From an uncultured Granulosicoccaceae bacterium (GTDB lineage: Bacteria; Pseudomonadota; Gammaproteobacteria; Granulosicoccales; Granulosicoccaceae): DNA of 64,000 nt. The position numbers and the translations under genes are program-made. The notes beneath the pieces were generated by a model. That model saw only the letters and a program-made list of their open reading frames with translations. It was not told where the DNA came from and did no database searches. The stretch is from assembly GCA_938035525.1 (NCBI GenBank), contig CALHOI010000041.1:1-64000 (forward strand), given 5' to 3'. Positions 1 through 64,000 of this stretch are shown piece by piece (positions within the stretch are counted from its first letter, which is position 1; every line of letters begins with the position of its first letter).

Positions 1-763
1 CGGGTAAAAAGTCGATGCCCAGTTCAAGCCCGAGTGCATTTAAACCTGAACCGGTTTGCTTGTTTAAATCGGTTTCGCTAACCCATAACAGGCTACCGCC
101 AAGATTAATGTATTCCAGTAAGCCGGCAATCTCCCCTGGGAAGTAGGGTCGTCTGGGGTCGGCAATAACCAGTACATCAACATCGTCATTAATGCGCGGA
201 TTGGATACCAGGCTCAGTGCTTCGCTGTTAAGGCCTATGCTGCGCAGACGCGATGCAATGGTGGTCCAGTTGTTTGGTCCGGCCTCTGTTGCGCTGCGTT
301 CTTCGTGTCCGGTTATAAAGGCGAGCTTGCGTTCTCCCTCGCGGTTAAGTTGGCGTAGCGCACCGGTTAGTGCTCTTTCTGATACGGCTTGCAAACGCTG
401 CTCTCTGCCCATGCCGTTGATAATCAGTTCGCCACCGGCTGCGGCATTTAAACTTCTTACTCTTTCGGGGTCGGTTTCCGGGTTTATAAAGTCGAGCGAG
501 ATTAACGGGTTGTGGGTTTGGTATCGTGATACCAGTTCGGTTAAGGCCTTGCGTTGTTGCGCAATAGGGCCAACAACGGCGGTGATGCTAACCGGGCCAT
601 CAAGCGCTTTAACCGCATTCACCGTTTGCTCGCTTAAGGCGTGTCGCTTATTGGCAGTTAAATCAACGCTGTGATTGGTGCGAGCCGTTAACCAGATTAA
701 TGCAAGTGCTATTGCAATACTGATGAGTGTCAGTAGTGTGTGTTGTAGTGAGCGCGTTTTCAT
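1..763 (-). CDS. GldG-like ABC-exporter auxiliary protein (partial, C-terminus outside window)
   Basis: This gene is missing from the ORF track because it runs off the left edge. Reading the minus strand from the ATG at 763 gives an open frame of 254 codons. It opens with MKTRSLQHTL, one hydrophobic segment (about residues 9-24), then a periplasmic-type domain with the GldG/IftA-like pattern, including ALSEQTVNAVKAL, VSRYQTHNPLISLDFINPE, KLAFITGHEE and DVLVIADPRRPYFPGE. In the family, such proteins accompany Gld-type ABC permeases (COG3225); the function is poorly defined. The start lies 6 bases after the stop of the permease gene, so it is the third gene of an ATPase-permease-GldG operon. 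Family assignment is from motif memory. The truncation is only the window boundary. Confidence 0.75.
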   Translation of the reverse strand, partial: MKTRSLQHTLLTLISIAIALALIWLTARTNHSVDLTANKRHALSEQTVNAVKALDGPVSITAVVGPIAQQRKALTELVSRYQTHNPLISLDFINPETDPERVRSLNAAAGGELIINGMGREQRLQAVSERALTGALRQLNREGERKLAFITGHEERSATEAGPNNWTTIASRLRSIGLNSEALSLVSNPRINDDVDVLVIADPRRPYFPGEIAGLLEYINLGGSLLWVSETDLNKQTGSGLNALGLELGIDFLP

Positions 764-769
764 GGTCGA

Positions 770-1522
770 TTAACCCGAATGCCTTAAGGCGTCCAGACGT
801 ATAATCGTCAGGCTGATAAACAACACCGTTAAAATAACAAAGTAGGCAACGCTTGCGGTGCTGATGTAGCCTTGAAAAAATCCAGCCAAGTGGGTAGGGA
901 TAGCAAAGATTGCCAGCACGTTCGTCAAAATGTTGTCAGCAGAACCGGCGCTGCCAAGTAACCACAACAAAACCAGTAACAGCACGCTGGCAGCAACCGC
1001 AATAATGGCGTGCTTGGTGATGGATGAAAAAAACAATCCAATAGCGGTAAACATCAGGCTTGCCAGGCTCAGTCCTAAAACCGATGCTGCCAATACACCA
1101 AAATCCAGCGCTGTATAAAAACGCATAAAAGCTGGCAAAAGGCCTGCAACCATAACCAACAGCAGTATGACCAATGCCACCCCTAAAAATTTACCCACAA
1201 CTAAACCCGTCATTGATACAGGGGAGGATTGCCACAGTGCCATGGTGTGTTGTCGATACTCGTCGCTAAAACTGCGCATGGCCAGCAGTGGCGCAATGAG
1301 TGCAAACACCATCACCAGTGGCGCAAGGTAGCGTACCGCTAAAAAACCACTTAATCCGGTTGGGTGGTCTTGCAAGGCAAGTTGCGGCTGCACTTCTAAA
1401 TAGGTTTCCAGTGCTTGCAAAAACAAATACGCAAACACAATGGCAAGCACGGCGGCAATAATCCAAGTCTGTGCTGAACGCAGTAAGGCGCGTGATTCAA
1501 ATCCGGCAATGGCGCCAATCAT
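770..1522 (-). CDS. ABC transporter permease, GldF/NosY-like
   Basis: A 250-residue integral membrane protein with about six hydrophobic segments (roughly 17-36, 67-86, 109-132, 144-167, 174-193, 224-242). It is the membrane half of an ABC exporter of the ABC-2 type. The segment SFSDEYRQHTMALWQSSPVS after the second helix is the usual coupling-helix region of this family. Its ATG overlaps the TGA of the ATPase gene (ATGA), which implies translational coupling. The GldG-like gene follows after 6 bases. The substrate cannot be read from the sequence. In Bacteroidetes the related complex serves gliding, but in proteobacteria the role is unknown. Confidence 0.85.
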   Translation of the reverse strand: MIGAIAGFESRALLRSAQTWIIAAVLAIVFAYLFLQALETYLEVQPQLALQDHPTGLSGFLAVRYLAPLVMVFALIAPLLAMRSFSDEYRQHTMALWQSSPVSMTGLVVGKFLGVALVILLLVMVAGLLPAFMRFYTALDFGVLAASVLGLSLASLMFTAIGLFFSSITKHAIIAVAASVLLLVLLWLLGSAGSADNILTNVLAIFAIPTHLAGFFQGYISTASVAYFVILTVLFISLTIIRLDALRHSG

Positions 1523-2259
1523 GCGCTAGCCGCCTGTGTATCGTCAGCGGATAAACCGGTAAACAGGTCTTCCAGTTGTTTGTTGTCACCGGTGACTTTG
1601 TCTTCGTGTATGAGTTTGCCTTTATGCACAACAGCAATGCGATTACACACGGCCTGGGCTTCCGCCAATAAATGGGTGGAAAAAATCACGGCCTGTTTTT
1701 CGCCAGTTTGTTTGATGATGTTGCGCATGCCCATCATTTGATTTGGGTCGAGCCCGTTGCTGGGTTCATCCAAAAGCAGCACGTGCGGTTTGTGTACCAA
1801 TGCTTGTGCTAAGCCAACTCGCTGGCGAAAGCCTTTTGACAGCTGGCCAATGCGATTTTTTTTGACCGACTGCAAATCGCACTCGTTGAGTACTGCTTCA
1901 ACATTGCTTTGCTGCTCGGCTTTGGCAACCAGCCGCAGCTTGGCACAAAAGCGTAAATAACTTTCCACTCGCATATCGTTATACAGCGGCGGTTGGTCGG
2001 GTAAGTAGCCGATTTTGCGTCGAGCTTGCAGTGGTGCTTCGCGCATGGAGTCGCCACTGATGCGCACATCGCCACTGTCGGGTACCAAGGTACCGGTAAG
2101 CAGCCGCAGTGTGGTTGATTTACCCGCCCCATTAAGCCCAAGCAGACCCAGAATGTCGCCGCGCTGTAGTTTGATGGATATGTCATACACACCCGCATCA
2201 GCGCTTAAGCGACGACTTAGCTTGTCCGCGTCCAGCAGGTAATTGACAGTATCGGTCAT
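1519..2259 (-). CDS. ABC transporter ATP-binding protein
   Basis: A 246-residue nucleotide-binding subunit. Walker A is GLNGAGKST (residues 41-49), the ABC signature is LSKGFRQ (140-146), Walker B is LLLDEP (161-166) with a following D-loop, and the H-switch is FSTHLL. Length and motif order are normal for exporter ATPases of the CcmA/NatA type. It is the first gene of the minus-strand operon and overlaps the permease start by 4 bases. It powers the exporter made with the permease and the GldG-like protein. The exported substrate is unknown. Confidence 0.93.
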   Translation of the reverse strand: MTDTVNYLLDADKLSRRLSADAGVYDISIKLQRGDILGLLGLNGAGKSTTLRLLTGTLVPDSGDVRISGDSMREAPLQARRKIGYLPDQPPLYNDMRVESYLRFCAKLRLVAKAEQQSNVEAVLNECDLQSVKKNRIGQLSKGFRQRVGLAQALVHKPHVLLLDEPSNGLDPNQMMGMRNIIKQTGEKQAVIFSTHLLAEAQAVCNRIAVVHKGKLIHEDKVTGDNKQLEDLFTGLSADDTQAASA

Positions 2260-2414
2260 GGCAAGAATAGAGCTATTAAAACGCGGGCTTAAGCATTCGG
2301 TAAGTATAGTGTAGCGATTGAATGTTTATTAACGTCAAAAAGCGATCAGCCAATCCACATCGTCATGTGGATATTCGGTATGGTTGAGCGCTGAACTTTT
2401 CGGCGTTTTATGAG

Positions 2415-3605
2415 GTGCTTGTGGTTTTACTCGGGATGTTGGATGTATCGGTATGGACAATGGTGCTTTGGACCTTAGTCAGTTGCCACATCACTTTATT
2501 GTCGGTCACTGTGTATTTGCATCGCGCACAAGCGCATCGGTCAGTCGATTTACACCCTGCTTTGGCGCATTTTTTCCGGTTTTGGTTGTGGCTGACTACC
2601 GGCATGGTGACCCGGGAATGGGTGGCGGTGCATCGTAAGCATCACGCTCGCACTGAAGGGCCGGAAGACCCGCACAGCCCGCAAATCCATGGCATTAAGA
2701 AAGTACTGCTGGAAGGGTCTGAGCTTTACCGGGAGGCTGCAGCGGTTGAGTCTGACCTGGAAAAATACGGCAAAGGCACGCCAGACGACTGGTTAGAAAG
2801 GCAGCTTTATTCGCGTTTCGTGTTCCTCGGTGTGGGCTCGCTGGCGCTATTTCAATTTTGTTTGTTCGGTCTGGCAGGCATTGGCATGTTTGCCGTGCAA
2901 ATGCTGTGTATCCCGGTGTTGGCGGCGGGTGTGATTAACGGTCTGGGTCACTACTGGGGTTATCGTAATTTCGAGACCGCCGACTCTGCCACCAACCTGA
3001 CGCCAGTGGCGGCCATTATTTGCGGCGAAGAGCTGCACAACAACCACCATGCATACCCGTCGTCGGCGCGATTTTCTTTGCGACGTTGGGAGTTTGACCT
3101 GGGCTGGGCGTACATTAGGTTGTTCAGTCTGTTGGGCTTGGCGAAGATTCGTCGCGTTGCCCCTCAGCCGGTGTTTCGCAAAGGCATCGATCAGATGGAC
3201 ATGGACACAGTCAAGGCCATTATCAGCTCGCGATTACACGTATTGGACAACTACGCGCGCAGCGTGATGAAACCAGTTCATGCTAATACATTGAAATCGC
3301 TAGCTAAATCTGAACGCAAGCCGTTAAAACAGATCACCCGTGATTTACTGAAGGGCCACGCCATGCTGGATGAATCTGCACGCAGCAGGGTGGCAGCGGC
3401 TGTGGCTGAGCGCGATGCTCTGAAAACCGTGTACGAATTTCAGCACCGGCTGCAAAGTGTCTGGCAGGCGGCAGGTGCCAATCAGGAAGCACTCATGCAG
3501 TCGCTTCAGGATTGGTGTCAGCAGGCCGAAGACACTGGCATAGAGTGTTTACAGGACTTTGCCGACAGGTTGCGGGGCTATCGCCTGCAACCGGTTACCC
3601 ACTGA
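2415..3605 (+). CDS. Acyl lipid/acyl-CoA fatty-acid desaturase (DesA-like)
   Basis: Membrane di-iron desaturase introducing a cis double bond into fatty acyl chains, thereby tuning membrane fluidity. All three histidine boxes are present: HRAQAH (36-41), HRKHH (73-77) and HNNHH (208-212). Hydrophobic segments flank the first two boxes and lie at about 135-172. The roughly 140-residue helical C-terminal tail resembles that of Pseudomonas DesA proteins, which are of similar length. The ORF-track start is a GTG at 2415; an ATG at 2436 is an alternative and neither has a strong ribosome site. It stands alone, convergent with nothing, and precedes rpmB on the same strand. Confidence 0.88.
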   Translation: MLVVLLGMLDVSVWTMVLWTLVSCHITLLSVTVYLHRAQAHRSVDLHPALAHFFRFWLWLTTGMVTREWVAVHRKHHARTEGPEDPHSPQIHGIKKVLLEGSELYREAAAVESDLEKYGKGTPDDWLERQLYSRFVFLGVGSLALFQFCLFGLAGIGMFAVQMLCIPVLAAGVINGLGHYWGYRNFETADSATNLTPVAAIICGEELHNNHHAYPSSARFSLRRWEFDLGWAYIRLFSLLGLAKIRRVAPQPVFRKGIDQMDMDTVKAIISSRLHVLDNYARSVMKPVHANTLKSLAKSERKPLKQITRDLLKGHAMLDESARSRVAAAVAERDALKTVYEFQHRLQSVWQAAGANQEALMQSLQDWCQQAEDTGIECLQDFADRLRGYRLQPVTH

Positions 3606-3657
3606 GCTTGACGTTACCGACCAGGGCCTTTGTGGCACTGGCACAGGTGGGTTGATT

Positions 3658-3686
3658 TTTGCCATTATTTGGCCCGAAATGGCAAA
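3658..3686. repeat. Inverted repeat between the desaturase gene and rpmB
   Basis: TTTGCCATT (3658-3666) and AATGGCAAA (3678-3686) form a perfect 9-bp stem with an 11-base loop. There is no T-tract after it on either strand, so it is not a standard intrinsic terminator. It lies just upstream of a candidate rpmB promoter. Confidence 0.4.
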
Positions 3687-3692
3687 TACAGC

Positions 3693-3721
3693 TTGAGCCC
3701 TGGCAAACAATTCGCTATGCT
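3693..3721 (+). promoter_or_regulatory. Candidate sigma-70 promoter for rpmB-rpmG
   Basis: TTGAGC, a 17-base spacer, then TATGCT: four of six matches in each hexamer at the ideal spacing. It sits about 40 bases before the rpmB start codon. This is a pattern match only. Confidence 0.35.
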
Positions 3722-3763
3722 TCGCGGGCTAAGCTTTTACAAATTACTGTTTCGGAGTTTTCG

Positions 3764-3997
3764 ATGTCTAGAGTGTGCCAAGTCACCGGTAAAGCACCAA
3801 TGTCCGGCAACAATGTGTCACACGCCAAAAACCGGCGTCGTCGACGGTTTCTGCCTAACCTGCATACCCACCGTTTTTGGGTGGCAAGCGAAAATCGCTT
3901 TGTAACGCTGCGATTGTCGTCCAAAGGCATGCGTATTATCGACAAGCGTGGCATCGATGCTGTGCTGGCCGACGTGCGTGCTGGAAAAACAGCTTAA
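3764..3997 (+). CDS. rpmB: 50S ribosomal protein L28
   Basis: 77 residues, full length for bacterial L28, a large-subunit protein. It shows the diagnostic start [12 protein letters not shown], the basic [12 protein letters not shown] segment and the THRFWV motif. The ORF track starts 35 codons too early. The ATG at 3764 is right because it begins at the family N-terminus and has GGAG 6 bases upstream. rpmG follows on the same strand after 84 bases, the standard rpmB-rpmG pair. Confidence 0.97.
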
Positions 3998-4008
3998 GCG
4001 CTTTATCT

Positions 4009-4072
4009 AAGCCAGATACGCAAGCCAGACAATAAGCTAGATAAACAAGCTAGATAAACAAGCGAGATACAG
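4009..4072 (+). repeat. Five degenerate 12-13-base tandem repeats before rpmG
   Basis: Five head-to-tail units that each begin AAGC: AAGCCAGATACGC, AAGCCAGACAAT, two identical copies of AAGCTAGATAAAC, and AAGCGAGATACAGG. They fill nearly all of the rpmB-rpmG spacer. The last unit supplies the beginning of the AGGAG ribosome-binding site of rpmG. Confidence 0.8.
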
Positions 4073-4081
4073 GAGAACACT

Positions 4082-4237
4082 ATGCGCGACAAAATTAAAA
4101 TGGTATCCAGTGCTGGTACAGGTCATTTCTACACGACCACCAAAAACAAACGCACCATGACCGAAAAGCTCGAAATGAAAAAATTCGACCCGAAAGTGCG
4201 AAAGCACGTCATGTACAAAGAAGCCAAAATTAAGTAA
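4082..4237 (+). CDS. rpmG: 50S ribosomal protein L33
   Basis: Too short for the ORF track. The frame encodes 51 residues, [20 protein letters not shown] to MYKEAKIK, matching the L33 pattern of basic patches and [10 protein letters not shown]. Zinc-ribbon cysteines are absent (the C- form common in proteobacteria). AGGAG lies 6 bases before the ATG. It is the second gene of the rpmB-rpmG unit and is followed by an intrinsic terminator about 100 bases downstream. Confidence 0.97.
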
Positions 4238-4334
4238 CTTCCTAAAAGATTTCGATCTAGCGGCGCGCCTTATTGCCCTCTTTTTGGTAGATAGGCCGTT
4301 AGACAATCCTTTAGGCAGTACGTTAGACATTTTC

Positions 4335-4359
4335 AAGCCCGATACTATCGGGCTTTTTT
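4335..4359 (+). terminator. Rho-independent terminator after rpmG
   Basis: AAGCCCGAT and ATCGGGCTT form a perfect 9-bp stem with a 3-base loop, followed at once by a run of T. This is a textbook intrinsic terminator closing the ribosomal protein unit. Confidence 0.92.
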
Positions 4360-4444
4360 ATGCCCGTTAAAAACACGCCAGTGGTTGGCCTGGCATCAAA
4401 CCGGGCCTTAGCCGAGTACCGATACGACAAGCCGAGATCGACAT

Positions 4445-4828
4445 ATGGACAGAGTATTTATAAAGCAGCTTGAAATAGAAACCATTATTGGCATTTATGA
4501 TTCGGAGCGAGTAAATCGTCAGCCAGTGGTGTTCGATATCGAAATGGCCTGGGATAACACCAAGCCTGCAGCATCGGAAAATATTGACGACGCGTTGAAC
4601 TACAAGACGCTCAGTGATGAACTAAAAGAAACGGTTTCAGCTTCAAAGTACTTACTGATCGAAACGCTGGCCGAAAAGGTTGCCGATATCGTACTTGATA
4701 AATACGGTGTCGAGTGGTTGCAGTTAACTTTGCACAAGCCCAATGCGCTGGATGGAGATACCGATGTGGGTGTCAAGATTGTACGGGAACGCAAAAAGTC
4801 AAAATCGCGTCCGGGTTTTTTGGTCTAA
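4445..4828 (+). CDS. folB: Dihydroneopterin aldolase
   Basis: 127 residues. FolB converts 7,8-dihydroneopterin to 6-hydroxymethyl-dihydropterin and glycolaldehyde in folate synthesis. The family pattern is clear: MDRVFIKQLEIETIIGIYDSE at the start (the IGxxxxE substrate motif), NYKTLSDEL, LIETLAEKVADIVL, and the LTLHKPNAL strand with the catalytic lysine. Length is normal (about 120). The MidA-type gene follows after 4 bases, so they are likely co-transcribed. Confidence 0.93.
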   Translation: MDRVFIKQLEIETIIGIYDSERVNRQPVVFDIEMAWDNTKPAASENIDDALNYKTLSDELKETVSASKYLLIETLAEKVADIVLDKYGVEWLQLTLHKPNALDGDTDVGVKIVRERKKSKSRPGFLV

Positions 4829-4832
4829 ATAA

Positions 4833-6062
4833 ATGGTCACGCCCACGGCCACCTCTCTGCCTCGACCCGATGATATTGCTGTGCAACATTCGCAGCAGTT
4901 GCTTGGGGTGTTGCACAAGCAGCTTGATGCTGGTGCGATGTCGTTTGCGCAGTATATGCAAACCGTGTTGTACGAGCCCGGACTGGGTTACTACATGGCG
5001 GGTGCGCAAAAGTTTGGTTCGCGTGGCGACTTTATTACTGCGCCAGAAGTGTCTGATTTGTTTGGCCAATGCATTGCGGCCCAATGCCGTGAGGTTTTGG
5101 ATTTAATTGGTGGCAGTATTCTCGAGCTGGGAGCAGGCAGTGGTCGTCTGGCACTGAGTGTGTTGTCAAGCTTAAGCGACGCACCCCCAGAGCAATACTG
5201 CATATTAGAGCCGAGCGCCGAATTAGCGCTGCGACAAAAACAGCTCTTGCAACAACACCTGCCCGAGACGCTGTTTGCACGTGTTACTTGGCTAGATGCC
5301 TTGCCAGAAAATTTTGTTGGTGTTTGTCTTGCCAACGAAGTCATGGACGCTCTGCCGGTGGAGTTGTTTACCCGGCAAGGTGATCAAATTCATCAGGTTT
5401 GCATTGACCTATCAAATGGGGGTCAGAGTAAAAACCTAAACGATGACCTCACCGGCGACATCTGTTCAAACGCGTTTAAGTACGTCACCCAAGCAGCGCC
5501 TGAAAGTCTGCAAAACCTGGTGGCAGCCATTGAAGCTGAGCTCGGCACACCTTTTGAATCAGGTTACCAATCGGAAGTGTGCACGCTATTGGCACCATGG
5601 GTTAGCTCGTTGGGCAAAGCCATTAAAAAAGGTGTGCTGTTGTTGTCGGACTACGGTTATCCGCGACAAGAATACTATTTACCAGAGCGTCGATCCGGGA
5701 CCTTGGCGTGCTACTACCAGCATCATTTTCACGACAACGTGTTTTATTACCCGGGCCTTCAGGATATTACGGCCCACGTGGATTTTACCCGGGTAGTAGA
5801 GGCCGGTAGCGCAGCAGGGTTTGCCTTGCTTGGCTACACTTCGCAAACAGGGTTTCTGTTAAACACGGGCATCAGTACATTGGCAGCGAAAAATATTGCT
5901 GCGTGTAAAACTGAACTGGAACAGCTTAGTCTGGCAAAAGAGATTAAAACCCTGACGTTGCCCGGTGAAATGGGTGAGCGGTTTCAGTTTATGGCGTTGG
6001 GCAAGAACCTGACTTCGGCTTTGCATGGGTTTGCAGCGCAAGATTTATCTCACAGGCTTTAA
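4833..6062 (+). CDS. MidA/NDUFAF7-type SAM-dependent methyltransferase
   Basis: 409 residues of the COG1565/DUF185 family. Mitochondrial NDUFAF7 methylates an arginine of complex I; the bacterial substrates are not settled. Visible features are the family N-terminal stretch ISFAQYMQTVLYEPGLGYY-like (here MSFAQYMQTVLYEPGLGYY), the GDFITAPEVSDLFGQ motif, the SAM-binding loop ILELGAGSGRLA, the NEVMDALPVE motif, and SDYGYPRQEYY near the middle. It starts 4 bases after folB and ends 23 bases before uppP. Family assignment is firm; the biological target is not. Confidence 0.88.
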   Translation: MVTPTATSLPRPDDIAVQHSQQLLGVLHKQLDAGAMSFAQYMQTVLYEPGLGYYMAGAQKFGSRGDFITAPEVSDLFGQCIAAQCREVLDLIGGSILELGAGSGRLALSVLSSLSDAPPEQYCILEPSAELALRQKQLLQQHLPETLFARVTWLDALPENFVGVCLANEVMDALPVELFTRQGDQIHQVCIDLSNGGQSKNLNDDLTGDICSNAFKYVTQAAPESLQNLVAAIEAELGTPFESGYQSEVCTLLAPWVSSLGKAIKKGVLLLSDYGYPRQEYYLPERRSGTLACYYQHHFHDNVFYYPGLQDITAHVDFTRVVEAGSAAGFALLGYTSQTGFLLNTGISTLAAKNIAACKTELEQLSLAKEIKTLTLPGEMGERFQFMALGKNLTSALHGFAAQDLSHRL

Positions 6063-6085
6063 CACGGCATATTGGTTAAACATTT

Positions 6086-6883
6086 ATGGAAACTGCTCAT
6101 ATTATCTGGCTGGCGCTGGTTCAAGGCCTAACCGAGTTTCTGCCGATCTCCAGCTCGGCGCATTTAATTCTGGTCCCAAAGCTTCTGGGTTGGCCAGACC
6201 AGGGGCTGGCCTTTGATGTGGCCGTGCACCTGGGCACCCTGATTGCCGTGGTGACTTTTTTCCGCAACGATATCTTGAAGTTGTTTTTAGCGTGGGTCGG
6301 TTCCATCAGCGGTAAAGGCATGAGCGCCGAAGCGCGTTTGGCGTGGGGCGTTATCGTTGGGACCATACCCGCCGGAATCGTTGGCCTGTTGTTTAAAGAC
6401 TATATTGAAATCTACCTGCGATCGCCGCTGGTAATTGCTGCCACTACCATCCTGTTTGGTTTGTTGTTGTGGTTTGCTGACAGACGCGCGAAGCTTGCCA
6501 GAGACGAGCTTACGCTGGGTTGGCAGGATTTTCTGGTTATTGGTGGTGCTCAGGCTTTGGCATTGATACCCGGCACATCGCGCTCGGGAATTACCATAAC
6601 GGCCGGGCTGTTGTTGGGTCTAACGCGCGAGGCCGCAGCGCGTTATTCGTTTTTATTGTCCATTCCCATTATCGTATTGTCAGGCTTAAGCTTAACGTCT
6701 GACTTGCTGGGCAGTGCTGAACCGGTTGACTGGAAAGCCCTGGCGTTGGGTACCGTCATTGCCGCCGTCAGTGCGTTTGCCTGCATCCACTTTTTCCTGT
6801 CGTGGATTAACCGAATGGGCATGTTGCCATTCGTGATTTACCGATTGTTGCTTGGTGTGCTGCTGCTGGTTGTTTTCTTATAG
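6086..6883 (+). CDS. uppP: Undecaprenyl-diphosphatase
   Basis: 265 residues with about eight membrane segments. UppP/BacA removes a phosphate from undecaprenyl pyrophosphate to regenerate the lipid carrier for cell-wall and glycan synthesis; its active site faces the periplasm. Both catalytic motifs are intact: [14 protein letters not shown] (E17, SSS 22-24) and PGTSRSG (162-168). Length is normal. It lies 23 bases after the methyltransferase gene and may share its transcript. Confidence 0.95.
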
Positions 6884-6907
6884 TTCAATCACCAATCCCT
6901 ATTCGAC

Positions 6908-7315
6908 TTAAGGGTGCGGCACAGCTATATCCATGGTTTTACCGCCAAGCTCATCAACCGAATCGTTGGCGCGAACGGTAATGGTTTTAACGGTTTCAGG
7001 TATGGTCAGTCGCAGTGATCGTGTAAACGGCTGTTCGTTAACGTGCGGGTGAGCCAGCTCGCGAACGCCAATGACCTGGCCGTTTTCATCAAGCACATCC
7101 CATCGGTTAGCGTAGTGGTCCCAGCCTGTATCACCATGCAGTAGTGTTGCGCTTACCACAAACCGGCCATCACCCAGTGATTCGATAGTAACGTCGACGA
7201 CATCAACCTCTCCGGCGTTGGCGGTGAATGTCATTGCACTGATAAAAAAACCAAACAGCGCGGCATAAACGTATAAAGAAAATAATTTGGTTTTTTTAAA
7301 TGTTGAAAGTTTCAT
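6908..7315 (-). CDS. Small exported protein of unknown function
   Basis: 135 residues. A basic N-terminus followed by a hydrophobic core and TANAG marks a signal peptide cleaved near residue 34. The mature part looks like a small beta-rich domain (VDVVDVTIESLGDGRFVVSA, WDVLDENGQVIGVREL, LTIPETVKTITVRA). AAGAGG lies 10 bases upstream of the ATG at 7315. It is convergent with uppP. I recognise it only as a conserved-looking periplasmic type and assign no function. Confidence 0.7.
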   Translation of the reverse strand: MKLSTFKKTKLFSLYVYAALFGFFISAMTFTANAGEVDVVDVTIESLGDGRFVVSATLLHGDTGWDHYANRWDVLDENGQVIGVRELAHPHVNEQPFTRSLRLTIPETVKTITVRANDSVDELGGKTMDIAVPHP

Positions 7316-7366
7316 GTTGGTAAAACCTCTTGCGGTATTGGCTGCTAAACTTGGAGCCCGTTAATT

Positions 7367-7729
7367 GTGCTTGGTTCATCTACTGTAACAGTGTCTCATA
7401 ACAGAATGCAGCAATATTCCGCGAAGCCCATATCGCCGGTCATGCAGTTTGTGCTGCTGCTGACCCCGGTGGTTATGAGCTGCTTTTTTCTGGTGTACGC
7501 GCTTGCCGGATGGATGGTTGAGGGGCGTCACAAATTAAACTGGTCTATAGAGGCACCCACAGTGGCCACGTGGACAGCCATAGGCGTTGTTACTTACTGT
7601 ATCGTAGTGTTGCTGTACGCCCGATGGAAGGGCGCTACGCGGTATCATGTGCTCAATGTGTCCAGTTGGGGGCACATTATCATCAGTGTATTGCTGACTA
7701 TTTCCGTTTTTGTAGCGGTGAAGCTATAG
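7367..7729 (+). CDS. Small inner-membrane protein, unknown
   Basis: 120 residues with three clear hydrophobic segments (about 26-50, 65-83, 100-118). The GTG start at 7367 has GGAG 10 bases upstream; an ATG at 7406 is the alternative and would keep all three helices. It is divergent from the exported-protein gene, with about 50 bases between the two starts. No motif identifies a function. Confidence 0.6.
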   Translation: MLGSSTVTVSHNRMQQYSAKPISPVMQFVLLLTPVVMSCFFLVYALAGWMVEGRHKLNWSIEAPTVATWTAIGVVTYCIVVLLYARWKGATRYHVLNVSSWGHIIISVLLTISVFVAVKL

Positions 7730-7983
7730 GCGGGGTTCATCTGGGGATCAGCGCGGACGATACGCTAGGTAACATAACAAAAATAGATCGGATTCAACCG
7801 GTCAAAAATAAGAACTATTGGTATAAAAATGCGAACTGCGACACAGGCTTCACGCCCGCTCAACTCCCCTTTAATTGAGACACCCATATCTGCTATATCC
7901 GGTTTTGCCGCTTCCGGGCATCATGGACGATTAAAATCTCCATGCGCGTTCATCGCGCAATCGCTAATGGTAAGGGGCGGCCA

Positions 7984-8433
7984 ATGACTTTTGATTTCTC
8001 GCCAGTCAATTTATTTCGAGTCAGGCATTTACACTTCAAGCGTCTGTGGCTTGCCGTCGGGCTCTTGTTGATCAGTGGCGTCACATTGGCCTCAGTTACC
8101 AGTGTTCCCAAAGAAGTGACTACGCTTGTTTTCAACGATAAACTGACCCACGTAGCCGTGTATGCCTGCTTGATGGGGTGGTTTGCGCAGATATTCCGGC
8201 ATGACCTGACTCGGCTTATTTTTGTCGTGTTACTTTGTGCCATGGGCGTGGGCATAGAATTTATCCAGGCAACAACACCCACCCGCAAATTTGAAGTGCT
8301 GGACATGGTTGCCAATACCAGTGGAGTGATACTCGCATGGGCGTTGGCTTACACGTGGGTTGGCACAGTACTGTGGCGGTTTGAAAGCTTCTTTATTCAC
8401 AAACTCACCGGCAAGACAGCAGCTAATCCGTAA
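7984..8433 (+). CDS. VanZ-like family membrane protein
   Basis: About 149 residues from the ATG at 7984, which is preceded by AAGGGG and is better than the ORF-track start at 7942. VanZ-like features are FNDKLTHVAVYACLMGWFA in the second helix, GIEFIQ in the third, and the RKFEVLDMVANTSGV loop before the last helix. In the family VanZ confers low-level teicoplanin resistance in enterococci; proteobacterial members have no established role. Four membrane segments are visible. Confidence 0.8.
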   Translation: MTFDFSPVNLFRVRHLHFKRLWLAVGLLLISGVTLASVTSVPKEVTTLVFNDKLTHVAVYACLMGWFAQIFRHDLTRLIFVVLLCAMGVGIEFIQATTPTRKFEVLDMVANTSGVILAWALAYTWVGTVLWRFESFFIHKLTGKTAANP

Positions 8434-8557
8434 TACCCCCTGGTTTAACGGGGCCGGTAGAGGCGCGTAACGCCTTAAAGCCCTGCGTCGATTTGGCAAA
8501 CCTTCCTGCTACGCTACAATTTAGGTTTAACGTAATAGCGAACAGGAAGTAAGGGCT

Positions 8558-9007
8558 ATGTCGAATTGGCATTTGGCAGAACTTAATATTGCACATCTGC
8601 AAGATACGATTGAGTCAGAACGGCTAAGCGACTTTGTCGCCAACATTGATCGTATTAATCAGCTCGCTGAACAGTCCCCTGGCTTTATTTGGCGACGCAT
8701 TGATAATGACCACCCCACTGAAACCAACTTTGGTTTTGGCGACGACTACATTGCCACCTTGTCTCTTTGGGACTCGGTCGAGTCCCTGCATGAATTTGTT
8801 TACCGTTCCGTTCATAAAGATATTATGCGGCGTAAACCCGAATGGTTTCACCGTATGCCGCGAGCGCACATGGTGCTGTGGTGGGTGGCAGAAGGGCATC
8901 TGCCCAATTCAGTTGAAGCAAAAGAAAAGCTGCTGCACCTACAAGAAAACGGGCCAACCGATCAAGCCTTTACATTCCGGCAAGCATTCGCAAAGCCGCA
9001 GGCGTGA
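8558..9007 (+). CDS. DUF3291 domain protein
   Basis: 149 residues. The DUF3291 pattern is evident: an N-terminal HLAELNIA strand, DFVANIDRINQLAEQSPGFIWR, LSLWDSVESLHEFVY, and the RAHMVLWWVAEGHLP segment. The fold is expected to be a ferredoxin-like monooxygenase-type barrel, but no catalytic activity is known. AAGGG lies just upstream of the ATG. The gene converges with cca, with 4 bases between the stops. Confidence 0.8.
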   Translation: MSNWHLAELNIAHLQDTIESERLSDFVANIDRINQLAEQSPGFIWRRIDNDHPTETNFGFGDDYIATLSLWDSVESLHEFVYRSVHKDIMRRKPEWFHRMPRAHMVLWWVAEGHLPNSVEAKEKLLHLQENGPTDQAFTFRQAFAKPQA

Positions 9008-9011
9008 GTTT

Positions 9012-10142
9012 TTAGCGTTGTTCTAACAGAGACTTTATGGCCGCAATTTCGCTGCTTTTTATTGCGGTGGAAATGGTTTGCTTGTTGGGTTGGCTTTTCG
9101 CAATTAAAGCGGCGTCAATATTGGCCATGGCGGTAGCGCACTCGCGTAGCCGCTTGGCCTGTGGATAATGAGCCGGGTCTTCGGTGTTGGCGCTGGCTGC
9201 AATCAAAAAATCTTCAAAGCGTTGTGGACGCCGTGCGGCATCCAGCGATTTTAGTAGCGTGTGTAGCTCTGTTTCATCAAGTGAAAGCGCGTCATGCGCT
9301 TTATCTGTCCATCGTGCACTCAACAGTGCAAGTTCGCTAAAGGCACTGGGTGTTCTTAGCTGTTCACACAATGATTGAAGCTCGTTGGCATGCGCTGATT
9401 TAAAACCGGCGCACAGGGCGGCAAATCGCACTTTGGATTTATCGCTGGTGGTGGTGGCCTTGGATAACGCGTTCAACATAGTCTCATTGTTACTGCGATT
9501 AAAAGCGGTATACAGTTGAGGCATGACGCGCGCTGTGGCCTCGGCGCTATCAAGGGTTGTAAAGAATGCGGTGGGTGTTTTCGCCGATAAAGCGGATTCA
9601 AATTCTACCCAGACGCGCTCAGGTACCAATGCATCGATTTCACCGTCGCTAACCATTGATTTAACTAAATTGAGTGTGTCCGGCGCTACGGAAAAACCCA
9701 AGTGTGAAAATCGAGCCATGAATTTTGCCAGCCGCAACACGCGAACTGGGTCTTCGGTAAACGCTGATGAGACATGGCGTAACACTTTTTTTTCTATGTC
9801 TTGTTGCCCATTAAATGGATCAACCAGTTCACCGGTTTGGGCTTGCGCTATGGCGTTAATGGTTAGGTCGCGCCTGAGTAAGTCGTCTTCCAGTGTGACG
9901 CTGGTGTCGGTATTGAAATGAAAGCCATGGTAGCCAGGAGCCGTTTTACGTTCGGTTCTTGCCAGCGCGAACTCTTCGTGGGTTTCTGGGTGCAGGAACA
10001 CAGGAAAATCCTTGCCCACCGGCTTAAAGCCAGCAGCGATCATCGCTTCGGGGGTTTCTCCAACCACCACCCAATCACGGTCAAGGACAGGCAAACCAAG
10101 CAGCCCGTCTCTTACTGCACCACCCACAAGATAAGCTTTCAT
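9012..10142 (-). CDS. cca: CCA-adding enzyme (tRNA nucleotidyltransferase)
   Basis: 376 residues from the ATG at 10142; the ORF track extends 9 codons upstream into the neighbour's leader. The enzyme adds or repairs the 3' CCA of tRNA. The start MKAYLVGGAVRDGLLG is the conserved family N-terminus. The catalytic DRD sits in VLDRDWVVVGETPEAM, and the head/neck motifs LLRRDLTINAIA and EDPVRVLRLAKFMARF are intact. It is shorter than the roughly 412-residue E. coli enzyme and I see no HD phosphohydrolase motif in the C-terminal part. It is divergent from the aminopeptidase gene, with 25 bases between start codons. Confidence 0.93.
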   Translation of the reverse strand: MKAYLVGGAVRDGLLGLPVLDRDWVVVGETPEAMIAAGFKPVGKDFPVFLHPETHEEFALARTERKTAPGYHGFHFNTDTSVTLEDDLLRRDLTINAIAQAQTGELVDPFNGQQDIEKKVLRHVSSAFTEDPVRVLRLAKFMARFSHLGFSVAPDTLNLVKSMVSDGEIDALVPERVWVEFESALSAKTPTAFFTTLDSAEATARVMPQLYTAFNRSNNETMLNALSKATTTSDKSKVRFAALCAGFKSAHANELQSLCEQLRTPSAFSELALLSARWTDKAHDALSLDETELHTLLKSLDAARRPQRFEDFLIAASANTEDPAHYPQAKRLRECATAMANIDAALIAKSQPNKQTISTAIKSSEIAAIKSLLEQR

Positions 10143-10167
10143 GCGCTCGGATGTTACACTGTTGGGC

Positions 10168-11250
10168 ATGCAAGTTCATCGAAACATAAGAATCCTCGCG
10201 CAGTTGCTGTTAGTGATTTTCGTGTGTGGCCTGGCCAGTAGCTGCAGCACGGTCAGCTATTACTCGCAAGCTGTTGGTGGCCACCTAAAGCTAATGAGTG
10301 CTCGGCAGCCAATAGACAAACTGCTTAGCAGCGACTCAACCGATCCTGAACTCAAGAGAAAACTGCAGACACTGGTTGATGCGCGCCAATATGCGGTAGA
10401 CAAATTACACCTGCCCGACAACGACAGCTACAACACGTACGCAGCCACCGGTCGGCGATTTGTCACCTGGAATGTGGTTGCAGCAGAAGAATTTTCCCTG
10501 AGCCCGAAAATCTGGTGTTTTCCGGTTGCCGGTTGCGTGAGTTACAAAGGTTATTTTGCTGAAGAAGACGCCAATGCCTATGCAGCCGAACTCCGAGCCC
10601 AAAATCTGGACGTGAACATTGGCGGTGCTACGGCGTATTCAACCTTGGGTTGGTTTGACGACCCAGTGCTGGATACCATGCTCAATGGTGGAGATTTACG
10701 TTATGTCAGCACGCTCTTTCATGAGCTTGCTCATCAGGTGCTTTATATCAAAGACGACAGTAGCTTTAATGAGGCGTTTGCCACGTTCGTAGAGCAAGAA
10801 GGCTTACGTATCTGGCTTAATGATCGTGGCGAACCAGATCGTATTGCCTGGTACAACGATTCCCTGAAGCGAAGTGCTGATTTCTCTGAGCTTCTCAAGA
10901 CCACTCGATCGCAGCTGTTGGCAGCGTACAAAGAAGACATTAGCGACGAGCAAAAGCGCCAACGAAAGCGGGCCGTGCTGGACGATATGCAAGGCAATTA
11001 TCAAAAGCTGAAAACCAGCTGGGATGGCTATGCGGGATACGATGGCTGGTTTAGTCGGGAGGTCAACAACGCGCGCTTACTGTCAGTATCCACTTACCGA
11101 AAGCTGGTGCCAGCGTTTGCCGCTATGTATCTGGATGTCGACAAACAATTACCAGCATTTTACGAAAAGGCGAAAGAAGTTGCTGCGCTCCCGGCAGATC
11201 AGCGCCAAGAAAAAATGGACGCCTACCTTGCCAGAAATGTGGTTTTGTAG
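10168..11250 (+). CDS. Predicted lipoprotein aminopeptidase (COG4324/PF10023)
   Basis: 360 residues from the ATG at 10168, chosen because it begins directly with a lipoprotein signal (VCGLASSC; the acylated Cys is about residue 26). The zinc-protease signature HELAHQ followed 10 residues later by NEAFATFVEQEG gives the HExxH plus downstream glutamate pattern of this family. Length fits. The protein is expected to be anchored in an envelope membrane. Substrates are unknown. It is divergent from cca and the two probably share a short promoter region. Confidence 0.87.
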   Translation: MQVHRNIRILAQLLLVIFVCGLASSCSTVSYYSQAVGGHLKLMSARQPIDKLLSSDSTDPELKRKLQTLVDARQYAVDKLHLPDNDSYNTYAATGRRFVTWNVVAAEEFSLSPKIWCFPVAGCVSYKGYFAEEDANAYAAELRAQNLDVNIGGATAYSTLGWFDDPVLDTMLNGGDLRYVSTLFHELAHQVLYIKDDSSFNEAFATFVEQEGLRIWLNDRGEPDRIAWYNDSLKRSADFSELLKTTRSQLLAAYKEDISDEQKRQRKRAVLDDMQGNYQKLKTSWDGYAGYDGWFSREVNNARLLSVSTYRKLVPAFAAMYLDVDKQLPAFYEKAKEVAALPADQRQEKMDAYLARNVVL

Positions 11251-11332
11251 TGCTGGTCTTTATTTGCGCCGGTTTAATTTAGCGCCGATTTGTTTTAGCT
11301 CTGGTGTGTTGTAGTGGAAGATTGTCGTTGTG

Positions 11333-12514
11333 CTAATTGGATTTAGCTCGATAAACCCGGCGGTTTCCAAGCAAACCGAAGCAGCCTAACACCAGCAAAT
11401 GCACTAAACCCATCGATCCACCACCAGCCGAACCGCCGGTATTAGACGTGACGCTGGTACTGGTCGTGACGCCAGCCAGTGATTGACCTGCGTTGGTGCT
11501 CGCTGATTGATTCCCTTCTGTGCTGTTGTTTGCGCCTGTTTCAGAGTTGGCTGTGCTTTCGGCTTGGGTATTTGTGGCCGGGTTTGTTTCATTGTTATTT
11601 GTTGCAGTGTCATCGGCTTCATCAGATTCAAATGTCAACGTCGCTGTGTTGTTTGAGCGCTCACTGTCTGCTTGATCGCTACTGATTGCAGCGCTGATGC
11701 TCAGCCAACCAGCTTGCGAGATATCAACATTAAAACTGGTGTTGGCAACATCCCCAGGCGCAATTTCAGGAAACTCACAAGTCACTCCAGTGCGAGTCGC
11801 AGAACATACGTCGCCGTTTGCAAACGTCACTCCGTCAGGTAAGTCGAATGTCACCACAGGTGAAGTTGCTGTTGTGTTTTCGGATTGGTTGACCACCGAC
11901 ACAATAACCGGTATTTGCGCGCCGTCTTGCGCCAATACTTCTACCGTTGATAAGCTCAGCGCAAGATCAATGGCGTCATCAGTAATAACGGTTCCAGCCC
12001 CCTCGGGTACTGACAACACCACGCTGCGCCATCGACCACGGGCAAACGCATAGCCGTCGCCTTCTGGAATGGTGTCATTGGATACCGCATTTGATTCAAC
12101 AGCGATGATTGTTTCAGGGCTTAATGCAATGCTCTGGAAGGTGTGTTCAATGATGGTGTAGTCAACGCTAACAGGCGGGTTAACACCCACACCTTGCACG
12201 ATGCCATTGATCAACAACCGATAAGTACCATCTCCGTCTATTTCACCCATGGCGTTTATGGTCACATCGTAAATGCCAGCGGGGCCGGTAAATTCGTGTT
12301 CTGCCCGAGCAAATTTGTTGCGATAGTCGGGATTGGCCGCGTTGATGGCCAGCACATTGCGCTGGCCGGCAATATCCAGGTAATACGGCACAGCACCCGA
12401 TTCACGGTTAGTGAAATCTGATATTGCCTGCAATTCAATGGATTGCGCATGAAGCGATAAGGGGGTTGCCAGAAGCACCGCACCTGCCAGTATGGATGAG
12501 AGCAGCCGAGTCAT
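11333..12514 (-). CDS. Secreted protein with DUF11-like domain and GlyGly-CTERM-like tail
   Basis: 393 residues. A signal peptide ends at LSLHAQ (about 24). Residues 25-165 form a beta-rich region resembling a carbohydrate-binding-like fold. Residues 165-290 carry a DUF11/CARDB-like repeat (LSLSTVEVLAQDGAQIPVIV, GVTFANGDVCSATRTGVTCEF). A long Asn/Thr/Ser-rich linker follows. The end is Gly-rich, then a single hydrophobic helix, then NRRVYR: the GlyGly-CTERM layout, a sorting tail processed by rhombosortase in bacteria with type II secretion. The gspCDEF operon in this window fits that route. Function of the folded part is unknown. Confidence 0.75.
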   Translation of the reverse strand: MTRLLSSILAGAVLLATPLSLHAQSIELQAISDFTNRESGAVPYYLDIAGQRNVLAINAANPDYRNKFARAEHEFTGPAGIYDVTINAMGEIDGDGTYRLLINGIVQGVGVNPPVSVDYTIIEHTFQSIALSPETIIAVESNAVSNDTIPEGDGYAFARGRWRSVVLSVPEGAGTVITDDAIDLALSLSTVEVLAQDGAQIPVIVSVVNQSENTTATSPVVTFDLPDGVTFANGDVCSATRTGVTCEFPEIAPGDVANTSFNVDISQAGWLSISAAISSDQADSERSNNTATLTFESDEADDTATNNNETNPATNTQAESTANSETGANNSTEGNQSASTNAGQSLAGVTTSTSVTSNTGGSAGGGSMGLVHLLVLGCFGLLGNRRVYRAKSN

Positions 12515-12624
12515 ATTGCTGGTATTTTCCGTTTTCCGTCAAAACGTGTAACGGCCAGCCAGCGCGATGCTTTATAAAATTTTGTTAGCGATTTGAGAGC
12601 TGGTTGATCGGGGCTGCGCTGGAG

Positions 12625-13584
12625 CTATTCGGCGCTATCGAGCTGGACCTGCTGGTTTTGCTGTGCAGCAGTTGCAGGGTTGGCTTTGGGTTGCGTTGTA
12701 GTCGCTTTCGCCTGTGAAAGGACAAAATCTCTGAACTGGATAGCGTCTGTGTTGTGTATGTCTTTACGCCAGGCCATCACGGTAGGCAGTTTTGCGTCAG
12801 TGTCAGAAATATTAAGTGTGGTCAGGTCATTTGCATAGACATAGCCATAATCTGGTGTTGCAATGAAAACACCCCGACCCAATGCAACTTTACCCAAGAT
12901 GCCTATGTGATTTTCTTCAACGTATTTGATCTTGGGTACAAGCTGTGCCTGCTCAAAGAATTGATGCACCTGTTTGTTGAATGTGTGTGCATGCGTATGT
13001 GCTACAAGTAAGACGGTTTCATTGGCAAGTTGTTCGAGCGAAATTGAACCTTTGCTAGCAAGCGGGTGACCGCGATTGACAACAACCGCAAATGGATCAA
13101 GTTGCACTACCGCAGTTTCAATCTCCTGGTTGTCCAACGGTCCAGTTAGAAAACACAAATCCAGCTCATCATGGTGCAGGCTTTCTAGTTGTTGTGCTGC
13201 GTCTGCATTAATAGCTTCTATTGTTATACCGGGATTTTTCCCCTCGAACGCAATAATCCTGGAGGCCAGTTGACCGCACAGTGCAATACAGGTGTACCCA
13301 AGACTAATTCCGCCTGCCTGTCCGGCGCGAATGGACTTTTTGATGGTTGATTCCATCGTGGCGATGATCTGGGTACTACCGGATAAAAATTCTTTGCCTG
13401 CAGGGGTGAGTTTTACGTTGCGATTATTGCGTGCCAGCAGCTGCACGCCAAGTTCATTTTCAAGTGTTTGAACAGAGCGGCTAAGGGCGGGTTGTGCAAC
13501 GTTGGTTAGTTGTGCCGCGCGCCGAAAGTGCAACTCCTGCGCAACCGCAACGAAGTGTTCGATGTGTCTTATGCTGATGTTCAA
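12625..13584 (-). CDS. LysR-family transcriptional regulator
   Basis: 319 residues. The N-terminal winged helix-turn-helix (about 5-64) is typical: HFVAVAQELHFRRAAQLTNVAQPALSRSVQTLENELGVQLL. An effector-binding domain follows (about 90-300) and then an unusual Gln/Ala-rich tail from about 298 onward. The gene stands alone, so the usual divergent target is not apparent. Neighbours on both sides are on the same strand with separate spacers, so neither the inducer nor the target can be named. Confidence 0.92.
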   Translation of the reverse strand: MNISIRHIEHFVAVAQELHFRRAAQLTNVAQPALSRSVQTLENELGVQLLARNNRNVKLTPAGKEFLSGSTQIIATMESTIKKSIRAGQAGGISLGYTCIALCGQLASRIIAFEGKNPGITIEAINADAAQQLESLHHDELDLCFLTGPLDNQEIETAVVQLDPFAVVVNRGHPLASKGSISLEQLANETVLLVAHTHAHTFNKQVHQFFEQAQLVPKIKYVEENHIGILGKVALGRGVFIATPDYGYVYANDLTTLNISDTDAKLPTVMAWRKDIHNTDAIQFRDFVLSQAKATTTQPKANPATAAQQNQQVQLDSAE

Positions 13585-13803
13585 TGCGCTTCAACCTTGG
13601 TTGTCCGCATCCTGTCGTAGCTGCCCCTTATTACTCCGTTAAGGGCAGACGCGAAATCGCTGTTCGGCGTCTTCGTAGAAGATGGTAACAAAATTACAGC
13701 CGGGCCCATAAGAGCCAAAGCGACTATTCAATGTAAAAGACTGTTTCGATAAATTTTTATAACCCTTTTGGGCCTTGATAAAAATCTGGTTTTAGCATCG
13801 CCG

Positions 13804-14748
13804 TTAGCGGCGCGCAAACTCGCGTCGTGATTGATGCCGCGCAGGCACACCTTTTTTGTGGCCTATGTATGTAGGGACAATGGCATCAACAGACGTTGGC
13901 TGACGCTCGCAAGAGTCACAAACCGAATCGGTTTGTAATGACAAATAGTTATCAGTTGAAAATGGTTTACCAGGAACCCATTCCATTACTCGAGCCTGGA
14001 ATTTTGCCAAGCCATCCGGTAGCCGAATAATTTTGCGCTTGAGTTGCGCTGTGTTGGCAGTGTATTCAACAATTTCTTCGAGGCTAAAATCTTTTGGTCC
14101 AACCAATTTGATGCTCTGCGAATATGTGTCCGGGTTATTGATTGATTTAACCATGCTGTTAACAACGTCGCCAACAAACACTGGCGCCATGCGGGCATCA
14201 GGGCACGCCAGTGGAAAGAACGGCATCATGGTCAGTAGCGATTTAAAGCGATTAAAAAAAGCATCGCGCTCACCAAAGATCACTGATGGCTGAAACACAG
14301 TCCAATTGAGCGATGTGCTTGCGGCCACGTGTTTTTCGGCCAAGCCTTTGCTGCGTAGGTATGCGCTGCTGCCATTGTCAGCATCGGCGTTCAGCGCGCT
14401 CATGTGCAAGTAGCGTTTGATGCCCAGAGACTCGCAGGTATTGACAACGCTTTTGGTTAGATCGGCGTGTGCGCCTTCAAAGGAGTTTGCGGAACTCTTG
14501 CCGGCAGTGTTCAGAATGCCCACCAAATTGATCACAACAGAGGCGCCTTCAAGTGCTGCTTTAAGCTGCACTGGGTCGTGAACATTCGCTTGCCTGACAT
14601 GCACGTTAGGCAAAATGCGCAGCGTTCGCGACCGGTGAGAGCGCCTGCTGAGTAAGATAACCTCGTCAAACTCTTGCGCCAGAACACAGCTCAGTTCGGT
14701 GCCCAGAAATCCGGTTCCGCCCAGTAAAGTCACCCGGCTTTTTGACAT
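13804..14748 (-). CDS. NAD(P)-dependent sugar-epimerase/NDUFA9-like oxidoreductase
   Basis: 314 residues from the ATG at 14748 (GAGAG lies 8 bases upstream); the ORF-track start is 29 codons too early. It is an atypical short-chain dehydrogenase with a Rossmann loop VTLLGGTGFLG at the N-terminus, VVINLVGIL, and an atypical YLRSKGLAEKHVA active-site region (Y-x3-K). This pattern is shared with complex I NDUFA9-like proteins and bacterial relatives annotated as NADH-ubiquinone oxidoreductase-like. The C-terminal stretch SVCDSCERQPTSVDAIVPTY is conserved-looking. No complex I genes are nearby, so the role is uncertain. Confidence 0.82.
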   Translation of the reverse strand: MSKSRVTLLGGTGFLGTELSCVLAQEFDEVILLSRRSHRSRTLRILPNVHVRQANVHDPVQLKAALEGASVVINLVGILNTAGKSSANSFEGAHADLTKSVVNTCESLGIKRYLHMSALNADADNGSSAYLRSKGLAEKHVAASTSLNWTVFQPSVIFGERDAFFNRFKSLLTMMPFFPLACPDARMAPVFVGDVVNSMVKSINNPDTYSQSIKLVGPKDFSLEEIVEYTANTAQLKRKIIRLPDGLAKFQARVMEWVPGKPFSTDNYLSLQTDSVCDSCERQPTSVDAIVPTYIGHKKGVPARHQSRREFARR

Positions 14749-14911
14749 GGTAGATACTCTCTTGAATGGTTCAAATAGCAATGCGTATTTTGCCCGAAAA
14801 ATGCCGTGCACTGGCGCGAATTCGCGGGTCGTCATTGGGTTTTCGGCCGAATCACGGAAAAAATTGATGTTACGGCGTAAAACGCGGCGTGGGCTGCGCT
14901 AAGCTCGGCCT

Positions 14912-15748
14912 ATGCGACTAGAAAAATCTTCAATTCTGTTAATCGGTGCCGTGTTGTTCGCAACTGTGTTAGCGCTCTTGCCGGTAACCGACACGCTTGG
15001 CCGAGAACACATCGACGCATCGTTTAAACGTGCGTTGGCTGTAGCGGCAATTGCGCGAGGGTTAAACGGGGTTATCTCAGTGGCTCAAGGCACTGAAGTA
15101 GGCATACAACCTGCTGGAGTCGGTGTTAATTTTAGCCCCGGTGAAATCCTTGACCCTATAAACGACTTGGTCGAAAGGTTCTCCTGGATAATGTTGCTAT
15201 CGAGTAGTTCCTTGGGTGTGCAGAAAGTGCTGCTCGCCATGAGTGCGTGGCATGGGTTGTTGCTGGTGCTGGTCGGCATTGCCCTTTTATTGATAGGCAG
15301 TCATTTTTTCAGTCGTCATGAACGCTTAAGAGGGGTGTTGGCTCGATTATTTGTGTTTGTTCTGATTTTAAGATTCATGATGCCGCTGGTGGCCATAGCC
15401 AACGAGATGGTCTATCGAACCTTTCTCGAAGCTGACTACAACGCATCAAGTGCGCAACTGAAGAGCGCGCGAAATCAAATTAACGAGATCAACAAAGAAG
15501 TCAGCGACAGCACAGACATACCGTCCGGGTTTATTGAGCGAGCCACAGAGTTTTACAAAACGGCTGTGGATAAGGTCGATTTTGAGAAACGCTTTGATCG
15601 CTACCGCGAGGCCGCAGGCTCGATAGGCGAAAACACGGTGAATATGATTGTGGTGTTCGTGATGCAAACCCTGGTTTTTCCGCTGGTGTTTATCGCCATT
15701 TTGTTGGGGATTTTGCGACGAGTTGCATTTTGGCGCGGAACTCCGTAG
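14912..15748 (+). CDS. Unknown integral membrane protein
   Basis: 278 residues. Hydrophobic segments lie at about 7-26, 108-132, 145-165 and 245-265. A long periplasmic-looking loop (27-105) follows the first helix, and a charged helical domain (about 175-235, SAQLKSARNQINEINKEVSD) precedes the last one, which may form a coiled coil. The start gives a clean signal-anchor. It is divergent from the NDUFA9-like gene. I do not recognise the family and assign no function. Confidence 0.75.
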   Translation: MRLEKSSILLIGAVLFATVLALLPVTDTLGREHIDASFKRALAVAAIARGLNGVISVAQGTEVGIQPAGVGVNFSPGEILDPINDLVERFSWIMLLSSSSLGVQKVLLAMSAWHGLLLVLVGIALLLIGSHFFSRHERLRGVLARLFVFVLILRFMMPLVAIANEMVYRTFLEADYNASSAQLKSARNQINEINKEVSDSTDIPSGFIERATEFYKTAVDKVDFEKRFDRYREAAGSIGENTVNMIVVFVMQTLVFPLVFIAILLGILRRVAFWRGTP

Positions 15749-15850
15749 GTGTGATTGGGTCACATCCCAGTAACAGCGCCTCCGTCGGGCTTTTTTTATA
15801 TCACTGGTGTTCCATATCACCGGTTTCAACATCATTGGGTCATCGTAGCT

Positions 15851-16783
15851 ATGTTGCAAAATTTTTCCGCTAAATCAGGCGTTTTACACGCTCCAATCAA
15901 GCTTTTCACCTTGGGCGCTCTGGCCTTGACCATGGCTGCCTGTAGCACTGACGAGGGCGCTCCGGCCCCATCACTGAGCACCGGCGTATTTCTGGATTCA
16001 GCTGTGTCAGGCTTGGGCTATGTAACTGACACACTCAGTGGACAAACCGACCAGGATGGTGTGTTCGAATTTAATGCGGGTGAGTCTGTGGTGTTCAGTA
16101 TCGGTGGATTTGCTCTGCCGGCAGTGCAAGCCAGCGCGTTTGTTACTCCGTTAAGTATTTTCGGCGCTGCCGACGTCGAAAACCCGCAGGCGCGAGATTT
16201 AGCGCGGTTACTGCAATCACTTGATGAAGACTCAGATGTCAGCGATGGTATCTCGTTTCCGCCGGCGGTTCAGTCGATAACCAGCGATACCCAAATTGAC
16301 TTTGGTACCGATCGCTTTGATGCTCAGGCAACGGCAGTGGTGCAGCAGGTTATGGGAGATCAGGCACAACTGGTTGATGCAGATACTGCAACGGCCCACC
16401 TGACCCAAACGTTAATTGCCAATAATCTCATCAGCGATGACTGCACCAGCGACCATCCGTTTGTGGGTCGTACTGCCGAACTATCAACCCGCTCGCACGG
16501 TGTAACCGGTACTATCACCATCCTGAACGACTGCACCATTGCCGTATCTCAATTCAATTATGATGGCGGCGGCCCGGCTGTTTATTTTTACACTGGCGTG
16601 GGTCAAAACTATGCGTCAAATTCTTTCCCGATTGGCCCACGTTTGAATGGTCGACAATGGGTGAATGATTCTTTGTTATTGCCTATTCCAGAGGGCATGA
16701 GCCTGGATGATTTTGATAGCTTAAGCGTATGGTGCTTCGACTTTAACGCCAACTTTGGTGATGCGTTTTTTGGCGATAGTTGA
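15851..16783 (+). CDS. Lipoprotein, unknown function
   Basis: 310 residues from the ATG at 15851; the ORF track adds 32 codons of leader. The signal ends in LTMAAC, a lipobox with Cys about residue 27. The following GVFLDSAVSGLGYVTDTLSG and TDQDGVFEFNAGESVVFSIG segment is a motif seen in many gammaproteobacterial lipoproteins with a carboxypeptidase-regulatory-like beta domain. The C-terminal half is a second beta-rich module with three cysteines. Function unknown. Expected in the outer membrane or periplasm. Confidence 0.78.
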   Translation: MLQNFSAKSGVLHAPIKLFTLGALALTMAACSTDEGAPAPSLSTGVFLDSAVSGLGYVTDTLSGQTDQDGVFEFNAGESVVFSIGGFALPAVQASAFVTPLSIFGAADVENPQARDLARLLQSLDEDSDVSDGISFPPAVQSITSDTQIDFGTDRFDAQATAVVQQVMGDQAQLVDADTATAHLTQTLIANNLISDDCTSDHPFVGRTAELSTRSHGVTGTITILNDCTIAVSQFNYDGGGPAVYFYTGVGQNYASNSFPIGPRLNGRQWVNDSLLLPIPEGMSLDDFDSLSVWCFDFNANFGDAFFGDS

Positions 16784-16840
16784 TCGGGGCTTACCGAGCA
16801 CAATGACTGCGTTGTGGCAACTGAGTCGCAACCACTAAGG

Positions 16841-16869
16841 TACACAAGCGAAGTTACACAAGCGAAGTT
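16841..16869. repeat. Perfect 14-base tandem duplication
   Basis: TACACAAGCGAAGT occurs twice head to tail at 16841-16854 and 16855-16868, in the short spacer between the lipoprotein gene and the convergent pncB stop. It looks like a recent slippage or short duplication. Confidence 0.9.
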
Positions 16870-16891
16870 GCGAACAGCGGAGCACGGATAG

Positions 16892-18205
16892 CTAAACCAG
16901 TACGGATTGGCTATCCATATTGTCTTGCCCGAAAACCGATCGGTAACGCTCAATTTCTTGTTCTGGTCCTGTGGCTTTTGCATAGTTGTCAGACAGTTTG
17001 ACGGTTTGCTTGCCGTTGGCATGAGTCACTTTGCACACCAGAGAAATTGCTTTTAGCTGTGGGTTAGGCTTGGTTGCACAGTCGCTAAAGTCATTTGTTA
17101 AGTGAGTACCCCAACCAAAACTCAAGCGCACACGGCCAGTAAACCGCTCATATACCTGCTCAATAACATCAACGGTTAAGCCATCAGAAAAAATCAACAG
17201 TTTTGTTTTTGGGTCCTGACCTTTTGATTGCCACCAGGCGATCAGTTCTTCACCGCCGGCAATGGGTTCTTTAGAGTCGATTCGAAATCCGCTCCAGTCT
17301 GCTACCCAGTCGGGTGCATTGTTCAGAAAGGTGGTTGAGCCGTAAGTGTCTGGCAATACAATAAGCAAATTGCCATCGTAGGTTCGCTGCCAGCTTTGCA
17401 GTACCTGATAAGGTGACTGCATTAATTCTTCGTCGTTGTTCGCCAGGGCTGCTTGCACCATGGGGAGTTCGTGCGCGTTTGTGCCTATTGCGTTTAAATC
17501 TAAATCCATTGCCATAAGCACATTGCTGGTGCCAATGAATTTTTCGTCCAGACCTTCTTTCATTGCAGCGATACACCAGCGTTGCCACAAAAAACTGTGC
17601 CTACGCCGGGTGCCGAAGTCGGCAATAACCAAATCGGGTAGCTCGTTAAGACGCAGCACCTTTTCCCAAAGTTTGGCTTTGGCGCGTGCGTACAGCACGT
17701 CGAGTTCAAAACGGCCGACACCTTGCAGGGCAGCACGAGAGCGTAGCTCGCTGATAATTGACAGTACCGGAATTTCCCATAGCGTGACTTCGGCCCAAGT
17801 ACCCTTAAAGTCTATGCAGTATTGACCGTTTTCAACACGCAGATTGTATTCAGGTAAGCGATATTCATTAAGCCAGTTAAGAAACCCCTGGCTGAATAAG
17901 CGCTCTTTACCGTAGAAAGTATTACCTGCCAACCAAATCAGTTCTTTTTTGGACAGGCCAATGGTTCGGGCATGATCAAGTTGTGCGCGCAGCTCGTCTT
18001 CTTCGATTTCTTCGGCGAGCTTGACGGTTTTTGTGCGATTGATAAGTGAGAAAGTAACCGGCACGTCGGCATGTTCTTTCCAGATGGTTTGCAGCATGAG
18101 CAGTTTGTAGATGTCAGTGTCCAGCAAACTACGTACAATTGGGTCGAGTTTAAACGAATGGTTGTAAACCCTCGACGCAATGTTTGGCATGGGACTTTGT
18201 ATCAT
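16892..18205 (-). CDS. pncB: Nicotinate phosphoribosyltransferase
   Basis: 437 residues. PncB condenses nicotinate with PRPP, with ATP hydrolysis, to nicotinate mononucleotide in NAD salvage. Motifs include [16 protein letters not shown] near the start, [26 protein letters not shown], the GTNAHELPM segment holding the histidine that is phosphorylated in characterised enzymes, DTYGSTTFL, and [12 protein letters not shown]. The start at 18205 has AAGGAAG about 10 bases upstream. Length is normal (about 400-440). It stands as a single gene. Confidence 0.95.
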
Positions 18206-18305
18206 TGGCTACTACTTCCTTTGCGTTTTTTGACCTGCATTTCGTTAGGCAGGGTACAACTAAAGCATTGCGGTTTTGCCAGCGTGTTGGCTGGACTCAC
18301 CTTGT

Positions 18306-19487
18306 TCAGGCCGGATTAGCTCGCAGAAACTGATCAATTCGCTCTATTGCCTGCAGTAAATTATCGAGCGAATTGGCATAAGACACGCGTAAGTAGCCTT
18401 CTCCATGAATACCGAAGTCTGGACCGCCAATGGTTGCAACACCCGCGTCTTCGAGCAGCTGCGACGCCAGTGGTTTGGCTTGCCAGCCGCTTTCCTTGAT
18501 GTTGGGAAAGGCATAGAAAGCGCCTTTGGGTGTAATGCAGCTGACGCCCGGCAAGGTGTTTAACGCATCAACTACTTTGAGCCTGCGTTCGTCGAAGGCT
18601 TGCATCATCATGGCGACATCGTCCTGAGGACCGGTTAGGGCTGCAAGTGCCGCATATTGCGCTGGTGCATTCACACAGCTCCATGCGTTAACAGCCAGCT
18701 TTCTGATTGAATCGAACAAGCTGTCAGGCCAGATACTGTAGCCTAAACGCCACCCGGTCATCGCGTAGGTTTTTGACCAGCCATTTAATACAATCAAGCG
18801 ATCACGAATGGACGGGTACTGTAATAAGCTGATGTGCTTTTCGTTGTCGTATGTCATTTGATCGTAAATTTCATCTGACATTATGGCAACGTTCGGGTGT
18901 GCCTCCAGACCCTTTACCAGAGCGTCAATTTGATCAGCTGGCGTTACACCACCGCAAGGGTTGGCGGGTGAATTTAAAATAATTAAACGGGTTTTATCGG
19001 TAATAAGCGACAGCGTTTCTTCGGCAGAAAAAGCGAAGGCATTTTCTTCACGAATAGGAATGGGTATCGGGTTAGCACCAGTGAATTCGATCATTGAGCG
19101 ATAGATTGGAAAACCCGGATCGGGGTAGAGAATATCAACGCCGGGTTCGCCAAACATTAAAATGGCTGAGAACATGGTCACCTTGCCGCCCGGGACAATA
19201 ATGACGTTATCAGCACTGACCTCCGTGTTGTAGCGTTGCGACACGTCGTTTGCAACAGCATCTCGAAGCTGCGGAATACCGGTGGCCGGTGTGTAACCGT
19301 GATGACCGTCTTTTAAGGCCTTGATAGCCGCTTCAACGATGTGATTGGGTGTTGGAAAATCCGGTTGGCCAATGCCCAGGTTAATGATGCTTTTTCCGGT
19401 TTCGGCCAGCGCGTTGGCTCGAGCTAAAACAGCAAATGCGTTTTCTTCACCAATACGATCAAAGCCTTCAATGGTTGTAAGAGTCAT
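18306..19487 (-). CDS. PLP-dependent class I/II aminotransferase
   Basis: 393 residues of the aspartate aminotransferase fold. Visible are the NLGIGQPDF substrate loop (36-44), the HGYTPATGIPQLR motif, NSPANPCGG (172-180), SDEIYDQ (D205 and Y208 contact PLP), the Schiff-base lysine K239 in NGWSKTYAMTG, and the C-terminal substrate arginine in GEGYLRVSYA. AGGTGG precedes the ATG. The amino donor and acceptor are not determined by these motifs. It is a single gene between pncB and a ferredoxin gene. Confidence 0.92.
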   Translation of the reverse strand: MTLTTIEGFDRIGEENAFAVLARANALAETGKSIINLGIGQPDFPTPNHIVEAAIKALKDGHHGYTPATGIPQLRDAVANDVSQRYNTEVSADNVIIVPGGKVTMFSAILMFGEPGVDILYPDPGFPIYRSMIEFTGANPIPIPIREENAFAFSAEETLSLITDKTRLIILNSPANPCGGVTPADQIDALVKGLEAHPNVAIMSDEIYDQMTYDNEKHISLLQYPSIRDRLIVLNGWSKTYAMTGWRLGYSIWPDSLFDSIRKLAVNAWSCVNAPAQYAALAALTGPQDDVAMMMQAFDERRLKVVDALNTLPGVSCITPKGAFYAFPNIKESGWQAKPLASQLLEDAGVATIGGPDFGIHGEGYLRVSYANSLDNLLQAIERIDQFLRANPA

Positions 19488-19640
19488 TTTGCCACCTGTG
19501 GATTGGCTATCGATGATGTTGGAATTGATTGGCCGACCGTCTGCTAATTAAACTACGGTTGTTATGCAATCTGGTTGTTATGCAATAAGTTATCGGCAAT
19601 TTAACTTCATTGGCGCGACGTGCAACTTGCAACCGAGGCC

Positions 19641-19970
19641 TTACTGATCGTCGGGCGTATAAATAGTATGCTCGGCCATGCCCTCACTAACGATAACCTG
19701 ACAGCTTAAACGCGAATTGGGTTTGCGCTCAGATGCAACGCCCTCTAGCATGTCCAGTTCTGCGTCGTCGGCTTCCGGGACGATAGCCATGGTGGCATCG
19801 TCCAGATACACGTGGCAAGTCGAACAGATTAAACTGCCGCCGCATTCTGCAACAACCTCGTCTATATCGTTTTTGATGGCGGTTTCCATCACGCTGTCAC
19901 CGACCACTGCATCGACTGTTCGAGTGTCGCCTTCTTTGGTTTTAAAATGCAGAACAATTTCCTGACTCAT
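19641..19970 (-). CDS. [2Fe-2S] ferredoxin, adrenodoxin type
   Basis: 109 residues. The cluster ligands are C43, C49, C52 and C90, spaced CX5CX2CX37C, which is the adrenodoxin/putidaredoxin and Isc-type spacing rather than the plant type. The HVYLDD and ADDAELDMLEGV segments are characteristic of the family. It is an electron carrier, for example to a cytochrome P450 or Rieske-type oxygenase. No isc genes or oxygenase partner are adjacent, so the partner is unknown. Confidence 0.9.
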   Translation of the reverse strand: MSQEIVLHFKTKEGDTRTVDAVVGDSVMETAIKNDIDEVVAECGGSLICSTCHVYLDDATMAIVPEADDAELDMLEGVASERKPNSRLSCQVIVSEGMAEHTIYTPDDQ

Positions 19971-20086
19971 ACTGGTTACCGAGTTTTGTGTAAATAATAA
20001 ATTGATGTAAGCTCGATTTTACCAGTATTCGTGCGTGGCGTGGGTATATGCGGCTGCGTGAACAACCGCACATTAACGCGCTCAAC

Positions 20087-21349
20087 TCAGGCTGAGCTTT
20101 GGTTTTCAGGGTTCTCCTGGCGAGTTGCTGCAACCAGTTTATTGATAGTCAGACCTTGCAAAAGAATGGACATGACGACGATCACATAGGTGATAGTAAC
20201 AACGATGTCGCGCTCTGGGCCTGCCGGTATGGCCAGTGCCAGGGCCACCGAGATACCGCCGCGCAAACCACCCCATGTAAGAATCTTGATAACGTGCGGA
20301 TGAAAGTCCTTGTGCAGTCGCAAAATGGATACCGGTACGCTGACCGCGATCAATCTTGCAGTGATAACCAGAACAGCCAGCAACACGCCGACAAGCCAGA
20401 TCTTTGCATCTGAAGATAACAACATGACCTCCAGACCGATTATCAGGAACAACACAGCGTTCAGGATTTCGTCAATCAATTCCCAAAACGTATCAAGGTG
20501 TTTTACCGTTTCGCGACTCATGGCCGCGCGCCTGCCTTGATTACCAATCATAAGACCGGCGACAACAACCGCTATCGGGGCAGATAGATGCATGCTGGTG
20601 GCCGCCGTTGCGCCCCCAGCAACCAGTGCCAGTGTTAACAGTACTTCCACCTGATAGTTATCAACATGCTTAAGCATTTTAAGCACAAGGTAACCGCACG
20701 CAAATCCGAATACGGCGCCGCCGATGGCCTCTTGAACAAACAGCATGCCGATGTTGCCAAAGTCGACTTGATCTCCATTAACAGCAATGCCAAATAAGGC
20801 CAGGAAGAATACGATGGCCACACCATCGTTAAAAAGTGATTCACCGGTTATTTTGGTTTCTAATTTTTTTGATACCCCAGCGGTTTTTAGTATGCCCATG
20901 ACCGCAACCGGGTCGGTAGGAGATATGAGCGCGCCGAATAACAGGCAGTAAGCAAACGAGAGTTCTATCCCGACCAGGTTCAAGATGAAGTAAGTGCCGA
21001 TACCAACCAACGCTGTGCTGATACATAAACCCACCGATGCCAACAAACCGATAACCCATTTAGACTCGATTAAATCATCGAGATTAACGTGCATGGCACC
21101 GGCAAAAAGCAGGAATCCCAACATGCCGTTAAGCAAGGCTTTGTTGAAGTCTATTTGTGCAACCAGTTGCTCTGCCATGTTAATGCCGGCCTCAAAGCCA
21201 AATGCACCGAGAATGACCAGGAACAATGAAAACAACAGAGAGATCACCATGATGCCAATGGTGGTCGGGAGCTTTAGGGTGTGGTAGTTCAACCAGGCGA
21301 ATAACGCTGACACCGTTAACAGAATGCTGGTGATTGACAGTAATGACAT
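20087..21349 (-). CDS. Na+/H+ antiporter, CPA1 family (NhaP-like)
   Basis: 420 residues with about 12 membrane segments. Motifs of monovalent cation:proton antiporter 1: LLFAGAMHVNLDDL, the ISPTDPVAVMGIL helix break, the ESLFNDGVAIVFF motif with the transport aspartate (FNDG), IVVVVAGLMIGNQGR, and the TWGGLRGGISVALAL signature. It would extrude Na+ in exchange for protons at the inner membrane. Length is normal for proteins lacking a cytosolic TrkA-C domain. Stand-alone gene. Confidence 0.93.
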   Translation of the reverse strand: MSLLSITSILLTVSALFAWLNYHTLKLPTTIGIMVISLLFSLFLVILGAFGFEAGINMAEQLVAQIDFNKALLNGMLGFLLFAGAMHVNLDDLIESKWVIGLLASVGLCISTALVGIGTYFILNLVGIELSFAYCLLFGALISPTDPVAVMGILKTAGVSKKLETKITGESLFNDGVAIVFFLALFGIAVNGDQVDFGNIGMLFVQEAIGGAVFGFACGYLVLKMLKHVDNYQVEVLLTLALVAGGATAATSMHLSAPIAVVVAGLMIGNQGRRAAMSRETVKHLDTFWELIDEILNAVLFLIIGLEVMLLSSDAKIWLVGVLLAVLVITARLIAVSVPVSILRLHKDFHPHVIKILTWGGLRGGISVALALAIPAGPERDIVVTITYVIVVMSILLQGLTINKLVAATRQENPENQSSA

Positions 21350-21422
21350 AGTTGCTGATTTTAGCTAAATGGTTGCTATAAGCTTAGCGTAGAATAGCGT
21401 AAGCCCGAGGATTCCTGACGTT

Positions 21423-22283
21423 TTGAGTTCAAACCAGAATCAATTGACTTTTGATTTCGACGCACCTGCGTCTAGCGTACCGCAAGCATGCCACAAACCC
21501 CGGGTTATTCAGCCTGACATCGACCCTACCGGGTTTTCATTGTGTCCGCCGCAGGCAGAGATCGGACAGCCCGCGCCGATTCCGTATCAACTGAAAGTCT
21601 CAGCAAAAGCACGGCAGGTATATTTGCGTGTTGAGCCAGGTCGTGGTTTACAAGTGACCATACCCAAGCGTTATGCAAAGCGTTCTATCCCGGCACTGGT
21701 GGAAAGCCAGCGTAAGTGGATCACCGAGGCCCTGGCAGATCTGGACGATAAAACCCCGGCCATTTACCGTCAGTGGCCACCGCCACAGTTGCATCTGGCA
21801 GCGGATAACACCATGGTTAATATCGTTTATCTGGAAAGCGCTTCCGCAGACGCAGCCACCATGCAGTGGGTGGCAAGCGATTGCCTGCAGTTATCGGTCG
21901 ATGTGACCAACAAAGAGCTGGTAGCCAAATGCATTGCCGAGGCACTTAAACCGCGCGCCCGAGATGTGCTTGGGCCCTGGTTGGCCGGGTGCGCACAACG
22001 CAGCGGACTAAGTTACAAGCGCATGAGCATCCGAGGCCAGCGCACCGTATGGGGAAGTTTTTCGTCCAGCGGCACCTTAAGCCTCAACTATAAATTATTG
22101 TTTTTAGACCCCAACGTGGTTGATTACGTGTTGCTCCACGAGCTTGCGCACACACGCTATCTTGATCATTCGCCAACATTTTGGCGATTCCTGGAGCAGT
22201 TAAAACCCAATTCCCAGGCTTTAGATCGCCAGCTTAAAGAGGCCGGATACATGGTCCCGCCGTGGCTGGAGCTAGCGGCTTAG
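21423..22283 (+). CDS. YgjP-like M48-type metallopeptidase (DUF45)
   Basis: 286 residues. The C-terminal half has the zinc motif HELAHTRYLDH (HExxH plus a third histidine 6 residues on), followed by SPTFWRFLEQLKP, which is the YgjP/WLM signature, preceded by TVWGSFSSSGTLSLNYKLLFL. It is a cytoplasmic predicted protease. The N-terminal 50 residues are Pro-rich and variable. The only plausible start is the TTG at 21423, with GAGG 12 bases upstream; no in-frame ATG occurs before the domain. Divergent from the antiporter gene. Confidence 0.87.
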   Translation: MSSNQNQLTFDFDAPASSVPQACHKPRVIQPDIDPTGFSLCPPQAEIGQPAPIPYQLKVSAKARQVYLRVEPGRGLQVTIPKRYAKRSIPALVESQRKWITEALADLDDKTPAIYRQWPPPQLHLAADNTMVNIVYLESASADAATMQWVASDCLQLSVDVTNKELVAKCIAEALKPRARDVLGPWLAGCAQRSGLSYKRMSIRGQRTVWGSFSSSGTLSLNYKLLFLDPNVVDYVLLHELAHTRYLDHSPTFWRFLEQLKPNSQALDRQLKEAGYMVPPWLELAA

Positions 22284-22287
22284 CTGC

Positions 22288-22308
22288 AAGCGCCACACGC
22301 GCTTATTT
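22288..22308 (+). terminator. Weak terminator-like hairpin after the YgjP-like gene
   Basis: AAGCGC and GCGCTT form a 6-bp stem with loop CACAC, then ATTTCT. The T-tract is poor. It begins 4 bases after the YgjP-like stop codon. Confidence 0.35.
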
Positions 22309-22552
22309 CTACCGAGCCCAATACAATGCCCTATGCAGCGCATGTGGAACGCCACGCTGGGTGATTTTCAGTGTTTTTTCTGACTGCCACATTGCAAATT
22401 CCTCACCTTGAACTACCGCCGTATAGATAGGTAATCAAAGCAAAATCGATCATTACAGCGTGAATGTTTCTGCTATTCTCATTGGACTAAGATCTTTCGC
22501 ACCACAGATTTACGCGACTGACAAGCAATTTTTTTGGATGCTTTATTAAACC

Positions 22553-23326
22553 GTGGCTTTACGCAATTCAGACGACTTAGCAGTGCAAAAACACGAGCCT
22601 ATTGAACTTTGGCAGATCATACCGCTACTCCTTGCAGCGGTGTTGCTAACCATTGGTTTGGCCATGTTCATGAGCGGCATTCAGCATGCGGTTGATGTTG
22701 TTCAACCTATCATTGTGGTGTTTGGTGGCACTCTCGTCGCATTGTTAATCACTTTTCCGCTTAACCAGCTGTCACACTCTTTGCAGTTTGCATTGTCACG
22801 TGGCATTCGGGGTGGAACCTCACCCGAAGAAATGGCCAAGGCCATGCTTAAGATTTGCGATGTAAGTCGCCGCGAAGGTTTACTTGGCGTTGCCGAAGTG
22901 CGCTCAAGCTCTGCAGAAGTAGAGCAGGTTTGTCATTTAATTGGTGACGCCGCAGATGAAGGCGAAATACAACACTCGTGGTCGCGCAGTCAGGCGTCGG
23001 AAAAAATGGTCCATCAAATGGCCATTGATATTTTCGTTTTCACCATGATCTATGCCATCCTGATTGGTGCGCTAGCGTCCATAGTGCGTATGGTGTCGGC
23101 AGAGAATGCCGTACTAACGGGCGTAAACGTGTTGCCTTTTGTTTCGGGTGTGAGTTTGTCTATATTAACGGCAATGCTGGTTGGCAGATTAAGGTCGGTA
23201 CACATGCGCGAGCTGGTGGTCGTCGATGTTGCCTACAGAAGTGCTGCCATAATTCTTGAAGACAACAACGTACAAAGACTGCGCTCAAGATTGGCGTTAC
23301 TTGTTCCTCCCGGCCTGCGACGCTAA
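22553..23326 (+). CDS. MotA/TolQ/ExbB-type proton channel-like membrane protein
   Basis: 257 residues read from a GTG. Four hydrophobic segments (about 20-41, 47-69, 160-181, 190-210) enclose a cytoplasmic domain, which is the MotA topology. MotA-like elements are VVFGGTLVALLITFPLNQL at the second helix, DVSRREGLLGVAEV in the cytoplasmic loop, and VLPFVSGVSLSILTAMLVGRLRS in the last helix. In the family this is the proton-conducting stator half, paired with MotB/ExbD/TolR. No such partner is in the window. The PilZ-like gene begins 2 bases after its stop codon, so the two are co-translated. Confidence 0.75.
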   Translation: MALRNSDDLAVQKHEPIELWQIIPLLLAAVLLTIGLAMFMSGIQHAVDVVQPIIVVFGGTLVALLITFPLNQLSHSLQFALSRGIRGGTSPEEMAKAMLKICDVSRREGLLGVAEVRSSSAEVEQVCHLIGDAADEGEIQHSWSRSQASEKMVHQMAIDIFVFTMIYAILIGALASIVRMVSAENAVLTGVNVLPFVSGVSLSILTAMLVGRLRSVHMRELVVVDVAYRSAAIILEDNNVQRLRSRLALLVPPGLRR

Positions 23327-23328
23327 AC

Positions 23329-23706
23329 ATGAACGAGATTACGATTCACGCGCCATCATCCGGGCGCTCGGCTTATGCGGTTGTGCCCAACCCTGACGAG
23401 CCTGTTATTTTGCAACTTGATGGCAACCTGACGCGCGCGCTGGAAATCAGTGCAGTGGGTTTTTCGGCTCCAGTAAAGGCGGCTAAACCAGGTAGGCGAT
23501 ACCCATTCAGTGTTGATTTGCCCACCTATAAAAGGCCTATATCGGGCTACGTAGATGTTTTGCCAGATACCCGCAATGACGAGCTCACTTGTCGTTTTGT
23601 TGATCTTAGTGCTGAGCAGTTAGATGCCTTGCATCAATACGTGTTGGCTCGACAAAAAGAAGCCATCAGGGCTTTGCGCGCCGGTAACACGCTGGTTACT
23701 GGCTAA
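23329..23706 (+). CDS. PilZ-domain-like protein with degenerate c-di-GMP motif
   Basis: 125 residues. The fold-level pattern of PilZ is visible: LTRALEISAVGFSAP, then G-x-YPFSVDLP, a beta hairpin RPISGYVDVLP, and CRFVDLSAEQLDALHQYVLARQKEAIRAL at the end. PilZ receptors bind c-di-GMP through RxxxR and (D/N)xSxxG. Here the second motif is EISAVG (Glu instead of Asp/Asn) and the RxxxR is not evident, so nucleotide binding is doubtful. It is wedged between the MotA-like gene (2-base gap) and zapE (8-base gap), an apparent three-gene operon. Confidence 0.6.
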   Translation: MNEITIHAPSSGRSAYAVVPNPDEPVILQLDGNLTRALEISAVGFSAPVKAAKPGRRYPFSVDLPTYKRPISGYVDVLPDTRNDELTCRFVDLSAEQLDALHQYVLARQKEAIRALRAGNTLVTG

Positions 23707-23714
23707 TTAAACCC

Positions 23715-24845
23715 GTGGGACCACTTGCTCGCTACGAGCATGAAGTTGAATCAGGAAAGCTAAATCCTGATGAAGAGCAGTACGCTGTTATGCGTCTGCT
23801 AGACGCCATTGCCATCAATCTTGCCAAACGCAAACCCTATAAGCCGCCCACTGGTGGTTTTCTATCCCGTTTTTTCGGTTCAACACCAGCAACGACAACT
23901 GGCGTTGAAGGTTTGTATTTGTGGGGCGGGGTAGGGCGAGGTAAAACGCATTTGTGCGACCTGTTTTATGGCGAGCTGCAGTTTAAAGATAAAACCCGTT
24001 TGCACTTTCATCGCTTCATGCAGCGTATACACAACGATCTGCGCGAACTGGGCGAAGTCGAAAATCCGATTCCATTGGTGGCCGACAAATGGGCTGCGAA
24101 AACCCGCTTGTTGTTGCTAGATGAAATTCACGTTAACGATATAACCGACGCTATGCTTCTGGGTTCGTTAATGACCGAGTTATTCAAACGTGGTACAACC
24201 CTGGTGACAACATCTAACTTGCACCCTGATGATTTGTACAAAGACGGTCTGCAGCGTGCACGTTTTTTACCCGCCATAGAGCAAATTAAACAACACACTC
24301 ATGTGTTAGAAATGGTTGGCGATACCGACTACCGCTTGCGTTTGCTGCAGCGTGAGCCAATTTATATTGTTGGTGAGTTCAACAACGGAAAAGCGGATAA
24401 AAGTACCCGTGATGCCATGGAGGCGCATTTTGACCGGCTCACAGCGGGTAAAAACGACAATGTTAAAAGCATGTCAATCAATGGTCGCGATTTACCCGTT
24501 ATAAACCGCTGTGGTGATGTGCTGTGGATAGACTTTGACACGCTGTGCAACACCCCAAGATCAACTGCCGACTACATTGAGCTTGCAACGGCCTTTCACA
24601 CCGTGTTGTTAAGCAATGTGCCGATACTCAATGAAGATCAAAACGATGCGGCCCGACGGCTGGTTAACTTAATAGACGAATTCTATGATCGGCACATCAA
24701 GTTGATCGTCTCCGCGCAAGCCCAACCCGATGAGCTTTACACAGGTAAACGATTAGAATTTGAATTTGTTCGCGCAGCCAGTCGTTTGATGGAGATGCAA
24801 ACCAAGGAGTATTTGGCTGCGGCTCATAGTGTGCTTGCTAACTGA
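23715..24845 (+). CDS. zapE: Cell division protein ZapE (AFG1-like ATPase)
   Basis: 376 residues read from GTG. AFG1/ZapE P-loop ATPases: Walker A GGVGRGKTH (71-79), HFHRFMQRIH (about 97-106), Walker B LLLLDEIHV (132-140), then the family motif TTLVTTSNLHPDDLYKDGLQRARFLP, and near the C-terminus DEFYDRHIKLIVSA. E. coli ZapE contacts FtsZ under low oxygen; mitochondrial AFG1 handles misfolded proteins. Length fits. It is the last gene of the run with the MotA-like and PilZ-like genes. Confidence 0.93.
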   Translation: MGPLARYEHEVESGKLNPDEEQYAVMRLLDAIAINLAKRKPYKPPTGGFLSRFFGSTPATTTGVEGLYLWGGVGRGKTHLCDLFYGELQFKDKTRLHFHRFMQRIHNDLRELGEVENPIPLVADKWAAKTRLLLLDEIHVNDITDAMLLGSLMTELFKRGTTLVTTSNLHPDDLYKDGLQRARFLPAIEQIKQHTHVLEMVGDTDYRLRLLQREPIYIVGEFNNGKADKSTRDAMEAHFDRLTAGKNDNVKSMSINGRDLPVINRCGDVLWIDFDTLCNTPRSTADYIELATAFHTVLLSNVPILNEDQNDAARRLVNLIDEFYDRHIKLIVSAQAQPDELYTGKRLEFEFVRAASRLMEMQTKEYLAAAHSVLAN

Positions 24846-24872
24846 TGCCTGTTTGCGATGGGGGATACGTTG

Positions 24873-25505
24873 TTAAGACTCAGCAGTATCAACGCCTTTC
24901 GCAGCCAGTAGTCCTGCTGCAGCAATCATTAACGCACCGCTAACTTTATTCATCATTGATAGCTGTAGCCGCTTTACACGCTTTGATGCCTGCGATGCCG
25001 CAGTTCCCCATGACAACAGGATTGCACCATCTACAATAATATAAGTGACTCCGAGTACCAATAATTGTGGCAGCACGGCTGAGTCCGTGTTGATAAATTG
25101 AGGGAATAGGGCTGCGAAAAATGCAACGGCGAATGGATTGGCAAGTGATGTGAAAAAGCCTTGTTTGAACATGCTCAGTCTATTTGCAGAATGGTTCTGT
25201 TGTGCATTTGAAGGTGATTCTGTTGAGAAGAGCAATTTCAACCCTATCCAGGCCAGATAAAGAACACCAACCCATTTGATTACCGTGAACGCAAGTGCAG
25301 AACTTGCAATGATTGCTGCCAAGCCAAAAGCCGCGGCTGTCATTTGCAGGCAGTTGGCACACAAATCACCGGCAATTATCCACCTGCAGCGCTTGACGTC
25401 ATGGCGGATACTATTGGATATGATGAGCAATTGACTTGTGTCTGGCGGAGTGGCAAAGAACACCGCCAGTGCTGCCAAGTACAACAGATAATTGTCCAAG
25501 CCCAT
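24873..25505 (-). CDS. LysE/RhtB-family amino-acid exporter
   Basis: 210 residues with about six membrane segments. The family start is FFATPPDTSQLLIISNSIRHD (the usual GPxxxxV loop reads PPDTSQL here), then LGLAAIIASSALAFTVIKWVGVLYLAWIGLKLL, and GFFTSLANPFAVAFFAALFPQF (the F-x-NPK-like motif reads ANPFAV). It would export amino acids or related metabolites at the inner membrane. It converges with zapE. Substrate not assignable. Confidence 0.85.
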   Translation of the reverse strand: MGLDNYLLYLAALAVFFATPPDTSQLLIISNSIRHDVKRCRWIIAGDLCANCLQMTAAAFGLAAIIASSALAFTVIKWVGVLYLAWIGLKLLFSTESPSNAQQNHSANRLSMFKQGFFTSLANPFAVAFFAALFPQFINTDSAVLPQLLVLGVTYIIVDGAILLSWGTAASQASKRVKRLQLSMMNKVSGALMIAAAGLLAAKGVDTAES

Positions 25506-25685
25506 GTTGCGTTCCTCTGCAAGAGAAGTCGTTCTGGTTAATTCAGATAACGATACGTTGCAACTGCTTTATGCGCAAGTTCGGATGATCAAATTCATGG
25601 GCAGGGGCGTGGATTCGAATGCAAGCAAACTATGACCTTGCACAAATTCAAGTAATGGAAGATGACATCACTGTCTATCCACAAG

Positions 25686-25952
25686 CTAATTCCAAATAGC
25701 AGTTAAAAGCGGACGTTCATCCTGTTTTTGTATTAGTAAAGAGTTCGTTTTCGCTCTGTACTTAATACAACCATTGCATTGTTTTTCACAAGCGTGGTGA
25801 AAGAGACTCGACTCATCTGGACTCTCACCAATCGAGGGCAGAGTTTCTTCCGAATCTTCATCAATCAATGGCTGTCCATCGCTACCACTGCTACAACCAG
25901 CAACAAGAAATAACGTAGCAATCGTAGCGTAGGTCGGAATGTGTTTCACCAT
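25686..25952 (-). CDS. Possible small lipoprotein, perhaps a fragment
   Basis: 88 residues. The N-terminus, MVKHIPTYATIATLFLVAGC, is a clean lipoprotein signal (Cys 20) followed by SSGSDGQ and an acidic linker, typical of gammaproteobacterial surface lipoproteins. From about residue 48 onward (FHHACEKQCNGCIKYRAK) the sequence no longer looks like the continuation of such a protein. It may be the 5' remnant of a longer lipoprotein gene joined to unrelated DNA. Four cysteines in the tail are the only notable feature. Confidence 0.4.
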   Translation of the reverse strand: MVKHIPTYATIATLFLVAGCSSGSDGQPLIDEDSEETLPSIGESPDESSLFHHACEKQCNGCIKYRAKTNSLLIQKQDERPLLTAIWN

Positions 25953-26212
25953 TGGTAGGTCTCGGCTCTAGATTTACATCATAAGATCGACCATAAAAAG
26001 GCCTGATTTTATCGAAACGACGTAAAGCGTGAGCCATACCCTGAGGCTTTTCTCCAAATGAAGCGGCATAAGTGATGTTTATTCGCTCCACGGTTGTTGC
26101 ATCGAGCGCTTGGTGCATCAATAAAACTGGGTGGTAAGACTAAAAAGCTCAGTCATTTGTGCACGTTCTCACGAAATCAGTCTCAGATCATGTTTCGAAA
26201 TAAAAACTTGAA

Positions 26213-26232
26213 ATATATCTAAAAAGATATAT
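26213..26232 (+). promoter_or_regulatory. Palindromic operator upstream of the toxin-antitoxin genes
   Basis: ATATATCT and AGATATAT form a perfect 8-bp inverted repeat around AAAA, ending 4 bases before the toxin start codon. Toxin-antitoxin operons of the HigBA type are usually repressed by the antitoxin at such a palindrome overlapping the promoter. The site is seen directly; its role is inferred. Confidence 0.65.
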
Positions 26233-26236
26233 CATC

Positions 26237-26569
26237 ATGCCGATGACATGGACAGTTGAACTGTTGAATGACGAGGTTGAAGCCGAGTTACGAGCATTGC
26301 CTCGCGACATGTTGGCTCGGTTCCAACGGATCGTTGAACTGATTGAAAGCCAGGGGCTAGAGCATGTCCATGAGCCACACATCAAGCACCTTGAAAACAA
26401 GTTATGGGAGATGAGGCTTAAGGGGCGGGATGGAATATCTCGTGCAATCTATGTCACTGCCAGCGGCAAACGTTTGATTGTGTTGCGTGTGTTTATTAAA
26501 AAAACACAGAAGACGCCGCGTAAGGAATTAACACTAGCGCTTAAACGAGCGAGAGAGGTAGACCAATGA
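26237..26569 (+). CDS. HigB/RelE-type toxin (Gp49-like, PF05973)
   Basis: 110 residues. The ParE/RelE-superfamily Gp49-like pattern is clear: EVEAELRALPRDMLARFQRIVELIE, then HIKHLENKLWEMRLKGRDGISRAIYV, and LIVLRVFIKKTQKTPRKELTLALKRARE. Relatives are ribosome-dependent mRNA interferases. The ATG at 26237 (alternative ATG at 26243) lies just after the palindrome. The toxin gene comes first and overlaps the antitoxin gene by 4 bases (ATGA), the HigBA order. Confidence 0.9.
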   Translation: MPMTWTVELLNDEVEAELRALPRDMLARFQRIVELIESQGLEHVHEPHIKHLENKLWEMRLKGRDGISRAIYVTASGKRLIVLRVFIKKTQKTPRKELTLALKRAREVDQ

Positions 26570-26856
26570 AGAGTAAACGGGCGCGTGATTTACATCATGA
26601 CATGATGCAGAGCGATGCAGAGTATGCACATGAATACTCTGCATTAGCACAAGAATTCTCTCTAGCAAGGGAAGTTATACGGGCTCGCAGACTAGCGAAT
26701 CTGACTCAGCAAGAGTTGGCCGATAAGATGAATACGACCCAAGCCGTTATAGCTAGAATGGAAGGCGGTAGTCTTCCATCAATGCGTACGTTGGAACGTC
26801 TCGCTGCTGCCACAGGTACTCATCTTAAAGTGAGTTTTGAACAAGCAACGAAGTGA
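26566..26856 (+). CDS. XRE-family antitoxin (HigA-like)
   Basis: 96 residues. An N-terminal helical part (1-35) would contact the toxin. Residues about 37-92 form an XRE helix-turn-helix: IRARRLANLTQQELADKMNT, TQAVIARMEGG and SLPSMRTLERLAAATG. Its ATG overlaps the toxin stop. It should neutralise the toxin and repress the operon at the upstream palindrome. Confidence 0.9.
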   Translation: MKSKRARDLHHDMMQSDAEYAHEYSALAQEFSLAREVIRARRLANLTQQELADKMNTTQAVIARMEGGSLPSMRTLERLAAATGTHLKVSFEQATK

Positions 26857-27018
26857 TTCATTGATGAAGCACGGTGACTTCTCCATAGGCCTTGAGTTCA
26901 AAACCGAAACCGGCTTATGGCTATCAAGCTTGTATTTAGCCATCAGCATCATATTGAGTCAGGCAATCTAATCCAAACAGTCGATGCCACGGCACACCGC
27001 ATCGATATCAGACTATCA

Positions 27019-27040
27019 GCCCCAGCATACCGGGGCAGTT
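27019..27040 (+). terminator. Terminator-like hairpin between the antitoxin gene and typA
   Basis: GCCCC and GGGGC pair around an 8-base loop, followed by AGTTTT on the plus strand. It lies about 160 bases after the antitoxin stop and ends 10 bases before the convergent typA stop. Moderate quality. Confidence 0.45.
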
Positions 27041-27049
27041 TTAAAAGGA

Positions 27050-28873
27050 CTAACTGGCCTTCGCTGTACGCGAATGCCGCTTACGATCATTTTCAGTTAA
27101 GTGCTTTTTACGCACTCGAATGCTCTCAGGTGTCACTTCTACCAATTCATCATCATCGATAAATTCCAGTGCCTGCTCCAGCGTCATTTTAATGGGCGGT
27201 GTTAGTTGAATGTTTTCATCTGTGCCCGATGCGCGAACGTTAGTCAGTTGTTTACCCTTCAGGCAGTTAACCGTTAAGTCGTTTTCGCGTGAATGAATAC
27301 CAATAATCTGGCCTTCATACACAATATCGTTGGCAGCGGTAATTAAACGGCCGCGTTCTTGTAAGTTCCACAGTGCAAAACCCAATGCCTTGCCGGTGCC
27401 GTTAGAAATTAGCACGCCGTTACGACGCTGACCAACGCTGAAGTCTAATCTTGGTCCGTAGTGATCGAACACGCTGTAAATCAAGCCTGAGCCGGAAGTG
27501 GCCGTTAAAAATTCGGTTCTAAAGCCAATCATGCCGCGCGCTGGGGCCACGTAGTCTAATCTCACACGACCTTTGCCATCGGGCACCATGTCTTTAAGTT
27601 CGGCGCGTCGCTCGCCCATTTTTTCCATGATGCTGCCCTGATGCTGCTCTTCGACATCAATGGTGATTTGCTCGAACGGTTCTTCAATTTTGCCGTCGAC
27701 TTCACGGGTAATAACAATCGGGCGACCTACGCCAATTTCGTAGCCTTCGCGTCGCATGTTTTCAATGAGCACTGATAAGTGTAATTCGCCACGGCCAGAA
27801 ACCTTGAAGGTTTCACTCATGTCGGTACGTTCTACACGCAGGGCTACGTTGTGCAGCAATTCGGTTTGTAATCGGTCCCAGATGTTTCTGCTGGTCACGT
27901 ATTTGCCTTCTTTGCCAGCAAACGGTGATGAGTTTGGCTGGAACAACATACTGATGGTTGGCTCGTCGACTGTCAGTGGTGGCAAGGCTTCCACATGAGC
28001 CGGGTCGCACAAGGTGTCTGATATATGCAGTTTGTCGATACCGGTTATGCACACAATGTCGCCGGCCTGTGCCAAGTCGGTTTCGATGCGCTCCAGACCA
28101 TGAAAGCCTAGCACTTGTAATACTTTGGCTGAGCGTTGTTGGCCTTCCACGTCAACCACTTTAACTGCTTGGTTTGGTTTTAGCTGGCCACGCTTGATGC
28201 GCGCAATCCCGATAACACCAACGTAGCTGTTGTAGTCCAGTGAAGAAATCTGCATTTGAAAAGGCCCGTCGGTGTCGACGTCTGGTGCAGGGACTTCATC
28301 AATAATGGTTTGAAACAATGGCGCCATGTCACCTTCAGAAACCGTTGGCTCTAAGCCTGAAAAACCGTTTATGGCTGATGCGTAAATAACCGGGAAATCC
28401 AGTTGCTCATCGGTTGCGCCGAGGTTGTCAAACAATTCAAATGTTTGGTCGAGTGCCCAGTCTGGTCGTGCACCCTCGCGGTCAATTTTGTTGATAACAA
28501 CAATGGGTCGGAATCCCATCGCGAAGGCTTTTTGTGTCACAAAGCGTGTTTGTGGCATGGGGCCTTCAGCAGCATCAACCAGCAGCAGCACAGAATCGAC
28601 CATGCTTAAAACGCGTTCTACTTCGCCGCCGAAGTCGGCGTGCCCAGGAGTATCAACGATGTTGATACGGTAATCGTTCCACTTGATCGCGGTGTTCTTG
28701 GCAAGAATGGTGATGCCACGTTCTTTTTCTATCGCGTTAGAGTCCATTAAGCGTTCTGTTGGCGCTAGGCGAGAATCAAGCGTACCCGATTGCTGCAGAA
28801 GCTTATCGACCAAGGTAGTTTTGCCGTGGTCAACATGAGCTATGATGGCGATGTTGCGTAATTTCTGAATCAA
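27050..28873 (-). CDS. typA: Translational GTPase TypA/BipA, TTG start
   Basis: 607 residues if read from the TTG at 28873, the same length as E. coli BipA. This start is preferred because it begins (M)[20 protein letters not shown], the conserved family N-terminus, with AGGA 7 bases upstream. The ORF track instead uses another TTG 21 codons upstream. TypA is a ribosome-binding GTPase of the EF-G/LepA group involved in 50S assembly and stress or cold adaptation. The G motifs are AHVDHGKT, the RGITI switch [13 protein letters not shown] and NKIDR. The C-terminal TypA-specific domain ([21 protein letters not shown]) is intact. Divergent from ade. Confidence 0.96.
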
Positions 28874-28957
28874 GGGAAGTTCCTGGTGCGCAAGCGTTAA
28901 GGCGCGACGAAAATCGATGCTGGACTGATGTTCCAAGCGGGTGATAGTTAACGCGCC

Positions 28958-28988
28958 ATTATACCGGACTAAAGCAGCCTAAAGGCAA
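28958..28988 (-). promoter_or_regulatory. Candidate sigma-70 promoter of typA
   Basis: On the minus strand a perfect TATAAT lies at 28963-28958 with TTGCCT (4 of 6) upstream at a 19-base spacing, slightly long. Transcription would begin near 28951, leaving a leader of about 78 bases before the TTG start codon. Confidence 0.5.
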
Positions 28989-29103
28989 AGGCTGATTGCA
29001 TAAATCCGGCCATATGCTCGATATTTGGCGTTTCAAAGCCAGTATCTGTTAGCAATGGGCCACACACTTGAGCCACAGCGTTGAGTATGACGGAGCGATG
29101 GGC

Positions 29104-30909
29104 ATGAACACAGTAGATTCCTGGGCCAAAAGCGCCAAAACCTTGGTTGATGTGGCCATGGGCCGACAATCAGCCGACACCCTGATTCGCGGTGGAAAAT
29201 GGGTCAATGTGCATTCGGGTGAAGTCATCCCGGACACCAGTATTGCCATCAGCGCAGGTCGCATAGCGTACGTTGGGCCCGATGCCGCGCACACCATTGG
29301 CGACGCCACCAACATTATTGAAGCTGACGGCCGGTATCTTGTGCCCGGACTGTGCGATGCACACATGCACGTTGAAAGTGGCATGGTCACCGTAACCGAG
29401 TTCACCAGGGCCGTGATTCCACATGGCACCACGTCAATGTTTATCGACCCACACGAAATCGGCAACGTACTTGGACTCGATGGCGTCAAGCTGATGCACG
29501 ATGAGGCATTAACTCTACCGATAAACGTTTTTGTACAAATGCCAAGTTGTGTGCCTTCCGCACCAGGTCTTGAAAATGCTGGTGCAACCTTGGGTGTCAG
29601 CGATGTAGAAACGGCCTTGCAATGGCCAAACATCATAGGGCTTGGAGAGGTCATGAACTTCCCGGGCGTAGCAGCAGCCGATGAAAAAATGCTGGGCGAA
29701 ATTGCCGCAACACAACTGGTCGGTAAAACGGTTGGTGGTCACTATGCATCCCCCGACTTAGGCAGGGCCTTTCATGGTTATGTCGCTGGAGGCGCAGCTG
29801 ACGATCATGAAGGCACACGCATGATCGACGCTATGGCACGTGTGCGTCAGGGTATGCGAGCTATGTTGCGTTTGGGTTCTGCCTGGTATGACGTGGCACC
29901 ACAAATTAAAGCCATTACTGAGGAAGGCCTAGACTCGCGAAATTTTATTTTGTGTACCGACGATTCTCATTCGGGCACGCTGGTTAATGAGGGACACATG
30001 AATCGTGTGGTACGGCATGCTATTGAGCAAGGCCTGCCACCCATCACTGCAATTCAAATGGCCACAATCAACACAGCGCAACACTTTGGTCTTGAACGCG
30101 ATCTTGGATCCATTACTCCGGGTCGTCGTGCCGACATTATCATCAGCTCTGACTTGGCAACACTGCCCATTGAGCAAGTGATAGCGCGCGGTGAAATCCT
30201 GGCGGAAGATGGGGCATTGGTTGCACAGATTCCCGCGGCGCAGTATCCACAAAGTGCGCGAAACACGGTGCACTTAGGTAAGACCCTGGTGGCGGATGAC
30301 TTTAAAATACCGGCGCCAGCAAACAGTCATCGTGTTGATGCTCGCGTTATCGGTGTTATCGAAAATCAAGCACCCACGCGTGCATTACAGTCCACACTGG
30401 ATGTTAACGATGGCATCGTTTGTATGGATGAGAAAAACGATGTGTGTCAGATCGCACTGGTTGAGCGGCATCGTGGCACTGGCGGTGTAACCAATGCGTT
30501 TGTGTCGGGCTTTGGTTATAACCGCCCTTGTGCCGTTGCATCCACTGTTGCGCACGATGCGCACCATATGATTGTGGTTGGAACCAATTATGCTGACATG
30601 GCCATGGCGGCTAACCGGCTTGGTGAAGTGGGTGGTGGTGTGACGGTGGTATCCAATGGAACTGAACTTGCCATGGTGGAACTGCCCATAGCCGGTTTAA
30701 TGTCCGATGAACGAGCCGAAGTGGTTGCTGTAAAGGCCCAAAAAATGGTTGATGCAATGGCTCAGTGTGGGTGTACTTTAAATAACGCTTATATGCAGCA
30801 CTCGTTGTTGGCCTTGGTGGTTATCCCAGAGTTGCGTATCTCTGATATCGGCTTGGTTGACGTCACAACTTTTTCTAAAACCGATTTGTTTGTAACCCCA
30901 GCCGCATGA
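29104..30909 (+). CDS. ade: Adenine deaminase
   Basis: 601 residues from the ATG at 29104, chosen because GGAG lies 8 bases upstream; the ATG at 29098 and the ORF-track TTG at 29068 are less likely. The amidohydrolase-superfamily enzyme converts adenine to hypoxanthine and ammonia. Features: the metal site LVPGLCDAHMHVESG, PHGTTSMFIDPHEIGNV, the GHYASPDLGRAFHGYVAGG segment, CTDDSH, LGSITPGRRADI, and the C-terminal Ade domain with HHMIVVGTNYADMAMAANRL. Its stop overlaps the xdhA start (ATGA), placing it first in the purine operon. Confidence 0.95.
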   Translation: MNTVDSWAKSAKTLVDVAMGRQSADTLIRGGKWVNVHSGEVIPDTSIAISAGRIAYVGPDAAHTIGDATNIIEADGRYLVPGLCDAHMHVESGMVTVTEFTRAVIPHGTTSMFIDPHEIGNVLGLDGVKLMHDEALTLPINVFVQMPSCVPSAPGLENAGATLGVSDVETALQWPNIIGLGEVMNFPGVAAADEKMLGEIAATQLVGKTVGGHYASPDLGRAFHGYVAGGAADDHEGTRMIDAMARVRQGMRAMLRLGSAWYDVAPQIKAITEEGLDSRNFILCTDDSHSGTLVNEGHMNRVVRHAIEQGLPPITAIQMATINTAQHFGLERDLGSITPGRRADIIISSDLATLPIEQVIARGEILAEDGALVAQIPAAQYPQSARNTVHLGKTLVADDFKIPAPANSHRVDARVIGVIENQAPTRALQSTLDVNDGIVCMDEKNDVCQIALVERHRGTGGVTNAFVSGFGYNRPCAVASTVAHDAHHMIVVGTNYADMAMAANRLGEVGGGVTVVSNGTELAMVELPIAGLMSDERAEVVAVKAQKMVDAMAQCGCTLNNAYMQHSLLALVVIPELRISDIGLVDVTTFSKTDLFVTPAA

Positions 30910-32381
30910 TTCGATTTTTATTAAACAATGAATTGATCACGCTGGATAGTGTGCGGGCCGATGTCACAGTATTGCAATGGCTAAGAGAGCGCCGCTTAAA
31001 AACAGGCACAAAAGAAGGTTGTGGTTCAGGTGACTGTGGTGCTTGTACGGTTGTGTTGGCCAGCGTTGTTGTTGATGACGCCACTAACACCAAGACATTG
31101 TGTTATGAGTCGATTAACAGCTGTATTACGTTTATTGGTAGCTTGCACGCAAAGCAGCTGATCACCGTTGAAGACCTTGCCGAAGGCGATAAGCTGCATC
31201 CGGTACAGCACGCCATGGTAGAAGAACATGGTTCTCAGTGCGGTTTCTGCACGCCTGGTTTTATTATGTCGATGTTTGCGCTTTATCATAACCATCAAGC
31301 TGCACAATTCAGCGGCTTCAGTGAACCCGTTTTAGCGCACCTTGTTGATCGTCATTTGGGCGGTAATCTATGCCGTTGCACTGGCTATGCGCCGATTAAA
31401 CGCGCTGCAATTAAAGCGCTGAATAATATAGAACCCGATCAGTTCATTCACAGAGAACACGAAACCATCAATGCCTTACAAAGCATAGAGCAGCAATTAC
31501 CTATGCATCCGCGGTTTCTATTGCCCGGCAGCATCGAGGAACTTGCGTCGATGCGTGTTCAATACCCCAAGGCAAAGTTACTGGCTGGCGGAACCGATTT
31601 GGCGCTGGAAGTAACGCAGCAGTTTAACGACATAGACGCCATTATCTGCATTAAGCAGGTGCCGCAATTGCTGGCTGTTAGTGTAGATGAGCAACGCATC
31701 AGTTTTGGTGCCGCCTTGTCTTTGAATCAGTGCATGCGTACGCTGCGACAAACTATTCCCAGTAGTGAAGCCATGATGTTGCGTTTTGGCTCAGAGCAAG
31801 TGCGCAATCAAGGGACCATTGGCGGCAACATCGCCAATGCTTCACCCATCGGCGATTTACCACCATTGTTGCTGGCCTTGAATGCAGAGCTCGAATTGCA
31901 CGGCTCACAAGGTGTTAGAACGCTCAATATTAACGAGTATTTTCTCGACTACAAAAAAACCGCGCTCGCTGCTGATGAGTTTCTACGCGCTGTGCATATT
32001 CCAGTGCCCGATAACAGTACGCAAGTGTTTGTGCATAAAATCAGCAAGCGCCTCGATGATGATATTTCCGCTGTTTGTGGTGTTTTTTGTTTGAGCATGC
32101 AAGACAACACCATTACGCAGGCGCGCGTGGCTTTTGGTGGCATGGCTGCAGTACCGGCCAGAGCCAGCGCTGTTGAACACGTGTTGCAAGGCGAGCAATT
32201 CAATGAAGCTACCGTCGCGGAGGCGATAGCCGCTTTGTCAGATGATTTTCAGCCCATCAGTGACGCACGGGCTAGTGCACATTATCGTATGCGAGTTGCA
32301 GCCAATCTGTTAAAGCGTTGCTGGTTACAAGTCACTGTTAGTGATGCTGCTGTGCAGGTGGGTGATTATGTCGGCGGGTAA
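30906..32381 (+). CDS. xdhA: Xanthine dehydrogenase small subunit (Fe-S and FAD)
   Basis: 491 residues. The N-terminal [2Fe-2S] domain has the plant-type cluster CGSGDCGACTVV. The second cluster domain has CGFCTPGF and the CRCTGY motif. The FAD domain has LLAGGTDLALEV and GSEQVRNQGTIGGNIANASP. A CO-dehydrogenase-flavoprotein C-terminal domain follows. It passes electrons from the molybdenum subunit to NAD+. It overlaps ade by 4 bases and xdhB by 14 bases, so the three are translationally coupled. Confidence 0.96.
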   Translation: MIRFLLNNELITLDSVRADVTVLQWLRERRLKTGTKEGCGSGDCGACTVVLASVVVDDATNTKTLCYESINSCITFIGSLHAKQLITVEDLAEGDKLHPVQHAMVEEHGSQCGFCTPGFIMSMFALYHNHQAAQFSGFSEPVLAHLVDRHLGGNLCRCTGYAPIKRAAIKALNNIEPDQFIHREHETINALQSIEQQLPMHPRFLLPGSIEELASMRVQYPKAKLLAGGTDLALEVTQQFNDIDAIICIKQVPQLLAVSVDEQRISFGAALSLNQCMRTLRQTIPSSEAMMLRFGSEQVRNQGTIGGNIANASPIGDLPPLLLALNAELELHGSQGVRTLNINEYFLDYKKTALAADEFLRAVHIPVPDNSTQVFVHKISKRLDDDISAVCGVFCLSMQDNTITQARVAFGGMAAVPARASAVEHVLQGEQFNEATVAEAIAALSDDFQPISDARASAHYRMRVAANLLKRCWLQVTVSDAAVQVGDYVGG

Positions 32382-34671
32382 ACCCATTGCGCATGACAGT
32401 GCTCACGGCCATGTGACCGGCAAGGCCATCTATGTTGACGATATAAAACCTGCCGCCGGGCAACTGTACGTGGCTATAGGTGGTGCAAACATCGCAGCCG
32501 GACGCATTGAGTCAATGGATTTGTCTGCGGTTCGAAATGCTGCTGGCGTTGTCGATGTGTTAACCCTTAAAGATCTTCCGGGGCTTGTTGACATCGGGCC
32601 AGTGTTCCCGGGTGACCCTTTGCTTACTGAGCGAGACGTATCGTTTATGGGACAAGCGATATTTGCGGTGGCTGCGACATCGTTTCGCCGCGCTATACAG
32701 TCTTTAAGGCTTGCCAACATTGCGTACCGCGAATCCAAACCGTTGTTGGATTTACAGCAGGCAATGGATAATGAAGTTTACGTTCGACCCAAGCACACCA
32801 TGCAGCGTGGAAACGCTAAGTCTGCCATTGCATCGGCTACACATAAACTCCAAGGAACAATTCACGTTGGTGGGCAAGAGCACTTTTATCTTGAAGGTCA
32901 GGTGGCGCTGGCTCAGCCAGAAGAAGATGGTGGGGTGCTGATACACTCATCCAATCAAAACCCAACCGAAACACAGCACCTGATTGCCGGGGTGCTTGGC
33001 GTACCCATGAACAAAGTAACCGTTGTAACTCGTCGCATGGGTGGTGGTTTTGGCGGTAAAGAAACACAGGCAGCCAACCTGGCCGCGTTTGCGGCCCTTT
33101 TCGCACTGCGTAATCAATGCAGTGTCAGTTGCCGGTTGTCGCGTCGTGACGATATGCAAATGACCGGTAAGCGTCATGCTTTTATTAATAACTATGCGGT
33201 TGGTTTTGATAACAATGGCCTTATTCATGGGATTGAACACGTGTTGGCAGGGCAGTGCGGGCATTCGCCTGATTTATCCGATGCCATTGTAGATCGTGCG
33301 ATGTTCCATGCAGACAATGCTTACTATCTTAATGATGTGAATATTGAAGGGTTGCGGTGCAAATCGAATACGGTTTCCAATACGGCATTTCGAGGGTTCG
33401 GTGGACCACAAGGCATGATGGCCATGGAGGCGGTTATCGATGAAATTGCCTATGCGCTAAATAAAGACCCGCTAGAAATAAGAAAAATTAATTTTTATGG
33501 GCAAGCTCCGCGTAATGTGACGCCTTATCATCAGGAAGTCAGCTCATTTACCGTGCCTCAGATAGTGGCGCAGCTGGAAGACTCTGCTAACTACCAGCAT
33601 CGACGTCAAGCCATTCGTGATTTTAATCAAAGCAGCGCGGTGCTTAAAAAAGGCATTGCGCTAACCCCAGTCAAGTTTGGTATTTCGTTCACGGTGACGC
33701 ACTTGAACCAAGGTGGTGCCTTGCTGCATGTGTTTAATGACGGCAGTGTGCAGATTAATCACGGTGGAACGGAAATGGGTCAGGGTCTCATGATCAAAGT
33801 GGCGCAAATTGTTGCTAGTACCCTTGGCATAGATTTGCAGCGCATTGCGATAACGGCCACACGCACAGACAAAGTACCCAACACATCAGCAACTGCCGCA
33901 TCATCGGGTACTGATATCAATGGCATGGCCGCAAAATCGGCGGCTGACACGATTAAATCTCGACTGGCGCAATTCGTGGTGGAGAGTAAAGCGCCTGATG
34001 GGCACACGTGTACTGTAAGCGATGTGGTTTTTGACAATAATCGCATTAGCCTTAACGGCACGCACTACAACTGGGAAGAAATCGTTAAAGAAGCATACCT
34101 TGCCCGCGTGCAACTCAGTGCCACCGGTTTTTACAAAACGCCTAAAATTCACTACGACCGCAACACCGCAACAGGCCGTCCGTTTTTATACTACGCCAAT
34201 GGTGCCGCTGTAAGCGAAGTGTTGGTTGACACACTAACGGGCGAATCAACATTACTGCGTTGCGATATTGTTCACGACGTTGGTCGTTCCGTTAATCCAG
34301 CCATTGATATTGGTCAGATAGAAGGCGGGTATGTTCAAGGACTTGGCTGGCTGACAACAGAAGAGCTCAAGTGGGACGACTCTGGTCGCCTGCTAACCGA
34401 TGGGCCAGCTACTTATAAAATTCCGGCTATCGGTGATGCACCTGCTGAATTTAATGTTGCCTTGCTGGCTGACACACCCAATAAAGAAGCCACGGTGTTT
34501 CGTTCAAAAGCGGTCGGCGAACCCCCACTGATGTTGGCAATATCGGCTTTTGCGGCTATTCGCGATGCCATTGGATCAATAACGCACTACCAGCACTTCC
34601 CGGCATTAAATTCTCCGGCAACCGCTGAAGAAATTTTACGCGTGTGCGATTCGCTAAGAACAAAAACATGA
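32368..34671 (+). CDS. xdhB: Xanthine dehydrogenase molybdenum subunit
   Basis: 767 residues from the ATG at 32368 (MSAGKPIAHDSAHGHVTGKA); the ORF-track start is 9 codons upstream. It binds molybdopterin cytosine/guanine-type cofactor and hydroxylates hypoxanthine and xanthine to urate. Cofactor and active-site motifs: VTRRMGGGFGGKE, NTAFRGFGGPQGM (the catalytic arginine region), GTEMGQGLMIKVAQIVA, and the base glutamate in KAVGEPPLMLAISAF. Size is normal for the split bacterial form. The start overlaps xdhA and the end overlaps xdhC. Confidence 0.96.
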   Translation: MSAGKPIAHDSAHGHVTGKAIYVDDIKPAAGQLYVAIGGANIAAGRIESMDLSAVRNAAGVVDVLTLKDLPGLVDIGPVFPGDPLLTERDVSFMGQAIFAVAATSFRRAIQSLRLANIAYRESKPLLDLQQAMDNEVYVRPKHTMQRGNAKSAIASATHKLQGTIHVGGQEHFYLEGQVALAQPEEDGGVLIHSSNQNPTETQHLIAGVLGVPMNKVTVVTRRMGGGFGGKETQAANLAAFAALFALRNQCSVSCRLSRRDDMQMTGKRHAFINNYAVGFDNNGLIHGIEHVLAGQCGHSPDLSDAIVDRAMFHADNAYYLNDVNIEGLRCKSNTVSNTAFRGFGGPQGMMAMEAVIDEIAYALNKDPLEIRKINFYGQAPRNVTPYHQEVSSFTVPQIVAQLEDSANYQHRRQAIRDFNQSSAVLKKGIALTPVKFGISFTVTHLNQGGALLHVFNDGSVQINHGGTEMGQGLMIKVAQIVASTLGIDLQRIAITATRTDKVPNTSATAASSGTDINGMAAKSAADTIKSRLAQFVVESKAPDGHTCTVSDVVFDNNRISLNGTHYNWEEIVKEAYLARVQLSATGFYKTPKIHYDRNTATGRPFLYYANGAAVSEVLVDTLTGESTLLRCDIVHDVGRSVNPAIDIGQIEGGYVQGLGWLTTEELKWDDSGRLLTDGPATYKIPAIGDAPAEFNVALLADTPNKEATVFRSKAVGEPPLMLAISAFAAIRDAIGSITHYQHFPALNSPATAEEILRVCDSLRTKT

Positions 34672-35516
34672 TCTGGCTTAATGCACTACAAGCGCATGTG
34701 AATCAAGGTACAGCCTGTGTCGTGGTGACGGTAGCAGACGTTATCGGCTCTGCGCCGCGCACGCCCGGTGCTCACATGGTGGTTAGTCGCAACCAGGTTG
34801 ATGACACCATTGGTGGCGGTGCATTGGAACAAGCTGCCATTGACCACGCTCGCCAAATGCTTGATCGCCCGCAACACACCGCTGGCATTAGCACGCAAAC
34901 GCATGCGCTTGGTCCGCAGTTATCTCAATGCTGTGGCGGTAAAGTCACTTTGCATTACGAACTACACCCTGCCAATCAGTTTAGCGTGGTGGTATTCGGC
35001 GCAGGTCATGTGGCGCAGTGTTTGTCTATGGTATTGCAACAGCTCCCTTGTCGCGTGCAATTTTATGACACTCGGCAGCCATGGTTAAACAAGCTTACTG
35101 TGCTTGGCGGACAGCAAAGTCATGCGCTCATGAGTACGCATTTGCTCGGTGAAAACACGTTTGCGGCTGTCGATCAATGTCCCGACAGGGCTTACTACGT
35201 CATCATGACCCACAGTCATGAGCTGGATTTTGAATTAACTGAAGCCGTGCTGTCTCGTGGCGACAGTATTTACTGTGGGCTTATTGCATCCAAAGCAAAA
35301 GCGGCTCGGTTTCGCTCTCGCCTTGCACGCAAAGGATTCACAGAGCTTGAACTTGCCAGACTGACTGCACCCATAGGTGAGCACTATCGCACCGGTAACC
35401 TGCCAATGGAAATTGCGATGGCAGTTAGCCTGGAAATGCGGCAGGTCAATGCCGTTACCGTAAACACGAACCATCAGTTGCAACCTGATACAGCCAACAT
35501 AGAACCCAAAACTTAA
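34668..35516 (+). CDS. xdhC: Xanthine dehydrogenase maturation factor XdhC
   Basis: 282 residues from the ATG at 34668, which overlaps the xdhB TGA as ATGA; the ORF track begins 8 codons early at a GTG. XdhC binds molybdopterin and delivers sulfurated cofactor to XdhB. N-terminal XdhC/CoxI motif: VVVTVADVIGSAPRTPGAHM with TIGGGALEQ. C-terminal Rossmann part: VVVFGAGHVAQCL, YYVIMTHSHELDFELTEAVL, and YCGLIASKAKAARFRSRLAR. Its position after xdhAB is the standard one. Confidence 0.95.
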   Translation: MIWLNALQAHVNQGTACVVVTVADVIGSAPRTPGAHMVVSRNQVDDTIGGGALEQAAIDHARQMLDRPQHTAGISTQTHALGPQLSQCCGGKVTLHYELHPANQFSVVVFGAGHVAQCLSMVLQQLPCRVQFYDTRQPWLNKLTVLGGQQSHALMSTHLLGENTFAAVDQCPDRAYYVIMTHSHELDFELTEAVLSRGDSIYCGLIASKAKAARFRSRLARKGFTELELARLTAPIGEHYRTGNLPMEIAMAVSLEMRQVNAVTVNTNHQLQPDTANIEPKT

Positions 35517-35527
35517 GACGCGCATCC

Positions 35528-35869
35528 ATGACACAAATCACTTCTCACATTCTTGATACCTCATTAGGCTGTCCTGCTCAAGGTGTGCCTATCTCGTTAC
35601 TACACCAAACAGATGACAGCTGGACGCCTTTGGGGTCGGGTGAAACCAATGCTGACGGACGCGTCAGTGACTTTATCGGCAATGATAGTGTGCTGCCTGC
35701 AGGAATATACAAGCTATCGTTTGAATTGCGCGACTACTATAAAAAACGTAACACGAAGTCGTTTTATCCTTACGCCGAAGTGGTGTTTGAAATTGCCGGC
35801 GACGGTCAACACTATCATGTACCCTTATTATTGAATCCGTTTGGTTATTCAACCTATCGTGGGTCTTAG
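35528..35869 (+). CDS. hiuH: 5-hydroxyisourate hydrolase (transthyretin-like)
   Basis: 113 residues. HiuH converts 5-hydroxyisourate to OHCU after urate oxidation. The family N-terminus TSHILDTSLGCPAQGVPISL contains the active-site histidine, and the protein ends in the diagnostic YRGS tetrapeptide. Length is normal for a bacterial enzyme without a signal peptide. It sits 11 bases after xdhC, so it is part of the purine operon. Neither urate oxidase nor OHCU decarboxylase is in the window. Confidence 0.95.
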   Translation: MTQITSHILDTSLGCPAQGVPISLLHQTDDSWTPLGSGETNADGRVSDFIGNDSVLPAGIYKLSFELRDYYKKRNTKSFYPYAEVVFEIAGDGQHYHVPLLLNPFGYSTYRGS

Positions 35870-35972
35870 CAATCCGTTGATTATATAAGCCCTTGCGCGA
35901 TAGAAATCTACGCGTTAAATAACCCTGCAAGGTTAGGAAGTAGTCGGTTCACTTATTGGCGGTCAAATACGT

Positions 35973-36887
35973 ATGAAGCTCGTTGATTCACATCATCATA
36001 TTTGGATTCCGGAACAAACGTCACCCGATTTGGGCTACGGCTGGTTGCGCGATATTGGTTCACAAAAACCTTTTGGTGATCCAACTGATATACAGCGCGA
36101 TTACACCTGGCAAGAGTATATTGATGAATCAAAGTCGCATGATGTTCAGTCGTCTGTGTACGTTCAGTGTGACGGTGCCATAGCTAACCCGGTTGCTGAA
36201 ACCGAATGGGTGCAATCGGTTATCGATCGCAATCCTGCCACGGTAGGCATTGTGGGATTAGTGAACTTAAGCGGCAAGGATGCACAGACGCATCTGGAAG
36301 CGCAGACACGGTTTGCATCATTTAAAGGCGTACGCCAAATACTGAGCTTTCTCGATGATAAACCCGAGTTGTGCTTTAGCGCTGAGCACTTGCTTCGCAA
36401 TCCACAATGGACTGATCAATTTGCATTGATAGGTGAACACGGTTTAAGTTTTGATTTACAGCTTTACCCAGAGCAAATGCATGAGGCGGCGGCTTTTTTA
36501 AGTCGACACCCACAGGTGCCCGTCATAATTGATCATGCTGGTAGTCCTTATGATCAAACAAGCTCGGGTTTAGCCAGCTGGCAGCAAGGTTTGAGCGAGT
36601 TGGCGCAGCTTCCAAATGTATCGGTGAAGCTCTCAGGGTTTGGTATGTTTGATCGACAATGGACTGCCGAGTCAATTATGCCGTTGGTTATTTTTATCTT
36701 AGAGAAATTTGGATCGCAACGGGTTATGTTCGGAAGTAACTTTCCCGTTGATAAACTGATGGCAAGTTATGACGATACGGTCGAACGCGTGTTCGATTGC
36801 GTTAAACACGCGGGCGACAATGTGATAAATGACGTATTTGGCCGTACTGCTCAACGTATTTATGGCTTGGAGCTAATCAGTACTTAA
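35973..36887 (+). CDS. Amidohydrolase family 2 TIM-barrel hydrolase
   Basis: 304 residues. The amidohydrolase-2/lactonase-like pattern: VDSHHHIWIPE at the N-terminus (HxH metal pair), VYVQCDG at the second strand, VPVIIDHAGSP, NVSVKLSGFGMF, and FGSNFPVD with the late aspartate. Relatives include L-fuconolactonase, 2-pyrone-4,6-dicarboxylate lactonase and other sugar-lactone hydrolases. It lies 103 bases after hiuH on the same strand, so it may belong to the purine operon, but no purine substrate is established for this family. The specific activity is not assignable. Confidence 0.82.
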   Translation: MKLVDSHHHIWIPEQTSPDLGYGWLRDIGSQKPFGDPTDIQRDYTWQEYIDESKSHDVQSSVYVQCDGAIANPVAETEWVQSVIDRNPATVGIVGLVNLSGKDAQTHLEAQTRFASFKGVRQILSFLDDKPELCFSAEHLLRNPQWTDQFALIGEHGLSFDLQLYPEQMHEAAAFLSRHPQVPVIIDHAGSPYDQTSSGLASWQQGLSELAQLPNVSVKLSGFGMFDRQWTAESIMPLVIFILEKFGSQRVMFGSNFPVDKLMASYDDTVERVFDCVKHAGDNVINDVFGRTAQRIYGLELIST

Positions 36888-36972
36888 CGGCGCTCTTTTT
36901 TAGCGCCGGTCGTTGTGATTAATCTGGTACGCCGAAAACTGACTCTGTTCCGTATTAATCGTTATTCAATTA

Positions 36973-37269
36973 TCAACCGTTATTCAATAACGTAAAACTG
37001 ATTTCCGGCTTGCCGCCCACCCGAGGGGACAAGTTCAACAGGCAGTAGGAATTTAAATTGACCTGCCGATTGGCCTCAAGGTCATCCAGAACGCTGCGGG
37101 CAAACTGATCTGCCCAGACTGGCACTTCGCCGAACATTTTAAACTGGGCGAAAACTGACGTTATGTCATTGTCGCTGGCACGGTCACCAAACCAGTTAAG
37201 GTAAGCTTCGCTGAAAAGTCGGTATTCACTGATGTTGAGAAGGTTTGCTGCTTTACTTATCGTTTGCAT
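36973..37269 (-). CDS. Hypothetical 98-residue protein
   Basis: A soluble, helix-rich small protein beginning MQTISKAANLLNISEYRLF, which resembles a short helix-turn-helix-like lead but has no complete recognisable domain. A strong ribosome-binding site (GAGGGA, 9 bases before the ATG) supports a real gene. It converges with the amidohydrolase gene. No function assigned. Confidence 0.6.
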   Translation of the reverse strand: MQTISKAANLLNISEYRLFSEAYLNWFGDRASDNDITSVFAQFKMFGEVPVWADQFARSVLDDLEANRQVNLNSYCLLNLSPRVGGKPEISFTLLNNG

Positions 37270-37648
37270 TCTTATTATTCCCTCTTATGTAGTGAGTGTC
37301 GGAAAATTCCACACATCCCCTGGCTTTTTGTGAGTCAGTACACATCGGGTCGACTCTTCATTTGGACGCGCACATGAGTTAAAGGTTCATGCGCTGCCCA
37401 ACTGATCAGGTAACGGCCTGCGAAGTCCGGTCCTTACCGTCTTGTACCAACTTTTGCGGCCATAATTGAACATAGTCGATCAAGACGCGATCGGCGTCAC
37501 GGTACGCAAAATTAACGAGTGGAAAGGTTTGGGTTAGTTGTGGTTTTCCTGCCAATCGCGGTTAAACAATGCAAATGAAACGGCGTGGTCTCAATTAGTT
37601 TTACTAACTGTGGTCATAATGAGCTCAGAACACGAAAAAGGCTTGGTT
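37270..37648. other. Non-coding stretch before the Slp genes
   Basis: About 380 bases between the divergent 98-residue gene and the first slp start. I see no RNA gene, strong promoter or repeat. The ORF track extends the slp gene back to 37538, but those codons do not form a signal peptide. Confidence 0.5.
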
Positions 37649-38251
37649 ATGGTTAGGTCGAAGTATCGTCTCCTGGCCAGACGGATTTTGGTTGCAGGAT
37701 ATCTGGGTAGTACATTGAGGGCCGGTCGGTTGGGCTTGGCAGTGGCCATTATCGCGCTAGCGCTTGTGGGTTGTGCAACGCCGGCACCGCCAGGTGAGGT
37801 TGTAAAGCTGTCGGTCGCACAAGTTCAAAACGGCGCTGAGCTCGGTGTGCCCTTGCGTTGGGGCGGTACTATTGCCAGCGTGGTAAACAAGGCCGAAACC
37901 ACCATAGTTGAGGTTGTATCAAGGCCATTGCAGCGATCGGGGCGTCCACTGCACAACGATAAAACAGATGGCCGGTTTTTGGCTGAATTGCAGGGGTTCC
38001 TTGACCCTGAAATTTTGAGCCCAGGGCGGGACATCAGTCTGGTGGGGACGGTTAACCGGATAGAGTCAGGACAGGTTGGCGAAGCGGAATATCAGTACCC
38101 CTACATGACGGTATTCGATTATCGAGTATGGAAGAAATTAAGCGAAATCGACCCCAACTCTGGTTACCCACATTATTTCATTCATGATCGCTATTGGCTG
38201 GATTGGCCGCACCGCAGACGGCGTGGTCTCAGTGGACAAATTATTTTTTAG
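37649..38251 (+). CDS. Slp-family outer-membrane lipoprotein (copy 1)
   Basis: 200 residues from the ATG at 37649, which has AAAAGG 8 bases upstream. A basic N-terminus precedes the lipobox LALVGC (Cys about 41). Slp-family features follow: LRWGGTIASVVN, EVVSRPLQRSGRPL, DGRFLAELQGFLDPEILSPGRD, the GTVNRIESGQVGEAEYQYP motif, and a basic end. E. coli Slp is a starvation-inducible outer-membrane lipoprotein linked to acid and stationary-phase survival. A second Slp gene begins 68 bases later on the same strand. The basic RRRRG stretch near the end is absent from copy 2. Confidence 0.87.
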   Translation: MVRSKYRLLARRILVAGYLGSTLRAGRLGLAVAIIALALVGCATPAPPGEVVKLSVAQVQNGAELGVPLRWGGTIASVVNKAETTIVEVVSRPLQRSGRPLHNDKTDGRFLAELQGFLDPEILSPGRDISLVGTVNRIESGQVGEAEYQYPYMTVFDYRVWKKLSEIDPNSGYPHYFIHDRYWLDWPHRRRRGLSGQIIF

Positions 38252-38319
38252 GGTTATCAGTTCGATAGTCAAAAGCCGTGGAGATTAGCCGTTTACCGGC
38301 TAGCTCGGAGAATCAAGTA

Positions 38320-38892
38320 GTGAAAGCAGCAGTGAAGCAAGTATTAAGTCATTTCCTGAAACCAGCAGCGGCTAATCATGCGTTGCCTGGTGGTGCAAAA
38401 TTACGGAAATTGCTCTCGATGGCGTTGGTAACCGTGGTAACGGCAGTTTTGTTTGGTTGTGCCACCCCACCTCTGAACACGAATGAAGTCAGCGTTCAAC
38501 TAACACCTGAGCAAATTCTGTCTGAGCCGGATGAGGCCAAGGGCACTGTCATTTGGGGTGGGGTTATTGTTAGCAGCACCAATTTGGTCGATCGTACCCA
38601 ATTTGAAGTATTGGCTTACCCGCTTGATAGCAGGCAACGCCCGTTGACGCATAGAAAATCGTTAGGACGCTTTTTGCTGCAATCACCAGACTACATCGAA
38701 ACTCAAAACTACTCGCCTGGCCGGGAATTGACCGCCATTGGCACCTTGCAAGGGGTCACAAAAGGTGAGATCGGTGAAGCCAGTTATGTCTATCCAACCG
38801 TGACCATTAATGATGTTCATCTGTGGCATCCGGATAACAGCCATGAAAAACCAAGATTTATATTTGGTATAGGTTTGAACATCGGCGGTTAG
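38320..38892 (+). CDS. Slp-family outer-membrane lipoprotein (copy 2)
   Basis: 190 residues from the GTG at 38320, which has GGAG 9 bases upstream; the ORF-track GTG at 38278 lacks one. An unusually long N-region precedes the hydrophobic core and lipobox AVLFGC. The body repeats copy 1 motifs: VIWGGVIVSSTN, LAYPLDSRQRPL, GRFLLQSPDYIETQNYSPGRE and GTLQGVTKGEIGEASYVYP. The two proteins are clearly paralogous but well diverged, so the duplication is not recent. Confidence 0.85.
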   Translation: MKAAVKQVLSHFLKPAAANHALPGGAKLRKLLSMALVTVVTAVLFGCATPPLNTNEVSVQLTPEQILSEPDEAKGTVIWGGVIVSSTNLVDRTQFEVLAYPLDSRQRPLTHRKSLGRFLLQSPDYIETQNYSPGRELTAIGTLQGVTKGEIGEASYVYPTVTINDVHLWHPDNSHEKPRFIFGIGLNIGG

Positions 38893-39285
38893 ATTTGCAT
38901 AGCCTACCCGTTGAAAATCAATTGCTTATAGGCACTAATTAATAATCTATCTTAGTAAAATCAGACACTTATGTGTCAGATATTCGGCTCTATAACTTCT
39001 ATCTTCCAACGCTTCCATGCGCTAGACTGGCCTCAGCCAAGCGTTTGAGTGGCAACTTCGTGGTTACAACATCGTAGTACTCTCAGGCGCAGACAGTCAG
39101 TGGCGCAGACCAAAACTGTGGCTCGTAACATAGGGGGTGGGAGCCTATCCCGCCAAAACGTGAAATAGCAGTGGTAACTAATCCACATCGTGCAGTTTCG
39201 GCTGATGTTGAAACTTCACACGGGTAGTTCAACCGTCGCTAAGAGTCCGCATGCACGGCAAGCTTGTAGCCGTGGGGGATGAGAC
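38893..39285. other. Non-coding stretch between slp copy 2 and the protease gene
   Basis: About 390 bases with no open frame that I can support. It contains a small inverted repeat GACAC-TTAT-GTGTC near 38969 and a repeated GGCGCAGAC near 39090. No terminator with a T-tract and no RNA gene is visible. Confidence 0.5.
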
Positions 39286-39924
39286 ATGCGAAGCACCAGA
39301 AAAATAATAGGTGCGCTTCTCGTTTGCACTGGCCTTTGGTCAACGCAAGTGGTAGCAGCACCAGAGTGTGTTTGGCCGGATGATAAAACGCTTGAGGCGA
39401 TTTTACCGGTAGCCACCGATCATGGTAGTCACGCCAGTGGTGTGGTTTTTGCGCACAACCGAGTGCTAACGGCCGCTCACGCGGTCGACGGTGCCGGGCA
39501 ATTTTTTGTGCGAGTACAAGACGGATTCCGCAAAGCATCGTTGATGCTAATAGATCGTCAAAACGATTTGGCTGTGTTGTCGGTCGACACACACGATATA
39601 ACCCCCGTGCCCCTGTCAATGGGTCAACCGAGTCAAAGCCAGATGGTTTGGGCGGTGGGTTTCCCTAAAGCACAGGGAAAAACAACTTCAGCCGGTGTGT
39701 TTCAGCGCAATCGCTCGGGTGCTTTGCACACCAGTGCGCCAATAGATTCCGGCCAATCCGGCGGTGGTTTGTTAACGTGCAACCAAGGCACATACCAGTT
39801 GCTTGGCATGCTGCGTGGCTATGGTGCCTACCTCAGCGGCGACAGATACGTTAAGTTGCAAAATCACTCTGTATCGGTGGCTGCCGCCACTATCCAGCGA
39901 TTTATTGGTAGTACTTACCAGTAG
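39286..39924 (+). CDS. Secreted trypsin-like (S1/Deg-type) serine protease
   Basis: 212 residues. The signal peptide ends at STQVVAA (about residue 25). The catalytic triad is visible: H65 in LTAAHAV, D94 in RQNDLAVL, and S158 in DSGQSGGGL. It is a single protease domain without PDZ modules, smaller than DegP/DegS. GVVFAHNRVLTAAHAVDGAG and WAVGFPKAQGKTTSAGVFQ are typical of stand-alone periplasmic or secreted chymotrypsin-fold enzymes. It may leave the cell through the type II system encoded nearby, but that is inference. Single gene. Confidence 0.88.
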   Translation: MRSTRKIIGALLVCTGLWSTQVVAAPECVWPDDKTLEAILPVATDHGSHASGVVFAHNRVLTAAHAVDGAGQFFVRVQDGFRKASLMLIDRQNDLAVLSVDTHDITPVPLSMGQPSQSQMVWAVGFPKAQGKTTSAGVFQRNRSGALHTSAPIDSGQSGGGLLTCNQGTYQLLGMLRGYGAYLSGDRYVKLQNHSVSVAAATIQRFIGSTYQ

Positions 39925-39950
39925 GTCAAACCCTTCTCAGCATTGACACG

Positions 39951-39979
39951 TGTTGCCCAGCGTTATCTTACGGGCAACA
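39951..39979. terminator. Hairpin after the protease gene
   Basis: TGTTGCCC and GGGCAACA form a perfect 8-bp stem with a 13-base loop, 27 bases after the protease stop. No T-tract follows, so intrinsic termination is uncertain. Confidence 0.4.
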
Positions 39980-40125
39980 TGCACCTTACGCTGCATATAG
40001 TTCGTTTTGTGCAGCCGTTGCCGTGTGCATGTCGTTTTAACCGCCATAAACACCGTTTTGAGTGAGCGGGTCTTTGTCAGATTCGCTAGCCTCTTGTGCA
40101 CACGATAACAGCGCAGGCTTCGCTC

Positions 40126-41532
40126 ATGACCATCAGCGTTTTTGACCTATTTAAAATTGGTATAGGTCCTTCCAGCTCCCACACCGTTGGTCCCATGGTG
40201 GCTGCCAACCAGTTCGTTCGATTCCTGGAAGAGCAATCGGACGCTGCTCTGGTTGAAAGAATAAAAGTGGATTTATTGGGCTCTTTGGGTGCAACCGGAA
40301 AAGGCCATGGCAGCGACAAAGCCGTGCTTTTGGGCTTGCAAGGTGAGCATCCGCGTACAGTTGATGTAGAAACAATCGAATCTGTCTTAGCGTCTATTCG
40401 TGAGTCTTCGCAGTTAAAAATACCCGGTCGGCAAGAAAAGCTCGTTTTTAGCGAGAAAACTGATCTGGTCATGCACAAGCGAAAATCCTTACCATTTCAT
40501 CCCAATGGCATGGTTTTCACTGCATTTAATGCAGCGGGTGATGTGCTTTTTAAACGCACGTTTTTTTCAGTGGGTGGCGGGTTTGTTGTGGATGAAGAGG
40601 CTGCCGCCGATCAAAGTCCGATAAAAACTGCCACTGTCGATGTGCCTTACCCGTTTACAACGGGCGATCAACTACTGGCAATTTGCAAGCAAACGGGTTT
40701 GTCCATTGCCCAAGTGATGATGGCAAACGAAACCAGCGTGCTTAGCGAAGCAACTGTGCGTGAAAACATCTTGGAGTTGTGGGAATCCATGCAGGCGTGT
40801 GTTCAACGCGGTTGTCGCGAACACGGTATTTTGCCTGGTGGCATGAAAGTAAAGCGCCGTGCCGCCGGTTTGTTCGAAAAACTTAAATCTAATCCAGAGC
40901 GTGGTTTGTCTGATCCACTAACGGTAATGGATTGGGTCAATTTGTATGCCTTGGCTGTCAACGAAGAAAATGCAGCGGGCGGACGCGTCGTGACTGCGCC
41001 GACCAATGGTGCTGCGGGTATTATTCCGGCTGTGTTGCACTATTACGTGAACTTCTGCCCAGACAGCAGTGACGATGGCGTCGTGGATTTTCTGCTTACC
41101 GCGGGCGCTATAGGTATTCTTTACAAAGAAAATGCATCCATTTCAGGTGCTGAAGTTGGTTGTCAGGGGGAAGTGGGATCTGCATGCTCAATGGCTGCAG
41201 GTGCATTGGCCTCAGTGCTTGGAGGCACACCAGAACAGGTGGAAAATGCCGCTGAAATTGGTATGGAACACAACTTGGGACTGACCTGTGATCCGGTGGG
41301 TGGTTTGGTTCAGGTCCCGTGTATTGAGCGCAATGCCATGGCCTCGGTCAAGGCGATCAATGCATCGCGCATCGCCTTGCGCGGTGACGGGACCCATTAC
41401 GTGTCGCTCGATAAGGTGATTAAAACCATGCGCGATACAGGTGCCGATATGAAAACCAAATACAAGGAAACGGCCAGAGGCGGGTTGGCTATCAATGTTA
41501 TTGAAGTGCCGGTGAGTTTCCCCGACTGCTAG
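40126..41532 (+). CDS. sdaA: L-serine dehydratase, single-chain [4Fe-4S] type
   Basis: 468 residues from the ATG at 40126 ([20 protein letters not shown], the family N-terminus); the ORF track starts 10 codons early. It deaminates L-serine to pyruvate and ammonia using an oxygen-labile 4Fe-4S cluster. The beta domain (1-160) and alpha domain are fused as in E. coli SdaA/SdaB. Cluster cysteines lie in [17 protein letters not shown] and [35 protein letters not shown] is also conserved. Stand-alone gene. Confidence 0.96.
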
Positions 41533-41584
41533 CATTGCTGTTGATACGCGTATACTCAACTCAGGCCAAACTGAATCCAATCCT

Positions 41585-42040
41585 ATGAATGCACTTGCCA
41601 TCGCTGTGCACGTTGTTGCTGCCGTTGTCTGGGTGGGCGGTCTATTTTTCGCCTACGTAGTGTTGCGACCAACGGCTGCGACGTTCGAACCACCTCAGCG
41701 ATTAACGCTATGGGCGGGTGTGTTCAAACGATTTTTTCCCTGGGTCTGGATGGCCATTGTGTTTATCATGCTCAGTGGTTACTGGCTGATATTTGACTGG
41801 TTCAAAGGCTTTGCAACCACACCCGGTTATGTCCACATCATGCATTTACTTGGCTGGGTCATGACACTGTTGTTTGTGTTTATGTACTACAAAATCTACC
41901 CCGCGTTTGTTGCCGCCGTTAAAGCTGAAGACTGGCCGGCCGCAGGTTCGGTGCTAAACCGAATCAGACAAATTGTATTGATCAATTTGATCATTGGTTT
42001 GTCGCTGTTATTGATTATCACTGCCTTGCAACGCCTGTAA
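41585..42040 (+). CDS. CopD-like membrane protein
   Basis: 151 residues with four membrane helices (about 2-25, 45-68, 83-104, 128-148). The N-terminal HVVAAVVWVGGLFFAYVVLRP and the PGYVHIMHLLGWVMTLLFVFMYYKIYP segment are the CopD (PF05425) pattern, with conserved histidines in helices 1 and 3 that could bind heme or copper. No copper genes are adjacent. The specific role is unknown. Confidence 0.75.
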   Translation: MNALAIAVHVVAAVVWVGGLFFAYVVLRPTAATFEPPQRLTLWAGVFKRFFPWVWMAIVFIMLSGYWLIFDWFKGFATTPGYVHIMHLLGWVMTLLFVFMYYKIYPAFVAAVKAEDWPAAGSVLNRIRQIVLINLIIGLSLLLIITALQRL

Positions 42041-42097
42041 GGCCCTGCCGATTGTGGCTTGCATTCCGCAAGTCACCTTGCCAACCCATTGATGTCA

Positions 42098-42119
42098 AAT
42101 TGTGATCAGTGTCACACAT
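42098..42119 (+). promoter_or_regulatory. CRP-type binding site
   Basis: The core TGTGATCAGTGTCACA (42101-42116) matches TGTGA-N6-TCACA exactly, with flanking AAT and CAT extending the match to the CRP consensus. It lies in the 282-base spacer between the CopD-like gene and msrA, about 205 bases before the msrA start. It probably serves the msrA-ppk2 unit. Confidence 0.65.
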
Positions 42120-42322
42120 CGTTGACGCTGCATTCTTTTGGGCGATAAAAATCGCGCACAAGCCGCTGAATTTCCGTCATTGCAGCCGAATTTGCAAAAA
42201 ATACGCGTTAATTACTGTGGCCTTATTACCGCTTTCAGTTTCGTTTAAGCAAGCTTCGGTAATGTCGTAGCACAAGATTTATTTTTTGCACGTTTTCATG
42301 TGCTTGGAAAGGGAAGCTACGG

Positions 42323-43006
42323 GTGTTTGGTTTGTTTAAAAAAACAGAGCTACCAACAAAAGACGAGGCCTTGCCTGGTCGTGACGTTGCCCTGCGCGTA
42401 GCCGAAAAACACCTTGTGCTACAGAATTCGCTGCAGGGCCCATTTCCTGGCGACATGCAGCTTGCCATGTTTGGTATGGGGTGTTTTTGGGGTGTGGAGC
42501 GTTTGTTCTGGCAACAGGAAGGCGTGTACTCGACGGCGGTTGGTTATGCGGCCGGTATCACTGCCAATCCGCTTTATCAGGAAGTGTGTACTGGCATGAC
42601 GGGTCATAACGAGGTAGTACGTGTCGTGTACGACCCTGCCATTATCTCTTACGAGCGACTGCTTACTTTATTTTGGGAATCGCACGACCCGACACAGGGC
42701 ATGGCTCAAGGTAACGACCGAGGCACCCAGTATCGCTCAGGTATTTACTGCTACAGCGACGAACAACAAACACTGGCAAACGCGAGCAAACAACAGTTTC
42801 AATCAGCGTTATCGCACAAGGGATTCGGAGAAATCACCACCGAAATCCTTGCCGCGCCTACGTTTTATTTTGCCGAAGACGAACATCAACAGTACTTGCA
42901 TAAAAACCCGGGCGGCTATTGCAGCATGCGCGGTACCGGAGCTGTTTGTCCGATTGGCTCAGAAGATCTAGCTAACCACGGCTCTGACGCAAGGGCAACA
43001 ACGTGA
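42323..43006 (+). CDS. msrA: Peptide-methionine (S)-S-oxide reductase
   Basis: 227 residues read from a GTG with AAGGGA 6 bases upstream. MsrA repairs oxidised methionine. The active-site [10 protein letters not shown] motif follows a roughly 50-residue N-terminal extension. TAVGYAAG, the [12 protein letters not shown] motif and [20 protein letters not shown] are conserved, and the C-terminal [14 protein letters not shown] carries the resolving cysteines. Its stop overlaps the ppk2 start by 4 bases. A CRP-type site lies upstream. Confidence 0.95.
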
Positions 43007-43875
43007 TTCAGCCGCCGACCGATGCCATGTTAGTGCCGTTTGATGGCAGCTTTAGAGTAGCCGACTATGCCACCGTGCCCGGTGAAGACATCGGTAAAAA
43101 AGATTTGCAAAAATCGCTGAAAAAACGCGTCGATCAAATCAGTAAGCTGCAGCGAAAGCTGTACGCAGACGATCGGTTTGCCATGCTGCTGGTGTTTCAG
43201 GCAATGGATGCGGCTGGTAAAGACGGCACCATTCGAGCGGTCATGAGCGGTGTTAACCCTGCCGGGTGCCAGGTTTATTCGTTTAAGTCGCCTTCATCAG
43301 AAGAGCTTGATCACGATTTTCTATGGCGAACCAGTAACCGTTTACCGGAACGTGGCCGCATTGGTATTTTTAATCGTAGTTACTACGAGGAAGTACTGGC
43401 TGTTCGGGTTAGACCAGAATACTTAGCCAAGCAACGATTACCGCACATAGACGTCCAAAACATCTGGGCAAATCGATTTGAATCTATCAGGGAGCACGAA
43501 GCTCACCTCACCAGAAACGGCACTATCGTATTAAAGTTTTGGTTAAACGTTTCTCGTGAGGAACAAAAAGACCGTTTCATGAGTCGATTAACTACACCCG
43601 AACGCTATTGGAAGTTTTCAAAAACAGATTTATCAGAACGAGGTAAGTGGTCTGACTACATGGCGGCCTATCAGGACATTTTTAATGAAACGTCGCGTGA
43701 AAACGCGCCCTGGTATGCCATTCCAGCAGATAACAAGCCTTACATGCGGTTATGTGTTGCACAGGTTATTGCGCAAACACTGGAGTCACTGCCGCTCGAG
43801 TACCCGGAGAAGTCAGCCGAAGAGCTGGCCTTATTTGAACAACATATTAATCATTTGGAAAACGAATCCGGTTGA
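43003..43875 (+). CDS. Polyphosphate kinase 2 family (polyphosphate:nucleotide phosphotransferase)
   Basis: 290 residues. PPK2 enzymes transfer phosphate between polyphosphate and nucleoside mono- or diphosphates. Walker A-like loop: [20 protein letters not shown]. Walker B region: [16 protein letters not shown]. Lid: [20 protein letters not shown]. The [17 protein letters not shown] end is the family C-terminal motif. Substrate class (AMP or ADP) cannot be told from the motifs alone. Its GTG start overlaps the msrA TGA (GTGA), an unusual coupling of protein repair and polyphosphate metabolism. Confidence 0.92.
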
Positions 43876-43984
43876 TTGGTCAGACTTTTGCGTAGCTGTT
43901 TTGTACAAACACAAACCTGAATACAGGTAAGTGTCTTTTAACAGCAGCACTGGCTAACAATTGGATTCGAACTGGGAGCAAATT

Positions 43985-44188
43985 ATGCAACCGATGAAAC
44001 GAGAAGCAATTCCTGAAGGCGACGCACTACGACCGCTGCCTGCGCAGCTAACGTACGCCGCCACGGTGGATATTCGTAATGTTGAACATGAAATCACTGA
44101 GTTTATGATTCGACGTGCCTGTGAAGAGATGGATGCGCAACAACAGTATCCGTTTTGTGGCCGCAAGCCGAAACAGCGAAGAGGGTAA
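43985..44188 (+). CDS. Hypothetical 67-residue protein
   Basis: Read from the ATG at 43985, which has GGGAG 7 bases upstream; the ORF track begins at an upstream TTG. The protein is small, charged and soluble (MQPMKREAIPEGDALRPLPA, EFMIRRACEEMDAQQQYPFC) with no recognisable domain. It lies 109 bases after ppk2 on the same strand. Confidence 0.55.
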   Translation: MQPMKREAIPEGDALRPLPAQLTYAATVDIRNVEHEITEFMIRRACEEMDAQQQYPFCGRKPKQRRG

Positions 44189-44231
44189 AGTTTAAAAGAG
44201 GCTAAAGTTTTCGTACTCTGGCAACGCAGAA

Positions 44232-44253
44232 AGGAGCCCGCATCACGGCTCCT
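44232..44253. terminator. Hairpin between convergent genes (67-residue gene and gspF)
   Basis: AGGAGCC and GGCTCCT make a perfect 7-bp stem with an 8-base loop in the spacer between converging genes. The T-tract is weak on both strands. A bidirectional terminator is plausible. Confidence 0.5.
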
Positions 44254-44289
44254 GAAGTCTTTATACCTGCACCGCGCACAGAAGTTTTT

Positions 44290-45522
44290 TTACGCTACTA
44301 GCTGGTTCATCTCAAAGATCGGCAACAGTATGCCGAGCACAATCGCCAATACCACGCCACCCATTATCAGTATTACCACCGGCTCAAACAAGCCAAGAAA
44401 AATGGCCATAACAGAATTCAGTTCGCGCTCTTGATGCGTGGCGGCTTTTTCCAGCATCGAATCCATTTTCCCCGAAGCCTCGCCACTGGCCACTAAGTGC
44501 AGCATCATCGGTGGAAAGTAACCGGTTTTCTCCAGCGCTGTACCCAGTGTGGAGCCTTCTCGTACCTGGCCTGCTGCCGTGTCGACTGCGGTGCGCATTG
44601 GGCGATTCGTTATAACCTGTGCCGATATATCCAATGCTTCAAGCACAGGAACACCACTGGCCGACAAGATACTTAAGGTTCGCGCAAACTGAGCGGTGTT
44701 GAATCCGCGAATCAACTTTTTAATCAGTGGTATTTTTAATAGAAAACCATGCACACGGGTTTTAAATGCTTCGCCTCGCATCGCGTACCTGAATGCAATG
44801 ACCACCACGATCAAAATAACCGCAACGATGAGCCCCCATTCGCGAACAAACGCGCTGGTGGCCAGTAACCCAACTGTCAGAGCTGGAAGTTCCTGATTCA
44901 TGCCTTCAAAAACCTGTACTACCTGTGGTACCACATAAGCCAGCAGGAAAGCCACGATAAGAATCGATGCAACCACCAGCATAGTGGGGTAGATCAAGGC
45001 CTTTTTAACGGTGGCGTTAGCGACCTGGCGCTCTTCGGTATAGTCGGCCAGACGCTCAAGCACCGCATCAAGGTGCCCCGATTGCTCACCGGCGGCAACC
45101 GTTGCCTGATAAATTTCGGGGAATACTTTCGGATAGTCTTTCAGCGCCGATGCAAACGTATGCCCTTCAAGTACTTTGGAGCGCACCGACAAAATCAATG
45201 ATTGAATTTTTGGTTTTTCAGTTTGTCGACTCACCGCCGCCAGCGCTTCTTCCAGTGGCGTACCCGCACCGCTTAAGGTGGCAACCTGTCGCGTCATCAA
45301 GGCCAGGTCATTGGTTTTGATACCGCCACGATACGTCGCGCCAGAAGGCGCCGCACCTGCTTTGGATTTGGAATTGGAGCGAACGGTGGTTTCTTCTACC
45401 GTGAGCGGTGTCAGCCCTTGTTGCCGAAGAGCGGCACGTGCCAATCGCGCTGTGTCTGCTTCAAGAACACCCTTTTTTTCTTTGCCGCGCTCGTCTAACG
45501 CGACGTACTCGAAAGCGGCCAT
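44290..45522 (-). CDS. gspF: Type II secretion inner-membrane platform protein GspF
   Basis: 410 residues, normal for GspF. The N-terminal MAAFEYVALDERGKEKKGVLEAD is the family start. Two T2SSF domains (about 75-200 and 280-400) each contain the cytoplasmic four-helix unit, and three membrane segments lie near 175-195, 225-245 and 380-402. AMGEASGKMDSMLEKAA-like (here SGEASGKMDSMLEKAA) and GEQSGHLDAVLERLADY are diagnostic. Its ATG shares one base with the gspE stop (TAATG). It is the last gene of the operon; gspG-N do not follow. Confidence 0.96.
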   Translation of the reverse strand: MAAFEYVALDERGKEKKGVLEADTARLARAALRQQGLTPLTVEETTVRSNSKSKAGAAPSGATYRGGIKTNDLALMTRQVATLSGAGTPLEEALAAVSRQTEKPKIQSLILSVRSKVLEGHTFASALKDYPKVFPEIYQATVAAGEQSGHLDAVLERLADYTEERQVANATVKKALIYPTMLVVASILIVAFLLAYVVPQVVQVFEGMNQELPALTVGLLATSAFVREWGLIVAVILIVVVIAFRYAMRGEAFKTRVHGFLLKIPLIKKLIRGFNTAQFARTLSILSASGVPVLEALDISAQVITNRPMRTAVDTAAGQVREGSTLGTALEKTGYFPPMMLHLVASGEASGKMDSMLEKAATHQERELNSVMAIFLGLFEPVVILIMGGVVLAIVLGILLPIFEMNQLVA

Positions 45523-47126
45523 TAACCCTCTCGTGTCACTCGGAGTACTTCTTCCAGTGAGGTTCTGCCTTCCAGTACCAAACGAGCGCCGTCGTCCTGA
45601 ATGCCAGGATGCTTACTGCGCGCGTGATTTTCAAGATCGTGTTCAGATTGACCGTCGTGAATCATGGTACGCATGGCTTCATCAACTTCAACAACCTCAT
45701 AGATACCGGTTCGGCCGGTGTAGCCCGTGTGATTACATCGATCACAGCCATGTGCTGTGTGTACGTTGGTCGCCTGACTCACTGTTGCTCGTAAGGTTTT
45801 AAGTTCGGCGTGTGTCGGTGTGATTTTGCGTTTGCAGTCTTCACACAAGACGCGCACCAGTCGTTGAGCAACCAGCGCCACTAACGACGATGCTAATAGA
45901 AAAGGCTCGATACCCATGTCGCGCAGTCGGGTTACCGCGCCTACTGCTGTGTTGGTGTGCAAGGTTGATAACACCAAGTGACCGGTGAGTGATGCTTGCA
46001 CGGCAATATCAGCGGTTTCAACATCACGTATCTCACCGACCATCACGATATCGGGATCCTGACGCAAAATGGCGCGCAGTCCACGGGCAAAATCCAGATC
46101 AACTTTATTGTTGACTTGAGTCTGGCCAATGCCATCGAGGTAATATTCGATTGGGTCTTCGACCGTGAGGATTGAATACTTTGACGTGTTTAGTCGAGAC
46201 AGCGCGGCATACAACGTTGTGGTTTTACCAGAGCCGGTTGGGCCGGTCACCAGAATAATGCCGTGTGATAAGGACAATGCCCGGGTTAAGCTGGCATGCG
46301 CTACTTCTGGCATACCCAAGTGTTCAAGGTCGAGTCTGCCGGCTTGTTTGTCTAATAAACGCAGGACCACTCGTTCGCCATGACCTGAAGGCAGGGTAGA
46401 GACCCGCACGTCAACAGGGCGCCCGGCAACCCGCAACGATATACGTCCATCCTGGGGTAGTCGGCGCTCGGCAATATCGAGCTTGGCCATGACTTTTAAT
46501 CGGGAAATAATCAGCGGCGCAATTTCACGTGGTGGGTCGAGCATTTTCTGCATAACGCCATCGACTCGATAGCGAACAGCCAGTCGTTTTTCGAACGGCT
46601 CAATGTGTACGTCCGATGCCTGTGAGCGCACCGCCTCTGTCAGCATGGCGTTGATCAAGCGGATGACCGGTGCATCGTCTGTTGATTCAAGAAGGTCTTC
46701 AGGCTCTGGCAATGATTCAGCCAGCGCGTTCAGGTCAAGATCGTCACCAAAGTCATCCATAATATCGATAGCTTGCCCGGTTTCACCCTCGTAGTGTCGT
46801 GTGAGTCGGGCATCGAAGTCGTCGCTGCTGATCGGCTCCATGCTCATGACCTGACCAGATTTGCTGGCTTTACGACGTGTTTCGGCTAAAGCCATCATTG
46901 AAACGCCAGGTTTGTGGACAAGCTTTAGTTGGCCATCGACGGTTTCAAGCAGCACACCGTGTCGCTTGGCAAAGGTGTAGGGCAGATCGACTGGAGGGCG
47001 CTGAGCAGCAGCGCCTAGCGGTGTTGATAACGGTTGTGTGTTATCACCAGCATCGTTCTCATCGTTGGCTGCACCCGAGTCATCGGGGTCGCCAACATCT
47101 ATAAAATCTGCAGGTGAAACAACCAT
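45522..47126 (-). CDS. gspE: Type II secretion ATPase GspE
   Basis: 534 residues. The N-terminal 150 residues are an acidic, variable N1E region that in the family binds GspL. The catalytic part has Walker A GPTGSGKTT (295-303), Asp box TVEDPIEYYL, Walker B PDIVMVGEIRD (359-368), His box TGHLVLSTLHTN, and a zinc site formed by C428, C431, C461 and C464 (the tetracysteine typical of GspE/PilB). It powers pseudopilus assembly. It ends one base into gspF and starts 6 bases after gspD. Confidence 0.97.
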   Translation of the reverse strand: MVVSPADFIDVGDPDDSGAANDENDAGDNTQPLSTPLGAAAQRPPVDLPYTFAKRHGVLLETVDGQLKLVHKPGVSMMALAETRRKASKSGQVMSMEPISSDDFDARLTRHYEGETGQAIDIMDDFGDDLDLNALAESLPEPEDLLESTDDAPVIRLINAMLTEAVRSQASDVHIEPFEKRLAVRYRVDGVMQKMLDPPREIAPLIISRLKVMAKLDIAERRLPQDGRISLRVAGRPVDVRVSTLPSGHGERVVLRLLDKQAGRLDLEHLGMPEVAHASLTRALSLSHGIILVTGPTGSGKTTTLYAALSRLNTSKYSILTVEDPIEYYLDGIGQTQVNNKVDLDFARGLRAILRQDPDIVMVGEIRDVETADIAVQASLTGHLVLSTLHTNTAVGAVTRLRDMGIEPFLLASSLVALVAQRLVRVLCEDCKRKITPTHAELKTLRATVSQATNVHTAHGCDRCNHTGYTGRTGIYEVVEVDEAMRTMIHDGQSEHDLENHARSKHPGIQDDGARLVLEGRTSLEEVLRVTREG

Positions 47127-47132
47127 TTTGCT

Positions 47133-49319
47133 CTATTCAATCTTTGTATCAAAAGGCCCAATCGCATCTTTCGCGCCAGCTTGGCGCTTCAGGGTGTCAA
47201 TTTGTGGCAATTTAGTGCCGACTTTGAGCTCCTTCGAACCCAAATCGGTGGTTGGTACTATGGTGTTTAACGCACCGTCGACATTATTTACGCGTTTACC
47301 TTCAAAGAAAAGGTGCAGATCAGGTAATTTTGGCGCTTTTCGGTCTTCTAATTCGTCATTTGCAAACAGACCGAGTTGTGCAGTACGCAGGTCGTCGTAT
47401 TTATTGCGGCTGTAGTAATCGGCCGTTTCAACGTCACGCAAAATGGTTGGGTGCATGAATACCATCAGGTTTCTTTTGCTGTTGGTGCTGGTCCGGTAAC
47501 GGAACAAGCTGCCCAGCAGCGGAATATCACCAAGTAAAGGCACCTTGTCGTGCGTGTCGCTGATTTTGTCATCGATCAGGCCGCCGAGCACCAGGGTTTG
47601 ACCATCTTCCACCATGACGGTGGTTTTTATCGAGCGTTTGTTGGTGGTGATATCGGACGCACCGGTAACCGACGTGCTGCTGACATCAGATACTTCTTGC
47701 TCGATGTCCATTTTAATGTTGTTGCCTTCATTGATTTGCGGCTTGACCTTCAGGCTGATGCCGATGTCCTGACGCTCAATGGTTTGGAACGGATTATTGT
47801 TGGATGCTGATAGCTGTGTGCCCGTCACAAACGGTACGTTTTGACCAACAACGATCTCGGCTTCCTGGTTGTCCATGGTAACCAGCGTTGGCGTGGACAG
47901 AATGTTGTTGTCAGAATCTGAGGCGATGGCAGAGAGCAGAAAACCGAAGTCAATGCCACCGTTGCCGAATCGGCCCAGAGCCAATGACAAACCGTTACTC
48001 AAAGTTGCGCCAGTACCACTGATAGCGCCTGCAGCCGTTCCCACCAAAGCTTGTGTAGCACCGCCAAGGTTGGTGTATGCAACCGGGCGGTTGCCATTGG
48101 AACCGTCGACAGCAAAGTTAACACCCAGCTGAGCGCTGTTGTTTTCAGATAGCTCGGCAATTATGGCTTCAACCAATACTTGTGCACGGCGAATATCGAG
48201 CTGTTCGATAACGGCCAGGATGCTGCGCATTTCGTCGGGTGGTGCAGTAATGATCAGCGCGTTGGTGTCTTCGTCGGCCTGAATATCAACGTTCGGACGA
48301 TCGCTATCCTGGTTGCTGGTGTTGCGAATAATGGAAGCCGTTGGTGCTTGCTGGACTACAACACCATTAGCGTTAACAGTTGGCGCCGCCGCTGTTGGGG
48401 TTGCACTCTGTGCAGCGGCACCACCGTCATCAGAGCTTGAGCTGGTCCCGATTTTGGCCTGACCGGCTGATACACCCGTTAATATGGCGAGTAAATCGAC
48501 TGCATTGGCAAAGCGCAAATACACCACTCGGGTGTTACCACCAGACTCTACCGGCGTGTCCAGGTTGGCAATCAGCCCGCGCATACGAACACGCGCTGGT
48601 TGGTCACCACTAAGCAAAATACTGTTGGTACGCTCGTCAGCGGCAAAACGCACAGCACCCGGGGAGCTTGCTCCCTGACCGGCACGTGATTGCAGTGACC
48701 CTAATATTCGAATAACTTCACTGGCTGACGCGTGTCGCAGGCGAATCACTTCGACTTCTTCGTTATCAGGGCGATCGATACCTTGAATAATGGATATCAG
48801 GCGCTGAATGTTGCTGCCACGATCAGTCACGATTAACGTGTTGGTTGCAGCGTAAGCAGCCAGGTGACCCTGTTGCGGCACCAGTGGACGAAGTATTGGC
48901 ACCAACTGCGCAGCCGGTACGTTTTCAACTTTTATAACCTGAGTCACCAGCTGGTCGCTAACAGTACCGTCGTAGGCAGGCACTGGGCCCTGTTTAGCGT
49001 TAACGTCGGGGACGATTTTTATCAGATCTTTGCCGGGCACCGCCGAATAGCCGTGAACCTGCAGAACAGACAAAAAGGTTTCGTACAGCTCATCAGCGTT
49101 AAGTGGCTTGGCTGAAATAACAGTTACGCGTGCCTTAACCCGTGGGTCAACCACGAAGTTTCTCCCGGACTGGCGCGACACTGTTTGAATAAGCGAGTGA
49201 ATATCCGCATTCTTCAAATTCAGCGTGAAAGTATCTTCCTGCGCACGCAGCGGTCCGCTGAAAAGCAGGGCCATGCCCAGCAGTGCGAAGAGTATGTTTA
49301 TGCTTAGCCTGTTATTCAT
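47133..49319 (-). CDS. gspD: Type II secretion outer-membrane secretin GspD
   Basis: 728 residues. A signal peptide ends at SGPLRAQ (about 27). N0 domain 30-105 (FTLNLKNADIHSLIQTVSRQ), then N1-N3 repeats (about 125-385) with a Ser/Gly-rich insert near 295-340. The secretin beta-barrel domain follows, with VPFVTG and the VPLLGDIPLLGSLFR signature, and an S-domain-like tail. It forms the outer-membrane channel of the type II system. Length is somewhat above the E. coli protein (about 650) because of the inserts. Confidence 0.96.
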   Translation of the reverse strand: MNNRLSINILFALLGMALLFSGPLRAQEDTFTLNLKNADIHSLIQTVSRQSGRNFVVDPRVKARVTVISAKPLNADELYETFLSVLQVHGYSAVPGKDLIKIVPDVNAKQGPVPAYDGTVSDQLVTQVIKVENVPAAQLVPILRPLVPQQGHLAAYAATNTLIVTDRGSNIQRLISIIQGIDRPDNEEVEVIRLRHASASEVIRILGSLQSRAGQGASSPGAVRFAADERTNSILLSGDQPARVRMRGLIANLDTPVESGGNTRVVYLRFANAVDLLAILTGVSAGQAKIGTSSSSDDGGAAAQSATPTAAAPTVNANGVVVQQAPTASIIRNTSNQDSDRPNVDIQADEDTNALIITAPPDEMRSILAVIEQLDIRRAQVLVEAIIAELSENNSAQLGVNFAVDGSNGNRPVAYTNLGGATQALVGTAAGAISGTGATLSNGLSLALGRFGNGGIDFGFLLSAIASDSDNNILSTPTLVTMDNQEAEIVVGQNVPFVTGTQLSASNNNPFQTIERQDIGISLKVKPQINEGNNIKMDIEQEVSDVSSTSVTGASDITTNKRSIKTTVMVEDGQTLVLGGLIDDKISDTHDKVPLLGDIPLLGSLFRYRTSTNSKRNLMVFMHPTILRDVETADYYSRNKYDDLRTAQLGLFANDELEDRKAPKLPDLHLFFEGKRVNNVDGALNTIVPTTDLGSKELKVGTKLPQIDTLKRQAGAKDAIGPFDTKIE

Positions 49320-49377
49320 AGTTTTTGAGCAAGTTCACCTTGATTAAAGTGTAGCTCGTTAATTTGCAAAACGCGGT

Positions 49378-50304
49378 TTATTGCGCAAGTGAAATCGACA
49401 ATGGAATCTCTGCACCATCGCGCAGTACAGTCACTTCAAGTGCTTGTGCCTTAACCGCGTTTCTTAACGCGCGTATGCCTTGTTTTTGAGAGTTAAGTTG
49501 GATGTTGTTAACTTTCGTTATAACGTCCCCGGCAACAATGCCCTGAGCTTCTAAAATTTCAGGATTTTGCTTTGGGGTAATTCGGTAGCCTACTAATTTG
49601 CCGTTCTCTTGATACGGCTCGGCAGCCACAATGCGACCCAGCATAGATGGGTTACGTGCCAGGGTATCGCGCAGTGCGCCTGGTGTTGTCGGTAGCTCGA
49701 TGGGCGCATCGTTCGCACTACCCGAAGCGCCATTGCTGGCCTGACCTTGCGTGCTGGCAGCCTGTGCTTGTTGCACCGGACGCATGGCGATTGGCTGAGA
49801 GTCTTCAGGTAAATCAAGTCGCTCACGTTTGCCGCGATTATTCAGTATGACGTATTCTTTGTGGACTTCTTCGAGTGTGACCTCACCCGTGACTTTATCG
49901 CCAATGCCGTAAGCGGATTGGTCATCAGAGCCAGCACTGATGATTGCAATGGCTTTTTCGGCCGGGCTGTAGGCAAAAACACCCGACAGTGAAAGCTGTA
50001 GGCTGGTTTTTTTAACCGGCTCTTCTTTCTTCTCGGCAACAACCTCTTTGGTGTTTTTGGATGCGTCGCCAAACAAATGCAAACCGGCCGTAATGGATGC
50101 AAGCTGCATAGGATCAACGTTTTGCGCAGCAGTCTGGTTAGGCACAACGGCCGCACTCGGAAACGCCATTGCCGGTGCAGGCAAGAGTTTCAAACTCAAT
50201 ACTGCCAAAGCCCATCCGAGTGCGATAACCAACAAAGTGTTTACCCAGCGGGGTAGCCTTGATGGCTTGTCAGCATATTGTGTCGCGTTTGTGGTCGGAC
50301 TCAT
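49378..50304 (-). CDS. gspC: Type II secretion protein GspC
   Basis: 308 residues. A single transmembrane helix (about 20-42) follows a short cytoplasmic tail. The HR domain spans about 98-160 (LSLSGVFAYSPAEKAIAIIS, the YGIGDKV motif). After a Gln/Ala/Ser-rich linker comes a PDZ domain (about 225-308, YRITPKQNPEILEAQGIVAGDVITKVN). GspC links the inner platform to the GspD secretin and helps select substrates. It is the first gene of the gspCDEF run. Confidence 0.94.
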   Translation of the reverse strand: MSPTTNATQYADKPSRLPRWVNTLLVIALGWALAVLSLKLLPAPAMAFPSAAVVPNQTAAQNVDPMQLASITAGLHLFGDASKNTKEVVAEKKEEPVKKTSLQLSLSGVFAYSPAEKAIAIISAGSDDQSAYGIGDKVTGEVTLEEVHKEYVILNNRGKRERLDLPEDSQPIAMRPVQQAQAASTQGQASNGASGSANDAPIELPTTPGALRDTLARNPSMLGRIVAAEPYQENGKLVGYRITPKQNPEILEAQGIVAGDVITKVNNIQLNSQKQGIRALRNAVKAQALEVTVLRDGAEIPLSISLAQ

Positions 50305-50631
50305 GTCGTTTTACCTTCGTGTCTTTTAAGCAGGATTTAATCAGCTTTGCGGTTGATGCCCCTATTGACGCGTTGACCAGACGGCGCTCGGCCGAGTAGT
50401 TTCCTGCACTAATAGAGGCTGAGTCAACGGTTCAATATTGACGCCAGTTGCGCTCATTCGAGTGTCTCGAAGAGGAGAAGTTCGTGAAAGCGTGATCGAC
50501 GCTTTATTAATAGCGTCCCATGGTCGTGCAACGGTAATCGAACTGACCAGTATAGAGGGTTACTTTTTGTACAACTAGTCGTTTTCTAGCGAAGATTTGA
50601 TGAAAAAACGTTTACAAACTGCCCCAGTTGA
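50305..50631. other. Non-coding stretch upstream of gspC
   Basis: About 330 bases that should hold the gspC promoter (minus strand). I see no strong -10/-35 pair and no RNA gene. Short open frames such as VIDALLIASHGRATVIELTS (about 28 codons on the plus strand) lack support. Confidence 0.5.
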
Positions 50632-50814
50632 GTGGGGATGGGGCAATCAAGCGCCCTGAGAGCGCACAACCATGCGGGTGGCAGGGGGCGTAAGTTGTTG
50701 AAGCCCAGCGAACTGGAGCAGTTTAAAACGTTTAAGCAGGCAGAAACGCTGAGCTTGTGCAATTTATTGCAGAATGGAAAACAACTGTTGGCGGCTAATG
50801 TGGCGGTCAATTAA
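50632..50814 (+). CDS. Possible 60-residue small protein
   Basis: A stop-bounded frame with protein-like composition in its second half (KPSELEQFKTFKQAETLSLC, NLLQNGKQLLAAN). The start could be the GTG at 50632 or the ATG at 50638; neither has a good ribosome site. It lies between gspC and the HU-like gene, in otherwise empty DNA. No family recognised; it may be spurious. Confidence 0.3.
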   Translation: MGMGQSSALRAHNHAGGRGRKLLKPSELEQFKTFKQAETLSLCNLLQNGKQLLAANVAVN

Positions 50815-50838
50815 TTGACAAATAGTGCCTTTTTGGGG

Positions 50839-50878
50839 CTCCAGGGCCGACAAGTCTGAAAGCTCGTCGGCCCTGGAG
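50839..50878. terminator. Strong 13-bp hairpin downstream of the HU-like gene
   Basis: CTCCAGGGCCGAC and GTCGGCCCTGGAG pair perfectly over 13 bp around a 14-base loop. It lies 25 bases beyond the HU-like stop and 25 bases after the possible 60-residue ORF. There is no T-tract on either strand, so it may act as a transcript-end stabiliser or a non-canonical bidirectional terminator. Confidence 0.6.
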
Positions 50879-50902
50879 TTAAGACTCGGGATCGTCAGGC
50901 GA

Positions 50903-51268
50903 TCACACCATGTCTTTCAGACCTTTCAAAGGCAGTACCTTAACCACTTTACGTGCTGGCTTGGCTTTGAAAATGGTTTCTTCTTTCGTGAATGGGTTGA
51001 TACCCTTGCGAGCCTTTGTAGCAGGCTTCTTGATAACACGAATTTTCATCAAGCCGGGGATGCTGAACATGCCAGGACCACGAGGCTTGAGGTTGTCTTG
51101 GATGATGCCTTCAAGTGCTTCGAACACTGACGCAACTTCTTTGCGACTGAGTTCGGTGGTGTCGGCAATTGAAGACAGGATTTCCGACTTAGTCGGTGGC
51201 TTCTTTACCGCGGCCGATGCTTTTTTCTTGCTGGCCTTTTTCTTGGTGGCTTTCTTTTTCGCCGCCAT
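50903..51268 (-). CDS. HU/IHF-family DNA-binding protein with lysine-rich N-terminal tail
   Basis: 121 residues against about 90 for ordinary HU. The first 24 residues, MAAKKKATKKKASKKKASAA, are a histone-H1-like Lys/Ala repeat. The HU core begins at about residue 25: TKSEILSSIADTTELSRKEVASVFEALEGII, then the beta-arm region, which departs from consensus (GPGMFSIPGLMKIRVIKKPA, and ARKGINPFTKE standing for the GRNPQTGE arm motif). It would bind and bend DNA in the nucleoid. The long AT-rich upstream region suggests complex control. Confidence 0.9.
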   Translation of the reverse strand: MAAKKKATKKKASKKKASAAVKKPPTKSEILSSIADTTELSRKEVASVFEALEGIIQDNLKPRGPGMFSIPGLMKIRVIKKPATKARKGINPFTKEETIFKAKPARKVVKVLPLKGLKDMV

Positions 51269-51622
51269 GTTGTATCCCTCGTAAGACTAACTGTTAACGG
51301 ATCAGATACAGTTAAAACAGCAAAGCTGTTAAAACTGCGTCAAGCATATGAATACTGTATACGTAGCGTATTGCTGTTTACACCGCCTATACAGTAAGCA
51401 GTTCAAGCGCGCGAAAGTTAACACACTTTTCTCGTATACGTACGCAGTTTATAGAACAAATTTGGTAAAAAACACTGTATTTACAGCAATTCGTAACAAC
51501 GACTAGCAAAAACAGCCTATTTTAAGGTGTTTTTGTAAAATATTTGTACAGTTAGCTGAGTGTTTTACAAGTTGGGTATTGCCGGGTTTTATGCACGTTA
51601 AAACCGGTTTTTGCGTTTCAGC
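51269..51622. other. AT-rich upstream region of the HU-like gene
   Basis: About 350 AT-rich bases between the HU-like start and the yggT stop. It contains an inverted repeat AACAGC-AAA-GCTGTT (51316-51330), a TTGACG -35-like box on the minus strand at 51343-51338 directly upstream of it, two copies of GTATACGTA (51357-51365 and 51434-51442), and several TACAGT/ACTGTA words. No ORF is supportable. It probably holds the HU promoter and operator. Confidence 0.5.
51316..51330 (-). promoter_or_regulatory. Inverted repeat in the HU-like gene promoter region
   Basis: AACAGC and GCTGTT flank AAA, about 50 bases upstream of the HU-like ATG and just downstream of a TTGACG hexamer on the coding strand. 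The position suits an operator or a 5' leader hairpin. Confidence 0.35.
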
Positions 51623-52225
51623 TTAGCGAATAAATGGTGCTATCAGTGATCCTGTTATAAGGATGCGCACAAAAAACAAAGCCAGTATGCCGATTAAAAT
51701 CGACAGATCAAAGCCACTTACCGGCGGAACATATTTTCTGATGGGGCGCAAAACAGGCTCAGTGATGCCACTAAGCAGATTGCGAATGGAGTCGGTATTG
51801 GGGTTTGGGAACCAACTGAGTATTGCCTGAATGATCATGGCATAGATAAAAACGTTGAATAGCAGGTGGATGACGTCCACAAAGGCCACAAAAACCAGCG
51901 TTCCATAAGAGAGTCTGTCGGCTAGTGGCGCCTTCCCGGCGACGAACAAATAGTCGGTTTGCAGTGCTTTTAGCAGCACCAGTTTTACCAGCAGCACTAA
52001 AAAAGCCAGCAGCAGGCTGGATGTGTCGTAGCCTTTGATGCTGGGGATGATTCGCCGTACCGGTTTTATAACCGGGTCGGTCACTTTGACAACAAACTGG
52101 GCCAGCGGGTTGTAGTAATCGGCGCGAAACAGCTGCATAACAAAACGCAACGCAAGCAGCATGGCGTACAGATTAAAAATTGTGCCGATAAGAAAACTTA
52201 ACGCGTCTAAAGCTGCACCGCCCAT
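51623..52225 (-). CDS. yggT: YggT-family membrane protein
   Basis: 200 residues with two YggT repeats, each a helix pair: residues about 5-95 (NLYAMLLALRFVMQLFRADYYNP, VTDPVIKPVRRIIPSIKGYD) and about 100-195 (NVFIYAMIIQAILSWFPNP, ITEPVLRPIRKYVPPVSGFD). The function is not established; related proteins affect osmotic tolerance and chloroplast thylakoid biogenesis. It follows proC after 57 bases, the usual yggS-proC-yggT order. Confidence 0.92.
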   Translation of the reverse strand: MGGAALDALSFLIGTIFNLYAMLLALRFVMQLFRADYYNPLAQFVVKVTDPVIKPVRRIIPSIKGYDTSSLLLAFLVLLVKLVLLKALQTDYLFVAGKAPLADRLSYGTLVFVAFVDVIHLLFNVFIYAMIIQAILSWFPNPNTDSIRNLLSGITEPVLRPIRKYVPPVSGFDLSILIGILALFFVRILITGSLIAPFIR

Positions 52226-52282
52226 TGTGAGTAACCCCGGTTAATCAGTCAAAATAAACAGGCGATATTGTAACGCGATCAA

Positions 52283-53098
52283 TCACGTAGCGCCGAATTC
52301 ATCACCAAGTTCGGCGGCTCTGTCGTGAGCAGCTTGCATGGCCTTGGCAATAGTGTTGGCGGTATTGTGCTGATCGAATGTGGCTAGCGCCGCCGCCGTA
52401 GTGCCTCCTTTTGAGGTCACGTTTTCTCGTAACACCTGTGGCGAGTGTTGCCCTTCACGGGCCATGCTTGCTGCACCAAACGCAGTTTCTATCGCAAAGT
52501 GAGTCGATAGTTCTTTGGGTAGTCCTAACGACTCTGCCGCTTTTGCCATGTGTTCGATCAGATAAAAGAAGTAGGCCGGTCCACTGCCCGACAGGGCAGT
52601 GATGGCGTCGAGTTGTTTTTCTGTCGTTACCCATGCTGATTTTCCGGCCGTGGACAACAGATTTTGCGCGCTGTCGCGATGCTGATCGGTGCAAGCCGGG
52701 CTGGCAAACAAGGCGGTTGCGCCCAGTCCCAATAAAGCCGGTGTATTAGGCATGCAGCGAATCACTGGTACCTCTGGCCCCAGCCACGCCTGCATGGCGT
52801 CACTGCGCACCCCGGCTGCAACCGAAATGACCAAAGATGGTTTTTTAGGGCCAAGTTCAGTGCAGACGGTTTCGACTACGTTTGGCTTGACAGCAATAAC
52901 GACCATCGCACCGTCATTAATGCTGCTAACGTTCTTGGCACTGCTAACGCCGTGCGCTTTTTTTATCGCCTCAACCGCGTCTGAATTAATGTCGACAACG
53001 GTGATGTTCGAACCATCGACACCGCTATTGATTAAACCGCCGATCAGGCTGCTGGCCATATTGCCAGCACCGATAAAGGTCCATTGCTGCAGTGCCAT
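52283..53098 (-). CDS. proC: Pyrroline-5-carboxylate reductase
   Basis: 271 residues. ProC performs the last step of proline synthesis, reducing pyrroline-5-carboxylate with NAD(P)H. N-terminal Rossmann motif: FIGAGNMASSLIGGLI. Middle: VIAVKPNVVETV and VIRCMPNTPALLGLGATAL. C-terminal signature: ALSGSGPAYFFYLIEHMAKA and ENVTSKGGTTAAAL. It starts 5 bases after the transaldolase stop, so it is in the same transcript. Confidence 0.96.
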   Translation of the reverse strand: MALQQWTFIGAGNMASSLIGGLINSGVDGSNITVVDINSDAVEAIKKAHGVSSAKNVSSINDGAMVVIAVKPNVVETVCTELGPKKPSLVISVAAGVRSDAMQAWLGPEVPVIRCMPNTPALLGLGATALFASPACTDQHRDSAQNLLSTAGKSAWVTTEKQLDAITALSGSGPAYFFYLIEHMAKAAESLGLPKELSTHFAIETAFGAASMAREGQHSPQVLRENVTSKGGTTAAALATFDQHNTANTIAKAMQAAHDRAAELGDEFGAT

Positions 53099-53103
53099 GT
53101 CTG

Positions 53104-54216
53104 TTAGCTCGCCAGCCGCTTGCGTTTTTCAGCAATCGATTTTAGTAATCGATCGAAGGCTTCGGCAAAGGATTCAATGCCTGCCGTTTCCAGAGCATCG
53201 GTGATGTTGTTAAGCAAGATACCCAGATCGTTTAGTTCGGACAGTTGCTGATACGCAACGTTGAGCCCGTTTGCCAATCTGGCCGTGCCGTCGCCGTGGT
53301 CGCGAAACGCATCCATGGTTTTGGGGGGCAGGGTGTTAACCGTTTCGGGGCCGATGAGTTCTTCTACGTAAAGTACATCGCTGTAGTCAGGGTTTTTGGT
53401 GCCGGTGCTTGCCCAAAGCAGACGTTGAGGTCTGGCGCCGGCTTCGCGTAGTTTGGCAAATTGATCACTGCCGAATAAATTAGCGAAATGCCCATAGGCG
53501 ACTTTGGCATTGGCTATAGCGATTTTGCCTTTGAGTGCTTTTGCTGCATCAGTGCCTTTGGCGTCGAGTGCTTTGTCGACCTCGGTGTCCACGCGGCTGA
53601 CAAAAAAGCTGGCCACCGATGCCATGTCGTCCACTTTATGCCCGGCGGCTACCCGACGCTCAAGACCCTTGATGTACGCATTGGCAATGGCCAAATAGCG
53701 TTGCACACTAAACAGCAGAGTCACATTAACGTTAACCCCTTGCGCGGTTAGCTCTTCAAAGGCTTTGACGCCAGCTTCTGTGCCGGGCACTTTGATCATC
53801 AGGTTGGGTCGATTAACACGCTTGTTTAAATCCAGCCCCATGGCCACTGTGCCATTTGCATCGTGTGCCAAATCCGGGGTCACTTCCAGGCTTACGTAAC
53901 CATCCACGGCGTTGGTTTGTTTGTATACATCGGCAAACGCATCGGCCGCGCCCTGAATATCCTCGATGGCCAGTTGATTGAACACTTCCAGATCGCTGAT
54001 GCTTGCATCGCCACCGATGGCAGCAATAGTGCTGTCGTATTCATCGCTTTTCGCTATGGCTTGCTCGAATATCGCAGGATTGGATGTCAGGCCCATCACC
54101 TGATCATTCTTGATCAGCGCTTGTAAGTCACCATTGAGTAAGCTGCGCTGGATGTAGTCGAGCCAGAGGCTCTGCCCAGCCGCGTAGGCGTCTACCATTG
54201 GATTGCTGTTAGCCAT
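53104..54216 (-). CDS. tal: Transaldolase
   Basis: 370 residues, longer than E. coli TalB (317) and like the type found in actinobacteria and some proteobacteria. It transfers dihydroxyacetone units in the pentose-phosphate pathway through a lysine Schiff base. Motifs: QSLWLDYIQRSLL, GLTSNPAIFEQAI near the start, YVSLEVTPDLAHDANGT, NLMIKVPGTEAGVKAFEEL (catalytic lysine), NVTLLFSVQRYLAI, and LLWASTGTKNPDYSD. AGGT precedes the ATG. It is inserted between yggS and proC, separated from proC by 5 bases. Confidence 0.95.
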   Translation of the reverse strand: MANSNPMVDAYAAGQSLWLDYIQRSLLNGDLQALIKNDQVMGLTSNPAIFEQAIAKSDEYDSTIAAIGGDASISDLEVFNQLAIEDIQGAADAFADVYKQTNAVDGYVSLEVTPDLAHDANGTVAMGLDLNKRVNRPNLMIKVPGTEAGVKAFEELTAQGVNVNVTLLFSVQRYLAIANAYIKGLERRVAAGHKVDDMASVASFFVSRVDTEVDKALDAKGTDAAKALKGKIAIANAKVAYGHFANLFGSDQFAKLREAGARPQRLLWASTGTKNPDYSDVLYVEELIGPETVNTLPPKTMDAFRDHGDGTARLANGLNVAYQQLSELNDLGILLNNITDALETAGIESFAEAFDRLLKSIAEKRKRLAS

Positions 54217-54328
54217 GATTTTACCTGTTGTTTTAGTTTATGAAGATGGTCGATAGTCTAGCATTTGCCGTTTGCGTGCCATTCGTCTGCAGCGCGCTTC
54301 ACGTCAGTTACTGCCAGTTGTCACGAAC

Positions 54329-55042
54329 CTAGCGTGGCGCACGAGCACCGAAGATGGCTGTACCCACCCTGACAATCGTTGCACCTTCGGCAATGGCCGC
54401 TTCCATATCACCGCTCATGCCCATTGATAGCGTGTCCATGGCGGGGTGAGTTTGTCTGAGTTGCTCGAACAGGCTGCGCAGTTTTGCGAAGGCTTCTCGC
54501 TGTTTTTCAAAGCCTGTCTGCGGTGCTGGGATGGCCATAAGACCGCGTAATTGCAGTTGTGACAAGTCAGCACATTGATCGGCAAGCTGCGCCAGTTCGG
54601 GTGGCGTCACTCCTGACTTGCTGGCTTCGTTGTCAATATTGACTTGCAGGCAAATCTGCAACGGCGGGAGATGTTCGGGCCGGTTTTCGGCGAGTTTCCT
54701 GGCCACTTTTAGTCTTTCTACACTGTGAACCCAGCTAAAGTGCCGGGCAAGGGCCGCAGCCTTGCGCGATTGGATAGAACCGATGAAGTGCCAGTCGTAG
54801 TCTGTCGAACCCAACTCTTCCACCTTGCTAATGGCCTCGTCAGGGTAATTTTCTCCAAAGGCACGTTGTCCGGCTTGTCTGGCGTTGGTGATGGCCGCTA
54901 CTGGTTTGGTTTTACTTACCGCTAATAACTGTATAGAGGCTGGGTCTCTGCCGTGCTTTTGGGCCAGTGTGCTGATTTGCTCGCGCACTGTTGCCAGTGC
55001 ATCGACAACGCTGTGCTCTTGACTAGATGTGGAACTGCTCAC
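54329..55042 (-). CDS. yggS: PLP homeostasis protein YggS (PLPBP)
   Basis: 237 residues read from GTG. YggS/PLPBP binds pyridoxal phosphate and controls its distribution. Motifs: IQLLAVSKTKPVAAITNARQ (the PLP lysine in SKTKP), GENYPDEAISKVEEL, WHFIGSIQSRKAAA, LQICLQVNIDNEASKSG, LRGLMAIP, and the phosphate loop LSMGMSGDMEAAIAEGATIVRVGTAIFG. It is divergent from pilT, with 163 bases between the start codons, as in Pseudomonas. Confidence 0.95.
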   Translation of the reverse strand: MSSSTSSQEHSVVDALATVREQISTLAQKHGRDPASIQLLAVSKTKPVAAITNARQAGQRAFGENYPDEAISKVEELGSTDYDWHFIGSIQSRKAAALARHFSWVHSVERLKVARKLAENRPEHLPPLQICLQVNIDNEASKSGVTPPELAQLADQCADLSQLQLRGLMAIPAPQTGFEKQREAFAKLRSLFEQLRQTHPAMDTLSMGMSGDMEAAIAEGATIVRVGTAIFGARAPR

Positions 55043-55205
55043 AGATTTGCGCCTTATGTGCTGTAAATGTCGGCTGCTTCAAACCCAGCGATGCTCTTCG
55101 CTAAGCAATCCACAAATATGGCCGACATATCCGTCAAATACCAGTTGTGTTTTGAGCACTGTACACAGCTTTTCGACCGCATACGTAAATATAAGGGTTC
55201 AAATA

Positions 55206-56243
55206 ATGGATATCGCTCAGCTTTTAACTTTTGGGGTAAAAAACGGCGCATCTGATATGCACTTGTCAGCCGGGCTGCCACCGATGATTCGCGTTGATGG
55301 AGATATGCGACGAGTCAATATTCCTGCATTGGACCACGCTGCTGTACAAGCCATGGTGTACGACATCATGAACGATAAGCAGCGTAAAGACTTTGAAGAG
55401 CACTTGGAAACGGATTTCTCGTTTGAAATTCCTGACACGGCTCGCTTTCGTGTAAACGCGTTTAACCAGAATCGTGGTTGTGGTGCCGTATTTCGTACCA
55501 TCCCAACCGAAATCCTGACGCTTGAACAGTTAGGTTGTCCTCGTATCTTCCAGGAAATCTCTGAAATGCCGCGTGGCATTGTGTTGGTTACCGGACCCAC
55601 TGGTTCTGGTAAGTCAACGACACTGGCGGCAATGATGGATTTCAAAAACGAAACCGAACTGGGCCATATTCTGACTATCGAAGACCCGATCGAATTTGTT
55701 CACGAAAGTAAGAAGTGTTTGATCAATCAACGCGAAGTACACCGCGATACCTACGGATTCTCGAACGCGCTGCGATCAGCACTTCGTGAAGACCCAGACG
55801 TTATTCTGGTTGGTGAGATGCGTGATATGGAAACCATTTCACTGGCACTAACCGCTGCTGAAACCGGTCACCTTGTATTCGGTACACTGCACACCAGTTC
55901 TGCTGCAAAAACCGTTGACCGTATTGTTGATGTGTTTCCAGCCGGTGAGAAGCCAATGATTCGCTCCATGCTTTCCGAATCATTAAAGGCGGTTATCTCG
56001 CAAACTCTGCTTAAGAAAACGGGTGGTGGTCGAGTAGCAGCACACGAAATCATGATTGGTACACCCGCTATTCGTAACCTGATTCGTGAAGATAAGGTTG
56101 CGCAAATGTACTCAGCTATTCAAACCGGTCAGGCAAATGGTATGCAGACGCTCGATCAAAACTTGAAAGAGCTGGTTAACCGAGGCGTTGTTGATTTAGC
56201 CGAAGCGCGTAAGAAGGCGCAAAACCCAGATCAACTGACTTAA
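55206..56243 (+). CDS. pilT: Type IV pilus retraction ATPase PilT
   Basis: 345 residues from the ATG at 55206, which has AAGGG 8 bases upstream and matches the family start MDIAQLLTFGVKNGASDMHL; the ORF track begins 59 codons too early. Hexameric ATPase that drives pilus retraction and twitching. Walker A GPTGSGKST (130-138), Asp box TIEDPIEFVH, Walker B PDVILVGEMRD (197-207), His box GHLVFGTLHTSSAAKTVDR, and the retraction-specific AIRNLIRE motif in TPAIRNLIREDK. Divergent from yggS and followed by pilU. Confidence 0.97.
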   Translation: MDIAQLLTFGVKNGASDMHLSAGLPPMIRVDGDMRRVNIPALDHAAVQAMVYDIMNDKQRKDFEEHLETDFSFEIPDTARFRVNAFNQNRGCGAVFRTIPTEILTLEQLGCPRIFQEISEMPRGIVLVTGPTGSGKSTTLAAMMDFKNETELGHILTIEDPIEFVHESKKCLINQREVHRDTYGFSNALRSALREDPDVILVGEMRDMETISLALTAAETGHLVFGTLHTSSAAKTVDRIVDVFPAGEKPMIRSMLSESLKAVISQTLLKKTGGGRVAAHEIMIGTPAIRNLIREDKVAQMYSAIQTGQANGMQTLDQNLKELVNRGVVDLAEARKKAQNPDQLT

Positions 56244-56278
56244 GACTTGTTGCGCTAAGCCAGCGTTTAGCGTCACGT

Positions 56279-56311
56279 TATCAAGGCCAGCTATTTCAGT
56301 TGGCCTTGATA
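56279..56311. repeat. 11-bp hairpin between pilT and pilU
   Basis: TATCAAGGCCA and TGGCCTTGATA pair perfectly over 11 bp with an 11-base loop, 35 bases after pilT. It is followed by ATAAAAACAG rather than a T-tract. It could attenuate read-through or protect the pilT transcript end. Confidence 0.6.
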
Positions 56312-56360
56312 ATAAAAACAGCAAATATAACAGTAAAATTTAGCACGGGATTAAAAGCAA

Positions 56361-57530
56361 ATGGACCTAAAAGTCGCAAAACGTTTCATGGATGAGCTAT
56401 TGGTTAGCTTGTATAAGAAGGGTGGGTCAGATTTGTTCATCATTGCAGGTGCTGCACCGGCAATGAGAATCCACGGCAAGATCACACCTGTTATGGATAA
56501 AAAGCTGACAGCCGATCACACATTGGCTTTGGCTCAGTCGCTAATGACTGAAACCGAGCGTGCCGAATTTGCCAGCAGCAAAGAGTGTAACTTTGCTATT
56601 GCACTGCCAAATATTTCGCGCTTTCGTGTCAATGCACTGGTACAACGCGGTAGTGCGGGATTGGTTGTTCGTATTATCCCCAACGATATCCCTAGTTTTG
56701 CTGACTTGCACTTGCCTGAGATCATGAACCAAATTGCCATGACCAAACGTGGTCTGGTTATATTTGTTGGTGGTACTGGTTCTGGTAAATCAACCAGCTT
56801 GGCATCAATGATTGACTATCGAAACGAAAACTCCAACGGTCATATTATTACAATAGAAGACCCGGTGGAATTTGTACACAATCATAAGGGCTGTATTGTT
56901 ACCCAACGCGAAGTGGGCACCGATACCGACTCCTTTGAAATTGCCCTGAAAAACACCTTGCGACAAGCGCCCGATGTGATTCTGATTGGTGAGATACGTG
57001 ATCAGAAAACCATGGAGCACGCAATAGCGTTTGCTGAAACCGGTCACCTGTGTCTTGCTACCTTGCACGCAAACAATACCAACCAGGCGCTTGATCGTAT
57101 TATCAACTTTTTCCCTGAAGCGCGGCACAAGCAGCTGTTGCTGGACTTATCGTTAAACGTCAAAGCGCTAATATCGCAACGCTTGTTGCCTACGCCCAGC
57201 GGTAAAGGTCGACGTGCAGCAATCGAAGTGTTGTTAAACACGCCACTTATGTCTGACTTGATCATGAAAGGTGAAGTACACGAGATCAAAGCGCTGATGA
57301 CCAAAAGCAGCGATCAGGGAATGCAGACATTTGATCATGCCTTGTTTGATTTGCTTAACGAAAACGCCATTACCATTGAAGAAGCTATGCGTAATGCAGA
57401 CTCGGTCAACGACCTGAGACTGCGTATCAAGCTTGAAGGCGGTGGTTCTGCTGCCGTTGACGACATGATTGCCGATTCCATGAGCTTGGAAGAAAGCGAT
57501 GATTCTGATCCGCATTCAATGAATGGCTAG
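56361..57530 (+). CDS. pilU: Type IV pilus ATPase PilU
   Basis: 389 residues. PilT paralogue that assists retraction. Walker A GGTGSGKST (137-145), TIEDPVEFVHNHKGCIVTQRE, Walker B PDVILIGEIRD, GHLCLATLHANNTNQALDRI and FFPEARHKQLLLDLSLNVKALISQRL, the last being the PilU-type wording. The C-terminal acidic tail ESDDSDPHSMNG is a further extension. It lies 117 bases after pilT, with a hairpin between them, and is followed by an intrinsic terminator. Confidence 0.95.
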   Translation: MDLKVAKRFMDELLVSLYKKGGSDLFIIAGAAPAMRIHGKITPVMDKKLTADHTLALAQSLMTETERAEFASSKECNFAIALPNISRFRVNALVQRGSAGLVVRIIPNDIPSFADLHLPEIMNQIAMTKRGLVIFVGGTGSGKSTSLASMIDYRNENSNGHIITIEDPVEFVHNHKGCIVTQREVGTDTDSFEIALKNTLRQAPDVILIGEIRDQKTMEHAIAFAETGHLCLATLHANNTNQALDRIINFFPEARHKQLLLDLSLNVKALISQRLLPTPSGKGRRAAIEVLLNTPLMSDLIMKGEVHEIKALMTKSSDQGMQTFDHALFDLLNENAITIEEAMRNADSVNDLRLRIKLEGGGSAAVDDMIADSMSLEESDDSDPHSMNG

Positions 57531-57549
57531 TTTGTTATTCACCTGAAAC

Positions 57550-57613
57550 TCGGGCCTCTGGCCCGATGTGCACCATACGCCCGAAAAAACTTTTAAGTCT
57601 TGCGGGCGTTTTT
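57550..57613 (+). terminator. Two consecutive terminator hairpins after pilU
   Basis: First hairpin: TCGGGCC and GGCCCGA around TCT (57550-57566). Second: ACGCCCG (57577-57583) pairs with CGGGCGT (57603-57609), followed by TTTTCGTTTT. The second is a good intrinsic terminator for the pilTU transcript. Confidence 0.8.
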
Positions 57614-57663
57614 CGTTTTAAATCCTCTGTACTCAGTGTCTTTGCGTGTCATAATCAAGTGGC

Positions 57664-58080
57664 ATGAGTGAATTTACTGATTCTTTACAAGATGTTTTTT
57701 CTCAGTTCGGCCAGATCAGTGCGCGCCGAATGTTCGGCGGGCATGGCATTTATTTTGATAATTGCATGTTTGGGCTGGTTGCAGAAGACACGCTGTATTT
57801 AAAAGTTGATCAGGAAAACATTCACCATTTTAAAGAGCTTGACCTGCCACCGTTTACCTTCGAAAAAAACAAAGGTGGCACAATGTCCATGAGCTTTCAT
57901 TTGGCCCCGGAAACCATATTTGAAGATCACGACGAAGCAGCGCGGTGGGCAGAGCATGCATGGGCTGCTGCAAAGCGGGCGAAGCTTGCCAAGTCCGCAA
58001 AAAAGTCCGCAAAAAAGTCTGCCAAGAAAATTGCCAAGAAAAAGGTAAAGAAGAAATCGAAAAAATCTCCAAACATATAA
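57664..58080 (+). CDS. TfoX N-terminal-domain protein with lysine-rich tail
   Basis: 138 residues. Residues 1-100 are a TfoX-N domain (PF04993): DSLQDVFSQFGQISARRMFG, GHGIYFDNCMFGLVAEDTLYLK, then the FTFEKNKGGTMSMSFHLAPE segment. The TfoX-C domain of true competence regulators is missing. In its place is a Lys/Ala/Ser repeat from about residue 105 (AKRAKLAKSAKKSAKKSAKK) resembling histone H1 tails. DNA or RNA binding by the tail is an inference. The GHMP-kinase gene starts 16 bases after its stop. Confidence 0.85.
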   Translation: MSEFTDSLQDVFSQFGQISARRMFGGHGIYFDNCMFGLVAEDTLYLKVDQENIHHFKELDLPPFTFEKNKGGTMSMSFHLAPETIFEDHDEAARWAEHAWAAAKRAKLAKSAKKSAKKSAKKIAKKKVKKKSKKSPNI

Positions 58081-58096
58081 GCTCACAAACGAAAAA

Positions 58097-59392
58097 GTGA
58101 GCAGAATTGAAAATAGCGCGTTAATACGACAAGCACATGAAAAGAGCCAGACACCAATAATGGATGCCACCAATTCAGCACTTGCACAAAACGAGCTTCA
58201 CGAACTTGTTTCTTACGTAAGCAATAAAGTTAAAACGCTATTTGGGCGTGAAGATGAACCGTATGTTGTTGTTTCGCCTTATCGGTTTAATCCGTTAGGC
58301 GCGCATATAGATCATCAGGGTGGGGCGGTGCTGGCCAGGACGCTTAACCAATACACTATTCTGGCATTCTATCCACTTGAAACATCGCGTATTGTTTTGC
58401 ATTGTCACTCTGGGGACTCGGCAGATAAAGCCGTTGCTTTTGATATCGGTACCACGGATAGCGATCAGAATTGGGCACGCTACGCGATGGCATCTGCGTC
58501 CACGTTTACATCACTGCTTCCAAAAGTTAACGGGTTTTCCGGCTTGGTTTATGGCTCCATGTTAGGCGCAGGTTTAAGTTCATCGGCGTCAGTTGTTCTG
58601 GCATACCTCGCGGCCCTTGCCAGCGCTAATCAGCTCACGTTGTCTAAAACTGAGCAAATCGATATGGTCAGGCAAGTCGAGAACGATCACATGGGGCTAA
58701 ACAATGGATTGCAAGATCAAATGTCCATTGTATTTGGTCAATCCCAAGCCTTGTCTCTGCTGCACATGGATTCAGTGAGCGCAACGTACATTAATAACCC
58801 AGACAACATAGAAGCAGTAAGATGGGTGCTTTGTTACTCAGGCTTTGATCGTGAATTAGTCTCGTCGGGGTTTAACGATCGTGTCCGGGAATGCCGTGAA
58901 GCTGCCTCCTTGTTAGATTCCCATGCTACTGTATTAGGTGATGTCAGCACCGACAATCGTACAAACCAAAAAATAGATGCTCTACCGGCGCATTTGGGTC
59001 GACGTGCCCTGCATGTGTATGGAGAAATGGACAGAGTCGCCAAAGGAGCGGCAGCCTGGGCTGAGGGTGACTGGTCTTTGTTTGGTCATCTAATGAATCA
59101 ATCTTGTCAAAGCTCCATAGTTAACTATGAGTGCGGCAGTGACCCAATGGTGGAGCTGCGAAATATCGCCCTAAAGCAACCTGATGTCTATGGCAGCCGA
59201 TTTAGCGGTGGAGGCTACGGAGGTTGTTTGATTATGCTGGTGAAGGAATCTGGTGTTGAGTCAGTTAAAAATGACGTGCTTAATGCTTTCCTGGCCCGTT
59301 ATCCTGAAAAGCAGGATGTTGCAAAAACGTTTGTTGGTGTTGCTGAGAAAAACTTGCGTTTGCACTACACCGAATCAAGTGCAAAACGCTGA
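58097..59392 (+). CDS. GHMP sugar kinase, galacturonokinase-like
   Basis: 431 residues of the galactokinase family. Motif 1, SPYRFNPLGAHIDHQGG (60-76), replaces the galactokinase GEHTDYN form and matches, from memory, the wording of plant galacturonokinase. The ATP loop is GAGLSSSAS (157-165), the catalytic aspartate lies in LQDQMSI (D207), and motif 3 is FSGGGYGGC (about 369-377). It would phosphorylate a sugar or uronic acid at C1. The start at 58097 is a GTG without a ribosome site; an ATG at 58160 is an alternative. A nucleotidyltransferase gene follows after 71 bases, consistent with kinase then activation to a nucleotide sugar. Confidence 0.8.
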   Translation: MSRIENSALIRQAHEKSQTPIMDATNSALAQNELHELVSYVSNKVKTLFGREDEPYVVVSPYRFNPLGAHIDHQGGAVLARTLNQYTILAFYPLETSRIVLHCHSGDSADKAVAFDIGTTDSDQNWARYAMASASTFTSLLPKVNGFSGLVYGSMLGAGLSSSASVVLAYLAALASANQLTLSKTEQIDMVRQVENDHMGLNNGLQDQMSIVFGQSQALSLLHMDSVSATYINNPDNIEAVRWVLCYSGFDRELVSSGFNDRVRECREAASLLDSHATVLGDVSTDNRTNQKIDALPAHLGRRALHVYGEMDRVAKGAAAWAEGDWSLFGHLMNQSCQSSIVNYECGSDPMVELRNIALKQPDVYGSRFSGGGYGGCLIMLVKESGVESVKNDVLNAFLARYPEKQDVAKTFVGVAEKNLRLHYTESSAKR

Positions 59393-59463
59393 ATCAAGTT
59401 GATTAGCTTCCTTTTTGCAGCACACGCCCAGATAGCACACGCCCATGACTCAACCCACTCCCC

Positions 59464-60219
59464 ATGATCCAACCCAAAAGTATGTCTGGTAGCCATCCCG
59501 TAAAAAGTGCCATTGTTTTGTGTGCAGGTCGCGGTAAACGCTTAAAGCCACACACCGACAACACACCAAAACCGCTGCTGGCTGTATCAGGTAAGCCGAC
59601 CCTCGACTTTGTTCTTGATGCACTGAATTATGCAGGCATACAGCAAGTGGTTTTAGTGACTCATTATCTTGGTGAGCAAATTGAGGCATATGCTCAGCAA
59701 CAATCATTTTTCCCAATAAGCGCCATACATTGTGTTGATCAACAAAAGCTGGCTGGTACGGCAGATGCGACCTTAATAGCGCTCAAAGCCAAGCCTGAAT
59801 GGTTTTTGAACTCGTTTGTGTTAACGGCCAGTGATTATCTTGTGCCGCAAGCGTTTTATCACGACTTGATACAAGCTTATAGTGAAAGCCAAAAGGCGAT
59901 AGCTTGCAGCCTAAAGCGCATTGCAGAATCGGAAATGAACATGCGCAGCAGTGTGCGTTTTAACGAAAACGACGACGTTTTAGAGGTGGTAGAAAAGCCG
60001 GCGCCAGGTACTGCCCCCAGTCCATTCAGTGCTAACCTGGTGTTTGTTCTGCCTGCTGATATCAAACAATACATTGAAGCCGTCGATTTTTCCGAGCGTG
60101 GAGAAAAGGAAATTCAATCTGCGATAAATGCGTATATACAGGGCAGTGGGGCGCCTTTGTTGCCCGCTTGCGCACTGGTGCAGAATACCCCTGCTGAGTG
60201 GCATCCATCGCTTCTGTAA
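59464..60219 (+). CDS. Sugar-1-phosphate nucleotidyltransferase
   Basis: 251 residues of the nucleotidyl-transferase family (PF00483). The signature IVLCAGRGKRLKPHTDNTPKPLL lies at about 17-39. VVLVTHYLGEQIEAY, LAGTADATLIALK and TASDYLVPQAF give the substrate and metal sites; the metal aspartate (usually DGD) is in ASDYL. It forms a nucleotide sugar from a sugar-1-phosphate and NTP. It follows the GHMP kinase on the same strand. Base specificity (UTP, dTTP or GTP) cannot be told. An ATG at 59482 is an alternative start. Confidence 0.85.
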   Translation: MIQPKSMSGSHPVKSAIVLCAGRGKRLKPHTDNTPKPLLAVSGKPTLDFVLDALNYAGIQQVVLVTHYLGEQIEAYAQQQSFFPISAIHCVDQQKLAGTADATLIALKAKPEWFLNSFVLTASDYLVPQAFYHDLIQAYSESQKAIACSLKRIAESEMNMRSSVRFNENDDVLEVVEKPAPGTAPSPFSANLVFVLPADIKQYIEAVDFSERGEKEIQSAINAYIQGSGAPLLPACALVQNTPAEWHPSLL

Positions 60220-60350
60220 GTCAATCGCTGATTGGCTAGTCGTTAGCCTTTTTGTGGGTAAATTTACCCGGATTGCCGGTATTTGGGTTTGTACCGATAC
60301 TCGTGCAGCGCATTAATATTGTGCTCAGTTATTTCAGTTTGAGCATACCC

Positions 60351-61459
60351 ATGAAGCCTATTTTTCTTCCCTTAGCTGCTTGTCTTTTTGCCTGCACCAG
60401 CGCCATCGCCCAGCCTGTGGTCAAAGGTAATGTCATTAGCTGGCCAACGTTGGGAATACCATAGAACGTGACGGCGAAACAGTAGCCACTTTGGCGGGTG
60501 GCAACCTGAACAGCTATTTCGATTTCACCCGCAATGCGGGAACGCCTCATAATTATAGAATTATTGTTAACTACGCGAACGGAGAAAGCGCAACCAGCGC
60601 TGTCATTCAAACACAAGGCTATGCTTTGGTGCCTGATGTTCCCGTTGCCAGCGACTTATTAACGGATGAAGAGCGCCGACAACTCAATGTGGCGTTTGAT
60701 ATCTTTAATGCGACTGCCTTACAAAAAGTCGCCGCGGTTGGTGTTTTATTAGCTGACCCTGAGCAAAGCAACTTTGCTCTGGCCAATGAGCAGCTGGATG
60801 AGAGCGGTGCTGCTAATGTATATAACTGCCCTGGTGGTGGCACTTTGACAGGCCGGCCTAATCCAACATCGAGCAGGGCGCTGGATGAGTGTCGTATCGG
60901 CTCGCTGGTTTTTAGCGCGCGTTATGTACAATTAGAGAATGCCGTCTCTATTAACAGCGCCAATTTGCTGGATACGCGAGACAACAGTCGAATAGAATTT
61001 AACCTGGGCCAGGCCAGAGTGTTCGGCAACGATGTGACTGATGGGGTAGCTGCTAATGGCGCAACGGCCGACGCTGGCTATTCAGTCACTTCCCCCGAAG
61101 GTGATTATTCGGTGGGTCGACTTTCTTACGACTTTCAAGCCAGAAACTTTACTGATAACCCAAATGTGGGCAGTGTCACCATTGCGGAAAATATCAGTGG
61201 TTTAATTGGTAGCAATGCCCGGTTACAAACACTGGGGCGTTTTAATGTAAGCAGTGCCGAAGCAATGCCAACAACCGGTACCATGCTCATTAGCTCTGAC
61301 AGCAGCGAAACGCTACGTATTGATGCCAACAGCGGTAACCCCGATACGTTTTTGTTCACCAGTAACGTCGGTGGCGCAGTCGTTAGTTATGAATTGGCGT
61401 GGACCGACAATTGGTCGATCAAGCCAATTTCCTTAACCGATATAGACACCGGCGAGTAA
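60351..61459 (+). pseudogene. Exported protein gene interrupted by an apparent 1-base deletion
   Basis: The ATG at 60351 opens a signal peptide (MKPIFLPLAACLF, then ACTSAIAQ) and continues VVKGNVISWP before a stop at 60462-60464. The next frame (60440 onward) reads NVGNTIERDGETVATLAGG and runs without stops to 61459 for over 320 codons. Joining them near 60445 restores a sensible protein of about 370 residues, and one missing base explains the shift. ISWP followed by a wordy loop and -AGG is a pattern I know from gammaproteobacterial exported proteins. The mature part is beta-rich and unrecognised. It could be a genuine pseudogene or a sequencing error. Confidence 0.75.
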
Positions 61460-61494
61460 TGGCCTGCCGCGTTTATTTAAGTGCGACCATAAAG

Positions 61495-61529
61495 TCCTAC
61501 CATGCCCCGATGGGTGCTGCATGGTAGGA
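61495..61529 (+). terminator. Hairpin after the frameshifted gene
   Basis: TCCTACCATGC and GCATGGTAGGA form a perfect 11-bp stem around a 13-base loop, followed by TTTACGCTTTAC. It lies about 35 bases after the stop at 61459 and about 35 bases before tdk. Good stem, modest T-tract. Confidence 0.6.
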
Positions 61530-61563
61530 TTTACGCTTTACTGCAAATCTAAAGCGTCGCGCC

Positions 61564-62151
61564 GTGGCACAACTCTACTTTTACTACTCCGCTATGAATG
61601 CGGGAAAATCCACATCCTTACTCCAGTCGGCTCATAATTATCGAGAGCAGGGCATGGAAGTTATGTTATTTACCGCAGCCATAGACGACCGATTTGGCAA
61701 AGGTGTCATTAAATCCAGAATTGGATTATCGTCCGATGCAATCGTGTTTGACCACACCACCAACTTCATTGAACAGGTGGATGCCTACAAGTCAGATAAT
61801 AAATTGTCCTGCCTGTTGGTCGATGAAGCGCAATTTTTAACGGCTGCGCAAGTTAATCAGCTGGCCGAGCTTGTTGATACTCGCAACCTCCCAGCGCTTT
61901 GCTACGGCATAAGAACCGACTTTCAGGGTGAGCTGTTTGAAGGTTCAGCTCGTCTGCTGGCCATTGCTGATAAATTTGTTGAACTAAAAACAGTGTGTAC
62001 CTGTGGGCGAAAGGCCACCATGACCGTGCGGCTAGATGAACAAGGTCGCGCCATCGCGGCTGGTGAGCAAGTCGAGATTGGTGGTAACGAGCGATACGAC
62101 TCAAAGTGTCGACGCCATCATCGAGAGTTAATGCAGCAAGCACAACAATAA
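61564..62151 (+). CDS. tdk: Thymidine kinase
   Basis: 195 residues read from GTG. Type II thymidine kinase for thymidine salvage. P-loop MNAGKST (11-17), [15 protein letters not shown], the LLVDEAQFL Walker B motif (about 87-95), [16 protein letters not shown] (substrate lasso region), and a zinc site from CTCG (about 147-150) and the late SKCRRHH. Length matches the E. coli enzyme (205). Stand-alone gene. Confidence 0.95.
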
Positions 62152-62194
62152 GGTTCGCCAATGTATAGAAGTACTGTATGAAACGGAGATAACC

Positions 62195-63667
62195 ATGTTA
62201 AAAGGAAAGCCAAAGACGATCTTTTGGTGTTCGGGGGTGCTAATCGTGTCATCATTATTTACCGCAAATAGCCACGGCCAACAGAGCATAGAAAACAACA
62301 TTCAAAAAGGTGTTGTTATAGCCGGAGAGCAGCAACCGCCAAGTAGCCTTGTTGAGCGCATGCAAGAAGACAATGTGCCTGGGGTTAGCATTGCTGTTTT
62401 AAAAGATGGCAAGTTAGCCTGGGCCAAGGGTTTTGGTATTGCGAACAGTAAAACCAAACAAGAAATTGATGCGAATACACTGTTTCAAGCAGGCTCTATC
62501 AGTAAGCCGATCGCAGCTTTGGCTGCATTAAAAATAGTTGAGCAAGGCAAAGTCGCACTCGATGAAAATGTGAATAACTACTTGTCGGGTTGGCAGGTCG
62601 AAAGCAGCAGCTCAAATGAAGATCATTCCACTGAACAAAATCCAGTCACCCTTCGGCAATTGCTGAGTCACACTGCAGGCTTATCCGTGCATGGATTTCC
62701 TGGGTATGCAACAGGAAGCGATTTACCAAGCACAGTCGAGGTGCTGCAGGGTAAAGGCAATACAGACCCTGTTGAGGTCACAATGACACCGGGCAGTGAA
62801 TGGCGCTACTCGGGTGGTGGTTATACCGTGATGCAACTAGTTGTTGAGCAAGTAACCGGTCAAAGCTTTGCTGACTTTACAGATCAAACTATTCTGCGTC
62901 CCATGGGTATGACCAGCAGTACGTTTCAACATCAATTGCCGAAAGAGCTTAAACAACGAACCAGTGCCGCTTTTGATGGTCACGGCAAAATGTATTCTGT
63001 TGTTTACAATGATTACCCTGAAAAAGCGGCCGCGGGCCTCTGGACAACACCGTCGGATATTTTGCGATATGCAGCCCATATGCAAGAGATAATGCTAGGT
63101 AAGCAAAACGGCATATTAAAAAAGACTACATTAGAGCAAATTTTTTCAAAGCATCAAAATAACTGGGGTCTAGCGCCGGTCATATTTGATGTCGACGACG
63201 AGCTCGGCTTTGGCCATGGTGGTAAAAACCTTGGTTTCACTAATGAGTTTAACGCGTTGATCAGCAAGCAAGATGGCGTTGTTGTGATGGCAAACGGTGA
63301 CAATGCCGGTAAGCTTATTCATGAAGTCATGGTGACACTGTCCAAGCGCTATAACATTGGGTTTACTAAACAAAAGGTCATCAATGCTGTTGCCATGAGC
63401 AAGCAGGATCTCGCAGTGTATGAAGGTGACTACTTAATGTTGACCGACATCAACTATGACGGAGATTTTATCTCCCGGGTTCGCGTGGTTGATGATGAGC
63501 TGACTATTATAAATCCTTCCGTTGATAAAGCAGCCAGGCTTTTCCCAGAGAGTCGATCAAAATTTGTCAGCGCATTATCTGGCACCGACTTTTCCTTTAA
63601 TTTTGATGGTAGTGAAGTCATAGGATTCACCGCTGCGGGGCGATTTGAAAGCAAAAAAATAAAATAA
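62195..63667 (+). CDS. Class C beta-lactamase-like serine hydrolase
   Basis: 490 residues. A signal peptide ends near NSHGQ (about 29). The PF00144 domain has the SxxK motif SISK (101-104), the second motif YSG (205-207) in WRYSGGGYTVMQ, and the third motif HGGKNLG in place of KTG. FQAGSISKPIAALAALKIVEQG and LSHTAGLSVHGFPGY are typical. A C-terminal extension (about 400-490) forms a lipocalin-like beta region. Relatives include esterases, D-aminopeptidases and penicillin-binding proteins; the substrate is unknown. GGAGAT precedes the ATG. Confidence 0.88.
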   Translation: MLKGKPKTIFWCSGVLIVSSLFTANSHGQQSIENNIQKGVVIAGEQQPPSSLVERMQEDNVPGVSIAVLKDGKLAWAKGFGIANSKTKQEIDANTLFQAGSISKPIAALAALKIVEQGKVALDENVNNYLSGWQVESSSSNEDHSTEQNPVTLRQLLSHTAGLSVHGFPGYATGSDLPSTVEVLQGKGNTDPVEVTMTPGSEWRYSGGGYTVMQLVVEQVTGQSFADFTDQTILRPMGMTSSTFQHQLPKELKQRTSAAFDGHGKMYSVVYNDYPEKAAAGLWTTPSDILRYAAHMQEIMLGKQNGILKKTTLEQIFSKHQNNWGLAPVIFDVDDELGFGHGGKNLGFTNEFNALISKQDGVVVMANGDNAGKLIHEVMVTLSKRYNIGFTKQKVINAVAMSKQDLAVYEGDYLMLTDINYDGDFISRVRVVDDELTIINPSVDKAARLFPESRSKFVSALSGTDFSFNFDGSEVIGFTAAGRFESKKIK

Positions 63668-63694
63668 CGAATTTCACAAAAGGCGCAAAGCATA

Positions 63695-63856
63695 ATGCAA
63701 GACTTTTGGCATTGGGTTGTCTTTAAGCGCGCTAATGGTAATGCATGCGTGCTTGATTCAGCCAGTAGCTTGGCTACCAATCTTCGGCAGGATTTTGATG
63801 CAATGACACCCAAGTGGTTTATTGAGGTGCAAAGCACAAAACAGAAGTCCGAATGA
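63695..63856 (+). CDS. Possible 53-residue small protein
   Basis: Not in the ORF track. It runs from the ATG at 63695 to the TGA at 63856: MQDFWHWVVFKRANGNACVL to VQSTKQKSE. AAAGG lies about 11 bases upstream. Composition is protein-like (WHWVVFKR, LRQDFDAMTPKWF). It lies 27 bases after the serine hydrolase on the same strand. No family recognised. Confidence 0.45.
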   Translation: MQDFWHWVVFKRANGNACVLDSASSLATNLRQDFDAMTPKWFIEVQSTKQKSE

Positions 63857-64000
63857 ATACAGAAGTTCTGATATCAGCCATTCTTCCAATAGACTTTCTT
63901 CATTTTAGTGTGTAGCTTGCTTGATTGCTAAGCGGCGTAATAGCGCTAGTGTGGTTATAAAAATTGAAGTAGATGTTTAGGATGGTAGATTGATGAGATT

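Follow-up and report, generated by a model that had tools for sequence, protein, structure and literature searches.

A galacturonokinase-like kinase paired with a nucleotidyltransferase: a candidate operon for uronic acid salvage in Granulosicoccaceae

A GHMP kinase gene and a sugar-1-phosphate nucleotidyltransferase (NT) gene lie in tandem in an uncultured Granulosicoccaceae bacterium and probably form an operon, usually translationally coupled, that salvages uronic acids by way of uronate-1-phosphate to UDP-uronate. As read from the sequences, the kinase would use ATP to phosphorylate C1 of a free D-uronate (galacturonate, glucuronate or both), and the NT would join the resulting uronate-1-phosphate to UTP (dTTP is possible) to give UDP-uronate and pyrophosphate. 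Bacteria normally make UDP-glucuronate and UDP-galacturonate de novo, by oxidation of UDP-glucose followed by epimerisation; plants and some animals are known to obtain them from free uronates by salvage. Neither a bacterial route of free-uronate salvage nor a dedicated operon with a galacturonokinase (GalAK)-like kinase was found in the open-access papers searched. Both enzymes are members of established superfamilies, and a two-step scheme of this kind has precedents.

The gene pair and its distribution

The window is a stretch of 64,000 nt of a Granulosicoccaceae MAG contig (CALHOI010000041.1, assembly GCA_938035525.1). A sequence-only reading of it had proposed a GHMP kinase with the motif PLGAHIDHQGG, followed 71 bases after its stop by a sugar-1-phosphate NT. 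Both open reading frames were found in place (Table 1) and the Pfam matches agreed, with GHMP_kinases_N, GalKase_gal_bdg and GHMP_kinases_C in the first protein and NTP_transferase (PF00483) in the second. An in-frame GTG at 58097 is an alternative start of the kinase, giving 431 aa; the ATG is the likelier start because of the lengths of the homologues. For both proteins no NCBIfam cut-off was reached among the best 25 models listed. The genome also carries a true galK between genes for alpha-galactosidase and galT (Leloir cluster). Since this separate cluster serves galactose, the pair is not needed for galactose use.

Table 1. Features of the kinase-NT pair, with positions in the window.
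Feature	Position	Strand	Remarks
GalAK-like GHMP sugar-1-kinase	58160..59392	+	410 aa from ATG 58160; Pfam, NCBIfam, homologues, AlphaFold2
PLGAHIDHQGG motif	58292..58324	+	Glu of GEHTDY is Ala48; His49 and Asp51 kept
Presumed catalytic Asp186 codon (GLQDQ)	58715..58717	+	aligned with GIMDQ of human GALK1
Phe238 codon (SGFNDRV)	58871..58873	+	aligned with Tyr236 of human GALK1 and Tyr250 of Arabidopsis GalAK
Sugar-1-phosphate nucleotidyltransferase (NT)	59464..60219	+	251 aa; own subfamily, GalU/RmlA fold
Arg161 codon (RSSV)	59944..59946	+	invariant across the subfamily; replaces Tyr of SYG(I/V)V in GalU/GMPP
Terminator-like hairpin, then T5	60234..60248	+	3' of the NT gene; hairpin sites of terminator type here not more frequent than in shuffled sequence

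The kinase was found in 22 of the 36 Granulosicoccaceae genomes, at 45-67% identity to that of the window (the window itself being the 100% match); the other matches of the kinase search in these 36 genomes were ordinary GalK at about 30% identity. All 22 kinase-bearing genomes had the NT gene directly downstream on the same strand, and among the 14 genomes that lacked the kinase the NT occurred in only one (G033). In 18 loci an NT frame with a start codon overlapped the kinase stop by 4 bases. Kinase and NT distances were correlated (r=0.87, Mantel p=0.0005). The two genes thus stay together and diverge together. The pair was also present at quite different sites within the family, so its cohesion is independent of the surroundings.

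Outside the family, the pair was carried by a related Chromatiales symbiont of Bugula (L030). It was met again in Chloroflexota, where identity was 43-46% and the NT belonged to the same subfamily; in one locus there (L065) the NT is fragmented. In three other Chloroflexota, plant-like kinases were accompanied in the same position by a different NT subfamily, only 24% identical to the first type. The fact that two NT subfamilies stand beside the kinase indicates that the link is one of chemistry and not of one particular gene, and this is the strongest argument that what the kinase makes goes on to nucleotide activation. Evenly drawn samples of the class and the phylum outside Granulosicoccaceae yielded no further kinase; the viral contigs searched gave no match, and the matches of the plasmid search were ordinary galK. 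The scan of genome contigs was one run with strict peptide patterns, which does not establish absence from other phyla.

In the sequence-only reading, a lack of conserved pairing or a kinase clustering inside the ordinary galactokinases would have refuted the idea; neither was observed, as the counts given here and the tree below show. The reading of the pair as a two-step kinase and NT salvage is therefore well supported.

The kinase and its sugar pocket

The kinase, whose sequence reads ...SPYRFNPLGAHIDHQGG..., was placed in a maximum-likelihood tree of 51 rows with a midpoint root. GalAK-like kinases, including that of the window, were split from GalK at support 100/100. A provisional sequence of Arabidopsis GalAK grouped under the same root, at 99/94, with the three kinases of plant-like type from Chloroflexota; it showed 36% identity with the window kinase, 40% with one from Chloroflexota and 28% with the genome's own GalK. 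The window kinase scored 184 bits against the TIGR00131 galactokinase model, below the cut-off of 226.65, and stayed far below the cut-offs of the other GalK equivalog models. The kinase clade is thus separate from galactokinase, with the catalytic residues retained. An ordinary galactokinase was ruled out by this separate clade and by the galK already present in the genome.

In complexes of galactokinase with galactose, O6 is held by the Glu of GEHTD together with the His after it, O3/O4 by the Asp and O4 by a Tyr; the catalytic Asp and an Arg act on O1. In the pocket of the window kinase the His, Asp, Arg and catalytic Asp are kept, Glu is changed to Ala and Tyr to Phe. The AlphaFold2 model (pLDDT 89.6) had human galactokinase with bound galactose as its nearest folds (TM 0.84/0.89). 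The motif PLGAHIDHQGG is invariant or nearly so in 20 homologues from Granulosicoccaceae and Chloroflexota and is thus not due to chance, and its DHQGG wording was specific to the GalAK-like group among the rows compared. Position 41 (GalAK numbering) is Ala or Ser in every GalAK-like row, with Ala in the window kinase, whereas every GalK row has Glu or Asp. Position 250 is Phe in the window kinase and most of its relatives; Tyr250 is retained in the Bugula symbiont (L030) and in loci L056/L064, L057/L065 and L060-L062. The Chloroflexota kinases with Tyr250 looked plant-like along their length.

The provisional sequence of Arabidopsis GalAK (At3g10700) carries A41, Y250 and A368, an agreement with the mutant record that is not independent of it and serves as a lead. 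Mutants of the plant enzyme at these positions were reportedly described by Yang et al. in 2009, namely A41E, reportedly inactive, Y250F, reportedly accepting glucuronate, and A368S. Galacturonate, or a related uronate, had been named as the candidate substrate in the sequence-only reading. The change in the C6 pocket fits a uronate as the kinase substrate, but Phe in place of Tyr250 argues against strict specificity for galacturonate. The Phe suggests that the configuration of the 4-OH may not be tightly read and that glucuronate is a likely substrate. With Phe at the O4 position, galacturonate alone would be no likelier than glucuronate or both 4-epimers. Since some of the paired kinases naturally have Tyr and others Phe, the recognition of the C4 configuration by GHMP kinases can readily be tested on them.

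The nucleotidyltransferase, the surroundings and other readings

The NT motifs GxGxRLxP..TPKPLL and VEKPxxGxAPS are intact, and the spacing Gln-x4-Gly-Thr, as in GlmU and RmlA, is invariant; in those two enzymes the residues so spaced contact uracil. Together with the invariant Arg in the pocket, these features fit UTP and an anionic sugar phosphate as predicted substrates. The AlphaFold2 model (pLDDT 89.3) gave UDP-glucose pyrophosphorylases (GalU with UDP-glucose) as best Foldseek matches. The orphan NT copy without kinase (L058, G033:C74, 7387-8133) stands in divergent orientation beside a galactose (Leloir) cluster, so neutral sugar-1-phosphates may be substrates of the NT as well.

The commonest locus in Granulosicoccaceae was pilT-pilU-(tfoX)-kinase-NT-tdk, and no other uronate gene was found at this usual locus. 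In the window, a protein with a TfoX N-terminal domain and a lysine/alanine-rich histone-like tail is encoded just upstream of the kinase (57664-58080). A 322-aa open reading frame without Pfam match (60491-61459) lies between the NT and thymidine kinase genes; it may be an insertion of this lineage, because tdk directly follows NT in several relatives. In L030 (10047-15869) the pair was followed on the opposite strand by genes that, judged by eye, resemble those for a mannitol dehydrogenase and for an ABC transporter of sugars. Among the near-complete Granulosicoccus genomes (relatives G000-G021), UxaC (uronate isomerase) was rarer with the kinase than without it (3/10 versus 4/4), a contrast that was not significant (two-sided p=0.07, uncorrected for kinship).

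A destination of the product in surface glycans had also been proposed, and nothing was found that links the pair specifically to them; no uronate transporter or glycosyltransferase consistently accompanied the pair in the loci compared. In five Granulosicoccus loci (L032, L033, L034, L044 and L059), a GT47 exostosin-like gene adjoins the NT gene downstream on the opposite strand (GT47 was Pfam-tested in L032 and L059), and it is followed by genes for a DUF5060 protein, a kelch protein and a FucU/RbsD mutarotase. GT47 was rejected as evidence: it occurs throughout the genus whether or not the kinase is present, and a search of the window's own genome did not find it.

Three other readings of the pair were weighed. 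Strict plant-like galacturonate salvage, in which the pair makes only UDP-galacturonate, would agree with the motif and clade common to the window kinase and the provisional plant sequence and with the plant-like look of the Tyr250 members from Chloroflexota; we consider it rather unlikely, as Phe, present in the window kinase and in the greater part of its clade, is the residue with which the plant enzyme reportedly admits glucuronate. That the pair serves a non-uronate sugar, such as a pentose or a deoxy sugar without 6-OH, appears distinctly unlikely. The missing O6-binding Glu would suit such sugars as well, one genome has its NT beside a galactose cluster, and neither the mutarotase nor the GT47 near some copies is uronate-specific; against this stand the affinity to GalAK over the whole length, the group-specific DHQGG wording, and the invariant Arg for Tyr in the NT pocket, which suits an anionic sugar.

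A second galactose pathway of the Isselbacher type, with a divergent galactokinase and a Gal-1-P uridylyltransferase, seems very improbable: although the kinase has the galactokinase fold and Pfam domains, it falls in a separate clade at 100/100, both the Glu for O6 and the Tyr for O4 are altered, a normal GalK/GalT cluster is present, and the galactokinase equivalog cut-offs are not reached. Salvage of uronic acids by the operon is the reading that we prefer. A wider version of it, in which a mobile, horizontally spread bacterial two-enzyme operon converts free uronic acids to UDP-uronates with a kinase naturally changed from Tyr to Phe, and in which plant GalAK is descended from this kinase family or has a common ancestor with it, is put forward tentatively, at somewhat less than an even chance. 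The kinase family may reveal the origin of plant GalAK.

The relatives named here as carrying the pair include Granulosicoccaceae MAGs. Granulosicoccus is abundant on kelp (PMC9238374). Since it is one of the dominant genera of kelp surfaces, amid uronate-rich polysaccharides, recycling of sugar acids would make ecological sense.

Comparison with known systems

The window kinase has in common with GalK (human GALK1 and bacterial) the fold, the catalytic Asp and Arg, and the ATP-binding GLSSS. It differs in the replacement of Glu43 by Ala or Ser in its group, of Tyr236 by Phe and of APGR by SPYR, in its separate clade and in its NT partner. The NT has the fold of GalU/RmlA (TM about 0.8) and their catalytic motifs, including VEKPxxxxAPS. 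It is only about 20% identical to them, is shorter, has the Arg of RSSV for the Tyr of SYGVV and a C-terminal PxEW tail of its own, and always adjoins the kinase except in G033.

In zebrafish, DrGKUP is a glucuronokinase fused to a short bacterial-type putative UDP-GlcA pyrophosphorylase (PMC3938481). It resembles the bacterial pair in linking a GHMP kinase that acts on uronates, as predicted for the bacterial enzyme, to a short nucleotidyltransferase of bacterial type; DrGKUP is a fusion with an N-terminal NT domain, whereas the bacterial pair is an operon. The fusion is a precedent for the two-step logic, its pyrophosphorylase activity being described as 'putative', and DrGK is a member of the GlcAK family of plants, described as very different in sequence from GalAK (PMC3938481).

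In plants a sugar-1-kinase is followed by a pyrophosphorylase in the same two-step logic (PMC8636097, PMC3659416). Plant GalAK and the window kinase have PLGAHIDHQGG in common and, with the provisional Arabidopsis sequence and a midpoint root, appear to fall in one tree clade; the plant enzyme has Tyr250 and Ala368 where the window kinase has Phe and Gly. The second enzyme of plants is a large UDP-sugar pyrophosphorylase (SLOPPY/USP), while that of the bacterial pair is encoded by a dedicated adjacent gene and has a short GalU/RmlA fold.
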